Source of the DNA: Bimuria novae-zelandiae CBS 107.79
Lineage: Eukaryota > Ascomycota > Dothideomycetes > Pleosporales > Didymosphaeriaceae
Assembly: GCA_010015655.1 (NCBI GenBank)
Contig: ML976672.1
Location: forward strand, 802,493 to 866,492
DNA: 64,000 nt
Direction of reading: 5' to 3'
A program made the position numbers and the translations under genes. Numbering within the stretch: position 1 is the first letter of the stretch; the number at the start of each line of letters is the position of its first letter. Of the stretch, positions 1 to 64,000 are shown piece by piece. The notes beneath the pieces were generated by a model. That model ran no database searches, had not been told where the DNA came from, and was given only the letters and a program-made list of their open reading frames with translations.

Positions 1-2
1 AG

Positions 3-1649
3 CCAATCGTGCTACAGTCATCGCCGCCGCCGCTACTGCCTCAGCAGCCATTACAGCAGCCTGAGGGCCTTGAGCCCGCCGTCGACCCGCCCGCGTTGCC
101 GGAGAGGCCTGTCACGCCTCGCGCGCTCCCTCCTACGCTCCATCGCTCAGCTAGCATATCGTCGCTGCCGCCACAGCCTGAGTTTGACGTAGAGGTGGAC
201 TATAAGCTTATCGTTAACGGCAAGAGCGCCGTTCACCGCGCTCTAGAGCGACACGATCGCTTTATGTGGTGGCTCGATGACGTTGAGAAAGTCGTAAACG
301 AGATGCTAGAGCAGCCGGAGGCTCGACTGAATGGGCGCGATTATGAGATTGAGAGTCGTACAGTGGGCTTTCGAGCGGGTATAAAGACACGAAAAGTCCT
401 GATAACGCTGGCCGACTTCAGCCAGGTGGAGGAGATAAAGCTTCACAAAGCCATGGACTATCAGGTCTCTAAAACGCCTGGCGTTCGACTTGTAGAGGTG
501 AGCGTCGAGGTGCGAGTTAGGTCCAGGGCTCTTGAGAAAGCCTTCAAGCGTAACCAATCGTTCAACGAGCCATCGTCCGATATAGGTGAAGCAGCGACGC
601 CACTACCAGAGAGGAACTCGCGTCGTCAGCAACAGCTTCTTAACGAGGCGAGAGCTATACAGCGCGTTAATAGTTTAGCGTCGGCGCAGGACTGGGAGAG
701 ACATATCCACAAGCACTGGCTCTGTCGTAACAGTGAGTGTACAAACTTCGAAAATTGGTGCTGGGTAACGCCTAGCTTCGAACACTACGCTATTGCTGCT
801 GCCGATTCGAAGTCTTGGGCGAACGCGATTGTTGCTGGCCAGGCAGAGCTCCTCGCGCCGCCAGTTACTCTTATAGACTACTGGCGGAGCCCTGCTGGCG
901 GTGGTAACCAGTTGAAGCGTCGGAGAGGCAAGAAGAAGCGTCGCGATGACTCTGATAGCGATGAGAGCGATGACGAGAAGGAGTTTTGGCGTAACCATCG
1001 ACTCCGTGAGCGCAAGAGGGAGCGGCAGAGAGCTGAGGATGAGGCTCGCTGGCGCGACGAGAGGCATGAGTTACTCAAGCTCCAGCGCGATGGGGCCCAG
1101 CTGCAGTCAAACTTGGGCGTATTTGGCCAGCCAGCCATGCCAGTGGCTCCTCAGGTAGCCAATCCGCCATATCCTGTGGCTGCTGCTTATCCTCAGGGAG
1201 CTCCTCCGTTGCAGCTACAGCAGCTACAACAGTATTACTCGCCCTTGCCAAGTCAACGTCCGCGTACGCCGGGGAGCGCTCTCGCCATCCCAGTACCGAG
1301 TTCGAGCCCTGTAAGCGGCCAGGAAGACACAAGGGCAACCGTGAGGGACTTTTTCAACTGGCTAGTCGCCCAGCAGCCAGAGGAAGATCGCTACGATTAT
1401 CAGCAGGCTCAAGAGGTAGCCATATCGGAGAAGTGGACTATTAAGGATCTCAAGGAGATGTCTAACGTTAGCGGAGAGCTCTACAAGATCGCGGTCAGTG
1501 AACGCTTCAAACTTAAGGATAGAGTCGTCCGGCACCTACAAGAGGACCTCAAAAAGTTTAAACAGCACTGTAAAGCTGCTGCTGCTGCTGCTGCTAGGCT
1601 CGTAAATATGGGTTCTGGGGGCGTAGTGGGTGGAGGAGTAGCTTGCTAA
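3..1649 (+). CDS. Accessory protein of a two-gene DNA transposon (5' end outside window)
   Basis: The frame is open from the window edge and the first in-frame ATG lies about 85 codons in, so the true start is probably upstream. Seen in order: a Pro/Gln-rich start, a conserved-looking block (about residues 60-190), a small Cys/Trp-rich patch (HWLCRNSECTNFENWCWV, about residues 237-254), a basic stretch with KRRRGKKKRR, a Pro/Gln-rich linker, and a C-terminal helical domain (about 440-520, from VRDFFNWL to HLQEDLKKF) that resembles a SAM-type domain. It runs toward an intact DDE transposase 138 bp away, tail to tail. I infer it is the second gene of the same mobile element, perhaps a DNA- or protein-binding helper. 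I do not recognise a named family. No stop or RIP damage is seen. Confidence 0.6.
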   Translation, partial: PIVLQSSPPPLLPQQPLQQPEGLEPAVDPPALPERPVTPRALPPTLHRSASISSLPPQPEFDVEVDYKLIVNGKSAVHRALERHDRFMWWLDDVEKVVNEMLEQPEARLNGRDYEIESRTVGFRAGIKTRKVLITLADFSQVEEIKLHKAMDYQVSKTPGVRLVEVSVEVRVRSRALEKAFKRNQSFNEPSSDIGEAATPLPERNSRRQQQLLNEARAIQRVNSLASAQDWERHIHKHWLCRNSECTNFENWCWVTPSFEHYAIAAADSKSWANAIVAGQAELLAPPVTLIDYWRSPAGGGNQLKRRRGKKKRRDDSDSDESDDEKEFWRNHRLRERKRERQRAEDEARWRDERHELLKLQRDGAQLQSNLGVFGQPAMPVAPQVANPPYPVAAAYPQGAPPLQLQQLQQYYSPLPSQRPRTPGSALAIPVPSSSPVSGQEDTRATVRDFFNWLVAQQPEEDRYDYQQAQEVAISEKWTIKDLKEMSNVSGELYKIAVSERFKLKDRVVRHLQEDLKKFKQHCKAAAAAAARLVNMGSGGVVGGGVAC

Positions 1650-1786
1650 GTTGGTAGAAGACGCAGAAGTTGGACATTAGATAGGCGATTTTGTTTCACT
1701 ACGTCACTAGCTCGCTTAGTAGCTATAGTACATGTAAATTTCCGACTTGACAACTTTAACAGCTCTATTAACAGCTCTACGCTCTA

Positions 1787-2908
1787 CTACCACCCCCACA
1801 TCTCTCTGCGGGCCTCCAAAAGTCGCTCCTCGCTCTCTATCCTATACAGGCCATCAGCGGCGTGCTTAAAATGCTTTTTTGCAAACCGATCGCAGCGACT
1901 TTCGCGGATAGAGCCCCTTAGGAAGTCGCCAAAGTTGTCAAACCGCCATCGTACATGGCAGTAGTTACGGCGGATCCAAGCCTTCAAGACGCCAAAGGTG
2001 AGCTCAATTGGATTAAAATCTGGCGAATACGGCGGCAGGAACCTGACAATATGGCCAGCTTCTTCAATCACCCTTACTACCTCCCAGTTCGTATGAATCG
2101 AGACATTATCGAGTACTATAACCATTGGCTTCTGGCCGTACGCCGACCGGAGCGTTGGTAAGAGCGAGTCGCGGATCCAATCGAGAAAGTCTTCGTGGCT
2201 GTAATAGCCCTCCTTTACGCCAGTACAGGGCAGGTAACCGTTAATAGTGTACGCTGGAAGAATTGCCCAGGTTTTGCCACGCCGTACGTCCTGGAAGTAT
2301 CGATTTGTGAAGCCTATTGGGGCGTAGGCCTTATGTCGCCAGCCAGTCTTCTCGTTGAAGATTGACTCGTCGAGAAACACCAAATCAGCAGCAACAAATT
2401 GTCTCATACACCTGCGATAGGCCTCCCGGAGCTCCTCGTTGCGCAATATAGATATGGGTCGCAGGGCGCGCTCGCTCCACCCACGGTCCTTAATCAGCCG
2501 ACTAATTGTTGATCGGTGTACTCGAACGCCTCTCTCCATCCACAGCCAATATACAATCTCGTCCTGATACATCCAGCCGCTCTGGAAAAGCTCATCGTAC
2601 AGCGCTTGCTCATCGTCGGGTGATAGTTTACGCGGGCGACCGAGTACTACGCCAGGTTTGCTGGGCTTGCGGGTGCTCCCATATAGCTTCAAGTTCTGCT
2701 CGATTTTGTACACCTCCGACAGCGACACATCCACCGTATCAGCGATATTGGCATGATGCCAACCGAGTAGTAAAAAGCGATAAATATCAAGTCGACGACG
2801 TGGATCAAGGCCACGGCTCTTCGTTATAAGCTGTTGAGGCAATGCTGGCGGGCGACGCGCTTGTGCGGGCGTAAGGGGACAACTACTAACGCCATGGGCT
2901 TGAAACAT
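1787..2908 (-). CDS. Tc1/mariner-type DDE transposase, intact
   Basis: About 373 residues from the ATG at 2908; the frame stays open upstream but without another ATG. The N-terminal part is a helix-turn-helix pair (LDIYRFLLLGWHHANIADT, then GRPRKLSPDDEQ and a winged-helix-like region ending in HRSTISRLIKDRGWS). The catalytic core shows D in VFLDES, D in VIVLDNVSIH, and E in FNPIELTFGVLKAWI. Thirty-four residues separate the second D from the E, giving DD34E, as in Tc1-like (DDE_3) transposases. All three acidic residues are present and there is no internal stop, unlike the other elements in this window. This points to a recent or still active copy. I could not define its terminal inverted repeats because the left end is outside the window. 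Confidence 0.9.
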   Translation of the reverse strand: MFQAHGVSSCPLTPAQARRPPALPQQLITKSRGLDPRRRLDIYRFLLLGWHHANIADTVDVSLSEVYKIEQNLKLYGSTRKPSKPGVVLGRPRKLSPDDEQALYDELFQSGWMYQDEIVYWLWMERGVRVHRSTISRLIKDRGWSERALRPISILRNEELREAYRRCMRQFVAADLVFLDESIFNEKTGWRHKAYAPIGFTNRYFQDVRRGKTWAILPAYTINGYLPCTGVKEGYYSHEDFLDWIRDSLLPTLRSAYGQKPMVIVLDNVSIHTNWEVVRVIEEAGHIVRFLPPYSPDFNPIELTFGVLKAWIRRNYCHVRWRFDNFGDFLRGSIRESRCDRFAKKHFKHAADGLYRIESEERLLEARREMWGW

Positions 2909-4685
2909 GGACTTCTCCACCAAAAAAAGCGTTAGTATAGCCCTATACACGTATTTGCACAGCTTCAAGTCTTACGAGCGAGTATTCTACGGATGGTGGG
3001 CCGTTATCAACGCGTCATAGTCAAATTCACGATTTGTATGGGAGTTTGGCGGGGGCGCGCGAATTTCGCGATGGCGCCAAGATTTCTACCGATTATTGCA
3101 CGCGATAGATGCGCTAGCTTATCAAAGCTGCTAGCCCGCAGCCTTGCAGAAGTTCGCATACTGCGCCGACTACAATAAGCGGTGAGCAGTCTCTTGTGAT
3201 TGGTTGGGTGAGCGTGGGTTGCTGGCAAGCGCATCGCGAGCTTGCAAACCGATATTTCGATTTATGTAGGCTCTAAGAGATCTAATTGCGCCCGCTCGTG
3301 CAGAACCGACGTGGCACGGCATTGTTTCTTGGTATCGTTCAGCCTGCAGACGATTAGTTGACCGGAAGCATACACCCTTGGCTCGCATCCTACGTCACCG
3401 ATCTCTATTCACCACCAAGTCAGCAAAGACGACTTGACTGCAATTGCGATTGACGACCGTAGAGTTGAACTCAGCATCGGTATGTGAAGGGAACCGCACA
3501 TCCGCCCGCAGATTCGTACCACTGATTAGGCGACCTCTTTGCAAGACGGCCCGCAGCAATCGCAATCGTTCACGCAGAAACGATACCGTGGAAACTTGAT
3601 TCGTCCGACTCGTCCTACTCGTAACTTCGTAGCACCTTGTCACGTAAACTGAAGTACTGGTAAAATTTCTCTAGACACGCCATAATGTCGCTCGGAAAAT
3701 CGAAGTAATTCAAAAATTGGCTTCATTCTAGCTGTTACCAATTAACTTTATACTTCTCCAGCACTCACCGGTGATGTGCTTGAGTCGTGTTTATTACTCG
3801 ACGTTGATATGCATAAGCGGAATGTTCTGTCACATGCCGACGGCAACGGGAATTTTCATGCAGGAAAGTGGAGGCCTTCACATCGATGTGTGGGAAAGAG
3901 CAAACATCCATAACATTGAGCCAAAACGATTTCGATAACCATTTCTGGATTCGGCTGGACATTGTTGGTTCGCTTAGTGGTCGGGTAGTAAGATCCGTAC
4001 GCAACATACCGCGATACCACGCGATTGTGTAACTTGAAAGCCATCAGCACGCATTGTGCTTCGTCAACGAGCGCGTCACTGCCGTGGTTTGCCATCAAAT
4101 TCCTGTCCAATTAGGAATTTCAATGAGGACGCAATCAGTCTTTGCGACACCACAAGATTCGAGAGGAAAGGCACATACACCAGTGCGCCTTCGTTCCATG
4201 ATTGTTTCTGCGACTCCGCTGCATCTCAGTTACGCAGACCCGCGACGAACCTATGGATGCCTAGTTCAACTTGCATTGCAATCAAACTGTAGAGTCGACG
4301 AGGGTGAAGTGTCACCTATAGGAGATGGCGGCCCAAGCATATAAGGACGTGGACACAGAAGTATCATCCATCACACGAAGCCTGACTTGTGTTTCTGCCT
4401 TGAGCATTCTCCTCCTCTTACCGTCGCTTCCGTAATCTGCTTTGAGCGCAGTCTCGAGCCGAACTTGTCATTTTTCGCAAGGCATATTGCTCTGACGCAG
4501 GTACGCTGCCACGTTCTCCAACGCGCTCTGCAGCGACCAGAATGGATGCCGATTGACCTTTTCATGCAGCTGCTATCCAGAAAACGATAGACAACGGGAC
4601 CGCCTATCGTCATCATTCATCTGCACAAAGATTGCCGAAAACCAATTGGAGTACATATCCATTAGTGGAAGCGCGACTGGTCAAC
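2909..4685. other. Intergenic, no gene recognised
   Basis: The first part probably holds the right end of the transposon, but no inverted repeat partner is visible in the window. The rest has only short unsupported open frames on both strands and no repeats that I can see. Confidence 0.4.
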
Positions 4686-4983
4686 ATGTGCTTCTACCAT
4701 GCTTACAACCACCGCTGTGGACACACTGAGATGGTCTTTATCCAGCTCTGCGCTAGCGGTCAGATGATCCAGAGGAGGTGTCCACGAGGCCAGGAAGGGA
4801 TCATCTTGACCACCGTCAACGTTGAACATCCCTGCTCCGGCTGTCCAAAGAAGGTATGTTCAACGTTGTGCTTGAAACGTGGGCAGATACTAAATTTACC
4901 TTCAGTAACAGGTGCTCTCGGTCGCCGGGCGTATCCCTAACTCGCCATTCGCGACTGAGAAACACGGAGATTTCACCTCGTAA
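4686..4983 (+). CDS. Small Cys/His-rich protein, two exons
   Basis: Exon 1 (4686-4853) and exon 2 (4912-4983) join through an intron with GTATGT and an AACAG end, giving about 79 residues. The N-terminal half carries regularly spaced Cys and His residues: MCFYHAYNHRCGHTE, then Cys in QLCASG, RRCPRG, EHPCSGC. This arrangement resembles a loose group of small fungal proteins beginning MC..H.Y.CGHT, which may bind zinc; no biochemical role is known to me. No signal peptide is seen, so it is not an obvious secreted effector. The start was chosen because the Cys/His pattern begins at this ATG. Exon 2 has no recognisable motif and the splice choice is uncertain. Confidence 0.5.
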
Positions 4984-6205
4984 CGTGCAAGCAGAAGATT
5001 GTGCGAAGGAAGAGTCTTCATTGAGTTGGCATAGCTTGATGAGTTTGCCGTATGTTTTAGGTGTAATGCCAATTTTTTTTCTTGCATGTACTAGCTCTGC
5101 TCTCCTTCGAGGACGTTTATTCAAGACATAGACTTTCACCTGTCGGAAAAATTACGTCGTGGACATTAAATCGATCGCATATTACGATGTGAGTGGAGAG
5201 ATGGGGCAAGAGTATTTCTAAGTCAGCGTGCAGTGAAAGTGTATGAATGCAATAATGACATTTTGACAATTGCATGGCATGTGAAGGTGGTAAAGAAGCT
5301 GGCTTTACGGCCTACATCCAATACGGTGTATACGGCCTCGCATCTAGGCCTTCGCTTATACTTGCCGCCTAGATAATGTCTTGCATCCCACTCCCACAAT
5401 CTTTGGTAGGTCGCCCATGTACTTGGGCCAAATGTCTCAAGGAAAAACAAACGATTCTTTCTTCAACAATTAATTCTGTATTAACTTCATTGCTAACCGA
5501 ATCGCCACCGTATGCCATCGTTGGGAAGTTTTGTTCTCGAGATCGGCTGCAGCAGCGTTAACCGAGCTTTCTCCTCATTCAACGTTTCGCCCACTAACAC
5601 ACACACCATCACTTTCTCAACAAGGAAGAAGGCGCGTTATCAACGAGTAAAATCTCCTTCGCGGCATACGCCCGCGAATTCCTGCCCGTTTTCACTCCCT
5701 TGACCGCGAGGCGAGGAGATGAACCCCCAGCCCATTCGCCAAAACTGGCGCATCAGCCTCTTCTGATTGGACAAAAGCAACCGCATCGCGGCCTTAGGTC
5801 CTCTGATAGAGTAGATTGCCCGGGAACTGCGCGTCCCGAGAGTCGGTTCGAGGGCGTTCGTATGCATGTGTAGTTGTGCGAATAATTCGAGAAGGTGTCA
5901 CCTTTATATCGCCTGCACCTGCGACAGAGGACACGCGCGATGACTCGGGTCGAAGGCACCTTTTTCGACCCTGTGGGAAAGTCCTTTGCTCCGTACTTCT
6001 CTCTTCGGCATTGATTCTGAGTTAATTACGACGTCTGGAATTGAGCAAGCGTACAAGCCTTCACTTCGCCCTTCGACGTTGGTCCTTATTTTGATGGATT
6101 GAATAGTGCGTCTGCGCTTGTTTCGAGCGGGAGTAACGTTTTATCCGGATTGTCCTTGTCTACAGCTGCGTTGTGCACCCGGTGTAACGGTGCGCAGAGA
6201 TCACC
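4984..6205. other. Intergenic, includes upstream region of the MFS gene
   Basis: Only short frames on either strand, none with a recognisable motif. The last 200 bp should contain the promoter and leader of the MFS transporter. Confidence 0.35.
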
Positions 6206-8126
6206 ATGGGCCTTCCAGAAACCGAAACGAACCTTGAAGAAGGCAAACAGCTAGTGGGTAACGAGGAACAAACAACGGACAAGGAAACAGCACCAAATGG
6301 AACGGTAGCATGCAAGAAAGATGTTGAACCTGGCTCAGGTGGCAATCGGGTGGGAGAGCGATCGGACGAGAAAGAAGCTGCGACAGAAGCTGAGGCTGTA
6401 CAAGTGCCAGACGGAGAAAAAGCAAATGCACATACCGATGTTGAAAAAGAGCAAGAGGAACCGGAAGATGAGTCGAAGTATTTATCTGGGTTTAAGCTCG
6501 GCATCCTGTCGCTGGGCCTTTGTCTGACAACTTTCGTCATCGCTTTGGACAACACCATCATCGCCACTGCAATCCCGAAGATCACCACTGTCTTCAATTC
6601 GCTTAACGATGTGGGATGGTACGGATCGTCGTACTTGCTCACGACATGCTCACTCCAACCAAGCTTCGGCAAAGTCTACACCTATTTCGATGTCAAGTAT
6701 ACCTACCTTTTCGCGCTAGTCCTATTTGAAGTGGGATCGATCATCTGCGCTGCAGCTACGAGTAGTCCGATGTTTATTGTAGGCCGTGCAATAGCTGGAG
6801 CTGGCGCCGCCGCGCTTTTCTCTGGGGGCATGACTATCATTGGCTATTCGGTACCTTTACGCAAACGCGCAATCTACATTGCGGCACTGTCTTCTATGTT
6901 TGGCATTGCCAGCGTAGTTGGCCCGTTACTCGGCGGTGCTCTTACCGACAGGGCATCTTGGAGATGGTGTAAGTCAAGCCGCAGGATTCATAAGTTACAC
7001 ATCCGCTAATCTAGTATCGACATGAACAGGTTTTTGGATCAATCTACCATTCGGCGGCATCTCCCTCGCTGTTGTCTTTTTCTTTTTCACGAACCCAGAA
7101 CGACAGTACAGCCACTTGTCATTCAAGCAACGCATGAAAGAAATCGATTTGATGGGTGCTGTGTTCCTCATATGCGCCATCGTTTGCTTGTTGCTTGCGT
7201 TGCAGTGGGGAGGGCAAGTATATCCATGGAAGAACTCCAAAGTATGGGGGAACTTGCTCGGCTTCGGATTGATCATTTCTGTATTCATCGGAATTCAAGT
7301 CTGGCAAAAGGATCGAGCGACAATTCCTCTCCGCGTCATCAAGCAGCAGACCGTGCTTGTTAGCTGTGTCTTCACAGCTTTCATCTCCATGGCTTTGTAC
7401 ACGTGAGTACTTTTGCTCACTTTCACCCCATCGTTTTCGAGGAAGTGCTGATCGTTCCGTAGCCACATTTTCTATCTCCCATTCTACTTCCAAGCATCCA
7501 AAGGCACCTCAGCCGAAGGCTCAGGCATCCGCACCATCGCCTACCTCTGTAGCCTCACCCTTTCCAGCATCGTCATTGGCGGCCTCATCACCGTAATCGG
7601 GTACTACGCCCCCTTCATGTGGGCCGGCAGCGCCATCTTCACCGTCGGCGCTGGCATGCTGTACACCCTCAAAATCTCCTCTCCTGCTAGCCACTGGATT
7701 GGATACCAAATACTCGCAGGCTTCGGCGTCGGCGCATCCGTCCAGATCCCTTTCGTCGCCGTGCAGGTCGTAACCTCCACCAAGGACATGCCCACCGCCA
7801 ACGCGCTCGTCATGTTTTTTAACTCGCTCGGCGGCGCGATCGCTATTTCCATTGCACAGAATATCTTCATCAATAGTTTGGCGCAGGAGATCCCGAAGTA
7901 TGCGCCCGGAATCGATCCACGGATTGTGATTAATGCGGGAGCGACGTATGTGAGGATGGTGGTGCCGGTGGAGTATTTGGCGGGCGTGCTGGTGGCGTAT
8001 ACGAAGGCGATTACGACAGCGATGGTATTAAGTATTGCGACGGCGGTGATTGCGACATTGGCGAGTTTTGGGATGGAGTGGAAGAGTATTAAGGGGAAGA
8101 AGATTATCCCAGCTGGTGGAGGGTAG
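6206..8126 (+). CDS. MFS transporter, DHA2 (14-TM) type
   Basis: Three exons (6206-6968, 7030-7402, 7463-8126) with GTAAGT and GTGAGT donors and AACAG and CGTAG acceptors give an uninterrupted 599-residue protein. A long acidic cytoplasmic N-terminus (about 90 residues) precedes the first membrane helix. The segment LDNTIIATAIPKIT at the end of helix 1 and the motif RAIAGAGAAALFSGG are typical of drug:H+ antiporters of the DHA2 class, which export toxins and drugs at the plasma membrane. The splice across SWRWC|FWINLPFGG restores the conserved WRWxFxINxP motif between helices 6 and 7. No biosynthetic genes sit beside it, so the substrate cannot be guessed. Confidence 0.9.
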
Positions 8127-8329
8127 GTAGAACGGGATGACAGAGAGAGAGGCGGATTGCGGGTTTAATGTTGTTAGCGCTGTATTGAGAAAGGCTTGCA
8201 TTTTTCTGTGTCATTGGGTAGACTTGTATGTTCTGTCGGCGTTGCAGCATAACAAAGCTAGAATAGCTCGAGATATGACCGAAGCTCTCCATATCCTATC
8301 CGTCCTTACGCCCGGCCGCCCATTGCATA

Positions 8330-9795
8330 AACGGACTAAGTTTTTTCTCTTCCTCTTGTGCGGGTTCTGTAGGTAGCATGGACACTGGAGGTGGCGGGGG
8401 CGGCTCGGGCATAGGCCACATATGCATCGTGACACTCGAATCGGGTTGAATTATGCTCTCCTACACTTGAGGTAAGATAATCTCACCATTCGCTTCTAGT
8501 ACAAGATCATAATGATCATTGTGAACGTGAGGGCCAATAACATCCACGTGAAGAAAAGCTTGTTTGATGAGCTCCTCCATTCCCTGGGACATCGCGATTC
8601 GTTAGTAGCTATTCATAAGACGGGCATATGCACGTAGACAGAAGACATACCTTCCAAGTCTTCGTTAGATACCATGGGAAAGAGAATTTTCTCCCCACGG
8701 CGTCTTTGAATCGTATGGGTGGTTTGGGGGCATCGCTCGGTTTGAGTTTCTCTGCCTCTTCCTCTGCTGCCTTTTTGGCTTTCTCTAACTCTTCCATGGC
8801 TTGCTTCGCCTCCCATAGAGCTTTTCATGCTTCCCGGTCGTCTCTATCTCTTCTCGGAGTTTATCTGCCTCAAGTTTCTCTATTTATTTTCGGAGTTGCT
8901 CTGCCTCCCTTGAAAATTTTCTGCCTTCTTTTCCAAATCCTTCTGTCTCTGTAGTTTGTCTTGATCTTGTCGTTGCTGGACAACATTTTCGCATAAGCGA
9001 CCTAGTATGTGGAAAAGGCTCGACTGCATATCATTTCTAGCCCAGTCTCCCCCATTGCCACAAGGAACTTGAGAACCATGGCAACACTTTTAATCGTTTC
9101 GAGCCAAGAGTCCCGATCCTGAAGCATTCCCGCAACGGTCGGCTGTGAAAGCTGTGAAGGAGAGAAAGCTGGCAGAGTAACTCCCGAGCTTCTGAGAGCT
9201 TTCAAATCCTAGCCACTGTTAATCGAATCGTGATGGGTGGTCTCATACCTACCCCTTTCTTCCCGATTTCAGTATCAGTAGATTTGAGATAACTCTTAGC
9301 CTCTCCCGCCGGGAGCAACGCATCGCTGCTTTTGATCAGTCAGGTTCCAAGAACAGCAATGGAGACGACCCACAGATTAGCAACAGCGAGCAACACACTC
9401 AGCGACAGCACCCGAGCATGCAACGCGTCCCTCAATTCCTTCATATATTCCGCCTTGAAACATCGCCCACCCAATATTTCTCCAGCTCTTCGATAGACTC
9501 GATTGAGCTAGGCTTACCTTTCCAAGTCTTCGTTCATAGCTCTTCGTCTTGTCGTAGAATTCTTGAATAATGCTCAGGATCCCATGATGATGTGTGAAGC
9601 GGAATTGAACGTATCCTGCGATATCTTTTCGCGCAAGCTACTGATGCGCATCAGTGCTTGCTGCACGGCTCCCAGTTCGTCAATCGCGAGCCTGTAATCT
9701 TCGCCTGCGTCTTGGCTGCCGTGCAAGGCTTTGATCAGGCTGTAGGTCAGATTTGCCGCGCCGATGAGGTCATCGACGGAGAATCCGAAGGACAT
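8330..9795 (-). pseudogene. Broken gene with STAND-type N-terminus and ubiquitin-like domain
   Basis: The upstream part starts MSFGFSVDDLIGAANL and resembles the N-terminal helical domain found on many fungal STAND/NLR-like proteins. Further on come a coiled region rich in Glu/Lys/Ala and a segment reading PPIRFKDAVGRKFSFPWY, followed across a GTATGT...CCCAG intron by GMEELIKQAFLHVDVIG and NDHYDLVLEANGEIILPQV. That block matches the small ubiquitin-like domain common in such proteins, and the tail is Pro-rich. The gene is not intact. A frameshift is needed near 9585. Two frames alternate in the coiled coil around 8820-8880 with stops in both. A TAG at 8461-8463 follows LPQV where Trp is expected. 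Boundaries are approximate. Confidence 0.65.
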
Positions 9796-10241
9796 GACAG
9801 AGTGCGAGATACCATAGAGTTTTCAGGCACTTTCTTGTCGCGTTGGTAGATGTGTAAGTGTTCGAAGGTAGATGCGATGAATGGTGTTGGTGAGTTAAGG
9901 ACTGGGCGGGGTATTCTATCTGCGTCTACCTGCCGGGCGTTGGGCTGTGCTCTGCTTGGGGTCCCAAAGGGCCGGAATACATTCGCATATCTGTTAGACC
10001 TGTGATTAATACTCAGTAGTCATGTATGCATTATCCTTCCGAGACGAGTGGACAGTGATCTAGACATCTGGATGCGAAAATGAACACCCAACAGCGTGGT
10101 TTTTGTGAGGCACAAAAGTCTAATCATGTAAGCTATACCAGGATAGGTGAGACTATTCCATTGTATTGCATAGCTAGTCTGTAGCTCCGCGCGAGGGGCA
10201 GATCTCGTGGCGTCGCAGTTGCCCAGGTAGCTGGGGATCTA
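9796..10241. other. Intergenic between STAND pseudogene and Fot1-like element
   Basis: Contains the presumed upstream region of the broken STAND-type gene. No other gene is visible. Confidence 0.3.
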
Positions 10242-10290
10242 CCCTGCCGAGACAGTCAGTGCGCCGCGACACTAACGCGCCACCCCAACA
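10242..10290 (+). repeat. Left terminal inverted repeat of the Fot1-like element
   Basis: Exact inverse of 12277-12325; preceded by TA. Confidence 0.9.
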
Positions 10291-10572
10291 CCAGCACCGC
10301 AGCCAGCAACATGAGGCTGTAGAGTTTTACACAAAAGCTTTTATCGCGAAATTTTCTAGAGTTAAGATTTTATAGAGCTATAGAAGATTACTAGCTAGTT
10401 AAATTATAAATATCTACTTAGTATTCTAATTATTTAGCCACTGCGCGATGCTAGCGCTAATAGCGTAAATATTACTATATTAACGCGTATAGATGCCGGC
10501 GTAGGCTTCTTCCTCTTTATAATTATATAAGTAGCTTTTAAAGTATTCTGGCTTCCCTTTTTAGCAATTTTA

Positions 10573-11172
10573 NNNNNNNNNNNNNNNNNNNNNNNNNNNN
10601 NNNNNNNNNNNNNNNNNNNNNNNNNNNNNNNNNNNNNNNNNNNNNNNNNNNNNNNNNNNNNNNNNNNNNNNNNNNNNNNNNNNNNNNNNNNNNNNNNNNN
10701 NNNNNNNNNNNNNNNNNNNNNNNNNNNNNNNNNNNNNNNNNNNNNNNNNNNNNNNNNNNNNNNNNNNNNNNNNNNNNNNNNNNNNNNNNNNNNNNNNNNN
10801 NNNNNNNNNNNNNNNNNNNNNNNNNNNNNNNNNNNNNNNNNNNNNNNNNNNNNNNNNNNNNNNNNNNNNNNNNNNNNNNNNNNNNNNNNNNNNNNNNNNN
10901 NNNNNNNNNNNNNNNNNNNNNNNNNNNNNNNNNNNNNNNNNNNNNNNNNNNNNNNNNNNNNNNNNNNNNNNNNNNNNNNNNNNNNNNNNNNNNNNNNNNN
11001 NNNNNNNNNNNNNNNNNNNNNNNNNNNNNNNNNNNNNNNNNNNNNNNNNNNNNNNNNNNNNNNNNNNNNNNNNNNNNNNNNNNNNNNNNNNNNNNNNNNN
11101 NNNNNNNNNNNNNNNNNNNNNNNNNNNNNNNNNNNNNNNNNNNNNNNNNNNNNNNNNNNNNNNNNNNNNNNN
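10573..11172. other. Assembly gap (run of N)
   Basis: The sequence is undetermined here, so nothing can be said about its content. It lies inside the Fot1-like element and probably covers the C-terminal part of the transposase. Confidence 0.98.
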
Positions 11173-12276
11173 AGGCCCTCTAGAATAGTGTAAAGAAGTC
11201 TCTTTTAGCAATTATTAATAGCCCCTAACTCCTATACAGGTATGCGGAGAGCTCGTCGGAGTAGGCGGTAGAAAGAGACTTAAATATATAGATGTCTAGA
11301 GGCTATAGCGTATAAGTGGCGTGAGGGGGAAATATCGCAAGGAGGATCTTTTTCTAATTACAGTAGTTAATAAAATCTATAGTAACGTGAGATCCATGCC
11401 TATTAAGGACTAAAAGTTACTACTACTATCAAGCCTTCTCCTTAGTATAGTAATTAAACACCTGTTTTAGCCATTAAAGCCCTATCTCGTTGTTTAACCA
11501 TCCAAAGGTTGATAAGGTGATAAAAACTCTATAAGAATTAACGTTAATTTCCTTAACCTAGCTTAATTATAGAGTCTCAGCGTCAGATCGATAAATTAGT
11601 AATAGATTAATAGTAGATCTATCGGCGCATATACATGCGATGAGCGAGATCCACTCACGACTGCTATCCTGGATAGATTGCCTCACTTGGCGACTCTCAT
11701 ATATAGGCCTGTCGAAGATCCTTTTTGACCTGCCGGTGATGCCGAGTAGGAAGCCTTTTTCGTCCATATTGTAGGTATGCTAAGGCTCTATACTATACTT
11801 TATAATTTTCTTATATAGAAGCTTAAAGTAGAGCCTATATCTTGCGCCTAAATTAGCGTTGTAGTAATTACTATCTAGCCTAGTTATCTATCGCGAGATT
11901 AGGGAGTTAGGGTAGCGCCTAATAAAGTAATTAACCTATTGCATAGAGACATCCTTTTTAGTAATAATTAATATAAAGTTTTAGATTATCTAACGCGTAG
12001 GGGGTAGACCTTTCTAAATAAGACACTGTATATACTATAGGAGCTTAGATTCTTGTTATTAGTTAAGATTTTAGCAAGTCTATAGTAGCTGTGTACGCGC
12101 CTGCATGGCGCGTCTATGCCGGCGCGTTAATATTGACCGCACAACACCAAATTCTTCTGCAATTTTTCTATATAAGAAAGTTTCTCCAGGTTCTCGTGAG
12201 TCGATAGCGATGATTGCAGCCTCAATCGGATCCATATTGGTGGAGATGCGGCGCGTCAAAGTTGAGGTGCTACATC

Positions 12277-12325
12277 TGTTGGGGTGGCGCGTTAGTGTCG
12301 CGGCGCACTGACTGTCTCGGCAGGG
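12277..12325 (-). repeat. Right terminal inverted repeat of the Fot1-like element
   Basis: Exact inverse of 10242-10290; followed by TA. Confidence 0.9.
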
Positions 12326-12436
12326 TATACCAAAGCGGCAAGCGCGAATTTACGCGTCGTAGGCACCTTCGCGACAGTGTAAAAGCCGCGCCCACCCTCT
12401 CCCATCAAGACTTCTCTCAGCCCGTCTCACTCTCGG

Positions 12437-13231
12437 ATGGGCAACGGGCAATCTCGTGACCAGTCGCCTGATATGCCCTCTACAGCTGCATCATCAAAGC
12501 GTCCGCTGGAGGATAGCGACGCGCCGCCGGCGAAACGCGCCCGCGGCCGTCCTACGAAAGACCCAAACACAGTCGCTACCCCAGCAAAAGACCCCATTGC
12601 ACCAACGCGAGGACGAGGCAGACCCAAGGGCTCTACGTCTGCCAAAAGCCCAGGAGATTCGAAGGTAGCCAAAGCTGGTCGTGGGCGCCCAAAAGGCTCG
12701 ACGTCTGCCACCAAAAGCCCCAAAGTTGCAGGCCGAGGAAGAGGTCGACCGAAGAAGGACGAGAGCACGGCTACGCCTGCTAAAAGCCCAGTGACTGCTG
12801 GACGAGGAAGGCCGAAGAAGGATACCACTGCAGAGGGATCTGCTCCCAGCAAAGCCCCAACCAAAAAGAACGTGACTTCTGCAGCGACTACGAAGAGCAC
12901 CTCAACTCCGGGCAAAGGCAGAGGTCGACCCAAAAAGGACACGATCGCCACGACGCCCGCGAAGAGCTCAAGCAAGCCTATCAAGGCACGTGGACGCCCG
13001 AAGAAGGACGCAAGCGCATCAAAAGCCACGACTGGTACGCCAAAGTCTGGTAAAGGAAGAGGCCGCCTGAAGAAGAACGCCGGCGCGTCTGCTGCAGATG
13101 CGCAAGATGCAAACGTCCCGCCTGCGACGCCCGCCCACCTGGTCATTACGTCGGACGTCGAAGAGGAGGAGGACGAGGTCGTCTCAGACGACGTGAGCGA
13201 CGCGTCTATCCAACCGGAGCTGCAACTATGA
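12437..13231 (+). CDS. AT-hook protein with eight hook motifs
   Basis: A single-exon frame of 264 residues, almost wholly low-complexity and basic, ending in an acidic tail (VEEEEDEVVSDDVSD). Eight AT-hook cores are spaced through it: ARGRPTK, RGRGRPKG, AGRGRPKG, RGRGRPKK, AGRGRPKK, KGRGRPKK, KARGRPKK and a variant KGRGRLKK. Such hooks bind the minor groove of AT-rich DNA, so this is likely a nuclear chromatin protein of the HMGA-like kind. No other domain is present. The spacers (TPAKSP, TATPAKS and similar) suggest growth by internal duplication. Its promoter may have been altered by the transposon ending 111 bp upstream. Confidence 0.8.
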   Translation: MGNGQSRDQSPDMPSTAASSKRPLEDSDAPPAKRARGRPTKDPNTVATPAKDPIAPTRGRGRPKGSTSAKSPGDSKVAKAGRGRPKGSTSATKSPKVAGRGRGRPKKDESTATPAKSPVTAGRGRPKKDTTAEGSAPSKAPTKKNVTSAATTKSTSTPGKGRGRPKKDTIATTPAKSSSKPIKARGRPKKDASASKATTGTPKSGKGRGRLKKNAGASAADAQDANVPPATPAHLVITSDVEEEEDEVVSDDVSDASIQPELQL

Positions 13232-13782
13232 TTATTAACATGTGCGTTGGATGACACCAACTGCCCAAAAAAGTTGTGTGTAACAGTCGGGGATTGCATC
13301 TCATTTTTACTGGCGAGTAAGCGTGTTTGAAGGCATATTCCTTTTGTTGTACACGTCCTTGCAGCGGCCGGTCTGTCATTATCTTTTCTTTGCGGTATCC
13401 GATAGTAAAAAAGGCGTAGATTCATTCCTTAGGATACTACTGCATTGGAAGTCTGCATTGTCATCGAAAATAATGGTAAGCTTTGAGTTTCTGTCTTGCG
13501 CTATAGAGTGAACCTCCTGCTTGTGCTAAGTCAAGACATGATGGGAACAGCTCAGAGGCACAGTGTGCCCAATAGACCACAAAGTGGGACCTTCGCTACA
13601 GCAGACCCAATCATCTGCGCCCTGGTTTACGATGACACATAGCACATGCATCCGAGCCAGTCATACGCGGGGCAGCCTAACACTGATCAGGATTGTTCGG
13701 GACACAATAGCTTACGTATCTATATTGAAAGAATCATCAATTTTTCATCAATAGGTGATTGCGACTCACCGACAATACCTTC
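13232..13782. other. Intergenic, no gene recognised
   Basis: Contains the 3' region of the AT-hook gene and the upstream flank of the tRNA-like gene. Nothing else supported. Confidence 0.35.
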
Positions 13783-13924
13783 GGTGGTATGGTCTAGTGG
13801 TATGACGTCGCGTTGTGGTAACACATGAAGTTCCGCGCCAGCCTGGGGTAGGTTGGCCCTCTCCTAAGAGGACTACTTCAAACAGTGTACTGACTGTAAC
13901 AACAGTTCGATTCCCAGTACCGCC
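13783..13924 (+). tRNA. tRNA-His(GTG)-like gene with an anticodon-loop intron and a GT-AG insertion in the T arm
   Basis: The 5' GGTGGTA pairs with the 3' TACCGCC (one G-T pair) and A follows as discriminator. An A box (TGGTCTAGTGG, 13790-13800) and a three-pair D stem are present. The anticodon stem begins TCGCG, with loop TTGTGGT and anticodon GTG at 13815-13817. A canonical intron after position 37 (13819-13832) contains ACAC, which can pair with the anticodon; the 3' stem CGCGC leaves one mismatch. The T stem CTGGG (13843-13847) is separated from TTCGATTCCCAG by 58 nt (13848-13905) that begin GTAGGT, contain CTGAC, and end AACAG. Removing them restores a perfect five-pair T stem. A T-run (about 13941-13946) follows as a Pol III terminator. 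It could instead be a pseudogene. Confidence 0.6.
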
Positions 13925-14153
13925 AAAAGCTACAAGCTTTCCTTTTTTGCGTCCCTCTCCGATCCGAGTGAGATAATTTTTGCTGGCATGTGGGGGCTTC
14001 GGCCTGGCAGCTGATGGGTGCGTGAGAATGATCGGGAGCAGGCTTATGTCAGGGATGGCGGACTGCTCCGAAGCAACTCCGACCTCCGCGTCTAACTTTT
14101 CGTCGCGCGCGGGCTAAGATGCGTTTGCTCTCATCACAGCGCGTTCACACAGC
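13925..14153. promoter_or_regulatory. tRNA terminator and TIM54 upstream region
   Basis: Begins with the T-run that should end tRNA transcription. The remainder is the presumed TIM54 promoter and leader; no specific element is identified. Confidence 0.4.
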
Positions 14154-15585
14154 ATGTCTGAATCTGGCGCAAAAGCGTCGCCCGCTCCAGGGGCATCGCA
14201 AGGTGCTGCGAAACCACCAAAGCCTCCGAATCCAGTATGGAGGATGATGGGTATGTCTTGCTCTCCACGATGTCTTCTACTTACCTGCTCTGGCCTCGAT
14301 TGAACATTCACTTACAATCACTTTAGGTCTACCAAACTTCCGGTGGAGGCTTCCTTCGCGGAATTGGATGATCTTTCTCTCTATCACAGGCTCCTGGACT
14401 GCCGCCGTTATCTACGATCGCCGTGAGAAGAAGCGCATACAGCAGAGATGGACGAAGGTCGTCGAACACATCGCTTCCGAACCGATCAACGAGCACCAGA
14501 TGCTGCGAAAGCTTACGGTGTATCTGTCTGCGCCGCCGGCGGATGGGATAGTTGCTGCACGCGAGCACTTCAACGAATACGTGAAGCCGATCTTAGTGGC
14601 AGCAGCGTTGGACTGGGACGCCGTAGAAGGGCGACGGGAGGGCGACGTCAGAGCAGGTCTGGCGGAGAGGATACGAAGACTCAGATGGAAGAGAGGAGAG
14701 AGCGTGAAGGAGGAGCCGGAGATCGATACCAAGGACATCATAGAGGAGTCCCGGTTAAGAGCGGGCATCACGGAGTGGGACGGGCCTGCGGGAGACATTG
14801 TCATCGGGAGGCACACGTGGAAAGAGTATGTTCGGGGACTGCACGAGGGATGGTTGGGTCCAATGGACCCTCCGCCTTCAGTAAACTTGTACGAACCCCC
14901 ATCGCCTCCGCCTGAAGCGCCGCCAGCTGCCACCCCTGAGGTCTCAGAACAGCCCGTGGCCTCGCCATCGTCGACGGACGACGCCTCCCCGACGGTCGCC
15001 CATGATAGCGCACCCGCAGAACCAGAGAAACCCAAAGAAGAAACCAAACCAAAGAAGAAAAGACAGCCTCCACCTTTCATCACAACCGCTGAGTACTCGC
15101 AAGCGCAACTTCCGCCCACCTGCCCGCAAGCTCTCGGCCCCTCCTCGACCGTCGCTCTTCCGCATCTCCTCGGCTTCTTCAACTTTCCTATTCGCATGTA
15201 CCGATTCCTGAATCGGCGACAGGTCGCAGATGAAGCCGGTCGACAAACAGCTGCCGTTGTGCTCGGCGTGTACAGACCATACGATACAATGAGCGATCCT
15301 GAGGACGGTGCGCAATGGGAGCAGCAACGACTCCTCACGCACGAGGAGCCAGAGTGGCATAAGACAGCACGGGAGAGGAAAGATGACGAAGGCGAGAGGG
15401 TGTGGTTGGACGATATGGTGATTGATCCGAGGATCGGCGAGCGCATGCGCAAGTTCGAACTCAATGCTGAGGAAGAAGACAGGGCGAAGAACATGCCCGT
15501 TAGCGGCGGAAAGCCTTGGTTCTCCGGGCTCTGGTCGAAGAAGGAGAAGCCGCTGTGGGAGGGGCTGAGCGATGACTTGGACTAG
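14154..15585 (+). CDS. TIM54: Mitochondrial inner membrane translocase subunit Tim54
   Basis: Two exons (14154-14250 and 14327-15585; GTATGT donor, CTTTAG acceptor) encode 451 residues, the usual Tim54 size. After a short Ala/Pro-rich start comes the conserved NPVWRMMGLPNFRWRLPSRN, then one membrane segment (MIFLSITGSWTAAVIY) and the charged DRREKKRIQQRW, the family's signature region. The C-terminal two thirds contain the intermembrane-space domain (MYRFLNRRQVADEAGRQTAA, later a PWF...LW...PLWEGL end). Tim54 belongs to the TIM22 complex that inserts carrier proteins into the inner membrane. The Pro/Ala/Glu/Lys-rich stretch in the middle is variable among fungi. TMA20 follows in the same direction. 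Confidence 0.9.
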
Positions 15586-15991
15586 AGAAGAGGCGGTTCG
15601 ATGATGCATAATAGAGGACGATTTGCTTCGAGCCTTTGGGGCCTGCAGATATCAGCATATGGGTTTCGTATTTGTGTTATTGTATTGTATCAGTAGCGAT
15701 GTAGCATAGCATGACTGAGCATGGGTACAGGCATAATTTACTCTATACATCCATCTTTGCTCACCTGCGGAATTTGATCGACTGTGTGATGCTGCTCAAT
15801 TCACCTGCAAAAAGTGGGTACGGCGTATTTCCAGCACAGCAAGCCACGCACGCGCCATCACCCTCTTCGCGCCTACCCCGCCAAACCCTGCCCCTCACCT
15901 ACACGCGCAACATCTCCCACGCGCCATTCCTCCCAAACATACTACTCCATTCATCCACCGCAGTGCAAAGACTACTCACTAAACCGCCACC

Positions 15992-16709
15992 ATGTTCAAG
16001 AAAGAGTACGCCCCCATTCAAAGTCACCCTCAAATCAGTGCAGGCTAATGGGAATAGCATCTCCCCGGGCGCAAAATCAAAGGTCAAGTCCTCCGTGCAG
16101 CGCACCATCCGCCAAAAAGTGCTAGACACATATCCCCTCCTCGAGCCTTACATCGAGGACATCCTCCCTAAGAAAGAGCAGCTGGACCTCGTAAAACTGT
16201 ACGCCTCTCCGTCCCCACGCATCCACAACACTTACTCTCCAGCTACGCCTTTCGAATCTCACAATTACTGGAAGAGAAAGCTAACGAGGTGCAGTCCTGA
16301 TAGAGTCAGTTTATACGTCCTCAACGGCACCCCGCTCTTCTTCCAACACATGGACGACGCACTCCTCCCGCACCTCGCCCTCGTGCACCGCTACCCAAAC
16401 GCCTTTTCGCGCCTGCGCATCGACCGCGGCGCCATCCGCTTCGTACTGTCCGGCGCGACGCTCATGGCGCCCGGCTTGACGTCCCCGGGCGGCCGACTAC
16501 CAGGGGACCCAGCGGATACCGAGGGGCGGTACGGAAAAGAGGATTTGGAGCCCGGCACGCCCGTGGTGATTGAGGCGGAGGGGAAGGACACCGCGTGCAT
16601 GGTGGGGGTACTGAAGATGGGGACGGGGGAGATGAAGAAGGTGAAGAAAGGGCAGGCGTGTGAGGCGGGACATTATCTTGGAGATGGGCTGTGGACGTTG
16701 GCGTTATGA
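15992..16709 (+). CDS. TMA20: Tma20/MCT-1-like ribosome-associated protein with PUA domain
   Basis: Three exons (15992-16005, 16058-16198, 16295-16709) give 189 residues, the expected length. The first exon is only 14 nt and encodes MFKKD across the splice. The second intron ends GTGCAG, so that VKL joins PDRVSLYVLNG. The N-terminal MCT1-type domain is followed by a PUA domain with DRGAIRFVLSGATLMAPGLT and a closing ETGHYLGDGLW-like segment (EAGHYLGDGLWTLAL). Tma20 pairs with Tma22 on the 40S subunit and acts in ribosome recycling and reinitiation. The PUA domain has a Gly/Asp-rich loop (GGRLPGDPADTEGRYGKED) that is probably variable. SGT2 lies tail to tail downstream. Confidence 0.9.
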
Positions 16710-17052
16710 GGGGTTGATGTGCAGGCGGGCGAGATGTGGGTAGGTTGAATGGGCAAGACGCGAGGGGTTTAGACAGAAGTCATCGATGGTTGAACATGGA
16801 ATAGCATTGGTATCAGGACCAGCTAACGCGCAGCTGCAAGCGGGTGGTTAGATGAAGCCTGCGCAGTGGAAGTGAGGAACGTGTGCGCCCTCGATGTCAG
16901 AGGGTGATCTTACGCCACACGGGCACCGGATATTCGCAGAAAAGATCAATTGGTATCATTGTTACCGTCTATTCGTGAATGATGATATCGTCTCAGACTA
17001 CTCGTTCAAAAGCCAACCATTATCTCCAAGGGCCTCCGCAAGCAGCGGGCTA

Positions 17053-18294
17053 TCATGAGCCGCCAGCTCCTCGCCCAGCACCACCTCGACCAGCGCCGCC
17101 CATGAAGTTTCGTGCCCTGCATCTTATATTAGTTCCCTTCTAGTATGACATACCCTAGGATCGACTTACATCTCTGCAATGTTAGGGTCGTTCATCATAG
17201 AGCTCAGGTCGGGCATGCCGCCACCACCGCCTGCACCACCTCCGCCAGCGAAACGCTCCGCCATTTGCCTCATCTGCGGGTTGTTCATAAGGCCGCTCAT
17301 CATTTCGGGGTTCTGCATCATCTGCTGCACCATGGGGCTCTGCATCGCCTGCTGGATCATCGGGTTGTTCATCAAGCCGGCGAGACCGCCCATGCCACCT
17401 GCTCCTCCATCACCACCACCTCCACCCCCACCCCCACCTAACATACTGGCCAGAGATGCGAGATCGGGCATGCCACCAGCGCCGGCACCAGCACCGCGTG
17501 ACGCTTCCGCATCTGCAGCACCGACATCGCCGCCCTCCTCTTCGTACTTCTTTTTCGCTGTCTCGTAGCCGCGGCGCATAACGTCCGAGCCGCCGCCCTC
17601 AGCATCCATGCCCTTCTTGTATGCCTCCATGGCGCCCTTCGCATCACCTAGCGCAAAGCACGCAAACCCAAGGCGGGAATAAGCTTTCGAGTAGTTCGGG
17701 TCCGCCGCCACCGCCATCTCCGCATCGCTCTTCGCCTCAGCGTGGTTCCCCGCACCCGAATGCGCAGCCGCACGATTCGACAGATAAATTGGGTTCAACG
17801 GCACGATATCCAGCGCCGCAGTATAATGCTTGACCGCGCCCGCATAGTCCTTATTCTTCATCGCCTCATTGCCCAAGCCCTTCAGCCGCTCTGCTTCGTC
17901 CTTGTTCACGCCGCCCGGCCCCGCTTTGACGTTGTCGCTCGACGGTGTCTGCGGTGTCGCGGGCCGCGCTTCGGACGCAGACGATGAGCCTTGTGTCGAC
18001 GCGGTTGTCTTGCCCTTGAGCTTCTCGTACACGTTGTAGATGGCGAGCAGGTTCTGCCCGCCTAGTGCGTCGGACATGGCGGCGCTGTCCGATGGGTCTA
18101 CTTTGAAGGCTTCGCTGATGCAATTGGTGGCTACCTCGAGCTGCTCGGCGTCTTCGGCGGGAACGCTTCCATCAGTTTGGGAGGTCTGGAGGAAGTCGAG
18201 GATTGCGAGAGCGAGGCGCTTTTTGGATTGGGCGGGGGGTGCCTATGGTTTTGTTAAGTTGTTTGCATTGAGGCGGCGGTGGTCGACTAACCAT
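17053..18294 (-). CDS. SGT2: Sgt2-type TPR co-chaperone
   Basis: Three exons: the start codon alone (18294-18292), a main exon (18242-17170) and a short last exon (17116-17053), joined by GTTAGT...CATAG and GTAAGT...TGCAG introns, give 379 residues. The N-terminal dimerisation domain begins APPAQSKKRLALAILDFL. Three TPR repeats occupy about residues 105-220 (ERLKGLGNEAMKNKDYAGAV, then LNPIYLSNRAAAH). A Gly-rich linker leads to the NNP/Met-Gln-rich Sti1-like segment (GLMNNPMIQQAMQSPMVQQM). Sgt2 receives tail-anchored membrane proteins and passes them to the GET pathway. Reading without the last intron would stop right after AEM; the strong donor and an RG-rich tail support the spliced form. 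Confidence 0.9.
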
Positions 18295-19344
18295 TCTGGC
18301 AACGGGAAAAGTGTGGAGGGTGGGTTTACAGGGTATATGCGGGAGTGAGGGTGTGTGCGGCGGAGTGGTGATGTTATGCGGGAAGCCGTCAGTTGGGCGT
18401 CGGAAGCTTGCGTCGCGGGGTTATTAGGACGTACGCGAACATTCGATCATCAACCAGCCTCGTATCGCGCGGGGCAGCGCCAAGGGAGGTCTATGCTTGC
18501 TTAGTCATCGGGCGTGAATGCCTCCGGCGTTTGATTTCTGTTTGTCCACACCACTACTATCCAACCGGAGAGGAATCGTTTTCCAAGATATTTATCGCAG
18601 CCGTGTAGAGGCTTAACAAAGATGCGGTTGTGGATCCAGACTAGATGCAGTCGTGGTTCTTCCGTAACGACGATTTCACGACCCTTAACTCGCTGGCGGT
18701 GCAACGGGTTGATGTTAGCGCTGGAGAAAGTCGTTATAATCCAAAGACGCGGCGCCCGTATATGCAGCCGGGTCGTAAAAGGCAGGAGCGTTGATCTTGT
18801 GCGTCTTGAACTCATGGGGGCGCCGTTCCCCCCCCCCCCCTTTCAGCTTTCTCCCTGCTCGTTGCTCCAACCCTTCCTCAGAACACAACTTTGAACAGGA
18901 AGAAGTCAACGGGCACATGCCACAATGAGCCCCACCGAATCTACGCGAAACACCTCTTTCGCGCCTGGTGAATCGCAAATAATCATGGTACTCTCAATTT
19001 TATTGTCACGGCCTCTTACTTTCCCGATCCGCTTCATTCCATCGAAGTACGAACTGTTTGTGCACTATGTTGTTGTTCGGTACCGGCTGTTGAAGTTGGG
19101 TGTAAGTCTATACAATTATGTAGGCAGGAAGCCGCCTATATAGGGCTAGCGTGCTCCTTCCGTATGCCGGGGAGCGCCTCCCTCAACACCGGCTATCCAA
19201 TAGGTAATAATCAAGCTTCACACTCGATGCCTCCCCGAGCTTTCTGATTATAACGACTGTTTCTTCACCTTCCCCTAGAAATACAACTTGTGAGGTTAGA
19301 TCGGGCTTTCACTCACTGCGGCTGCCGACTCCAAAACTCCTACG
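18295..19344. other. Intergenic with a C13 homopolymer
   Basis: The upstream region of SGT2. A run of about 13 C (18828-18840) is followed by TTTCAGC. No gene is recognised. Confidence 0.4.
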
Positions 19345-20840
19345 GATGGTTTGTTTAGGACCCTAGCGCCTTTAAGGTACACTGACTGCCGTCTTTATGA
19401 AGACGAGGGCGAAATCATCTTCGCTCGAACGCTCGAGCCCTGTGACCCGGTAAATGTCTGGCAGGGGGCTCATCCCGATTACAGCTTCTTGAACGAGAGA
19501 AGATGGGTGTTCCAAGAACGCATGATGTCGCCACGAACGGTTCATTTCAATTGTTTCGGTATCCATTGGGAATGCCGCGAAGATTTTCTGTGTGAGATCA
19601 AGCCGAAGCGCGTCCGATTGATGGGGGCACCAACTCCGGGTACTCCGACAATCAGTTTTTCCTCCATGACCCCAAATATGCTTCGCTGAAAGCCATTTAT
19701 GTCGAAATGATTTCATGAAGAAATATGGTGCACGACGGTAATGGGTACGATACGTGTGAATATGCATACCGTAAAATGACGCAAGCGTTATTTCGGGAGA
19801 TGTGGAACACTTTGCTGTCCCTCTATACTGGTACAAAACTCACTCATGAGGATTATCGTCTTTCAGCTATTGCAGGAATTGTTTCTGCCCCTCGTGATAT
19901 CCTTATTCGGAACACGTCTTTTCCGCCAAAGGCGTGCTTCGGTATCTGGTTTCATGGCCCAGTCGATTCACTATGCTGGTATATCCACTATACGCAAGCG
20001 GAAGGTGAGGCAGATGCAACATTGTCGCGCTTCAAACACTTGCCTACCTGGTCTTGGATGCTTTTCACGAGTGGGATCATCGAAAATGCGGAACGCCTTC
20101 TTTCGAAGCTGCACCGGTGGCAAATGGAGGTATTCTACTCAGTCATATTTATGAGCATTTAACCGCCTACACCTTTCGTCCAAGTTCGAAACTTGGCAAA
20201 GTACGAGGGAGTTATAAAGATCATGGGTGTTATGGTGAAATGCCGAACGTACAGCTACCCGGGCCGGAGCGGGCAACGCTCGTGGGCCATCTTACCTCTA
20301 CAAGTCCCATCTTCTTACGGAGAACCCAACAAAGGACTTTTCGAAAGCATTAGCGGCCACCCGTCTACAGAAACTCATGACGAACTTACGAGCCTATTTG
20401 GACCCGGCCTCCCTTGTGAGTTTTTCTCCGATTTGCCTGGCGCGATAACCGAGCACCAAGATCTTAATTGTCTTCTAATAAAACGAAAGGCTTGGACCAA
20501 TGGTTACCGTGTGTGGGATATGTGGGATTTTGGTTTCTTGCTTGAAGAGCAAGACGGGTCCGACGGGAAGCACTTCGAGAGAGTAGGTCTACACTCGGAG
20601 GATAGCGGAGAGGCAAAACAATTGGAACGTGCTGGTTTTAGCGGAGACTGGATCCCAGATCGGAGCAGTCGGGTTGAGCCTGTTGAGATGCTGGAAATGC
20701 TTGCAAGCATGATGATCATGTTTCCGGTGCCCGGGCAAGCAGATGCAGGTGGAGGAGACCGAGGGCATCACTCCATCTTCACGAATGAAACAGGGGCTCA
20801 TGTACGCGACGACGTGCTGTCAGAGGTGGAGCTTCGCTGA
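19345..20840 (+). pseudogene. HET-type (heterokaryon incompatibility) gene relic
   Basis: The part around LNERRWVFQERMMSPRTVHF followed by WECRED matches the middle of HET-domain proteins, and CKL-like text (TGTKLTHEDYRLSAIAGI) matches their conserved region after it, as does the later WSW motif. The expected N-terminal HET signature (SY.WG and WID..CINQ) is absent. At least two frame changes are needed (between 19689 and 19725 and around 20120-20190). The last frame (to 20840) continues for about 200 residues without a clear motif. HET proteins trigger cell death on fusion of unlike strains. This copy appears truncated and dead. Confidence 0.6.
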
Positions 20841-21067
20841 TTGAATCAATGCTTTTGGAAGTTGAACTATGATAATTGTCCGGTACTTCATAAATATATT
20901 TCATATGTACAGCACCAAAATCAAGCCTTTCAATACAATTAGCCATGTCCGGAACAGAGCGATGAGCTCAACATCTGAATGTGCTACTGTGAAGGCTATA
21001 CCCATTGATGCATTCAAGCTAATTCTATACTAATCCTAGTCAGAAACAACAACAGTCCCAAACAACC

Positions 21068-22816
21068 TCACGTCTTCTTCAATACTCTGTCAAGCACCCG
21101 GTGTCTGTACACCCAGCTCCTCGCTTTCTTGCCAAAGATATACATAGGAATAGTCGTCAGTGTAACCGCAATAGTCGTGCCTCCAATAACATAGAAACAG
21201 TCTCGCACGCCTTGTGCGACAATCCAGTCGTTCGCATAAAAAGTCAGTCCAAACGCAAACAAGTTCTTGATGAAGTTCATGATTGCGAAAGCTTCGGCGG
21301 ATTGCTCACGGTGGCTGTCGCTGACGTATGTCACGATTGCCGTGGTTCCGAGCTGCACGCCCAGATTGATCAAGCCCATGCAGACGATGACGGGTATTGG
21401 CCACGGATCTTGGTTGTAAAGGGATTTGCCCCAGGCGAAGAAACCGGTGGTGGTGAAGATGAGGTACGTCACCATAACTGGCAAGCGGAACTCGGGTTCT
21501 GGAGGAAGCGGTGATTAGCTTTACATTAACAATTGACAGCTTGGATTTGCTTGACTTACCGAAAATGCCATTGTTGCGCTTGGACATCCACGTAGCGACG
21601 CCATCGACGAGGTAACCCGAGACAAGGGCCGCCAAAACCGATGCAACGAAAGACGACACGTTTGTTGCACCGACCGACGAGACGGAGAAGTTGTACGGAG
21701 GCGCCGAGAAAATCTGCGAAAGCGTGATGGAGATTAAGACAAGCCATGATATGCAGATGGTGAACAGAAGCGTGGCCCACATGACGATCGGCGACACAAG
21801 GACGAAGAATGGCCGGATGAATAACCTCCAAAACGACACATTATCCCAGTATCCATTCCAAGGAGCCAATTCTTGCATGTAAGAAATTCTTGGCTCCGAC
21901 GACGCATTGGTGGCACCGATCGGACTCTCCTCAATGCGCATCGTCTTCTCCTTCTCGGCTTCTTCGATCTCGACCGTATGCTCGGTTGTGTCTATGTTGA
22001 TGGCGTTGTGGCGCACGTAAGCTGACTCAGGCATGAAGAATACAACGAGCAGGAGCATGACCACAAATGCACCCCCCATGGCGTGCATGGCGATGCGATA
22101 CGACCCTTGTTCGATGACGGAGCCCGCGATGGGCCCAGCGAGGTTGATCCCACCGAGCACACCGAGATTGAAGAAGGACATTCTGAAACCACGTTCGTGG
22201 ACGTGCCAAATATCTGCGACGGACGCCGGGATCAGGGCCTCGAAGGGTGCCATGCATAAGCCTTGGAGGGCTCTTGCGCCGGCCAGAGACCCGAAGCTCT
22301 TAGCTTCTGCGGCCCAGAAACATGAGACGGCGAGCCCGACTGTAGTCGCCAGGTATATCGGCCGCTTGCCCATCTTGACAGCAGACGAGTTGAAGATGAG
22401 AGATCCAACGCCGATGGCGACGATGCAGGATCCGTTGCAGCCGAGTGTGAAGCGCTGGAGCGATACACCGAATTGAATAGAGAGCGGGACGAAAGCAGGT
22501 GTCAATAGTGGTCCCATAGCTGTCCACCAGTGTGAGTCTAAGCAGTCTGGAGTTTTGGGAACGACCTACCTCCTACGCACCCACATCCGTAAGCGATGAC
22601 CAAGGTGAACATCTCCTTCTTCCATCTCGGCCAGTTGTACGGGTCGTTTGGTGAATCTGAAGGTTGCGGTACAAGAACAATTTGTCCAGTTGGATCATGT
22701 TTGAGCAGTGTGCGGTCCACACCCGCGATCTCGACATCCAGGCTATTGAGCTCGCTCAGTGGCGCCGTCCCCGGCACATGCTCCAACTTATTGTCATCGA
22801 TGATTCCTAGCGGCAT
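21068..22816 (-). CDS. MFS transporter, DHA1 (12-TM) type
   Basis: Exons 22816-22570, 22519-21560 and 21498-21068 join in frame (introns of 50 and 61 nt) to give 545 residues. The cytoplasmic N-terminus ends in DPYNWPRWKKE, a hallmark placed before helix 1 of fungal DHA1-like carriers. Twelve hydrophobic segments follow with a long central loop (about residues 270-320) rich in Glu/Thr. The helix 2-3 loop reads KMGKRPIYL, close to the general MFS A-motif. Likely a plasma-membrane exporter or nutrient carrier of unknown substrate. No cluster genes are adjacent, and the neighbour downstream is a HET relic. Confidence 0.85.
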
Positions 22817-23045
22817 AGTCGCGAGTATCGTGTCCGCGTAGTCGGTAATAAACCTTGAAGCTCGAGATCGTGGAAGGCATATCGTAGGTTATATACCATA
22901 ATTAACGTTTCCGTCGCGTAGGAACCATCGATGCGGAAAGGGAGCGAAAATGTGGGCCAGGTTTGCCGAGAAGGCATCCCGCCTGGAATGCGGGGGAGCA
23001 ATTTCGCGGGGTTCAACGCTTGGGGATTGGGCACTCTCGGGCCAG

Positions 23046-23165
23046 AGTTGTCAACAATCAAGCGATAGGCAGATTGATTACTGGATCAGGTCTAACACGG
23101 ACCTCTCTGGTCTTTTGGCGCTTAGTTGGGCAATCAATCTGGAGATCGCTTGATTGTTGACAACT
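23046..23165. repeat. 120-bp inverted-repeat element (MITE-like)
   Basis: The ends (23046-23066 and 23145-23165) are perfect 21-bp inverted copies beginning AGTTGTCAACAATCAAGCGA. A second inner inverted pair (AGATTGATT / AATCAATCT) extends the hairpin. No target duplication is clear. It lies in the 590-bp gap between the MFS gene and the glycerate kinase 3' end. It may be a small non-autonomous transposon or a regulatory hairpin. Confidence 0.6.
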
Positions 23166-24459
23166 GTGCTCGGGGCGATGCATGAAGCAACGTCTTCCGA
23201 TATAGACCGCCATCGGCATGTCATAGCCGTGGACGACTGCCGTGTTAGGCTATACGCGTTTGGATCTTCAAGATATCGTACCCCTCACGCGGCAATGGTT
23301 CCAAGGTTGTTAGCAACACTTATGAATGTAGGCGTGCTCTTATACGCACTATTTTGCGCCATCAGGTTCGAGAAAAGCCTATTGTCATAAAGCTAAATGA
23401 CATATTTTTCTATTCAATAAGAAATTCTAAGTAAGGCACCATAACCACCTTCTCTGCACCATCTTTTACCAAATTCTCCATCTGTGTGATTGTTTCATTC
23501 AGCGTGAGTGGGCCCCTCGTTTTGCTTGTAAACGCCTTGATACCCGCACTGTAGCACCCCTCTGCACCATCTCCAATGGTTCCCGCTAAGGCGACAACTT
23601 GAGCACCATGGCGTTGCGCCCGGCGGGCAACCTCAGTCGTCATCTTGCCTTCGGTTGACTGTGAGTCCAGACTTCCTTCGGCAGTGATTACAAAATCCCA
23701 TTTCCTCTCGAAGACGCGATCGAACTCGAAGTACTCGTTGATAGCATCGCTCCGCGCCCGTAGCCCGGCTCCAAGCATCAAGAGGCCAGTTCCAAGACCT
23801 CCGCTAGCGCCACTCCCAGGAGCGTTTGAAATGTCTTTCTTTAGTACTGTCTGAGCCACGTGAGCCCATCGATCCAATGCTGCCACAAGCAAACCGACTT
23901 GTTCCGGAGTAGCACCCTTCTGTGGACCATAGACTTGCGCCACGCCTCTGGGTCCACACAGGACATTTTTGACGTTGCACACGGCCTCAATTTGGACTTT
24001 CTCGGCTGCATACGTCAGCTTTCATGGTACTCACGGGAAATATAGCACTTACCAGCATCTTTGCGCAGTCGCGAATGGATCCCGCAGCAACAGATCCTGC
24101 TCAAGCGCGAAAGTGTTCGGCCTCCATCTGCTCTGGGGAGCTCTTTCCCTTCAGCATCGAGCAGACGAACACCAAGAGCTTGTAGCATTCCTGCACCTCC
24201 ATCCGAAGTCCCCGAATCTCCGCATCCGATAATGATCTTGGAGCACCCTGCATCTAGTGCTTTCTTAATCAACTCGCCGACCCCGTATGTAGTGGTCATG
24301 GTTGGATCACGTAACTCTTTAGGTACTAGGCGGAGCCCGGCAGCAGCCGCCATGTCTAAAACGGCCGTTTTCTCCCGAATGAAGCTCAAGTGAGACTGCA
24401 CAGGCAAGCCAACGGGGCCAGTGACAGTCTCCTCTACGATAATACCATCATATGCCTTA

Positions 24460-26656
24460 AGTCGGGCACCCTAGTTTCCGACACCCCCCATTTTCCGACA
24501 CCCCGCCAAATTTCGCCGCTGCCACCACTCTACGTTGCGAATGTGCTCACAGCTTCATCAAATAATTTTGAAAAAGCATTAAAAAAATCGTATTTAAAGG
24601 ATTTTAATCGCTTTCTTTATCTACACTTAAATTACGATTAAGATACTATTATATTAGTTATTAATTCCGTGCTAAATATTGCACTAATAATTACTTTACT
24701 TCTTCCTTAGAGCCACTCTCTTCCTTTATAATAATAACCCCTTGCTTTACGCTTCTTACTTTACAAACACGTTAAATAGGCTCTTAATTAGTTTAAGAGA
24801 GAACTTCTGCAAGACTTACAAAGAGATTATTTAGATTAGTTATAACTTTATAGCGTTTTAGCGGGTTAGCTTACTCTACCTACTTATATAAGAAAGTAAT
24901 CTCACGGTCTTGCATAGTAACTATTATTAAGGTACAGTTAAACGCTATAGTAGTAAGCTAAACGCATTATCGTGTAGTTAGTAAGAAGTTCTTTTTAGAA
25001 AATAGCTTTATAACATCGCTACCGCGTTTTAGCGTCCTAATATCTATAGTAGAAGGGGGTGGTGTTAATGGCCGTTCGCGCACTACTACCTAGCGAGAAC
25101 CTAAGGGCTTCCTTACGCTCTTAGGGTATAAGCCTATTACCTTCCACCTAGATCGGATGCACTGCTCTCGAAGGCTAATTTTACGTACTTTTATATAAAA
25201 TTTAAGAAACTTAGCCTTCCTAAGCTTTATTTTATCTGTCTAAGCCATATATTCGCTAATAAAGCGCCGATACGCCGCCTTCAGACTTAAGAAATAGCCT
25301 AAATCTAAAGGCTAGAGTAGATATAAAGTATAAGCAAGGAAAAAGAGTAAGTAGATATTATTTAAGTAATATATAGTTATAAATTTGTCTAAAGTATAAC
25401 TACTATAGCTATTAACAATAAGTAACCGTGCCTTGGAGGGATTATTAGGCTTAGTCTATAGCAAAAACACCTTTTCTAGCCACTTAATAGCAATGTTATT
25501 ACTCGTCTATCCATTTTACAAAAAGGTAATATACTAGTCTAGGTTCTAAGCTAAAAACTCCTTCTTAAACCACTGCTCCTAGATACTCTTAGCCTTAAAG
25601 ATAATAAGGGGGTCTAGAGCGACGCCGAGCGCAGAGATATACTTTACTATAGAGGTCTAAGTGCAGGTATTTATTATCTTAACTAGTACGGCGTTTAGGC
25701 TCTCTTGCGAGGAGCCTATAATAAGCCTATTAATGCCTTAGCCCTCTATAATACCGCCCTTGTTAGTATTATACCTGCGCCGGGGGGGAATCTAGCTTAC
25801 TATTTTATACAGGTTAAATAAGTGTCTAATATTTTCTAGAGTAGCCTTATTTACGCGTTCCTAGCTAGTCTAGCAACCTAACTTTAACTTAATAGCTAGG
25901 TAGTATTATATAAAGTAACTAGTCTACTTCTTTCCTAGGTTCTTATAGTTACCTTATTACTTAAAAATAATAATTATAATAGCTTATACTTACGCGTGCA
26001 TTAGCGCATAACTAAAGGCCTCTTACTAAAGAATTTATTTCTTTAAAAGCTCTTCTTAAATAGTTATAAGCTATTATTTACTATTGTAAGCGTACTAATA
26101 GGGTTAGGTACTATTAAAGTAGCCGCGAAGAGTGTTACGTAGGACCCTATGTTAAGTAGTAGTAGTAGCTAAAGCGACCCTAGATTTAAGGTCTACAAGC
26201 GTATTCTAGATATCTTCTTTTATATATCTAGCTATTTAAAGGTAGCTGTTGATACGGCAATAGGCTGCTGGATCAAGACTTCGTTGCAACGATGTGGTAT
26301 TGATTTGATTCTTAATTGCAGATCTATTGTGGTGGGCTGCTGTGAGAGGTATTTATCAAGCGTGGTTTGTTCCCTGCTAGCCCGATCAGGACTAGCGCAA
26401 CAAACCACAGGCAAACTACGTAACAAGCCGCAGGCAAACTGCGCAACAAGCCGCAGGCAAACTGCATAGCGGTGAAAGCCGTAGCAGTGTTGCGCAGGTT
26501 TGATACCAACAGTAGCAAAAATAGTGCAAAAAATATTTTTAAAATTAGCGAAGAATTAAGTTATTTAAAGTTAATATTCGGTCGTGGTGCATGGTGGGGG
26601 GCGAGGTTGCGGGGCTGTCGGAAACTATGGGGTGTCGGAAACTAGGGTGCCCGACT
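24460..26656 (-). mobile_element. Fot1/pogo-like transposon inside glycerate kinase, heavily RIP-mutated
   Basis: The termini are inverted repeats beginning AGTCGGGCACCCTAGTTTCC (28 bp identical at both ends), followed at each end by a second copy of the TTTCCGACA motif. TA flanks both sides (itself within TTAA). The interior is TA-rich and full of stops. On the minus strand around 25510-25390, residues WLEKVF and RLLIVNSYSSYTLDKF align with the pogo/Fot1 block that holds the second catalytic Asp, with Asn in its place. Further on a QPLD-type segment is still traceable. The element is therefore a dead class II transposon. Confidence 0.85.
26397..26465. repeat. Three tandem 23-bp units
   Basis: Three consecutive units of the form GCAACAAGCCGCAGGCAAAC plus 3 bases, differing at a few positions, within the Fot1-like element near its transposase 5' side. 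The surrounding 270 bp are much less TA-rich than the rest of the element. Confidence 0.75.
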
Positions 26657-27258
26657 TAACCAAAGCACGAGCCAAGCCTTCTCCTCCATCATGTAGTGGA
26701 AGTTTACGAATGATGGCAGACTGTTCGTCCAATACCCTCTGGCAACCGGCTTCAATTGCATCTGCAACATGTTCTAGAGGGAGGCTCTCCTTGAAACCAG
26801 ACGGGGCAATCAAGATTCTCAATGGATGGCCGCCTGTAATATTCCATGTCGGGACTGATATGGGCCTTGACTCTGAAAGAATGACTTCATTAACTTGCTG
26901 TAGGGGCAAACTCAATGTCTTCCAGGTGTGAAGTTTCGGTCGCTGTGTAGCCACGGTATTTAGTACAGCAGTTAGGGTGCAGACGCCAACGCTCGCGGGA
27001 AGCATATCGTGTAGACTTTGTAATAGCAAACTACACAGGAAATAAATAAAGAGTAAGGTAAGTGGAGCAGATAAGCTTGCGAAGAAGCGAGCGTATTGTT
27101 GAAGCGAGTGTTGATAATAGGGAATTAGCGAGCGATAACATGGTGAGCCCGGAACCGCGACACTTCTTTATATATCAAAAAGATGGTTTCTCCATGATCG
27201 GTGGCCATACACCAAGGACTGCTATCATCTACACAGCCTGAGAATCTTGATTCTAACG

Positions 27259-27410
27259 TGTGACGTTTCAGTATGGAAGCTTGGGCCACCCGTGCGGCCC
27301 GTGCACGTGACTCACGTGATCTACAGTATATAGCTCCATAGAGTAGCTTCTCAATCAAAACAACGATTGCCTCAACACTCTTTTTTCAACACTCTTATTT
27401 CGACGCTACA
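27259..27410 (+). repeat. Left LTR of outer Copia element
   Basis: Starts TGTGACGTTTCAG and ends GACGCTACA. It is preceded by TAACG (27254-27258). Confidence 0.92.
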
Positions 27411-30400
27411 GTTATAAGCCCGGTTTGCACCTACTAAGGCTGCTACTTACCTGCAATCGTTTACCGCAATCGTTCACTTGCAATCGCTCATTTGCAATCG
27501 TTTATAACAATCCTGCGATACCTGCTGCATACGACTTGTGTGACAGCTGCACGACTCCACGATGACGACAGAATCTGATCCTACGACAACGCGTGTCACA
27601 GTAGTCCTCAACAAGCCTGAGGACTGGTAGGCATGGATCTTTCTTCGCAAGGATGCCGCGCAGCAGCACGATCTATGGCAGTATTGCAACCCCGACGTCG
27701 CTACAGCTGACTTGCCTCTACTGACAGAGCCCGTCGAGCCTATGGCGCACTAATACAAAGTTAATAAGGCGCTTAGTATAATATACACTAACACTAACCT
27801 TAATAATAACGAATTTTAACGCTATTAATTTGCGTATAACTAATACAAGAAGTAACATGCTAGCTATTTTAAATAGAAGCAGGCACTTTAAAATCTAAAT
27901 ATAGATATTAGTAAGACAATTATAAAGCGCTATATTTACTTACTATATAATAAGGACACGCCGCACGCGTGGCTTATCTCTCTTAAGAAACACCTTACGC
28001 TATTAATAGTAGTCTACTAATATAACTTAATTAATAACTATAAGCGCTTATATGCCCCGCTAAAGTTACGTAACTTTAAAAACTAGCTATAATTATAGAT
28101 TAAAGTTACTAATTAGTGCGCTAAGATTAATCTGCCTAATATAAAAGGCACGCGCGCATAAGAAGACTTTCTTATAACTATTAAGGGTATTTACCCTAAA
28201 TACGCCACGCCTAAGCTAATTAAGCTATTTAAGCACGAGAATAACAATACGCAAATAGCTATACTAAAAGACTATATTACTACCTATATAACGTACGTTT
28301 AATAAGTCTAACCTAGTTCCTAGAAGCTTAATAGTATAGCGGGTAAACTTTAAGCAGTAAAGACGTAAAGTAATAATAAGGCTATAAGTTAAGCGCTAAA
28401 GAGCGTATATCTCTATAGTAATAAATACTAGTATAGCTCGTGCTACTACCTTAATAAGGACTTTCACTTACGACTAAGTAACTTTTAAGAAGATCCTACT
28501 ACGCGTTAGCGTATTAATTAGGCTTTATAAGACAACCCTCGCCTGCTAGCGCGCATACAGAAGTTAGTTAATAAGATAAATAGGCGTTTCCTAAAGACGA
28601 CACTAGCCACCGCGACCACCTAACTTAATAATAGACAACTATTAAATAATAGGGTATTAGCCCTTATAACAGGCTTATATAGTATAATAAGCAAGGTCTT
28701 AGCCGCTCTAGCTAATAACTGTAACGTAATCCTACTAGATAAGCTAATTATTACTATAATTAATAATTACTCTATAACTCTTTAAGACTAATAGATCCTT
28801 AATCTAGGTTCTAACACCTACGTTATTAATATAACTAATTAGGTAGGCTAGGAGCAGGAGCGCGTTAAGGACACTAATATAACTATTAGGGTAGGTAAGC
28901 ACTAATACAAGATTAAGGCCTAAGGTAAAATAACTCTTATAATTAATACAATAATAAGTATAGTACTAATATTAATTACTTACGTTGCTCTAATACCTAG
29001 TTTTATTATAAGCGTTGTTGGACTTAAACGTTATCGCAATAATAGTATCTACTTTAACTTAGGTTAAGACGCGCTGTATAATAAACACGGCATTATTACG
29101 CACCTAGAGTACTGCAAGGGCTACTAGCTTATTAATATAGATTCTTCTTGCTATCTAACGAAGTCGTCCTTACTTATAATAGTAATTTAAACTTGTTTAT
29201 TAGAAGTACTAAAGACCTAAGAGATCTCTCTAACGCTTGTCTATAAGGTTTAGGGCTATCTAGGACGCAAGGTCATAGATCACCTAAATAATAATATTAA
29301 AGGAGTAATAGTAAAAGGGCCTGCTAATTAAGACTTTTGTTAAATCTGTATAGAATTAAAGCTAATAAAGTAGGTCTTTTACTATACGCTAAAGGACGCC
29401 GTTCATCCCTTTTATTAAATCTTAATTAGTCTTATCTAACTATAATAATAGGGAGAGTCTTATTATAATAGCAATAAGTAGGGTGCTTATACTATTTATT
29501 AACACTCGCGTTAGCACAAAGCAGAGTCCTTTCTAATAAAATTAGAAGCTTAGCTAGGCCGCTAGCTACAGAACACTATACAACAAATTTAGTATTAGTA
29601 TAATTATAACATAATCGCGATTAAGCTTAACGTTAAACGCGGTATTATTAACTTTACAAAGCAACTCTACGCTAACCTAGGTATACACTTTAAACTACGC
29701 GCTCTAGATACTCTTGCGCAGAATAAGGGTGCTAAGATTACTAGTAAGCTAATTATAACAAAGGCCCGCGTCTTGCGCCTCTAAGATAACCTTCTAGAGT
29801 AATTAGTAAACAAGTTAATAAAGATAGTAGTATACCTACTTAATTAAACGCTGTCTAAAGTCCTTAATTAGCGCACGCTATATAAGGTTATCTAGCATAA
29901 GAAGCCTATAATAAGCTATCTTTAACTAATTAGTTATCGCGCGTACGTTCTTAATAAATATTTACTATGTAGAGCAAAGACAGTCTCGCGCGCCCTAATT
30001 AGCCATCTTATAGGCTATAATAGTACTAATATCTTTCGTATTTAGTTACTAATAAAGGATCGAGTTATCCGCACACGAGACATGGTATTTAATACTTTTA
30101 CCTTCTATAAAGGCCGCGACGGCTACGTAGATAACTTAGTAATTAAGGAGGTTATTAAATTACTTAACGTCCCCGAGGCGTACGAGGATAACGATATATC
30201 TATTAAGGAACTTATAATAACACGTTAGCAACGTCTCTATAACGAGGCTAAATTTATAGTAATACTAATACTAACGCCTGCTAGACAATCGACCAAGCCA
30301 TTAGTAAGGGGTGACACTGATAAACTATTAACCTCTTAATATTAATTTACTTTTAATAACTTTATAGATATATTAGCTTCTCTTAATTAGATAATAAATT

Positions 30401-31844
30401 ATCTTGTAAGGCGCTACTACGCTTATAACTTTCGTCCTACGCCTATATAGTAAGACGTTATTAATTAACTAGTTACTAAAATTAAAGGTTATATACCTAA
30501 CTAACGTAAAAACAACGCTCTATAGCGTTAAGACCTAAGTATCTTATAAAATAACGTAATTATTACAAAGCGCGTTCGAAAACCAACAAACTTAGGCAAT
30601 CTATAGACTTACGCTATTTAATTAGAAGCTTAAAATATCGCTAATTACCTACACACCTTTACTATAATAACTATTAACAACGATATAAAGAATAACTTAT
30701 AAATCTATTAAAACTAGTTACCGCCTGCACTAAAGCACATTAGCTAACTAAAGTTATATTTATATAGCGCTAAGTTTATAAAAGCCGTTAAGCGCGAGTA
30801 TTAAAAGGTCTAGGGTAAAAGTTACTTTTATAAGACCTTAGTAATACATTAAACTACGCAGGCTAAAGGCGTTAAGATAATCCTACTTATATAGGTGTTT
30901 ATATATAAGTTTAATAAAAATAGCTATCTTTATAAGTATAAGACTTAACTTGTCGCACGCGGGGACCTACAAGAGTAGTTTAGTAATACCTACGCTACTA
31001 CCCTTACGGCCTATACCTTTTAAGTAATTATTATAATTACTAACTACTTTAGCTTAGAGCTAAAGTAATATAACGTACCTACTACTTTCCTTAACTCTAT
31101 ACTTAATTAAAAGCTATACGCTAAGACTCTAAATATATTTAAAAAAGTAGATAGCGACCTTCTAAAGGTGCTTTACGCTATCTATAGCTTAAAGGACGCG
31201 CCACTTTTATAGTATAATATATTTAGAGTAATAGTTAAAATGCTAAGACTTAAGCGCGTCGAAGGCTTCCTATACTTATACGTTAATAATTAGCTTATAC
31301 TATTTATATACGTTAATAATATAGTAATAGAGTATTCTCCTTTAAACGCTTATCTACATCAAGACTTTAAAAACAAGCTACAGGATCGATTTAGACTTAA
31401 GGTAATAAAAGACCTAGCCTAGTTCCTAGGCGTTTAAGTTATCCGCGATCGCTAAAAAAAGAAGATCTAGCTTATTCAAGACACATATATTACTAAGGTT
31501 TATAAGAAGTACAGCATATAGCTAGTAGGTTATAAGAAGCCTAACTTTCTGCTTAACATTAACTCTCTTAATAAGTTAATTAAGGAGACAGATGTTCGAC
31601 GTACAAAGCTATATTAGAAGCTTATTAGCTATCTCGCCTACATCACTTGCTAGACGTGGCCCGACGTTGCTCGTAGCCACGTCGTCCTTACTTACCATCT
31701 CACTAATCTAGGGCAATTACATATCGTAGCTATATAACGCGTCTGGCGATACTTGCTCGCGACTTAACACTACGCTATTAAAGATTCTTATAATAACTTA
31801 ATTATAAAGGTTATCTCTAATAATAATAACTACTATAATCCTTT

Positions 31845-32225
31845 TGTCAGATTGGAAGGGTAATCTGATAAGATAAAAAGATGATAATTGATTAAGATAA
31901 ATTGAGGTATGAATTGTGTGTGCTAAATTCTCTGTGTCTAAGAGGTCTAGGACTCTGCCTTTTATCTTTAGGTTGCCTGCCTAGATATCCCTTGCTTTAT
32001 CCCTTGCTTTATCCTTACTTTATTCCTTGCGTTATTCCTTGCGCGTTGAGCGAGGGCGGAATGCGAGGGCGGAATATAAGGGCAGAATATAAGGGCGTAA
32101 GTGCGCTAGCCTCCTTGCATATACAAAGGACTATGTGGTTAGACACACCCCCTTAGCATAGGCAGAATGTACGGGCGTAGGTGCGCCAGCCTCCTTGCAG
32201 ATGCAAAGGGCCATGTAATTGGACA
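31845..32225 (-). repeat. LTR of nested Copia element (3' LTR in its own direction)
   Basis: Pairs with 37101-37481. It contains internal short repeats of GAGGGCGGAAT/AAGGGCGTAAG type. Preceded by CCTTT (31840-31844). Confidence 0.9.
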
Positions 32226-35200
32226 CACCCCCTCAGCTTAAGCCTATCCTTAAGCTGGACCTTTCGCATTTGTCTATTATTCTAACTTAAAGGCCTCTAT
32301 CCTCTGCTATAGATCCTGCAGGGTAACCTCTTAATTAGTAATCTTGTCTAATATATCTTTAAGTCCTAGTTTACTCAGAAACTTGCTCTATTTATTTATA
32401 GGCAGGGCCTTTGTAAGTCTATCTATGGCCATGTCCTCTAAGCGTTAATAGTCTACCTTAATTGTTCGTAGTGCGACCTCTTATCTTAGCTAATAATTAT
32501 AGATATCTATATAACGGAGCTTAGTCTGCAACTTAGTAATTTCTTTAGTAATAAGTCGGATTGTTTGCTGATTATTATAATTAATTATAATAAGGGAATT
32601 GCTAAGGTTGATCTTTAGCTCCTTTAGCAATCGGGATGTAAATAGTGCCTCCTTAGCTACTTATAATAGTGCTAGTAATTTGGCTTTAGTTATTAATGTA
32701 GTGACTGTATCTTGCTTGTTTGCTTTCCAGGTAATTAGGCTACTAAATAGCTTAATAATATATCCTTGCGAGCTCTTGCGGTCGAGTGTATTGTTGGCAA
32801 AGGATGCGTCACTTGCCACTTCTAAAGTATCTGCACCCCTAAGCTAAAGACCTAGTAATCTAGTATTAGTAAGGTAGAGGAGAACTTAGTTAGCAGCCAC
32901 TTAGTGCTCTTTACTTAGGTTAGACAGGAATCGTAATAATCGGGAACTTATAAAGGCGATATCTGGTTAAGATATAACTATAGCATAGAGAATTAATCCG
33001 ACTTTACGCTAGTATTAATTAATCTTACCCTTATTAGCTAGTCCTGTCCTTAGAAGTAATTTAATTAAACCTATTAGGGTATTGTGGCGAATCTCATGGT
33101 GATTAATAAGGCGCGATATTTTGTTAATATATAAAGCTTATAAAAGCCAGATCTTTCTGCTTAAGCGGTCCCTAATAATTTTAATTCTTAGAAACTACTA
33201 CAGGTCTTTGCCACCCGTAAGTGTAAATTTAGTACCTATTATTACGAGAGCAGCTTTAGCAGCCTGCTTTTATAACTTATTATAGGCAATAATAAGGTTA
33301 TCCACATAGAAGAAGATAATAATGCCATTTTTAATAAGGTAGCATGGCTCGTAAGGCACTATTTTAAAGCTAATATCACGGAGCGTTAATGTAAACTCTC
33401 TTTGCTAGAGTAGTAGAGATATGCGTAGTCCATATAGTGCTTTGTGTAGTTTGAGAACTGTGCCTGCTCGCGAGTAGCCGCGAGGCATTCTTATGTAGAT
33501 TTCTCTGTCCAGCTTTGCATGGACAAACGCGTTAGTAACGTTGTGTTAGATAAGCTCTAGGTTAAACTAAGCTATAATTGCTATAAGCATGCGGAATAAT
33601 TATTCTATAAGTATTACGGCGTAGGTTTCTTGCGAGGTAAGGTGCCGCTGTTAATTGCCTTGCACTACTAGCCTTGCTTTGCATTTCTATAATTAATAGT
33701 GTTTATCGAATTTATAGGTATATACCCACATATAGTCGAGGATTTAATAGCCTACTGCCTTTACTAGAGCTGCTGCGATCTCACTCTAAGACTTTATTTC
33801 CTTGTGGCTTTATAGATGGGAACGTTCTGCTTCCTTCCACATATTATAGAGTAGGTGATCTTCGAGCTTGTTTCGGCATGTAGGTGGCTCTAGAAGCACG
33901 CTTTGATATGGCTTCTTACCTAATATAATTATTTGTTAAAGCTACGCTTTATCAAGAGCCTTGCCTTTATATTTGCCGCTACTACTAGCTTTAGTGCCTG
34001 CCATAAAGGCTACGGCCTATGGGTTTATTTGCACCTGCCCTGTTTGCAATTACTCTATTTACTATATTTAGGGTAGTTTAGCTTAATCGCCTCCTGCCAT
34101 TAGTTGTGCAAGGAGTGTCACTAGCGGCGGCGTTAAGGGAGGCGTTAGATATTTATACCTAGCTCTCCTATCTTGCCTGCACTCAGGAGCCTCTTCCTCT
34201 GGCGCTTCACTAATTGTTTCATCCTTAAAGAAGGACTTAGTGGCATACTCTTATTAAGGTAAGGAAGGTACCTCTACTAATTATACTTAGGCTACTATTT
34301 CTTCTAATGTGCTGTGCATAAGGTTATCTATTAGGTCTTTAGTTTTGCCTAAAAATATAGTATCCTCGTCGAATATTACGTCGCGAGTACTAATTGTCTT
34401 CGCTAGAGAGGGAATCTATATTCTCTAGATATTAGTTAATCTGTAGCTAATAAGGTAGCTAATTTATACTTTAGGGTTAAGCCTCTAAAGCCTGCTTTTG
34501 CCGCGTTTTATATTATTAGTCATCGCAAAGGCTTTGCAGCCATATGCTTTTAGGTAAGCTTAATTAGGCTTCTTTAGTTAGGTAACAATGCCGTTCTGAA
34601 AGGCTACTGTCGTAAAGAACACTTTATATAGAGATCGCTATTAATTAGCGTAGTTTAGTGTTCGATTATACAAGTAGACTATGGCTTAGGTAATCTTAGG
34701 CTATATCTACTAGGGTAGGTTAGAGTTAAGTCGCATCGCGCGCGCTTTATCCTTAATTACACCCCTTAAGCGTTCTACTCCTTTATTTTATACTTAAGTA
34801 TTAGGTGCTAAAGGCTTAATCTTAATACGTTGCGCTGCGCACCACTTCTTAATATTTACCTTAATAGAGAAGATCTTGTTATTAGATTTAATTACTTTCA
34901 CTATAATGTTATATTGTACTTTTATAAACTATATAAAAGTGCTAAGTAATTTGATAATTAAGCGTACTAGGCGGTTATCCTTAAAGTAGAGGTCCTATGT
35001 AAAGCCTAAGAATTAATTAGTAATTAGCATTTAGCTCTTCTCTCTTGTTAAGCTATCTGCTTTATAGTCGTGAAAATCAATTGCGACTCGCTCGCCAGAA
35101 CCTTCTGTTTACTCCCTAGCTTGCTAGCATATTTGCCGTTTTAGTTTTACTTTACCGCAGGCGTTACACTTAACTATAAAGAGGCCTTTAATTCTTACCC

Positions 35201-37100
35201 CCTTAGATTGCTGCACGAGGTGTTCGAGGGCCTAAGGGCCTAAATAGCCTAGTTATTAGTGCCAGGTCTACGCGTCTGCCTTCTACGGTCTTTGTTTAGT
35301 GCGCGTGTTGGTTTTATAGGTAGCATGCGTAGCTTTAGTAGGTGTACTACCTACTAGCCTTATTCTGTGTTCTAACACCTATTATCTATATAATTCTTGA
35401 AGTTCTGCTAGCACAGTATTGTCTCTTCTCTTTAGAGTAGTTAGTTCTGCCCTTATGTCCCACCAAAGGCCTTGCCTCTAGAGTAATCGGAATAATACAA
35501 GGTTGCAGAGCAGATTAGGGCAATAGGCTACATTATCTAGCTATATTAATTAATTGCCGTTTGCACTCTATACGTTAATATAGACGCTTTTGTATCCTTT
35601 AATCCATATTTGTGTATTTCCTGCCTATATAAAGTCTCCTGGCGCCGGTGGCCAGTATAAGATAAAGCAATCGATGTTGTTAAAGATATGGCAGGTTATG
35701 CCTAAATCGAGTATGGCTAAGCGTCGCAGTGGGTACGTGTTTAGGTTAGTATAGAAGGATGCGACATTAAAGCTTACTAGGATTTTAGTAATCTTGCGTC
35801 CATCTAGTTATTTATCATTAGCCTTAGTAATTCGAGGTGGAGTAGGAGTATATAATAATTTAATTCTAGGTATTTAAGACTTTAGTCTTTTCACCTTCCT
35901 CATCTTCTCTTGTAGGCCTAAATCATTTTGGATCCTGAATTGTACCATATCTATAAAGCCAGGTCGTGGCCTAAACCACTCTGGTGCATGGTCCAGATAT
36001 GCGTAGAAGCAGTCTTTTAGACTATGCCTTTATTTACAAGCAGGGCATTTTTTGCCTTTAACTATTATTATATCCTCTATTAAGGACTGCTTAGATATGG
36101 TACTTTAACTAAATAATCGTTTTTGTCGAGGTCTTCCCTATCCACGTTGGTTATTCGTGGAAGATGGCGCGTCTTTAGCAGCGTAAGAGGCGTCCCTGTT
36201 AGTGCCTAGGGTAGATGCACCACTAGCAGCGAGAGATAGCTCACTAGTAGTAAAGGCGCCCCTATGCTATTTGCCCTTAATTAGGTAGAGTATTGCTATA
36301 TATTCTCGGAAGCGTTTTATTATCTCCTTCCTTGTCATATCTGCGTCTCGGCGTCCAGTTTCTTGAAAGGACACTCCCCACGTAGGGGCAGCCTTCATGA
36401 TCGCAGCTAGGAAGTCCTTTATAATATTATAAATTAATTATATTTCAGCAATATTGTTTGTCTCTGCTTCTATAGCTGCCTAATTATACTTAGTCAGCTA
36501 GGTATCCTAGTTTAAGGGTTATCTTATTAGCTTAAGGGCCTATAAGTATCGTGCTCTTACCCTATCCCGCTCATCTTCCTTATTAACGCCTACAGTCTAG
36601 GTTAGAGACGTAATCTATTGCTAAATCTACTCTCTAGGCTTGCAGCAGTTGCGTTATAGGTGTTATAACATAATAGATTAGATATAGATAACTACTTTCT
36701 TAAGGCTTATTCTCTCCTCGCGGTATTCTTTATCCTTTATCTTATAGTCTTTAAGCTGTATTTTATAGAACTTAATATCCTCTTTATATACCTTAAGACC
36801 TAAGTTTAATAGCTCTAATAGGCGTGTTAGAGGGTTCTGTTAATTATCGTCGTTTACGCGGATAATTAATTAGTAACTTGCTATTTCTAGCGGCAACGGC
36901 GGTGTCGGCCTTTTACGTGGGAGTTTAGCTCTATCTAAGTTAATAATAGGCTATATATCTATTAGTTCGCATCGTGCTTTCAGTTGTAGCAGCCACGGTG
37001 TATAGTTAGTGTAATTAGTTAACACGATTATTAAGTCGCGAAGTGTTAACAGCAACATTATCCTTTCTTAAGGTTTAGTTAAGGTAGTGAGACTTTTAAT

Positions 37101-37481
37101 TGTTAGATTAGAAGGGTAATCTAATAAGATAAAAAGATAATAATTAATTAAGATAAATTAAGGTATAAATTATGTGTGCTAAATTCTCTATGTCTAAGAG
37201 GTCTAGAACTTTGCCTTTTATCTTTAGGTTACCTGCCTAGATATCCCTTACTTTATCCCTTACTTTATTCTTGCTTTATTCCTTGCGTTATTCCTTGCGC
37301 GTTAAGCGAGGGCGGAATGCGAGGGCAGAATGCAAGGGCGGAATGCAAGGGCGTAAGTGCGCCAGCCTCCTTGCATATGCAAAGGACCATGTGGTCGGAC
37401 ACACCCCCTTAGCATAGGCGGAATGTACGGGCGTAGGTGCGCCAGCCTCCTTGCAGATGCAAAGGGCCATGTAATCGGACA
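37101..37481 (-). repeat. LTR of nested Copia element (5' LTR in its own direction)
   Basis: Pairs with 31845-32225, with many transition differences. Followed by CCTTT (37482-37486). Confidence 0.9.
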
Positions 37482-38069
37482 CCTTTATTCTTTAGCGCGT
37501 CAGACGCCTCGTACGTAAATAATATAGAGATATATTAAAGCTTATAAGGATAATATTTCTTTCTCTATAGCATAATTATTAACTAGAAGGCGACTGTCTA
37601 GCGTACTATTACTAAGTCTACTATTAAATTAGAATTGCTTTTAATCTCCTTTACTAGCTTATAGATAGTAGAGTGGCTTTACTTCTTTAAAGGTATCTTA
37701 TTTAACTTAGGTATAACACCTACTATCTACTATAATAATTAATAAATAGTTAGCATTATTAACAAGGACCTTAATTAACTATATATAAAGGTTTAACACG
37801 TCGATATCTATTAGATGTGGATTTAACAAGAAGTAAAGGCTTAGCAACTTATTATTAAATAAGTCCTTACTAATAAGATGGCTATAGATAGACTTACTAA
37901 AGTCCTCTTAAAGACTAAACACTAGAAGTTTATTTAATAGCTCTATTTTATTAATATCGCGCAACGCCTCTAGGGTAGCGTTAATAATAATAATAATTTT
38001 ATATATCTAGTTACCTAATTAAGCAAGATTCTAGCTTTACCTCTCGATCGACATGAAGCTAAGGGGGTG

Positions 38070-38221
38070 TGTGACGTTTCAGTATGGAAGCTTGGGCCAC
38101 CCGTGCGGCCCGTGCACGTGACTCACGTGATCTACAGTATATAGCTCCATAGAGTAGCTTCTCAATCAAAACAACGATTGCCTCAACACTCTCTTTTCAA
38201 CACTCTTATTTCGACGCTACA
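38070..38221 (+). repeat. Right LTR of outer Copia element
   Basis: Nearly identical to 27259-27410. Followed by TAACG (38222-38226). Confidence 0.92.
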
Positions 38222-38226
38222 TAACG

Positions 38227-39044
38227 GATGCTTTACATAGGGCACTGCCTCGAGAACCCGTGTAGGGTATCAGGATACAACCAGATTTCCAACTAAACCC
38301 AGAACCCAGATTAGCCGCTAATAGCAGACCTCTATCGGTTTATCCGCTACCGGCACAGCCGGCACTGATGTCTACACATAGCCACTCACTGATGCATTTC
38401 GGACCGATTATAAACACCAATAGCTTCCCTGTTTCTCTAATTAGGTGAGTGGCGTACAAGGCGGACAAGTATCTCGCAGAAACCCCAATTTCTTGATGTT
38501 GCTGGGCTAACCAATTAAGATAGCTCACGTGCGTTCACCAAGCTCGTCTAACGAGCCCAAGTCGCGCAGAGTCCCAAAATCCTTGGCGTTACATCTTGAA
38601 CACAGCCATGCTAGTGACGTCCACCCACAAGACTAAGGTATCAGGACAGCACGCATATTAGTACAACAATCATGATCAGCAAGCACGCCTATTGGTTGTC
38701 TAGCCATCTACATCTACGCTTGCCAAGTAGGCACACGACTTCTTTCCTTTTCCCGTTTCACCACAGTCTACGCCACTGGATGTCCTCGATGTAAAAATAA
38801 GTAGACATTGCATGATGGTGGCAAACAAACGACATTTCGACATGGCACTTGACTCAGCTCGTAGCTACTCCTTAGCTTTGTGCCATGAGCTTGAGACCTG
38901 TTACATCGCCTCATGATCAAACAGCCAGCCTTGTATTAACACAAAAAAAAGGATAAATCCTCTTGGGTTGTCTGAATGTTATTAGGTCATACCATAATAC
39001 TATCTTGCACCTTCGTTTCACGTAACTCACGACATTCGTTCACG
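38227..39044. other. Intergenic, flank of retroelement
   Basis: Not TA-rich, so outside the RIP-mutated block. No gene recognised; the end holds the old promoter of the MFS pseudogene. Confidence 0.35.
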
Positions 39045-40858
39045 ATGCAATTACCGGGGAGACTCTACCATACAGCCCCACAAGATGATGATAGTTCCTT
39101 CTATACTTCACACGAGCTGCCCAGATTCTCATTCGAGGGCCATGATAGACGACTTATCAGCACTGAGCGATTGTTTCATAACTGGAGGTGTCCAGACGAG
39201 GAGAACGCATATAAAAATGACCTTAACGCGCTAGACGACAGTATGAAAATGGAAAAGGACATTATCGTAAGTTGCTGTATCCCCACTATTGCGCAAAGCT
39301 CATGGATAGCCTAGATCACTTGGGATGGCTCACACGACCCTGCGAACCCACTCAACTGAACACAGTCTCGGAAGTGGGTTGTTACATTACTTGTGTCGAT
39401 GTTCACGTTTATTAGTCCTTTCTCGTCAACGATGGTTACGCCAGCTCTGCCTATCATCGCGGATGATTTTGATATCCCAGAGGGGTTCATGCAGCAGCTA
39501 GTTATGACCATTTTTTTGCTGGGTTATGCGCAGGGTCCTTTTTTGCTTGCACCTTTAAGCGAAATCTATGGTAGGGTGGCCATCTTGCAGTACGCCAACT
39601 TGATATATCTCGTCTTCAACACAGCATGTAGTTTTGCTAAGATAAAGGAGCAAATGCTTGCCTTCCGCTTCGTGAGTGGAATTGGTGGAGCAGCACCGCA
39701 AGCAGTAGGTTATTCCTCATTTGGATTGTACCAATGGATGTTTTCTGAAGCACGTACTTACCAACCCTCAGCTGTGCAGCGGTGTCCTGGCCGACACCTG
39801 GCGCAAAGAAGAACGCGGCAAAGGACAGACTATCTACGGTATGCTTACTTGGATTAGTCCGTGTGTGGCACCCATATGTAGCGCATACATCTCACGGGTG
39901 GTGAGTTGGCGATGGATCTTCTAGACCACCTCGATCTTCACACTTCTTGTTCAGATTACGGGACTATTCTTCCTCCGCGAAACATTCGCCCCTGCCATCT
40001 TAGCGAAAAAAAGCCTAGATCGTCAGGAAGGCGCTCACAGGTATTCGCAAAAGGGTTGTCGTACGAACAGAATACGAGACTAGCGACCGGTTCAGTAAGA
40101 TCTTACGGAAGAGGTTGATTCTCCCCTTCGTCATGATGTTCACGCATCCGGCGACACAGGTTCCATCCATCATCAGGGCGTACTTATACGGAGTTATGTA
40201 CTTAATGCTGTCGACGTTTCCGCTCGTCTTCGAGGAAGTATATGACATGGATGCGGGTCCAGCATCCCTCAATTACCTTTCGATGTGTATCGGCTTCATG
40301 ATCGGACTGCAGATATCGCACCCGCTAATGGACGGCGTGAGTCTCCCTTACAATCGCTTTTGTCTGGGTACGGTAATTCAGAGTTTCTAACGATCAATAT
40401 AGCTCTACGCCCGTTTGAAGATATATTACGGTCTCGAGGAGGGTCTTCCGGAATTTCGCGTCCCACCCATGCTCATCGCCGGCATACTCTGTCCCATTGG
40501 ACTTTTCATCTACGCTTGGACGGCACAAGCACGAGTACATTGGATTGCACCGAACATTGGCTGTGGAATAGTTGCGATTGGAATGATTGTTGGCTTCCAA
40601 TGCAGCCAGGCTTATACAACGGACGCTTATGAGGCAAAGCACGCTGCATCAGCGGCAGCCGTCGGTGCGTTCCTGCGTACGATGTGTGGCTTCAGCTTCC
40701 CGCTGTTCTCAGTGCAGGTGTACGAGAAGTTCGGTCTTGGCTGGGGAAATAGTTTGCTCGCTTTCTTGACATTAGGAATAGCCTTGTTGAGCCCCGTGTT
40801 GCTGTGGTTCTACGGGGCAAAGCTGAGGGTCATGAGCACAAAAGGATTGGATCAATAG
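39045..40858 (+). pseudogene. Decayed MFS transporter (DHA1 type)
   Basis: Pieces in order: a cytoplasmic start (MQLPGRLYHTAPQDDD), a likely intron from 39269, ITWDGSHDPANPLN, membrane helices (SMFTFISPFSSTMVTPALPI), the A-motif region PLSEIYGRVAIL, and after a GTGAGT...ATAG intron (40337-40402) the last helices to 40858. TGA at 39357-39359 stands where Trp is expected after NPLN, and TAG at 39922-39924 where Trp is expected after WRWIF. Frame changes are needed near 39750 and 40000. The family exports drugs or metabolites; this copy cannot encode a full protein. It is 1.85 kb from the end of the peptide precursor gene. Confidence 0.75.
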
Positions 40859-41113
40859 CGCCAGGGAGTCGCATAAAGTCCAATTAGGTTGAAATATATC
40901 TTGCAATACATTTCAAACGGTTGGTATTAGACTCTTCTAGCGGAGGGTACCGAAATGGACCCCTCGTATTGTTTCGATGTATCCATCTATTGCTATATTC
41001 ATCGCGTTTATCAGTTGCCGTGTGTCGCATGATCTATTCGGATCGTTAACAACGATAAGAGAAACCCTGCCAGAGGTTAGATTGGGTCGCGATTTTGAAT
41101 CCAGTACCAGATG

Positions 41114-42254
41114 TCATATCAGTTCTGCCTCATCCACATGTTCGCCTCGCCTGCTAGCCAGGTACACTCTTCCACTCTCATATACCCCTAGGTATAATCC
41201 GCTGCCGACAAACGTCCACACACCCCTTAGGGCCCCTCCTCTCCATAAACCTTTGACGCCTTTCTCATGCACTATTTCTTGCCCTATTTTCCATGCACTC
41301 TTTTTACCCTTCAGTTCTGGGCTTACTAATGGATTCAAGTTCCGAACGGCGCTCTTTGCTGTAGCTTTGGAAGACTGGACCGTCTTTCCAAACGCATCGA
41401 CCAAGCTATCTGGGCCCGCTCTGGTACTCTTTTGCTGTGACGAGACTTCATGAACCGCATCATCCACCGCTGACAGCATTATTCGCGTTTTAACGACATC
41501 TATCGGCGTAGTGATGATCGCCGCTACTGTTCCGGCTGCTCCGGCGCTCACAGCTGTGATCATTCCACTCTCAAATATTGTCCCGGTCCTTTTGTTTGTG
41601 CGATCACGATGGTCTTTAATCATCTCTTTCATCTTCTCAAACATGGGAAATTGCAGAGCTGTAAAAGGAAGATTCCGTCCCGCTAGCGCTGTATATCCTC
41701 TCCATAGCGCTAACGGGTTTGATTTAAATTTTGCTAGTGTCTGCATGGTTGCATTTGTAGATGATCCCGCAGATACCATCTGGGCATTTTGCTTGATGAC
41801 CTCAGCAGGTGTGAGGATCGCGCATGAGACCAATTCCGCAATTGACGAGGCTCCTGAATGTACAATGGGTGTTGGGACTAGACCGTTGGGGTGCGACGAT
41901 GTAGGCGGATTTATGTGATTGAAAAATGCCTTTGTCCGCTCATATGTGGTGAAGAACGCTCCTGCTGATTTCTGTCAGCCGTGGTCCTTTATCAATATAA
42001 AAGTTTCATGCGCTAATGGGTGGTGGGTTATTACAAGAAGGTAACGTTGCTATGATGACGCTTCCCACGCCTTGGTAAACACCACGGAATAACGCCGGAT
42101 TCGGTTTTTGCGTCGTAGCATTGGTATATAATTTGGCGTAGTTGGGTGACTGTATCCGCGTTTTCAAAGTATCAAGAGGGTATACGAGCAGGTCGACAGT
42201 GAACGCTGCAACTGCGCCTGCGAGCAGAATATCACTGTTGCTATTACCGGACAT
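41114..42254 (-). CDS. Mitochondrial carrier, S-adenosylmethionine carrier-like (SLC25A26/Pet8 type)
   Basis: Two exons (42254-42035 and 41964-41114) give 356 residues. The three carrier repeats each keep the P-x-[DE]-x-x-[KR] signature: YPLDTLKTR, TPAEVIKQ and TPIDVVKTR. The Glu-containing second signature and the short first repeat resemble the SAM carrier branch, which brings S-adenosylmethionine into mitochondria; the substrate is an inference. The protein is longer than Pet8 because of an insertion of about 60 residues in the third repeat (around DDAVHEVSSQQ to SPELKGKK). The donor GTAATA is weak, but the splice restores PSSGAFFTTYE. It may be unrelated to the nearby peptide cluster. Confidence 0.8.
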
Positions 42255-42711
42255 GGATGTAGTTGGAGAACGAGGAAGATGCTGTCGAGACCTAGCACGT
42301 CGAAAATAAGCCGGGCGTGGGCGCTGATTTTCCCAGCCGAGGTCGGCACGGACCTTGAATTGCCGACGTCATCACTACTACTTTCATATTCCATCGTCCC
42401 TATGCTGCAATTCATGGTATTGCGGGCGATTTCTTACATCTTCTCAGATGTACCTTCTAGACGTGTGTACCATGGCTCGGCGCGTTACGTCGCACTTTCC
42501 ACGTGGGGCACACGGTGCAAAAGAGTGAATATCTCCATATTTGTGTAGAGAGCCCCTAAAAAGAATATCATCAGGAGTCTAGAAGAGTCCTATCCATATA
42601 GTTCTCGTACGACAGCCTGCACCGATACCCGGATCAACTGGCCCTCGCTGCCGCGTTGACGTTCACGTCCGTCGCGCGAAATTGCATACTAGGATCCTCC
42701 GTCCGACCACT
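42255..42711. other. Intergenic between carrier and peptide precursor genes
   Basis: Upstream region of the carrier and 3' region of the precursor. No further gene is supported. Confidence 0.35.
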
Positions 42712-43394
42712 TTACTTGTCATCACCAGAAGGTAGGATCTGAGTTGCCCTGTACCAGGGAGCGAATTCCGAGCGTTTTACCTCTGGGGCCTTGATGTCAC
42801 GTTTGTCATCGCTGGCCGGCAATATGTTTGTTGCTACTCACGTTAGATAAGCCTTTCGCTATCCGGAGTGATAGACAAACCTCTGTACCAAGGAGCGAAT
42901 TCAGTGCGCTTCTCCTCGGGAGCTTCTACATCGCGCTTGTCATCGCTGACTGGTAAAATATTCGTTGCTGACCATGTCAGGTTTGCATTGAGTATCTACA
43001 GTGAGAGACAAACCTCTGTACCACGGAGCAAACTCGGTGCGCTTCTCCTCGGGGGCCTCAACATCACGCTTGTCATCGCTCGCAGGGAGGATGTTAGTGG
43101 CTAGACCGCATTAGGCACACGTCAAACAACGGGATGATAAACAAACCTCTGTACCATGGTGCAAACTCGGTGCGCTTCTCCTCTGGGGCCTCTACGTCAC
43201 GCTTGTCGTCGCTCGCAGGGAGGATGTTGGTGGCTAGGCCGCATTAGACACACTTCAAATAACCGGGCAATAGACAAACCTCTGTACCATGGTGCAAACT
43301 CTGTCCGTTTGACGACCGCTTCGTTAGCGACGGGTGCAGCAGCTCCAAAGTTGGAGAGGAGCGCTAGAGCGCTGACAACTTCAACGAAACGCAT
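42712..43394 (-). CDS. Secreted Kex2-processed repeat precursor (candidate dikaritin RiPP precursor), five copies
   Basis: Five exons (43394-43280, 43233-43147, 43100-43014, 42967-42881, 42833-42712) sum to 498 nt, exactly 166 codons, giving 165 residues. A signal peptide (MRFVEVVSALALLSNFGAAA) is followed by PVANEAVVKR and then five copies of TEFAPWYRATNILPASDD or close variants (copy 4 has PVS, copy 5 reads SEFAPWYRATQILPSGDD). Each copy is preceded by Lys-Arg. Spacers DVEAPEE (three) or DIKAPEV (one), also bounded by Lys-Arg, separate the copies. Kex2 cleavage would release 18- and 7-residue peptides. Four introns of 46-47 nt (GTTTGT donors; CTAAT, CTGAC or CTAAC branch sites) each fall at the same place, within the Ala codon after WYR. 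Copy 5 has none. A UstYa-family gene lies head to head. Confidence 0.85.
42750..43310 (-). repeat. Tandem 133-134 bp DNA repeats of the precursor gene
   Basis: Each unit is an 87-nt exon plus a 46-47 nt intron. Exon text is strongly conserved between units. Introns 1 and 2 resemble each other and introns 3 and 4 have diverged. Confidence 0.85.
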
Positions 43395-44738
43395 TCTTTT
43401 GACTGGAGGACGAGAAGCTGGTGAGAAGTAAGAGAGGGGATAGGTACGAGGGGATGCCGGGAGAGATTTGAAAGTAGCAATTTATATATTTTCAGATGGG
43501 CGGGACCGGCGGTAAAGGTCCGCCATCACATACGTCTGATCGACAATGCGACGACTTTCAGCTTGCATTAGTGGTCACATTAGATAACGGAACAGATCAG
43601 TTGATCTCCCTCGTTGCCTTCATCACTTCCATGGTTTATGCAGGTGCTCACCGGTATACCCTTTGGGCTCACTATCGCAGGGAATCACGGCAGTTAACCT
43701 TCAAATCTCGGTCAATGTAACACTGTCAAGGGTAATTGATATCACGCCGGATAGATAAGAAGCTAGTGGAAGTCTTCCAAATAGATTGTCCACCGATTGT
43801 AACGGTTGAGCGGTCCGACACTGAAGCAGCCCCTTAGCTCGCAACTGGAAAGAGGCAAACCAAGCTTTGGAAATCGGCAGAAACAGCGACGTTCATCGAG
43901 TAGAGCAGTATAGTTCGGCTTTCTACGTGCAATATGTCGTAAGCATGCGAAGAGATGTCGTTACCGGTCGCTGTGGGGCTTTTGGCCCCCCTCGCTGTTG
44001 TGGTACGTACCTCGAATGTCACTGGCTGGCTTCACCCGAGAAATTGTATGCAGTACACTAGAGAGCTTCCTCAAACTTGAAAGTCGCACCAGGCCTCCAT
44101 GAAACAAACCCGTCAGTAGAGCACTTCTGCGTTTTGCCCGCATTTGACTTGATTGAGAGCTTCCTCATAGATAGCGGAAGTCTGTGAGATCGTCATCAAA
44201 GCGGTATATCCCACCTTTACCCCTCCTTGTCTTCGGGTGAACCCAATCCTTCTAAATGATGGTCGTCGCACTATTTGCGAGCTTTACGATAGACTAACAG
44301 CAATTCGACTAATTAGGCAGGTAACCTATACGTGCTTACTACGTATACGTGCGAGAAGCTTAAACAGGATTCGTTTACTCGCTTAGGAAGGTATGCCACC
44401 TTAGCATACCTAACACCTCGTACACAACAGTGATCGAGAATGTAATCGAAGGTGGAGCGAACCGGAAGCTTGACCGAACTTGGCATTGACGCCCCGTCTG
44501 CATGCATATTAGGCCTTGCAATGACGCGTCTTCAGCATGCCAGCTTATCTAGAAAGGTGTGATAGAGGAGTACTGGACGCTCGATGATGTAGCATTGCCT
44601 AGCTACGGTGATTGGGTCCCAGAACAGTGCGGATATCACCGCACTCGACCCGCCCACGACCACTTCCAACTGTTGACCGTGAAGTGGATATTTTCGACAC
44701 CACGATTCTTCCCGCACAAACTACAATTTCACTCTATA
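43395..44738. promoter_or_regulatory. Shared upstream region of the precursor and UstYa-family genes
   Basis: The two genes start in opposite directions from this 1.34-kb stretch, so common regulation is likely. No gene and no specific operator is recognised in it. Confidence 0.45.
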
Positions 44739-45842
44739 ATGGCTTGGTTACAGAGGGTAGAATACAAGCCATTGACCGCACACGCCGGTCGCGACTCCAC
44801 CTCAGAATCTGATGAAGACGAGACGAAAGGTTTCATCAGTGGGGCTCCCACAAAGGGAAGCAGGCAGTTTTTAATAAGCCAAAGAATGCTCATACTGGTA
44901 GCCGCGGCCAACTTCGTTGCCCTCGCCGTCTCAATCAGTCTTTTTGGGGGGTGGTTCTATGCCAACTACATCGTGCGCAACGCGGCCCTGCAGCGGGTTT
45001 CAGGCTACAGCCCAATATACGACCGATATACCGTTGACTTCGAAGACGTGGTCATTAATGGGACGTTCTTCCCACCGAAAGAAGGTGGCAGTCTCATAAG
45101 GCACCAGCCTAATCCCGAAGACGACAAGACGTGGGAGGAGTGGGAGTTGACGCGTGTATACCCAGTTACTCGCGAGGAGCTGACCAAGATGGGGAAGGAC
45201 TATACGACGGTAGCTAAGCTGGAAGACAAAGATTGGGGCTTGGGCGACAATGCGTATGCCGCAATTTTCGACGTGTACCATCAGCTTCACTGCTTGAACT
45301 CGGTACGGAAGGTGGTGTACGGCGGGTACTGTAAGTCACTGTCAAGGGGCTGGGTCGAATAGTAACCAGACTGACACTTTGTGACGCTCAGACAACATGA
45401 GTCAGGCTAGAGCAGACAAGGTCATGCAACGCGAGCTGCACATGAATCACTGCTTCGACATCTTGCTCCAGACCATCCAGTGCTCGGGTAATCTAGACAT
45501 GATTCCACTCGTGTGGATGTACACCCAGGAGTACCCTTTCGCGGACATGTAAGTCGTCTTCTCGCATGCGTTGGATGAGCAATCTACTTACGATGACTTG
45601 CAGGTCCATCAACAAGAAATGCCACAACTTTGCACAAGTTCACCGACTGGCGCAGAGAGAACACGATCGATATGGACAAGTACGTGGAGGTGATGAAGCA
45701 GCCTGAGGGGAATAAGCCGGGCATAAAGCAGCTGCCGGCTGCGGACAAGTATTATGAGTATTGGGGATACGATAACCCGAACCACAAGCCGGTCTCTGAA
45801 GGAGGACTTGGGCTTCCCTTGGAGCAGGACTCAAACTTGTAG
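44739..45842 (+). CDS. UstYa-family (DUF3328) peptide-modifying oxidase, apparent C-terminal frameshift
   Basis: Exons 44739-45330, 45392-45548 and 45604 onward (GTAAGT donors, CTCAG and TGCAG acceptors). An acidic cytoplasmic N-terminus is followed by one membrane helix (about residues 50-73, ILVAAANFVALAVSISLFGG). The lumenal domain carries the two family motifs HQLHC (181-185) and HMNHC (214-218), which are essential in UstYa-type enzymes that cyclise peptide cores through aromatic residues in dikaritin pathways. In exon 3 the reading runs MSINKKCHNF, and the expected continuation (KFTDWRRENTIDMDKY...) lies in the next frame, as if one base was inserted at about 45632. As read, the protein ends in 24 unrelated residues after HNF; the other frame runs to 45842. 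Sequencing error, real truncation or an inactive allele are all possible. Confidence 0.85.
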
Positions 45843-46245
45843 CCAAGGAAATCATCAATGACAATGTTGGTTGCGCTCTGTCTCGCTGTGCTTTGCTCGT
45901 CGGCCTGCACCCCTCCACTAGCCTTGGCTGCCCCGCCATTGGGCTCGCAACAAAAGTATTGCAAAGCGGGGCAAATCGTGGCGCAGAAATCGCACAGCCT
46001 CGCAAGATTGATGCGTCGGACGCGTATGAACCAGAGTATGGGTTCTAATGAATGCGCAAATACACGAGGGACTAGAGGATGGCTGGCGCAAAGGTTGTAG
46101 AGGTGTCGAGGCTTGTAGGCCTGTGGCGTCATAGCCACTTTCACGTCACGCAGCTGCTGACCGGCAGGACACCCGGATAGCTCAACCCTTCTTTCGTTTC
46201 TTGCCTCCACTCCTCTCCACCACACTCTCTCAACGCTCTTTCAAC
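45843..46245. other. Intergenic, upstream region of het-c
   Basis: No gene recognised. Confidence 0.4.
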
Positions 46246-48881
46246 ATGGGACTCCAAATGAAATATGCGCTGCTGATCGCCATCGCTGTGCTGGTGCTCC
46301 TGCCAGCAAGGGCGCATGCTTTTGGCGCAGGCAACATCGCGTGAGCTGACTATCAACACAAGACCCCGGCTATCGCTGATGGATGGCACAGATCTATTTC
46401 CGCAGTCGAAGGAAAAAACTGGCGCCATGGAGATATTGAAGACATGTTGGCGACCGTTGCGTGCCTGAAAGGTCACAAGTGGAAGTCTATGATGATCAAG
46501 GTACATACGTCTACCAGTGGCCAGGCGCATCGACTAATGTGAATGCAGCGCGTGTATTTTGGGAACTGGCTTCGCGACTACTCACAGGTATAACCCTTTT
46601 TGATTGCTGAAGGGTGAAGCTAAGAAAAACAGGCTGTAGATACTGCGACGCTGGCCAAAGTTCAAGTGAGTCGCATCAGCAGATGCCGTATTTCCGAATA
46701 CTAATGTGCGCCAAGGCCGACACGATCCGCGTTCTTGTTTGGATCCTTTCTTTCATGTCTTTTGGATATGCGACGGGCGAATTCGAGGTCACCTCGGAGC
46801 GACTTGGTGTTTACAGGCCGGAAGAGCACATCGACAATCCAAAAGACTATGCCGACAACCAGGACGCCAGGAAGTTTGATCCTCGCTTGCGAGGACCTGT
46901 CACAGATGCAGAGCTCGCTGTTGATCCGGAGACCGGAATGAAGAACTACATTGCGAACGAAAGGGGTGGGTGGGCGACGTCTGCGGGCTACATCAAGTTC
47001 TCCTTCGCCCGAGCCATCCACTTTGGACGCATGTACACAAACGGACCTAGCGGAGAAAGAGGATCAGAAGCGAACCTTTGTGAAGCTCTTCGATGTCTTG
47101 GACAGGGACTCCATTGCCTGGAGGATTTCGGTGCTCACACGAACTACACCGAGCTCGCGCTAAGAGAATTGGGTTACTCGAATGTGTTCCCGCATACGGG
47201 CGCTCAGACGCAGATGAATCTTCATGGGAAGCACGTATTTCCACTCGTGACGGGAACTTTTGGCGGGGTTGATTTCTTTCATAGTGTCCTCGGAGAAGCT
47301 ACGGACCACATCACCCAGTCCGAGGTTGATGAAGTGAATACGGCATTGTCAGACGCATTGACAAGCAACACAAAGGGCGGCGGAAGCAGCTGCTCGGCCC
47401 TTACTGACGTGCTCGGAAAGGTGCCTGGGACTAGCGGGTTGATCCAGGAAGCTCATGCTCTCCAGGCTGCGTCTGACGCACAAGCTGCCGCCAATGCAGG
47501 GCACGGGTATCGAAGCGGAGGGCACGACGACTACAGCAGCTCTCGAGCTGGCGGACTTGGTCAACATCAAGGCGCTCCACCAACTTTCGATGCACCACCG
47601 GGGTCCGTTGGCGGGCCTCCAGGACCCAACATACCAGGCACAAACACCGACCCAGCTACCATCATTCCCAAGATCTACCCAATCTTGGAGTTCCGAGACA
47701 AGGTAGTCAGGAACATCTCTGCTATCATCGAGAAGATCCCTGGCCTGGAGAAGCTGATCGAGACCATCACGGAGCGGGTAACACTTTTTGTGCTGTCGCT
47801 GTTGGCGCCCTTCGTCATGCCCATCATCAAGACGGCCTCGCAGTCCCTGAAGCAAGGCTCCTCCACGGTTATCGATTCTGCAGCAAAGCATCAGTTTGAA
47901 GTGTGGACCAACCCTCATTCCTCGGATCCTACGCATTCGATGCTTTCCAAGGACCACTTCTCGAATGTGTTGAACGCACCCGCTGGCCAGATCGCAGTGG
48001 CCATCCTGCAGTTTGTGGCGCCGCGCGTATTATACGCGTTCGACCATACCGATGTGCCTGTCGATCAAGTCCTCAATGACTGCATGCAAGTGTTCCACCA
48101 CCCTACGATGCGCGATCGCAACAGCGAGATCCAGAGGAACATGTTCTCCGTGGTGGAGAAGTGGGTACATGGCTACCGCGGCCAAGACCTGAATCATGTT
48201 TTGAGCTCCGATAGCGTCCGAGCAGGCAAGAATCACAGTGGCAGCAACGATCACTCGCACGGTCAGGGTCACGGCGCCGCAGGGGTGTCTTCTTTCTCTT
48301 CCCACGGCCACGGCGGCGGATCCCACGCTGGTGGACAGCAGCCATCGCATTCGGGCGGCTATGGTCACGCATCGTCACACGCGGGCGGCTCCAGTGGCGG
48401 TGCAGGAGGGCTCCTTGGTAGTCTTGCTGGGAATCTTCCAGGCGGCCTAGGCAATAAGATCAATCCCGCGCTCAACATGTTCAGCGGCAAGCGCGAAGGC
48501 CCCGGCGATTTTGATGCCTCAACACCCCACTATGATCAGCCGTACCAGCCGTCCCCATCTCCTCAACCCACACACGACTGGGGAAGCTTCCAACCGTATC
48601 AGTCATCGTACGCGGGTGGTCAGAGCGGCGCACCCGAATACAATGCGCCTGCGCCTGCTGGAGGAGCTGACTGGGGGCACCAAGGACAATATGCGGATGG
48701 ACATGGTGCTGAACCTGCTTACACGGTGCCGACAGCGTATCAGCAGGGATATGAGAACTACGACCAGAGCGGTGGGTACGGGCAGCAGCAGCAGCAGGGT
48801 GGATACGGAGGGTATGGACAGGGACAGTCGGAGGGCGATGGAAGACAATGGGGTGGTGGTGGCGGCAACAGCATGTGGTAG
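46246..48881 (+). CDS. het-c: Het-C family protein
   Basis: Five exons (46246-46340, 46392-46500, 46549-46587, 46633-46665, 46716-48881) give 813 residues in frame. A signal peptide (MGLQMKYALLIAIAVLVLLP...HAFGAGN) opens the protein. The family core follows: EGKNWRHGDIED, KRVYFGNWLRDYSQAVD, GYATGEFEVTSERLGVYRPE, and GLHCLEDFGAHTNYTEL, which includes the His/Asp/Glu set seen in phospholipase-C-like folds. A long Gly/Ser/His-, then Gln/Tyr/Gly-rich tail begins near residue 560. In Neurospora, het-c alleles cause heterokaryon incompatibility; in other fungi the gene is not always allelically active. The two tiny exons 3 and 4 match the conserved core without gaps. Confidence 0.92.
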
Positions 48882-49203
48882 AGGTACACGGTGAAACGGG
48901 ATTATCGGTAGTACAGGCGACTTTCCTATAGGAACGGTTACAGGTGGTTGTAGTAGTAGCAGGATCTCCTTGACCTAATCAGACGAATGTTTGAGCTTCG
49001 AGCAGAGATGTCGGTTCGTATTATTTCAAAGTTCTCTTTTTTTTGGTAACTACACACATGGGAAGAAGTAAATGTCGCTTCGAGATACAATGCCCCTTTG
49101 CCAAAATGAACGCCGAGTAGTATGCTAGGCAGTCGATGGTGGAGGACGCGGTGGTGTTACAGTAGAGATACAGGGAGGTCGGGTAAAAGATTGAAGAAGA
49201 CGT
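48882..49203. other. Convergent 3' regions of het-c and HSP10
   Basis: No gene recognised. Confidence 0.4.
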
Positions 49204-49766
49204 CTACTCGTTGATCTTGGCCAGGAGCTCGTGGTCGCGGAAGAGGGAGTACTCCTCCTCGCCGACCTTGAGGGGCGAGCCACCAAACTGCATCACCGTC
49301 AGTACAAATCTAACATGTGACTTTCTCGTTTCAGAGCCAATTGATGGAAGAGAGCGTCGCATCAGTCCCGAAAGATGGTTAACGGTTCGACAGCACAGAC
49401 CGGAGTCTAGTCGATAGTGTTGGTGGTTATCATCATCGCGGTCGCTCCCTCCCTTGTTCTGCTCCCGAGGGGGTTCCCACGTACCTGCGGAATGAGCACC
49501 TTGTCGCCCGGCTGCACGCTGGGTGCTACGCGCTTTCCGTCCTTGTCCAGTGCGCCGGGGCCGACGGCGAGCACCTTGGCCTCGTTGAGCTCCTTGACGG
49601 CGCTGTCGGGCAGGAAGATGCCAGTTGCGGTTTTGGCCTCGGGCTTGATGCGCTGGACGAGGATGCGGTCGAGAAGGGGCGCGATGCTGCGGATGGACTT
49701 GATGGCAGACTGTGGCGGGCTGGTTAGTTGACATGCGCGTGGGAGGTCATGCTGCTGGCTTACCAT
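49204..49766 (-). CDS. HSP10: Mitochondrial 10-kDa heat shock protein (GroES type)
   Basis: Three exons: the ATG alone (49766-49764), 49709-49485 and 49287-49204, giving 103 residues, the standard length. Seen: IRSIAPLLDRILVQRIKPEAKTATG at the start, the mobile loop TATGIFLPDSAV, KVLAVGPG, PGDKVLIPQFGG and YSLFRDHELLAKINE. It caps the Hsp60 chamber in the mitochondrial matrix. The second intron is long for this window (197 nt). It shares an intergenic region of about 140 bp with the oppositely directed PP-loop gene, and a heat-shock-like element lies there. Confidence 0.95.
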
Positions 49767-49884
49767 TGTGATGGGCGGGTGTCACAGAGCAAAAAGGGGT
49801 ATCTCAAAGGCGACAGCGGTTGGTATAGAAGAAGAGTGAGGTTGTATATTCGGGGAAGGAACGATGCGTGTTTTTGAAGCTTTG

Positions 49885-49897
49885 GAAAATTCTAGAC
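49885..49897. promoter_or_regulatory. Heat shock element-like site
   Basis: GAAAATTCTAGAC contains GAA, TTC and an imperfect GAC unit at the 2-nt spacing recognised by Hsf1. It is about 120 bp upstream of the HSP10 start codon, in the bidirectional intergenic region. Confidence 0.45.
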
Positions 49898-49907
49898 GTC
49901 GTGGCCC

Positions 49908-52057
49908 GTGCCTTCCGAAGCTCTGCGCAACCTCGGGACTGCATCACGACTTCCTCAGCATGCGTGCAGACCCACCGTCACTTCCTCCTTTTGCTCCCTC
50001 CTTCCTCCTTCTTGCGTCGCGGGCGGGGTCAACACGGCGTCGTTTATGTGGACGCGCAATGTTGCCTGTCTGAGGAGCTGTTCCTCTGCACGCGTCCACC
50101 TGCAGCATGCCAGTGTGAGGAGCTGTTCCTTGGAACGCACACAGGATGCAAATCACGCACCCTTTAGGACAGCACCCCGGCTTGCGCACACACAGAGCGC
50201 CCTGCTTCAGGGCGAGGGTGCAATTGGCGACGATGAGTTCCTCGACGCCCTTTACAGTGTCTTGCCGCGGGTGCACCGCCAGCAGCAGCCGCGCCCGGTA
50301 GGCCTGGCCGTCAGTGGAGGCGTGGACTCGATGGCACTGGCGACCTTGTATGCCAATTGCTACGCAGACGCTCCGCTGCCAAACCTGCATGGTTTCATCA
50401 TCGACCACAAAGCGAGGCCCGAGAGCACCGAGGAAGCTCACTGGGTTGCTGAGCAGCTATCGACGTGTAAGGCGCCCTGCTATATAGCCCGTATAAAAGC
50501 TCACAAACAGCAGTGGGCTTCCAGTCCACCATCATCCCGCTCACCTGGCTCCAAGGCTTCGACCCCACGCGCAACATACGATTTGAAACCGAAGCCCGCA
50601 GAATGCGTTATCAGGCGCTGGGCACAGCCTGTAGGGACAAGGGCATCAACTCGTTGCTGCTGGCACACCATGCAGACGACCAGGCAGAGACGGTGCTGAT
50701 GCGCCTCCTCCATGGGCGTCTTAGGTCAGGCCTGCAGGGCATGAAGAGCGTCGAGTGGATACCCGAGTGTTATGGCATTTATGGCGTGCATCACAGCGGC
50801 TCCCCGCCACCAAGAGGGGACTCAACCTTGGCCTTGGTGGAACATGGGGGGATCGAAATACTGCGGCCGTTGCTACGCTTCGAGAAGAGCAGGCTGATCG
50901 CGACATGTGAGAGGCACAACACTCGGTGGGCAGAAGACAAGACGAATCAGGACCCGACATTGACCTTGCGCAACGCCCTGCGGTACGTCGTCAACAACCA
51001 CCAGCTTCCCAAAGCCCTGTCTAAGGAACCCCTATTGAATGTCGCCCATACCATCCAATCCCGCGTGGAAAAGTATCAAGCAGCAGCAGAGGCCCTGTTC
51101 AACGCCTGCCCCCTGAGGCTCGACATCAAGACTGCATCTCTCGTGGTGCGTCTGCCGCCCGTGGACGCTCTCTTTCCCGCTGCTGTCTTCGTCCCATCCC
51201 CATCAGACAAGGTACAAGCCCGCAACACCGCTCAATTCCTTCTTGAGCGCGTCGTTGACCTCGTGTCACCCATGGAGAAACCCACAAAGGAAAGCGTAGC
51301 CAACGCTGTGCTGTCCGTGTATCCCAGCCTCGCCCCGGACTCCTCTGAGGTAGTCCAGCGAAAGAGCTTTACCTGCTGCAACTGTTGGTGGAAAAAATCT
51401 ACATCCTCTTCTGCATTGAAACGCGCCGAAGGAGACCCACCTGTGGATCAGCTAAATGAGTGGATGCTTGCGCGGGCTCCACTTTCCAGAGAAGAGGTCG
51501 GCTCGCACTCGATAGATTTCCCACCCGGGAGACAGTCTGACTGGCATCTCCTCGACGGCCGCTTTTGGATCCGCGTCAACAATCTGAACGACCGCAATAT
51601 CTTGCTGAAGACCATTACTGACGAGCAGCTGAACGAGCTACTGCAGATCAATTCGAACAGCAAATTCAGAGGGGACCCCTTGGATCCTGAAGCGGCATTG
51701 CACGACCTCCGCAAAAACATACGCGCGGTATTAATGAAGACGAAACCGCACACGGTACGTCGTCACCTGCCTGCGCTGTTCCTCGCGCCGCCTCCAGACA
51801 ACCCAGATGCGGAGCCGACGCTCCTCGCTATTCCTACGCTTCAGTCCAGCCCTCAACCCGGCAGCCGGGCTGAGGAGCACTTGAAATGCGCGTGGCAAGT
51901 GCGGTACAAGAAAATCGATCCCGGTTCCCGTGCCCTCTTCCAAATACTCGCTAGGGAAAAGAGACCAACGACTAGCAGTGATTCCTCTACCCGCCCGCGA
52001 AAGGTGACGAAAGCGCGGAGACCCACTGGAACGACCTACAAACGAACTGTGGTCTGA
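49908..52057 (+). CDS. TilS-type PP-loop tRNA(Ile)-lysidine synthase-like protein
   Basis: Two exons (49908-50466 and 50511-52057; GTAAGG donor, AACAG acceptor) give 701 residues. The N-terminal PP-loop ATP site is LAVSGGVDSMAL (about residues 130-141). Further family blocks are FIIDHKARPEST, LLLAHHADDQAETVLMRL and ILRPLLRFEKSRL, then DKTNQDPTLTLRNALR. These match the TilS/TtcA-like N-type ATP pyrophosphatases; bacterial TilS makes lysidine at position 34 of tRNA-Ile(CAU). A mitochondrial role is likely in fungi, and the first 100 residues are basic and low-complexity, as in a targeting signal, though the start is uncertain (other ATG codons follow). The C-terminal half is fungal-specific. 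Confidence 0.85.
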
Positions 52058-52582
52058 AGGTGCCACTGAGTGAGGAAATAGCATCGAGTGCTTTCGCACT
52101 GGGGCAAGAGAATGCCAGGTAGGAAGAATAAAATATACTACATATTACACTCGCAAACAGTGATAGTTGAGGAATGCACGTGTCCTGGCTATCGAACGTG
52201 TCAGACACTGTGGCTTTGCGTGCCTTTGAATGCTAGTTCCCACCTGACGCAACTTGACAAAACAGGTGACGTTGGGCCCTGCCTGTGTGAAGCGATCTCC
52301 AGAGTATCGCGCGCAGAGTTTCAAGTCACGCGAGCCGTGATTGTGTTGTTCATCCTAGAGTAACACAAAGGACCAAGATAACAAGAGTCTGCCATTGTAT
52401 CACCTATCCTGGAGTAACACGGAGGACTAACACATTGTGAAAATGATGTGTTCTCGTTGACCCTGTACCTTTGCGACCTTGACTAGGTAAAGATCATTGG
52501 TATTCTCTCCGAACTGAGGACTATGGCACCTGCACATTTGCGGTGACATGATGGTCCCAGGGGTCCTCGTTTACGCGTTCAG
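52058..52582. other. Intergenic, no gene recognised
   Basis: Holds two imperfect copies of a short stretch (ATCCTAGAGTAACACAAAGGAC near 52352 and ATCCTGGAGTAACACGGAGG near 52407). No coding signal. Confidence 0.4.
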
Positions 52583-54453
52583 TCACACAATCTTAAAAAC
52601 CTCCATGCTAGGATGCAGTCCATCAAGCTCGGCCATGAGCCTCAGAACACTGCCATCGCCGACTAGTGCCCACATCGCAGTGTCTGTGCCGCTCTTTTCA
52701 ACCGACCTGAAAATCAACGGCTGATCTAGCGCATCGGCGATTACGATCGCGTCCCCTGGCTTCGCAGTGCCCAGAGATATGCCGAAGCGGCCTGCTTGCG
52801 TCAAGAATAGCGTGTGTCGAGTCCGGAAAAGGAGCATAGAGACAAAGCAATTGAAGTGGTTGAGTATATCCGCTGCTGAAGCCTCATAGACTGCCTTGTC
52901 GCCGCCCTCAACTGCTTCGGCCGATTCCTTATGGGTCACTTGCCCAAATACGAGGTTGTGCAACAATTCAGTCGCACCGCCATCGTCCCACTTCCAGTCC
53001 TGATCCTTCAAAAACCGGTCAAACATGTTCAGAATCGCCAATGTGGAATCTTTCGTCGTATCGCCCAGAAGGTGCGTGAGTTGCACTGGCTGGAGTCTAG
53101 TCCCATACAACTGCTATGCCTGGCCATTAAACAAACATACATCCCGCACAAATGGCTTCACCAGCTCCAACAGCTGCACTCGATTTATACTCGAAGTACC
53201 GTCATTGCGTAGAATATGCGCGAGCCTGGGTATCTCCAAGCTAGTCAAAACCACGGAATCTGGTTTGTGGCCCAATAGCTCCAGGATGTGCTAACGCGCA
53301 TCATACTTGGGATACTCGGAGCACCTCCGTTCTTTGAGCTGCGGTCCGCCGGACCAGTCCGGTAGAGTTACTGTGTTCAACGGTGCGCGGTTGAGCTTGG
53401 AGATACGCGCCAGCTCTGGAACCCATGAAGGAAGCACGTCCGAAGGTTCCACCTATGCCTTCTCAGAGTCCGCGAGCGCGCTTAGAAAGAGTATCTGGAA
53501 GTCTCCTTGACTGAGCGCCCACCAAGTCGTCTCCGTATACACCTGCGCAGCTGATTTCTTTTAGTTAATAGTAGGGAGGGTTAGTCTTGCTGTCTCAGGG
53601 CTTTTCCGTTTCAGTATGCCGTAGAGAGCGTAGATCTTGTCCTGGGGGAGGTAGCATTTCCCGTCGAGGGTGTACTGGAGGATGCTCGAGAGTTTCCAGT
53701 GCTCCATGCCGGGCCAGTTGCCCATGGATAGGCGGAGCAGTTGTAGTCGCGCGAGGGAAACTGCGCGCGAGACGAATGATTGTGAGGTCATGAGGGGCAG
53801 GGTGCCGGAGCGGGTGAGGAGGAGGATGTCGTTGTGCGTGGGGACGACGACTTCTTGTAAGGTCCACATGCGTTCGTGCCAGGGGTAGAATTGGAAGTCC
53901 CGCATTACAGAAACTTTTAAGGAAGTCAGCTAAGAAGACAACTGCTCATTTACCAAGTGGACGACTTACTCTCTGCGGCAAGTTCCTCACTCTTTTCGGT
54001 CACATCTTGTCCAGCGTCTCTGCTTCCGTCTAGAATCCGTCTCAACACAAGCACCGCATCTTCTGTAAACCCCGTCATCCATATTAGCACCTTAGTGCAA
54101 TTCTCATAAATCTCGTCCATCCTCGCTAGGTTAACATTCTTGTCTTCGTCAGAGCTCTGATTGACGCATATTTGGTCCAACCAGATGGTAACCGAGCCTT
54201 CACGCTTCCGCAGACACCGCAGGATATCGCTGCAATTCCTCGTCACTTTGATAGGCGCTCCATTGCAGTACGCCTCGCTATCGAAAGGCTGATTATCCTA
54301 TGTGTACGATATAGCTGCGTAGGTAGGCGGCTGGTCGTAGCTGGCTTCTTCTAAAGTGAATCTACGTGCATCGCTGCTGTTCTCCGCGGGATACAGATGT
54401 AGAACTCGGAAGAGGTTTGGGCCTGAGAGTGGGAGGTAGTCGAACTGCTTCAT
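52583..54453 (-). pseudogene. HET-domain gene with several nonsense codons
   Basis: From the ATG at 54453 the frame reads MKQFDYLPLS and EEASYDQPPTYAAISYT, then TAG (54300-54298) where the invariant Trp of the HET signature SYTWGD is expected, and on to VTIWLDQICVNQ, the second HET signature. A GTAAGT intron starts near 53970. The middle part has RDFQFYPWHERMWTLQEVV, and the tail (53110-52583) has LTQAGRFGISLGTAKPGDAIVI, the usual HET C-terminal block. Further in-frame stops occur, for example TAG at 53455-53453. HET proteins control non-self recognition; this copy looks inactivated by point changes with little rearrangement. Confidence 0.75.
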
Positions 54454-54922
54454 GGTCGTAGTTAAAGGTATCCCCGCAGTGTTCTAGAATCGTAAAAGGT
54501 CATATCCCTACATCTTCTAGGTAGCACTTCGCGTTTTGTCTCTTATTTAGCAATCTGGACCTCATCTGAGGGAATCATTGCTGCGACATGCACGTCTTCG
54601 TGTTGTACCGATGAAAGGAAGCTTGGCTGTCCTATACAAAAGCTAAGAACATTTTGCTGCACCTTGGCGCAGCTCAGCTGAATGTAACCGCTATTAGTAA
54701 TGGTAGGTCTGTCTGCCACCTTGCTGGACCTCGATGGTGTTCTATGTGGTTCTCAAAACCGCTCAGAAGGTTCCCCGCCTCTTCAAGGTGAACTGCGCCA
54801 TCACAACAAACCCTTTAAACACTCATTCTCTTATGGGAAAAGACTGCCCTCAAATAATTCCAAGCTCCTTTCAACTCCTCGTCCCTCATTCGATCAAGTA
54901 TCCTTGGATCTAAATGCCAAAT
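54454..54922. other. Intergenic, no gene recognised
   Basis: Upstream region of the HET pseudogene. Nothing else supported. Confidence 0.35.
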
Positions 54923-55257
54923 TCATGACATGTTAGATCCCTTCAGGTCGTCTTTCTTGCGTGGATCCAAGCTAAGGCTTCGCAGCGCCGCATTGGCCAT
55001 GTGCTCGTCAACCATGTATTTGATGTTGAGGTACTGTGGGCTTGAGGGTCCGAAAGTCGCAAGCGCGTTGCGCATCGACGACTGAAGCTGCGGGTCATGA
55101 TTAGCTCTCGACTGATCTATCGGGAAGGAGGAAGCCAAACTGGCATGAAGGGTGATGCGCATGAGAAGTGGTGATGAACATGCGAACGAAGTTTTAGTGC
55201 GGGGTTAGGCGTGCTGTCACTTACCGAGGCAAGAAGGTCGTCTTGCTGCGATGACAT
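54923..55257 (-). CDS. Possible small hypothetical protein
   Basis: A stretch from MRITLHASL (ATG at 55162) reads through RNALATFGPSSPQYLNIKY and ANAALRSLSLDPRKKDD to a stop at 54923. Upstream, MSSQQDDLLAS (from 55257) is followed by a strong GTAAGT donor, and GCCAG at about 55138 could be the acceptor, but that join shifts the frame. The exon structure is unresolved. No family recognised. Confidence 0.25.
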
Positions 55258-55606
55258 AGTTGGATTGTTGTGAATGTTAGGGTTTGCTCTGAGCCCTTCC
55301 AATGTTGTTTTGTGCGAGGTTTATCTGGAGGTTAAAGACGCTGGCTAGTGGGGTTAGAGGAGGCGGATATCCTGCAACAGAAAGCGCGTATCAAAAGATT
55401 AAAGGGGTCTACAACTCGCCCTATTATCAATCGCGTTATTGCTTCCAATAAAATACTTCAGCATTAAAGTTACAGTACATGTGGTAGGCTGGTTAGGTGG
55501 CCGTAGGTTTATGTGAGTTTCAAAGTCCACGTAACGGCGCCCTACACCCACAAAAACCTCGCCAGAACTTCAAAAAGTCAAAAAGAAAGCGCTTATTCGT
55601 GAAATG

Positions 55607-55712
55607 TGACAAGAGTGGGATTCGAACCCACGCCTCGAAAGACTGCGGTTTCAGCTGCTCTACAGAGGAGCTTGCCTAAACACAGCGCCTTAGACCACTC
55701 GGCCATCTTGCC
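55607..55712 (-). tRNA. tRNA-Leu(TAG) with intron
   Basis: Read on the minus strand: GGCAAGA pairs with TCTTGTC (one G-T pair) and A is the discriminator. The D arm (TGGCCGAGTGGTCTAAGG) has the A box, and the T arm GTGGG-TTCGAAT-CCCAC is perfect. The anticodon stem CTGTG pairs with CGCAG, with one G-T pair. The loop TTTAGG gives anticodon TAG (55678-55676). About 26 nt of intron follow position 37, the normal site. A long variable arm fits leucine. A T-run downstream (near 55580) is the terminator. Confidence 0.85.
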
Positions 55713-58261
55713 TAACGATTTTTGTGAAATTTTCCAAATCAAAATATATATGAACAGAAACAACGGATGTCAGGCAGTCTATAAGCCCAGGCGCAAGCGT
55801 CTATAGAGAATTTGACGTTGGGCAGTTGGAAGTGGGGTTTACATAAGTGTGGGCACTAGTACAGTAAAGCATACATTGGCGAGCATCACTCGTCCATGGC
55901 TCACTACCAATCAAAGGGGACCTTTAAACAAATCTGCCATATTTGCGATATACTCAGGTGCATCACATAGATTTTAATCGTTGCCATCTATCACTTAAAT
56001 TTGTCAACGGAAAATCTTTCAGGTGTCTCAATATTGTCAACTGCACATTTGCGCAAGCGTCGTACGAAGAGGCACAAATGCCAGAGGTTCGAAGTGTTGT
56101 ACAAACGAACACCAAGAGCACTAAATTGGGATTAGGGAGTAGTTTGTATGCGCAATTGGAAATTACATGCTGCTGGACTGGGCACACGGAGTGAAAGCTG
56201 CTAAAGTGACGAAGAGATACAACGTCGCATCACTGCGAATCGAGCGAGCATTCCACACGCAGGATTAGTCTACGATGTTAATACTGGAATAAAGTATGGA
56301 AGAAATTTAAATTCTTGGTTGTCTGCACGAACCAAGTTAACCCAGCGGCGAATCGATGATGGCTGCAGGAAGTTGACCTCTTGCTGTAGGTCGTGACCGT
56401 GTTAAGGCGGATACTATGCTGCTTTTCCACATCTTCATAGTGCGTAAAATGTGTGAAAAACGACAGCGATAATGCGCCTCACCTTCCACCGCAGAAGACG
56501 TTGCATACACCTTCCTACATCCTTATTCAAGATGCTTCAGCGTACGCGGACTGAACAGAGTCTTATCAGAACAGTACGGACGTATCGAAGTCTAAAAATT
56601 ATACTGCGCAATTATCCCGTGATAATGCGCGTTGTTGCTGATAATGCACGCAGCCAGACAGCCCCAGGTTCCAAGCCAGAGTCCCTGTACGTGTCCAAGC
56701 TACCAGAAGCTCATTATCAATTTTCATGTAGAATGATCGATATATTGAGCAATAGCAGTAGGCTTTATGTGATCAGGCCGGTAATGAAGTTATCAGCGTA
56801 GTGATTTGGTCTACTTTAATGCCAGTTAGACTCTTTGAAGTGACGACGTCCTCCGACGCGTGCGAGCGCCATCGACCAATATGAACGACTACACGAGTTG
56901 GGAATGCGTGAGCACACACAATGAACACCTGCTTTGGCTGTACCTGGCTATAGAATTGTTTGAGCCCACCGAATACGCGTCAGCGCCAGATTTGCATTGG
57001 ACGTTGTTGAAGCGCCATGCGCCTATCACCACCCACGCAACCAAACAGTTTATCAATTCATATTCGCCATCCTCGTCAGCACCCATTCCCGAATCTTAAA
57101 ATTTCTCCGAGCGATCCCTTATCCGCAGAGCCACAACAATCCTCTCCTCGCCGCGCAAGGTAATACCTCCACACCATTCCAACATGAGCACCGTCCAGCA
57201 AAACACCTCCCACTCTCACCACTACCCACCATACCAAACACCCTTACCCGTCCTCTCACCTTAAAAGCCGACTAGAGCCTGGTGCTAAAACGAACAAACA
57301 CCTACACGCAAACGTGCGGCTCCGCCCACTTCCCAGGTAGTTCAAAACCCCACTCACACTCTACCGTCATTCCCAAAAGCCCAACGACGCCTGCTATTTT
57401 TGCAGCGCGCTTTACAAATAAACCAGGTAGGTACACGGCGAGCAACGCACAGTACATATGTGCAGCGTCCTCTACAGCACCGTGCGAATAGCGCGAACAC
57501 AGCACAAATCCGCAAACCCCTCGCGGCCAGTGAAAAGCACGTGTGAAGTATCTAGGTACGAAGGTGTAGACGTGGGCGTTTTGAAGAGTAAGATTCAAGG
57601 CCGCGGGAGCCGCGCCAAGCTGCAAGCACGGTGGAGCAGGACGTCCGTGGGATGAGTCACTCGACGTGTTTCGAATACTGAGAAGCTTCTAGCAACAATA
57701 GCAAATCCCTTGACTGTACCGCGGGTGGTGAGCACAGCGCGACTATAAGGAGCGTTCAGAGCCAGTCATCGCGGTCCCAAGGCATGGACCACCCGCACAT
57801 TTCGATAGAGTCACTACCATAGGGGTTAGTCACCATGATGATTCATGCCACGAGTCACCGCAGAGGAGTCATTGTGTAATAGAGACGGATATATTAAAGA
57901 GAACACCCCCAGAGGTTTGAGCCTGAAGGGCCACCTCGCCACTACCGCGCGGAAACTTGCAAGGACAGTAAACATTCACAGAGCCGACTTCTTCATCGGC
58001 AAAAGCATCGCAGCCGTCACCAGGAGGAGTCAATCAACCGAAGGGAGACTACGCTCCGGCCGGGGAAAAAATTAGTACAAAAGGAAAAGAGAAGGAAGAA
58101 CCGATCGTGACGTGAGGGCGACAGGGGATCAACCTTACAGGCACTGAACAACAAGGACGAAAGGAAAACTTTTCATCGGGGCCGAGCTGGCGAGGCTATC
58201 CTCACCGGCTCCCTTATAACCACTGATACTGATCCGGACCGACTCCGGGAGGCGCAAATAT
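55713..58261. other. Intergenic, no gene recognised
   Basis: About 2.5 kb with only short unsupported frames. A TGAGTCA site (57653-57659) matches the Gcn4/AP-1 consensus but is downstream of the bZIP gene, so its role is unclear. Confidence 0.35.
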
Positions 58262-59584
58262 TCATAGTCCGGTATAACCCTGGGCAAAGGCGATCTGCTT
58301 CCACTTCTCCACTTCCGCCTCTAGCTCTGCGTTGCGCTTCTCAAGGGTGTTGACGTGGTCGAATTTCCGTTGGCGCGAGTCGCGAGCTGCAAGAGTATTG
58401 CGCGCTCGCTTCAAGGCTACCTTGTCGTTGGGGTCCACCATGATAGTGGGTAGAGGTCCTTTCCGCCGGCGGGGTTTGGTGATTGATGCATTCGCGGCAG
58501 GTGAGCCGTTAACAGATGATTTTCTCCGGTGCGAGTTACTGTTCATCACGACAGGCGAGTTGGCGCTTGAGCCGCTACCGTTGGACTTGGTCGTGTGGCT
58601 GCTAATGGTGCGCTCGAGAGCGGGAGCGACCAAGGGAGCAGTGACAGCGGGCGCGACAGACTTGGACTCATCCTCTGGGAACAACGAGTACCAGTTGTCA
58701 GTGGAGGGTAGGTATGAGTCGCCCTGGAACATGGGCGAGGTCTCGAAACTGTCGGTGATGAACGGAGACTGATCGATATCCGGGGAAGTGATGTCCGTGA
58801 ACGTCGTCGAGGGTGGCGCAGACTGGAACGGGTCCGCAAAGATGTCCTTGGGAGAGATGGTCTGCGTAGAGCCAGACACCGAGAGGGGGTTGACGGCGGT
58901 GAAGGCACTCGCAGGCGCTTCCCAAGGACTATCTTGCTGGAGGCCAGCAAAGAGGCTGGCCCCCGAGTCGAACGAGTTGTTGCTGTGCAGGTCTGCGCGA
59001 AGCATGAGCTCGACACTTGAGTGAACAGAAGTAGCGTGAGTCCTACCTGCCATGGCTGCGACGTTGGCGGTTTGCTGGATCTGGGGAATGCTGTTGCTGG
59101 AGCTAGAGAACAAGGGGACCGGTGGACGTTGTGACTGTGGCTGTTGGAAACGTAGGGTTGATGTAGGCGCTGAGTTGGCGTAGAAGGTGTGAGTTGCGTT
59201 AAACAGATGCCCAGGTTGCGGAGCGCTCGGTGCACGCTGCGGCCGATGAGGGGCTGGAGCCGGCTGGTCGTAGAGCACGAAGTCCGTCTGCGGACGCGCG
59301 AAGTCGGTGTGGGACGTATTCAGTGGTAGCCGTGAGGCGTGGGGAGCTGGTGAGGAAAGCCATGATGACTGGTGAGAAGCCGTGGTGGACGACGTAAAGT
59401 CGAACGGGGTGCTGGAAGGCGACGGCGAACTAGAGCTGCACGAGGCTGGGCTGTAGTTCAGAGGTTCCAAAAAGGAAGGCTCTGAGGTTGTTTTGTGAGT
59501 GGGGATTTTAGACTTTATTGTGGAATCCAATATGTCGGCTTGAAGTCGACGAGAGAGCACGGAAGGAAGCTAAAAGGCAGCCAT
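58262..59584 (-). CDS. Gcn4/CpcA-type bZIP transcription factor with an in-frame TAG at codon 5
   Basis: The C-terminal 60 residues are a bZIP: basic region VALKRARNTLAARDSRQRK with the core NTLAARDSR, then a leucine zipper. This is the pattern of Gcn4/CPC1/CpcA, master activators of amino-acid synthesis. An acidic central region (SLFPEDES) resembles an activation domain. The upstream frame is open from 59569 and Ser/Pro-rich, with no ATG until MAGRTHATS, which would give about 264 residues, close to known CpcA sizes. The only upstream ATG in frame (59584, in the context ACAACAATGG) reads MAAF and then TAG at 59572-59570. Either MAAF is a short upstream frame controlling translation, or codon 5 is a nonsense change. 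A short in-frame intron after MAG is also possible. Confidence 0.75.
59570..59584 (-). promoter_or_regulatory. Four-residue upstream reading frame (MAAF) in the bZIP leader
   Basis: ATG GCT GCC TTT TAG, with a good initiation context. Short upstream frames govern translation of GCN4, cpc-1 and cpcA. Here it is in frame with the main coding region. Confidence 0.5.
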
Positions 59585-59708
59585 TGTTGTGGTTGCCTTT
59601 AGTGTTGTATTGTATGGAGTTGTGGAGGATGGAAGGAGAAGAAAGAAAATCGCTGCCTGACGCGGGGCTTGCCCTTTTTGTGTGCGCCGAAGGGCCGCGC
59701 TAACATTA

Positions 59709-59715
59709 TGACTCA
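59709..59715. promoter_or_regulatory. Gcn4-type response element TGACTCA
   Basis: A perfect TGACTCA about 125 bp upstream of the first ATG of the bZIP gene. This is the site bound by Gcn4/CpcA, which fits autoregulation as known in related fungi. Confidence 0.55.
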
Positions 59716-62328
59716 CACCGAGGAAGCGAGCGCTGCATGCCTCTCCACCAATAGCGGGGGGCTGCACCGACCACAACCCTGGTTCATGCATCCGAGCCAC
59801 CACCAGCGGAGGCATCGTGAGACGCAGCCATGGCAGCGATGCAGCAGGCGGGGCACAGGTAGGCACAGGTAGGTAGCCCGAGTGCTCGCTCTTCAGAGGG
59901 TGTCTCGAAGGTGTTGCGCGTGCTGTCTTTGCCCTCCTCCACCTCACCACAAGCTCTGCCAGCGCACCGTTGCTGGCCGCGACGCACGCCCTCCAGCTAT
60001 AATTGGCGGTGCCAACAGCAGGCATCGCTCTGTCGACGAGTAGGGCGCGAATCAGAGGCCGGCGCACCCTAGCTGCTGAGCCCAGCTGAGCTTAGAAACC
60101 GGAGGGCATGATTACGACCCGCCTAACGCCGCCTGCTGCGGAACAAGGACCCAAAATGCCCACGGGAAAGAGGGCGGAACAAAAGAACGCCCTTTTTCGC
60201 TGCCTTCAACTCCGATGTGCGCGCATAGGGCAGGCCGTCGCAAGTGATGTAACCCAGGCTGCGCGTTCTGCTTGCGACTTTGCGCATACGCAACTCACCA
60301 AGTGAACCCTACACGCAACCATCAGCGCGTCGTTTCCCTCGTGTTTCGCGCAAGGAGCGGTGTGTTGAAACGGAACGTTGCTTCTGCGCACCGCTGGATA
60401 CGGCAAGTATGACTCCTCAGGCACGAAACAATCTATCGAATGAACTCAGCCCCGATATATGCACTCAACGCTGATCGCTGGGGTATGGTCCATAGCCCCG
60501 TTATTCCGGGTCCAAGACCGCACTGTGCATGTTGGATTGCACGTGATTGCTCTGGGCACCTACAACATCCATATATCGATTGAAAATTTCAGTACATCTA
60601 CGTATCAGGTAGGTTGGAGCGCATCGCCGCTAATAATCAGACCTCCTCCTTTGCGCTTCCCTCATTGCGAGTCCAGTGGTCGACTCAATACCAAGGATCC
60701 ACATCCGCTTCGTGCGCGGCCGAACAACTCGAGATGCATGTGCGCTGCCCCTACCCGTGAACATCAGTGTGCAGCTTACTAATGGGAACACGTTTGTCGT
60801 TGCCTTCCGTGTCCTCTCATCGCTGCACGCGGTACAGCAGTTGCATCCATGGATAGAAGCCTTCCATGCGCCCAGTTACCAAATTCCTACCGGCAACAAA
60901 GCTAGCCTCGGGACCATAACCACATGGCTTCTTCCCTTATACCATACCGCTGGAATCCATTCAAGCGTGCACCTCTTCCATCTCTCATCTTAGTGTCACT
61001 CACCATGTACTGTGAAGGTCACGGTTCGCGATATCTCCTGTTTAGACATCAAGCGATTACACTTGATTACCCTTACGCAAGACCTTCCAAACCCTCGTCT
61101 GACAGTCTTTGCTCCACGCTAGGTATTAGCCAAGCCGTCTCGACTTTCTATCCGGACTAGAATACGTCTGTTCTTCCGGGATTAGAAGAAACGGATTGTT
61201 ATGTTCAGCTCCATGTGCTACCTAGCGACCATTCTAGGTCTCCTCCGACACCAGTACCAAGGTGCTCAGCGGCCCTTTCTACACTTGGTCATGAGGCATA
61301 TCCATGGGAATGATTTGCGCCATACCCAGGTTATTCCCTCGGATGATCAACCTGCCCGTACCTAGCCGATTTTCTGATTCCATGGTGCTCTGTAGCCCAG
61401 GATATCCCTGATATGCAAAATATATGGATCAAGGATGTATTCCAGATAACACGACGAAGAGACCGCGAAGAATCATCACAGACTGTATGTCTGGGAGGCC
61501 GTCGGTTCCCGCCGACCAAGCGTGCGTTGCTTGTACATGACAATCACGCAACTAGAATATAGATATAAGGAAGTAACATCGCTCAGTGGAATATCTTAAT
61601 AATATACCGTTTAGCTAGGGAAGCTTCAGCGTGTTCGGGCATCGTACGAACAACTTCCAATTTGGTACTGGAAATCTTAAGAGTTGGGTTTTACAACTGA
61701 AGAGGGTACTATGGAATGACTAAATATCATGCTATACTTGAAGCTGGAAACTCAACCCTGGAGCGAATATTACTATCTTTCCTTTGCGCCCGCCCAGGAT
61801 GGACACTTCGCACCTGGCTAGGACTTGGAATTATGCACTAGGCCTCGGGACTATGGTTGAATGTCATTTACGCTGTGCTGGGAAAACCCACTTCATGTAT
61901 TTTGATATCAGAGCTTCGCGAATGGAACCATAAAGCGGGTCGTACCCACTAAACCGCACCAGGGCTCAGGTCGAAGTCACTATCCTGGTCGAAGAGACAT
62001 CGCCTTGGCCGTTGACCTAACCTTGAAAACAATCGCGGGCCTAAGCGCCCCGCCTCGCCGAGTGTCGGTACAAGGTAGCGCCGATCCGGCGCTTGTTGGT
62101 GTCTTGGGATGCTGACAGATCGGTGTAGGCCTTGGGAGCATCGTACGCATGGCTATAGGGCTGACCAAAGACGCAGATGCGCCGCTTCTTACTTACAGTC
62201 CCGTCGCAGTGTAACCTCCGCCGCAGTCACTTAACGCGCGCATTCTCCGCCTTGTCCCCGCCTCCAGGTGTGGGGTAACACGGAGGCCAGACTCGGCTGT
62301 TTTTGCTTCCTGCCAGAGTACGTAAGCC
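59716..62328. other. Intergenic, no gene recognised
   Basis: Over 2.5 kb. The first 500 bp are GC-rich and probably contain the bZIP promoter and leader. The rest has short frames without known motifs. Confidence 0.35.
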
Positions 62329-63576
62329 ATGGCTGGGGTGCAGCCTGAGAAATTGCACGCGGCCTGTGATGAGTGTCGTGAGTTGCACGATTCCATGGTA
62401 GACAGTGAGCGGGCTAAAGCAGTAGTGTATAGGCACGAGGAAGCTGAAATGCTCGGGGGACTCCCCTGCTTGCAGTCGTTGCGAGCGCGAGAAGATAAGA
62501 TGCGTCTACTCTCCACAGAAACCTATGGGCCGGCCCAGGAAACGAAGGAGAGAAGAGACGCCAATGGAGGACACTCAAGAAGGCGCAGTTGACCCTAGTC
62601 CTACCGTTAACGGCTTTTCCATGCACAACTTTGGAGACGAGGGTCTGAGGCCGCAGACTGACCTGACTCCGACTGTTGACTTTCCTGGCTTTGGAGGCGT
62701 ATCGCTAGACGACGCATTTGCCGAAGCCATGATACCACCTTCATACGCTGAGGCATTTGGGCAAGTACCCGCATATGATCCTAGGTGAGTGTGGAACCAG
62801 GCAGATACTCTGGATTCCAAGGGCCTAACGGCTAGGATAGTCATAGCCACAGTGTGCACCCAATAGATCCGTTGTTGTGGGAGCAGCAACCCAGCGATTC
62901 CGATTTCCAGTCGCAGGCCAACTCTACCCCTGGCCAGCCAGACACAGGGCCGTGCACCTGTCTCTCCCTCATGTATCTCGCCCTCAGCGACCTTCAATCG
63001 ATAAACAACTTCTCGTTTCCAGCAGTCGTTCCACGTATCCGGGCCACCCTGAATACCGCTTCGGTCATGGTTCACTGTATCAAGTGTCCGACAGAGATGT
63101 TCAGCGCCATCCAAAATATGCAGTCTCTCAACTCTCTACTCGGCGCAATCGCAGAGCGCTTTCACAAAGTGCTTGCCGAAATCGACGCCGAAGCCGATCG
63201 GCTCGAGCAAAGTGGTATGAAGAAACCTTTCCGCGTCGGTGATAATAGTCCCGAGAACATGCACTTGCATACAGGAAGTACGGACTGTCCAATGGGCTAC
63301 GATATTGACCTCGATCCGCGGGACTGGAGGAAGCTGGCGAAGCAGATGCTGAAGACAGAAGTCATGGGCGGAGGCCACAACCCGACGTCGCTCGTGCGCC
63401 TGCTAGAGGAGGTGGAAGAACGACAGCACAAGTGGCACTTTGATAAGTCGATGCACGCCGAGGAGCGGACACGATTGTTTGGTGCTGAGAACATGTGCAA
63501 AGAAGGTGAAGGAGCGATCTGCTTACGAATGGTTGGCCAGCTTCGGAACATGGTGAACCAAATGAAATGGGACTGA
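62329..63576 (+). CDS. Zn2Cys6 transcription factor with AflR-like C-terminus
   Basis: Exons 62329-62377, 62433-62784 and 62847-63576 give about 376 residues (the third exon may begin at 62853 instead). The first intron lies inside the zinc cluster: joined, it reads ACDECRTRKLKCSGDSPACS and then RCEREKIRC, a complete C6 binuclear cluster, followed by YSPQKPMGRPRKRRREE, the usual basic linker. The C-terminal half begins GPCTCLSLMYLALSDLQS, the pattern of the AflR-type regulatory domain (PF08493) found in regulators of secondary-metabolite clusters. No biosynthetic genes are seen within the window. They could lie beyond 64 kb, or the gene may act elsewhere. Confidence 0.85.
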
Positions 63577-64000
63577 GAAGTTGAGAATGCTGGCATTCTT
63601 GCGTAATAATGTCATTCGCTATCGACGATTGTGATTATTGTGGATTTCGGTGCTGGATGTCCGCAGCTAGCTGATCGAGACGTTTGTGACTACTGTAAAA
63701 GCTCCCTAGAGCTCAAAACCAATCCAGCACCTCATGAGCTTGTTTTCAATGAAGGACTTGGGTCGTACGCTCTATACCGTGATGAAAGACCTGTAGACTG
63801 CAGTTGCTTGCATAGTACAGAGTATACCGTGGTGCTTCAGCGCCTTGTTTGTACCCCGACCCCAATACTTCATGCTATAGACGTCTTGATCCATGGGTAA
63901 ATGTACGTGTATGCTCCATAAGCCAACATAGTGATCGTGAAGATCGACATAAGCAGCGGTGAGCGGAACGTAGCCCTCTTCTGCTCACCCTAAAACCGAC
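63577..64000. other. Window end, no gene recognised
   Basis: One open frame (63631-63900) contains several Cys residues but no recognisable family, and I do not call it. Confidence 0.3.

Follow-up and report, generated by a model that had tools for sequence, protein, structure and literature searches.

The window, that is, the whole 64,000-nucleotide stretch of Bimuria novae-zelandiae DNA analysed here, contains a predicted gene for a secretory precursor with repeated cores, standing head-to-head with a gene of the UstYa (DUF3328) family. A UstYa-type RiPP reading of the locus is supported by the sequences: probably, Kex2 releases 18-residue peptides whose WYRATNI part is oxidised by the neighbouring UstYa, and the precursor belongs to a Pleosporomycetidae family that is often single-core and UstYa-linked. 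What is of more interest is found beyond the window: a conserved, often single-core family tied to a UstYa clade. The single-core relatives and an interruption of the UstYa frame are points that an earlier note on this DNA had missed.

The precursor gene (43394-42712, minus strand) is predicted to have five exons that encode 165 residues. Its parts, the shared intergenic region and the divergent UstYa gene are as follows:

43280..43394, minus strand: precursor exon 1; signal-peptide-like start MRFVEVVSALALLSNFGAAAP (by eye), then VANEAVVKR and the first half-core TEFAPWYR
43234..43279, minus strand: precursor intron 1, 46 bp, within core 1
43147..43233, minus strand: precursor exon 2, 87 nt, symmetrical, phase 1-1; ATNILPASDDKRDVEAPEEKRTEFAPWYR
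43101..43146, minus strand: precursor intron 2, 46 bp, within core 2
43014..43100, minus strand: precursor exon 3, 87 nt; repeats the unit of exon 2
42968..43013, minus strand: precursor intron 3, 46 bp, within core 3
42881..42967, minus strand: precursor exon 4, 87 nt; the exon 2 unit with a single A to V change
42834..42880, minus strand: precursor intron 4, 47 bp, within core 4
42712..42833, minus strand: precursor exon 5; ATNILPASDDKRDIKAPEVKRSEFAPWYRATQILPSGDDK and the stop, its own core copy intron-free
43395..44738, no strand: shared divergent intergenic region, 1344 bp
44739..45330, plus strand: UstYa exon 1; ATG at 44739, hydrophobic stretch, motif HQLHC; PF11807 at E 2.2e-18
45392..45548, plus strand: UstYa exon 2; second motif HMNHC; PF11807 at E 8.3e-10 in the exon 2 frame
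45604..45706, plus strand: UstYa exon 3 in the frame of exon 2; conserved SINKKCHNF, then non-conserved residues up to a stop
45606..45842, plus strand: UstYa exon 3 in the other frame; its last 68 residues are the conserved C-terminus, out of frame with exons 1 and 2

In the precursor a signal peptide, recognised by eye, precedes repeated cores that Kex2 sites delimit. There are five copies, as the earlier note had claimed, but they are not the identical Lys-Arg-bounded set that it described: only three cores are exactly TEFAPWYRATNILPASDD (18 residues), copy 3 reads PVSDD instead of PASDD, and copy 5, SEFAPWYRATQILPSGDD, carries WYRATQI and a lone K, not KR, before the stop. WYRATNI is thus found in four of the five cores, and the Tyr in every one. 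The cores are separated by spacers of the form KR-DVEAPEE-KR, the last of which reads DIKAPEV. Over the five 18-codon cores (10 pairs) pS is 0.835 and pN 0.066, giving a pN/pS of 0.079; the repeats are old copies in which the peptide has stayed nearly constant, a coding sequence held by strong purifying selection and no chance repeat.

All four introns are GT..AG and phase 1, and each follows WYR in cores 1-4, whereas core 5 is unsplit. The splice joint reads TAC AGA G/gt...ag/CC or CA, such that the internal exons join between WYR and ATN. At the DNA level the repeat unit is 133 bp (score 503, Tandem Repeats Finder) and comprises exon plus intron; in an ungapped comparison, pairwise identity is 75-92% among the exon units and 35-80% among the introns. 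In this lineage the core would have been copied along with its internal intron. A retained intron would break the frame because neither 46 nor 47 is a multiple of three, and the internal exons all have 87 nt and the same phase, so that a copy could be added, removed or skipped with the frame kept. The literature searched on introns in repeat precursors, which was short of the gigA paper (Johnson 2015), yielded no case of one intron per repeat; the core and flanking words of the precursor family were found nowhere in the full texts searched, taken as running text apart from figures and supplements.

The divergent gene confirms the head-to-head arrangement that the earlier note had put forward: it matches PF11807, starts 1344 bp from the precursor gene, and the pairing is kept in several relatives. 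PF11807 has 53 matches in the 77.4 Mb genome, exons counted apart; at this density, about 0.2% of points would be expected to have a UstYa match no more than 1.35 kb away. The one membrane helix and two HxxHC motifs ascribed to this gene are borne out by HQLHC, HMNHC and a single hydrophobic stretch (by eye), which in the Paraphaeosphaeria minitans relative is a helix (48-78) in a structure model. In an alignment of 34 sequences chosen out of the 100 UstYa matches listed, H181, H184, C185, H217 and C218 (numbered as in P. minitans) never vary, and no fewer than 90% of the sequences have H214. The two motifs sit on predicted helices 178-193 and 210-228 of the P. minitans model (pLDDT 73.9); UstY enzymes use a dicopper site according to the text of a 2025 paper (PMC12186524). 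Compared with the PDB, the P. minitans model has no match at E 0.001 or better, and the UstYa sequence has none among PDB sequences at E up to 1.

The gene described in the earlier note does not, however, run as one frame to 45842. SINKKCHNF in the exon 2 frame corresponds to residues 251-259 of the P. minitans UstYa, and the 68 residues in the other frame are 97% identical to the same protein, the match beginning at its residue 261. As assembled, the UstYa frame is interrupted near its C-terminus, which mutation or sequence error would explain equally well, and the P. minitans copy is intact. Alternative splice models that would give a single continuous UstYa up to 45842 were rejected, for each loses conserved sequence (the longest loses KKCHNF). 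With its frame interrupted, the enzyme may be inactive in this fungus, and one may ask if the pathway is dead in this strain, the precursor being a leftover beside a truly disrupted UstYa gene. The conserved residues of exon 3, split over two frames while relatives hold intact copies, speak for this reading, which we nevertheless consider fairly unlikely: the out-of-frame stretch has kept its near-identity to P. minitans, and the precursor has kept its repeats whole and under constraint. Any loss must therefore be very recent, and a sequence error accounts for the data equally well.

In the preferred reading of a UstYa-type RiPP, the precursor would enter the secretory pathway, and Kex2 would cut after the KR pairs present in the sequence, releasing 18-residue peptides such as TEFAPWYRATNILPASDD and, with them, the short acidic spacers. 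The UstYa-type enzyme of the divergent neighbour gene, a membrane-bound protein, may then oxidise the WYRATNI part. Judging from the Tyr-Ile linkages of ustiloxin and phomopsin, the link would most likely join the Tyr, through its side chain, to the Ile that follows five residues later; Trp would be the alternative. The 18-mer of the window occurs in P. minitans too; its calculated [M+2H]2+ is 1033.9945 when linear, 1032.9867 after loss of 2H and 1031.9789 after loss of 4H.

A search with the single precursor sequence found five relatives with three copies each (PMIN03_007071, Byssothecium circinans CC80DRAFT_594887 and three jgi or ena proteins). A profile search that included a second precursor of the same genome, on contig C42, listed 60 matches among the best 7996 candidates by shared words. 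WYRATNI was counted in 38 of these, leaving aside 21 records of the PQWYDITYID kind or fragments and P0150, which is cut at its intron. The 38 were those with six or more of the letters in place, and every one of them has all seven, although exact WYRATNI is favoured by searches that need shared five-residue words. The earlier note had taken FAPWY to be the modified core; the relatives do not support this, since WYRATNI, with its Tyr, is kept in all 38 and the preceding residues vary. In the first-ranked copy, position -4 is V in 34, E in 3 and P in 1, position -3 is Y in 35 and F in 3, and position -1 is A, S or P; the FAP of the window cores is mostly VYTA, VYRA, VYQA and the like. Downstream of WYRATNI the sequence of these precursors is loose until an acidic stretch.

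The cores of the relatives also share their upstream context. A dibasic pair stands at most nine residues upstream of the core in 36 of the 38, and [ML]PTP[ED][EQ]F precedes it in 33; this PTPEEF spacer is absent from P0001 (P. minitans), P0002, P0003, P0124 and P0151, and from the window precursor. Since P0004 and P0005, which served as query rows, contain PTPEEF words, the search was open to proteins pairing the spacer with a different core; none was found among the 60 listed matches. P0150 reads TEFAPWYRGLS, the same as exon 1 of the window read on into its intron, and the intron site is therefore probably shared. A single-core paralogue was not found in the fungus' own genome, in which P0138 matched the window locus only, and no relative of P0138 or P0006 turned up in viral contigs.

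Most of the 38 precursors have only one core: three copies are present in 5, two in 2 and one in 31, so that the repeat is a lineage feature. Among the 31, 26 end no more than eight residues past the core, and 23 of these are 65-67 aa long. One of the 26, P0120, has an additional diverged copy, WYRPVQ, which leaves 25 plain one-core records. Longer tails are found in P0129, P0131, P0132, P0146 and P0160; that of P0132 perhaps holds the start of a second copy, and the other four perhaps run into introns. The shape of these proteins also bears on the view that the window gene encodes a structural or surface repeat protein with no small-molecule product. Such a protein exists in Rep1, which has Kex2-cleaved repeats (Umemura 2020, as described in the text of PMC7329392), but a repeat polymer is hard to square with the 26 of 38 precursors whose sequence stops just behind a single core, and relatives are linked to UstYa, making this view highly improbable.

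The named hosts of WYRATNI precursors are Paraphaeosphaeria, Byssothecium, Setomelanomma, Clathrospora, Pyrenophora, Mytilinidion and Lophium. The lineages of six host species were looked up, and four belong to Pleosporales and two to Mytilinidiales, both orders of Pleosporomycetidae; Pyrenophora is a genus that we take to belong to Pleosporales. Both named multi-core hosts are Massarineae. For the fungus of the window itself, the closest relatives of the two genes suggest a place in Didymosphaeriaceae.

The link between precursor and enzyme recurs in other fungi. In P. minitans, the tag of the precursor PMIN03_007071 (78% identity over 65% of the query) is adjacent to that of the UstYa PMIN03_007070 (79% over 98%), and the two contigs are equal in size. 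The earlier note had proposed looking for such repeats beside DUF3328 genes in other fungi; a comparison of the 60 precursors with the best 100 UstYa matches, in which co-location stands for a shared source and longest contigs of equal size, not for the DNA itself, gave six pairs, against a mean of 0.22 and a maximum of 2 in a control of 1000 length shifts of 1-500 bases either way. The co-located pairs (precursor/UstYa) are:

P0001/P0006
P0138/P0024
P0139/P0028
P0140/P0055
P0145/P0026
P0160/P0090 (Setomelanomma)

Each of the six precursors belongs to the WYRATNI type, and five are single-copy. Four of the six shared contigs measure 4.3 to 12.7 kb, and the genes must be close together there. 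No co-located UstYa was found for Byssothecium, Mytilinidion, Lophium or Pyrenophora among the 100 matches listed. A tree made by a quick method from 89 rows (88 of the 100 listed matches plus the window; sequences below 195 aa, P0090 among them, were left out) places the window UstYa, P0006, P0024, P0026, P0028 and P0055 in one set of 41 rows, supported at 97. When the tree is taken as a whole, the co-location label changes five times, the shuffled mean being 5.9 and 53 of 500 shuffles as low, which indicates one broad set and no tight clustering.

The pairing data weigh on another account, in which the product is a linear, unmodified, Kex2-processed secreted signal, pheromone-like or developmental, and is no substrate of the UstYa neighbour. 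Strong conservation of the core and single-core precursors would suit a signal peptide; in Clathrospora elynae the precursor P0144 (contig of 50,315) and the UstYa homologue P0015 (contig of 131,752) are on different contigs; and the text of Umemura 2020 (PMC7329392) gives a DUF3328 gene among the 15 closest for 22% of 7878 KEPs, so that most lack one. This account is distinctly unlikely in view of the UstYa homologues co-located in six relatives and the adjacent tags of P. minitans, and the Pleosporales alpha-pheromone motif PYG[LM]P[IV]G, as given in the text of Le Marquer 2019 (PMC6339444), is absent from the 165-aa precursor.

Returning to the UstYa-modified peptide, WYRATNI barely changes among species, which probably reflects one conserved target or receptor and not a fast-changing toxin. 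A tentative, further-reaching possibility is that WYRATNI is a UstYa-modified conserved signal of Pleosporomycetidae, a one-core RiPP hormone and not a repeat toxin, whose dose was raised in some Massarineae by tandem duplication of an exon with the in-core intron. Conservation of the heptapeptide makes its function testable.

Alternatively, the product could be a toxin directed at a host or competitor, similar to victorin or ustiloxin. Ustiloxins, phomopsins and victorin are toxins (text of Ford 2022, PMC9233826), and four Venturia dikaritin precursor genes peak mid-late in infection according to the text of PMC9632046. The preservation of WYRATNI across two orders contrasts with KEPs at large, which the text of Umemura 2020 (PMC7329392) describes as for the most part not shared between genera; with the Pfam scan of the window also speaking against it, we regard a toxin as unlikely. 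The Pfam scan of the window (E 0.01) covered 49 ORFs (stop to stop, at least 110 aa, overlaps removed) plus the UstYa exon 2 frame. It matched MFS transporter pieces (39360-40855), a mitochondrial carrier (41117-41974) and Het-C (46611-48878), as well as a HET domain, Zn2Cys6 and a weak bZIP, among others. No tyrosinase, P450, methyltransferase or peptidase, and no other typical tailoring family, was found among these 50 ORFs, a scan that short or intron-split genes could escape; the genome has 32 tyrosinase matches, all of them away from contig C17.

Among the known systems that come close are the ustiloxin and phomopsin dikaritins (UstYa/UstYb type), with which the locus shares a signal peptide, Kex2-bounded cores containing Tyr and Ile, and a nearby UstYa with two HxxHC motifs. 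It differs in the core, which is WYRATNI and not YxIx (EDYxI), with a Tyr-Ile spacing of 5 instead of 2, and also in its single-core relatives and in the lack of a tyrosinase among the window ORFs scanned. Epichloecyclins (GigA) and victorin likewise derive from Kex2-type multi-core precursors, with cores that presumably differ from WYRATNI. Epichloecyclins are said to carry a Tyr-Ile linkage in the text of Ford 2022 (PMC9233826). Asperipin-2a also has one UstYa beside a repeat precursor, a single DUF3328 gene according to the text of Umemura 2020 (PMC7329392), but its core, which the earlier note gave as FYYTGY, sets it apart by description. With five copies the window gene fits the definition of KEPs in the texts of Umemura 2020 and Le Marquer 2019, whereas the single-core relatives (31 of 38) fall outside it. 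WYRATNI is absent from the conserved motifs in the section 10 text of Le Marquer 2019 (PMC6339444), and Tyr is reported in the text of PMC7329392 for 65.6% of repeats of DUF3328-linked KEPs, compared with 38.2% of others.

UstYa-linked fungal peptides are usually sought by their repeats, and repeat-based mining would miss single-core forms. A 2025 study of lichens reports UstYa-type clusters without repeated precursors and, in its text (PMC12048977), names a single core peptide as one possibility. The single-core WYRATNI family bears on that question, and single-core peptides of this sort may account for fungal UstYa genes that have no known repeat precursor.

In the same genome, 20 regions centred on UstYa matches, each of 9.9 kb, were put through a fixed scan, and 6 contained repeats with dibasic sites. 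The repeat loci near UstYa are:

L015: WYDITYID
L016: GVPLGFKINKR
L017: TYAPLVYTGGLKR
L020: APHHKGKGG
L022: EGFSKIIYKR
L024: GLFPVSYKKDL

Several UstYa-linked repeat loci are thus present and the kind is ordinary in this fungus; what is unusual about the window locus is its conserved core together with its single-core relatives. The PQWYDITYIDK repeat precursor on contig C42 (L014/L015) is flanked by two UstYa genes. It resembles the window precursor in the pattern WYxxTxI and in a single phase-1 intron that directly follows the WY of copy 4, but matches at an E of only 4e-4 and has another leader and other spacers. Judging from the protein letters, thirteen C42-type relatives seem to run into the same intron, reading QWYG or QFYG and then other residues.

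A second repeat precursor lies at and about positions 361399-361725 of contig C42 in the genome assembly of the same fungus (G000; fetched regions L014 and L015), where six copies of (P/A)QWYDITYIDK are flanked by two UstYa genes. Its fourth copy holds one intron, directly after WY, and this in-copy intron, judged from the protein letters, is apparently common to 13 relatives of PQWYDITYID type. Five more repeat ORFs with dibasic sites are found close to UstYa matches in the same genome (regions L016, L017, L020, L022 and L024); their cores differ, and one is of the di-histidine kind (APHHKG). The UstYa matches on contigs C149 and C184 have equal scores, as do the tyrosinase matches on C162 and C170, which suggests that the assembly holds both pairs as duplicated contigs.

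Near the WYRATNI peptide locus in the window lie two domain matches:

46611-48878, plus strand, Het-C
53953-54297, minus strand, HET-domain piece

Elsewhere in the window, two domain matches are separated by about 2.2 kb, and the glycerate kinase gene at 23413-27167 may be interrupted; there is also a run of N:

26628-27167, minus strand, glycerate kinase domain piece
23413-24470, minus strand, glycerate kinase domain piece
10573-11172, N run of 600 nt

Finally, two places in the window, 31986-32097 and 37242-37353, carry an identical tandem unit, TATTCCTTGCTT and then AGGGCGGAAT repeats; the sites, spaced 5.26 kb apart with few ORFs in that stretch, are perhaps the ends of a repeated element.
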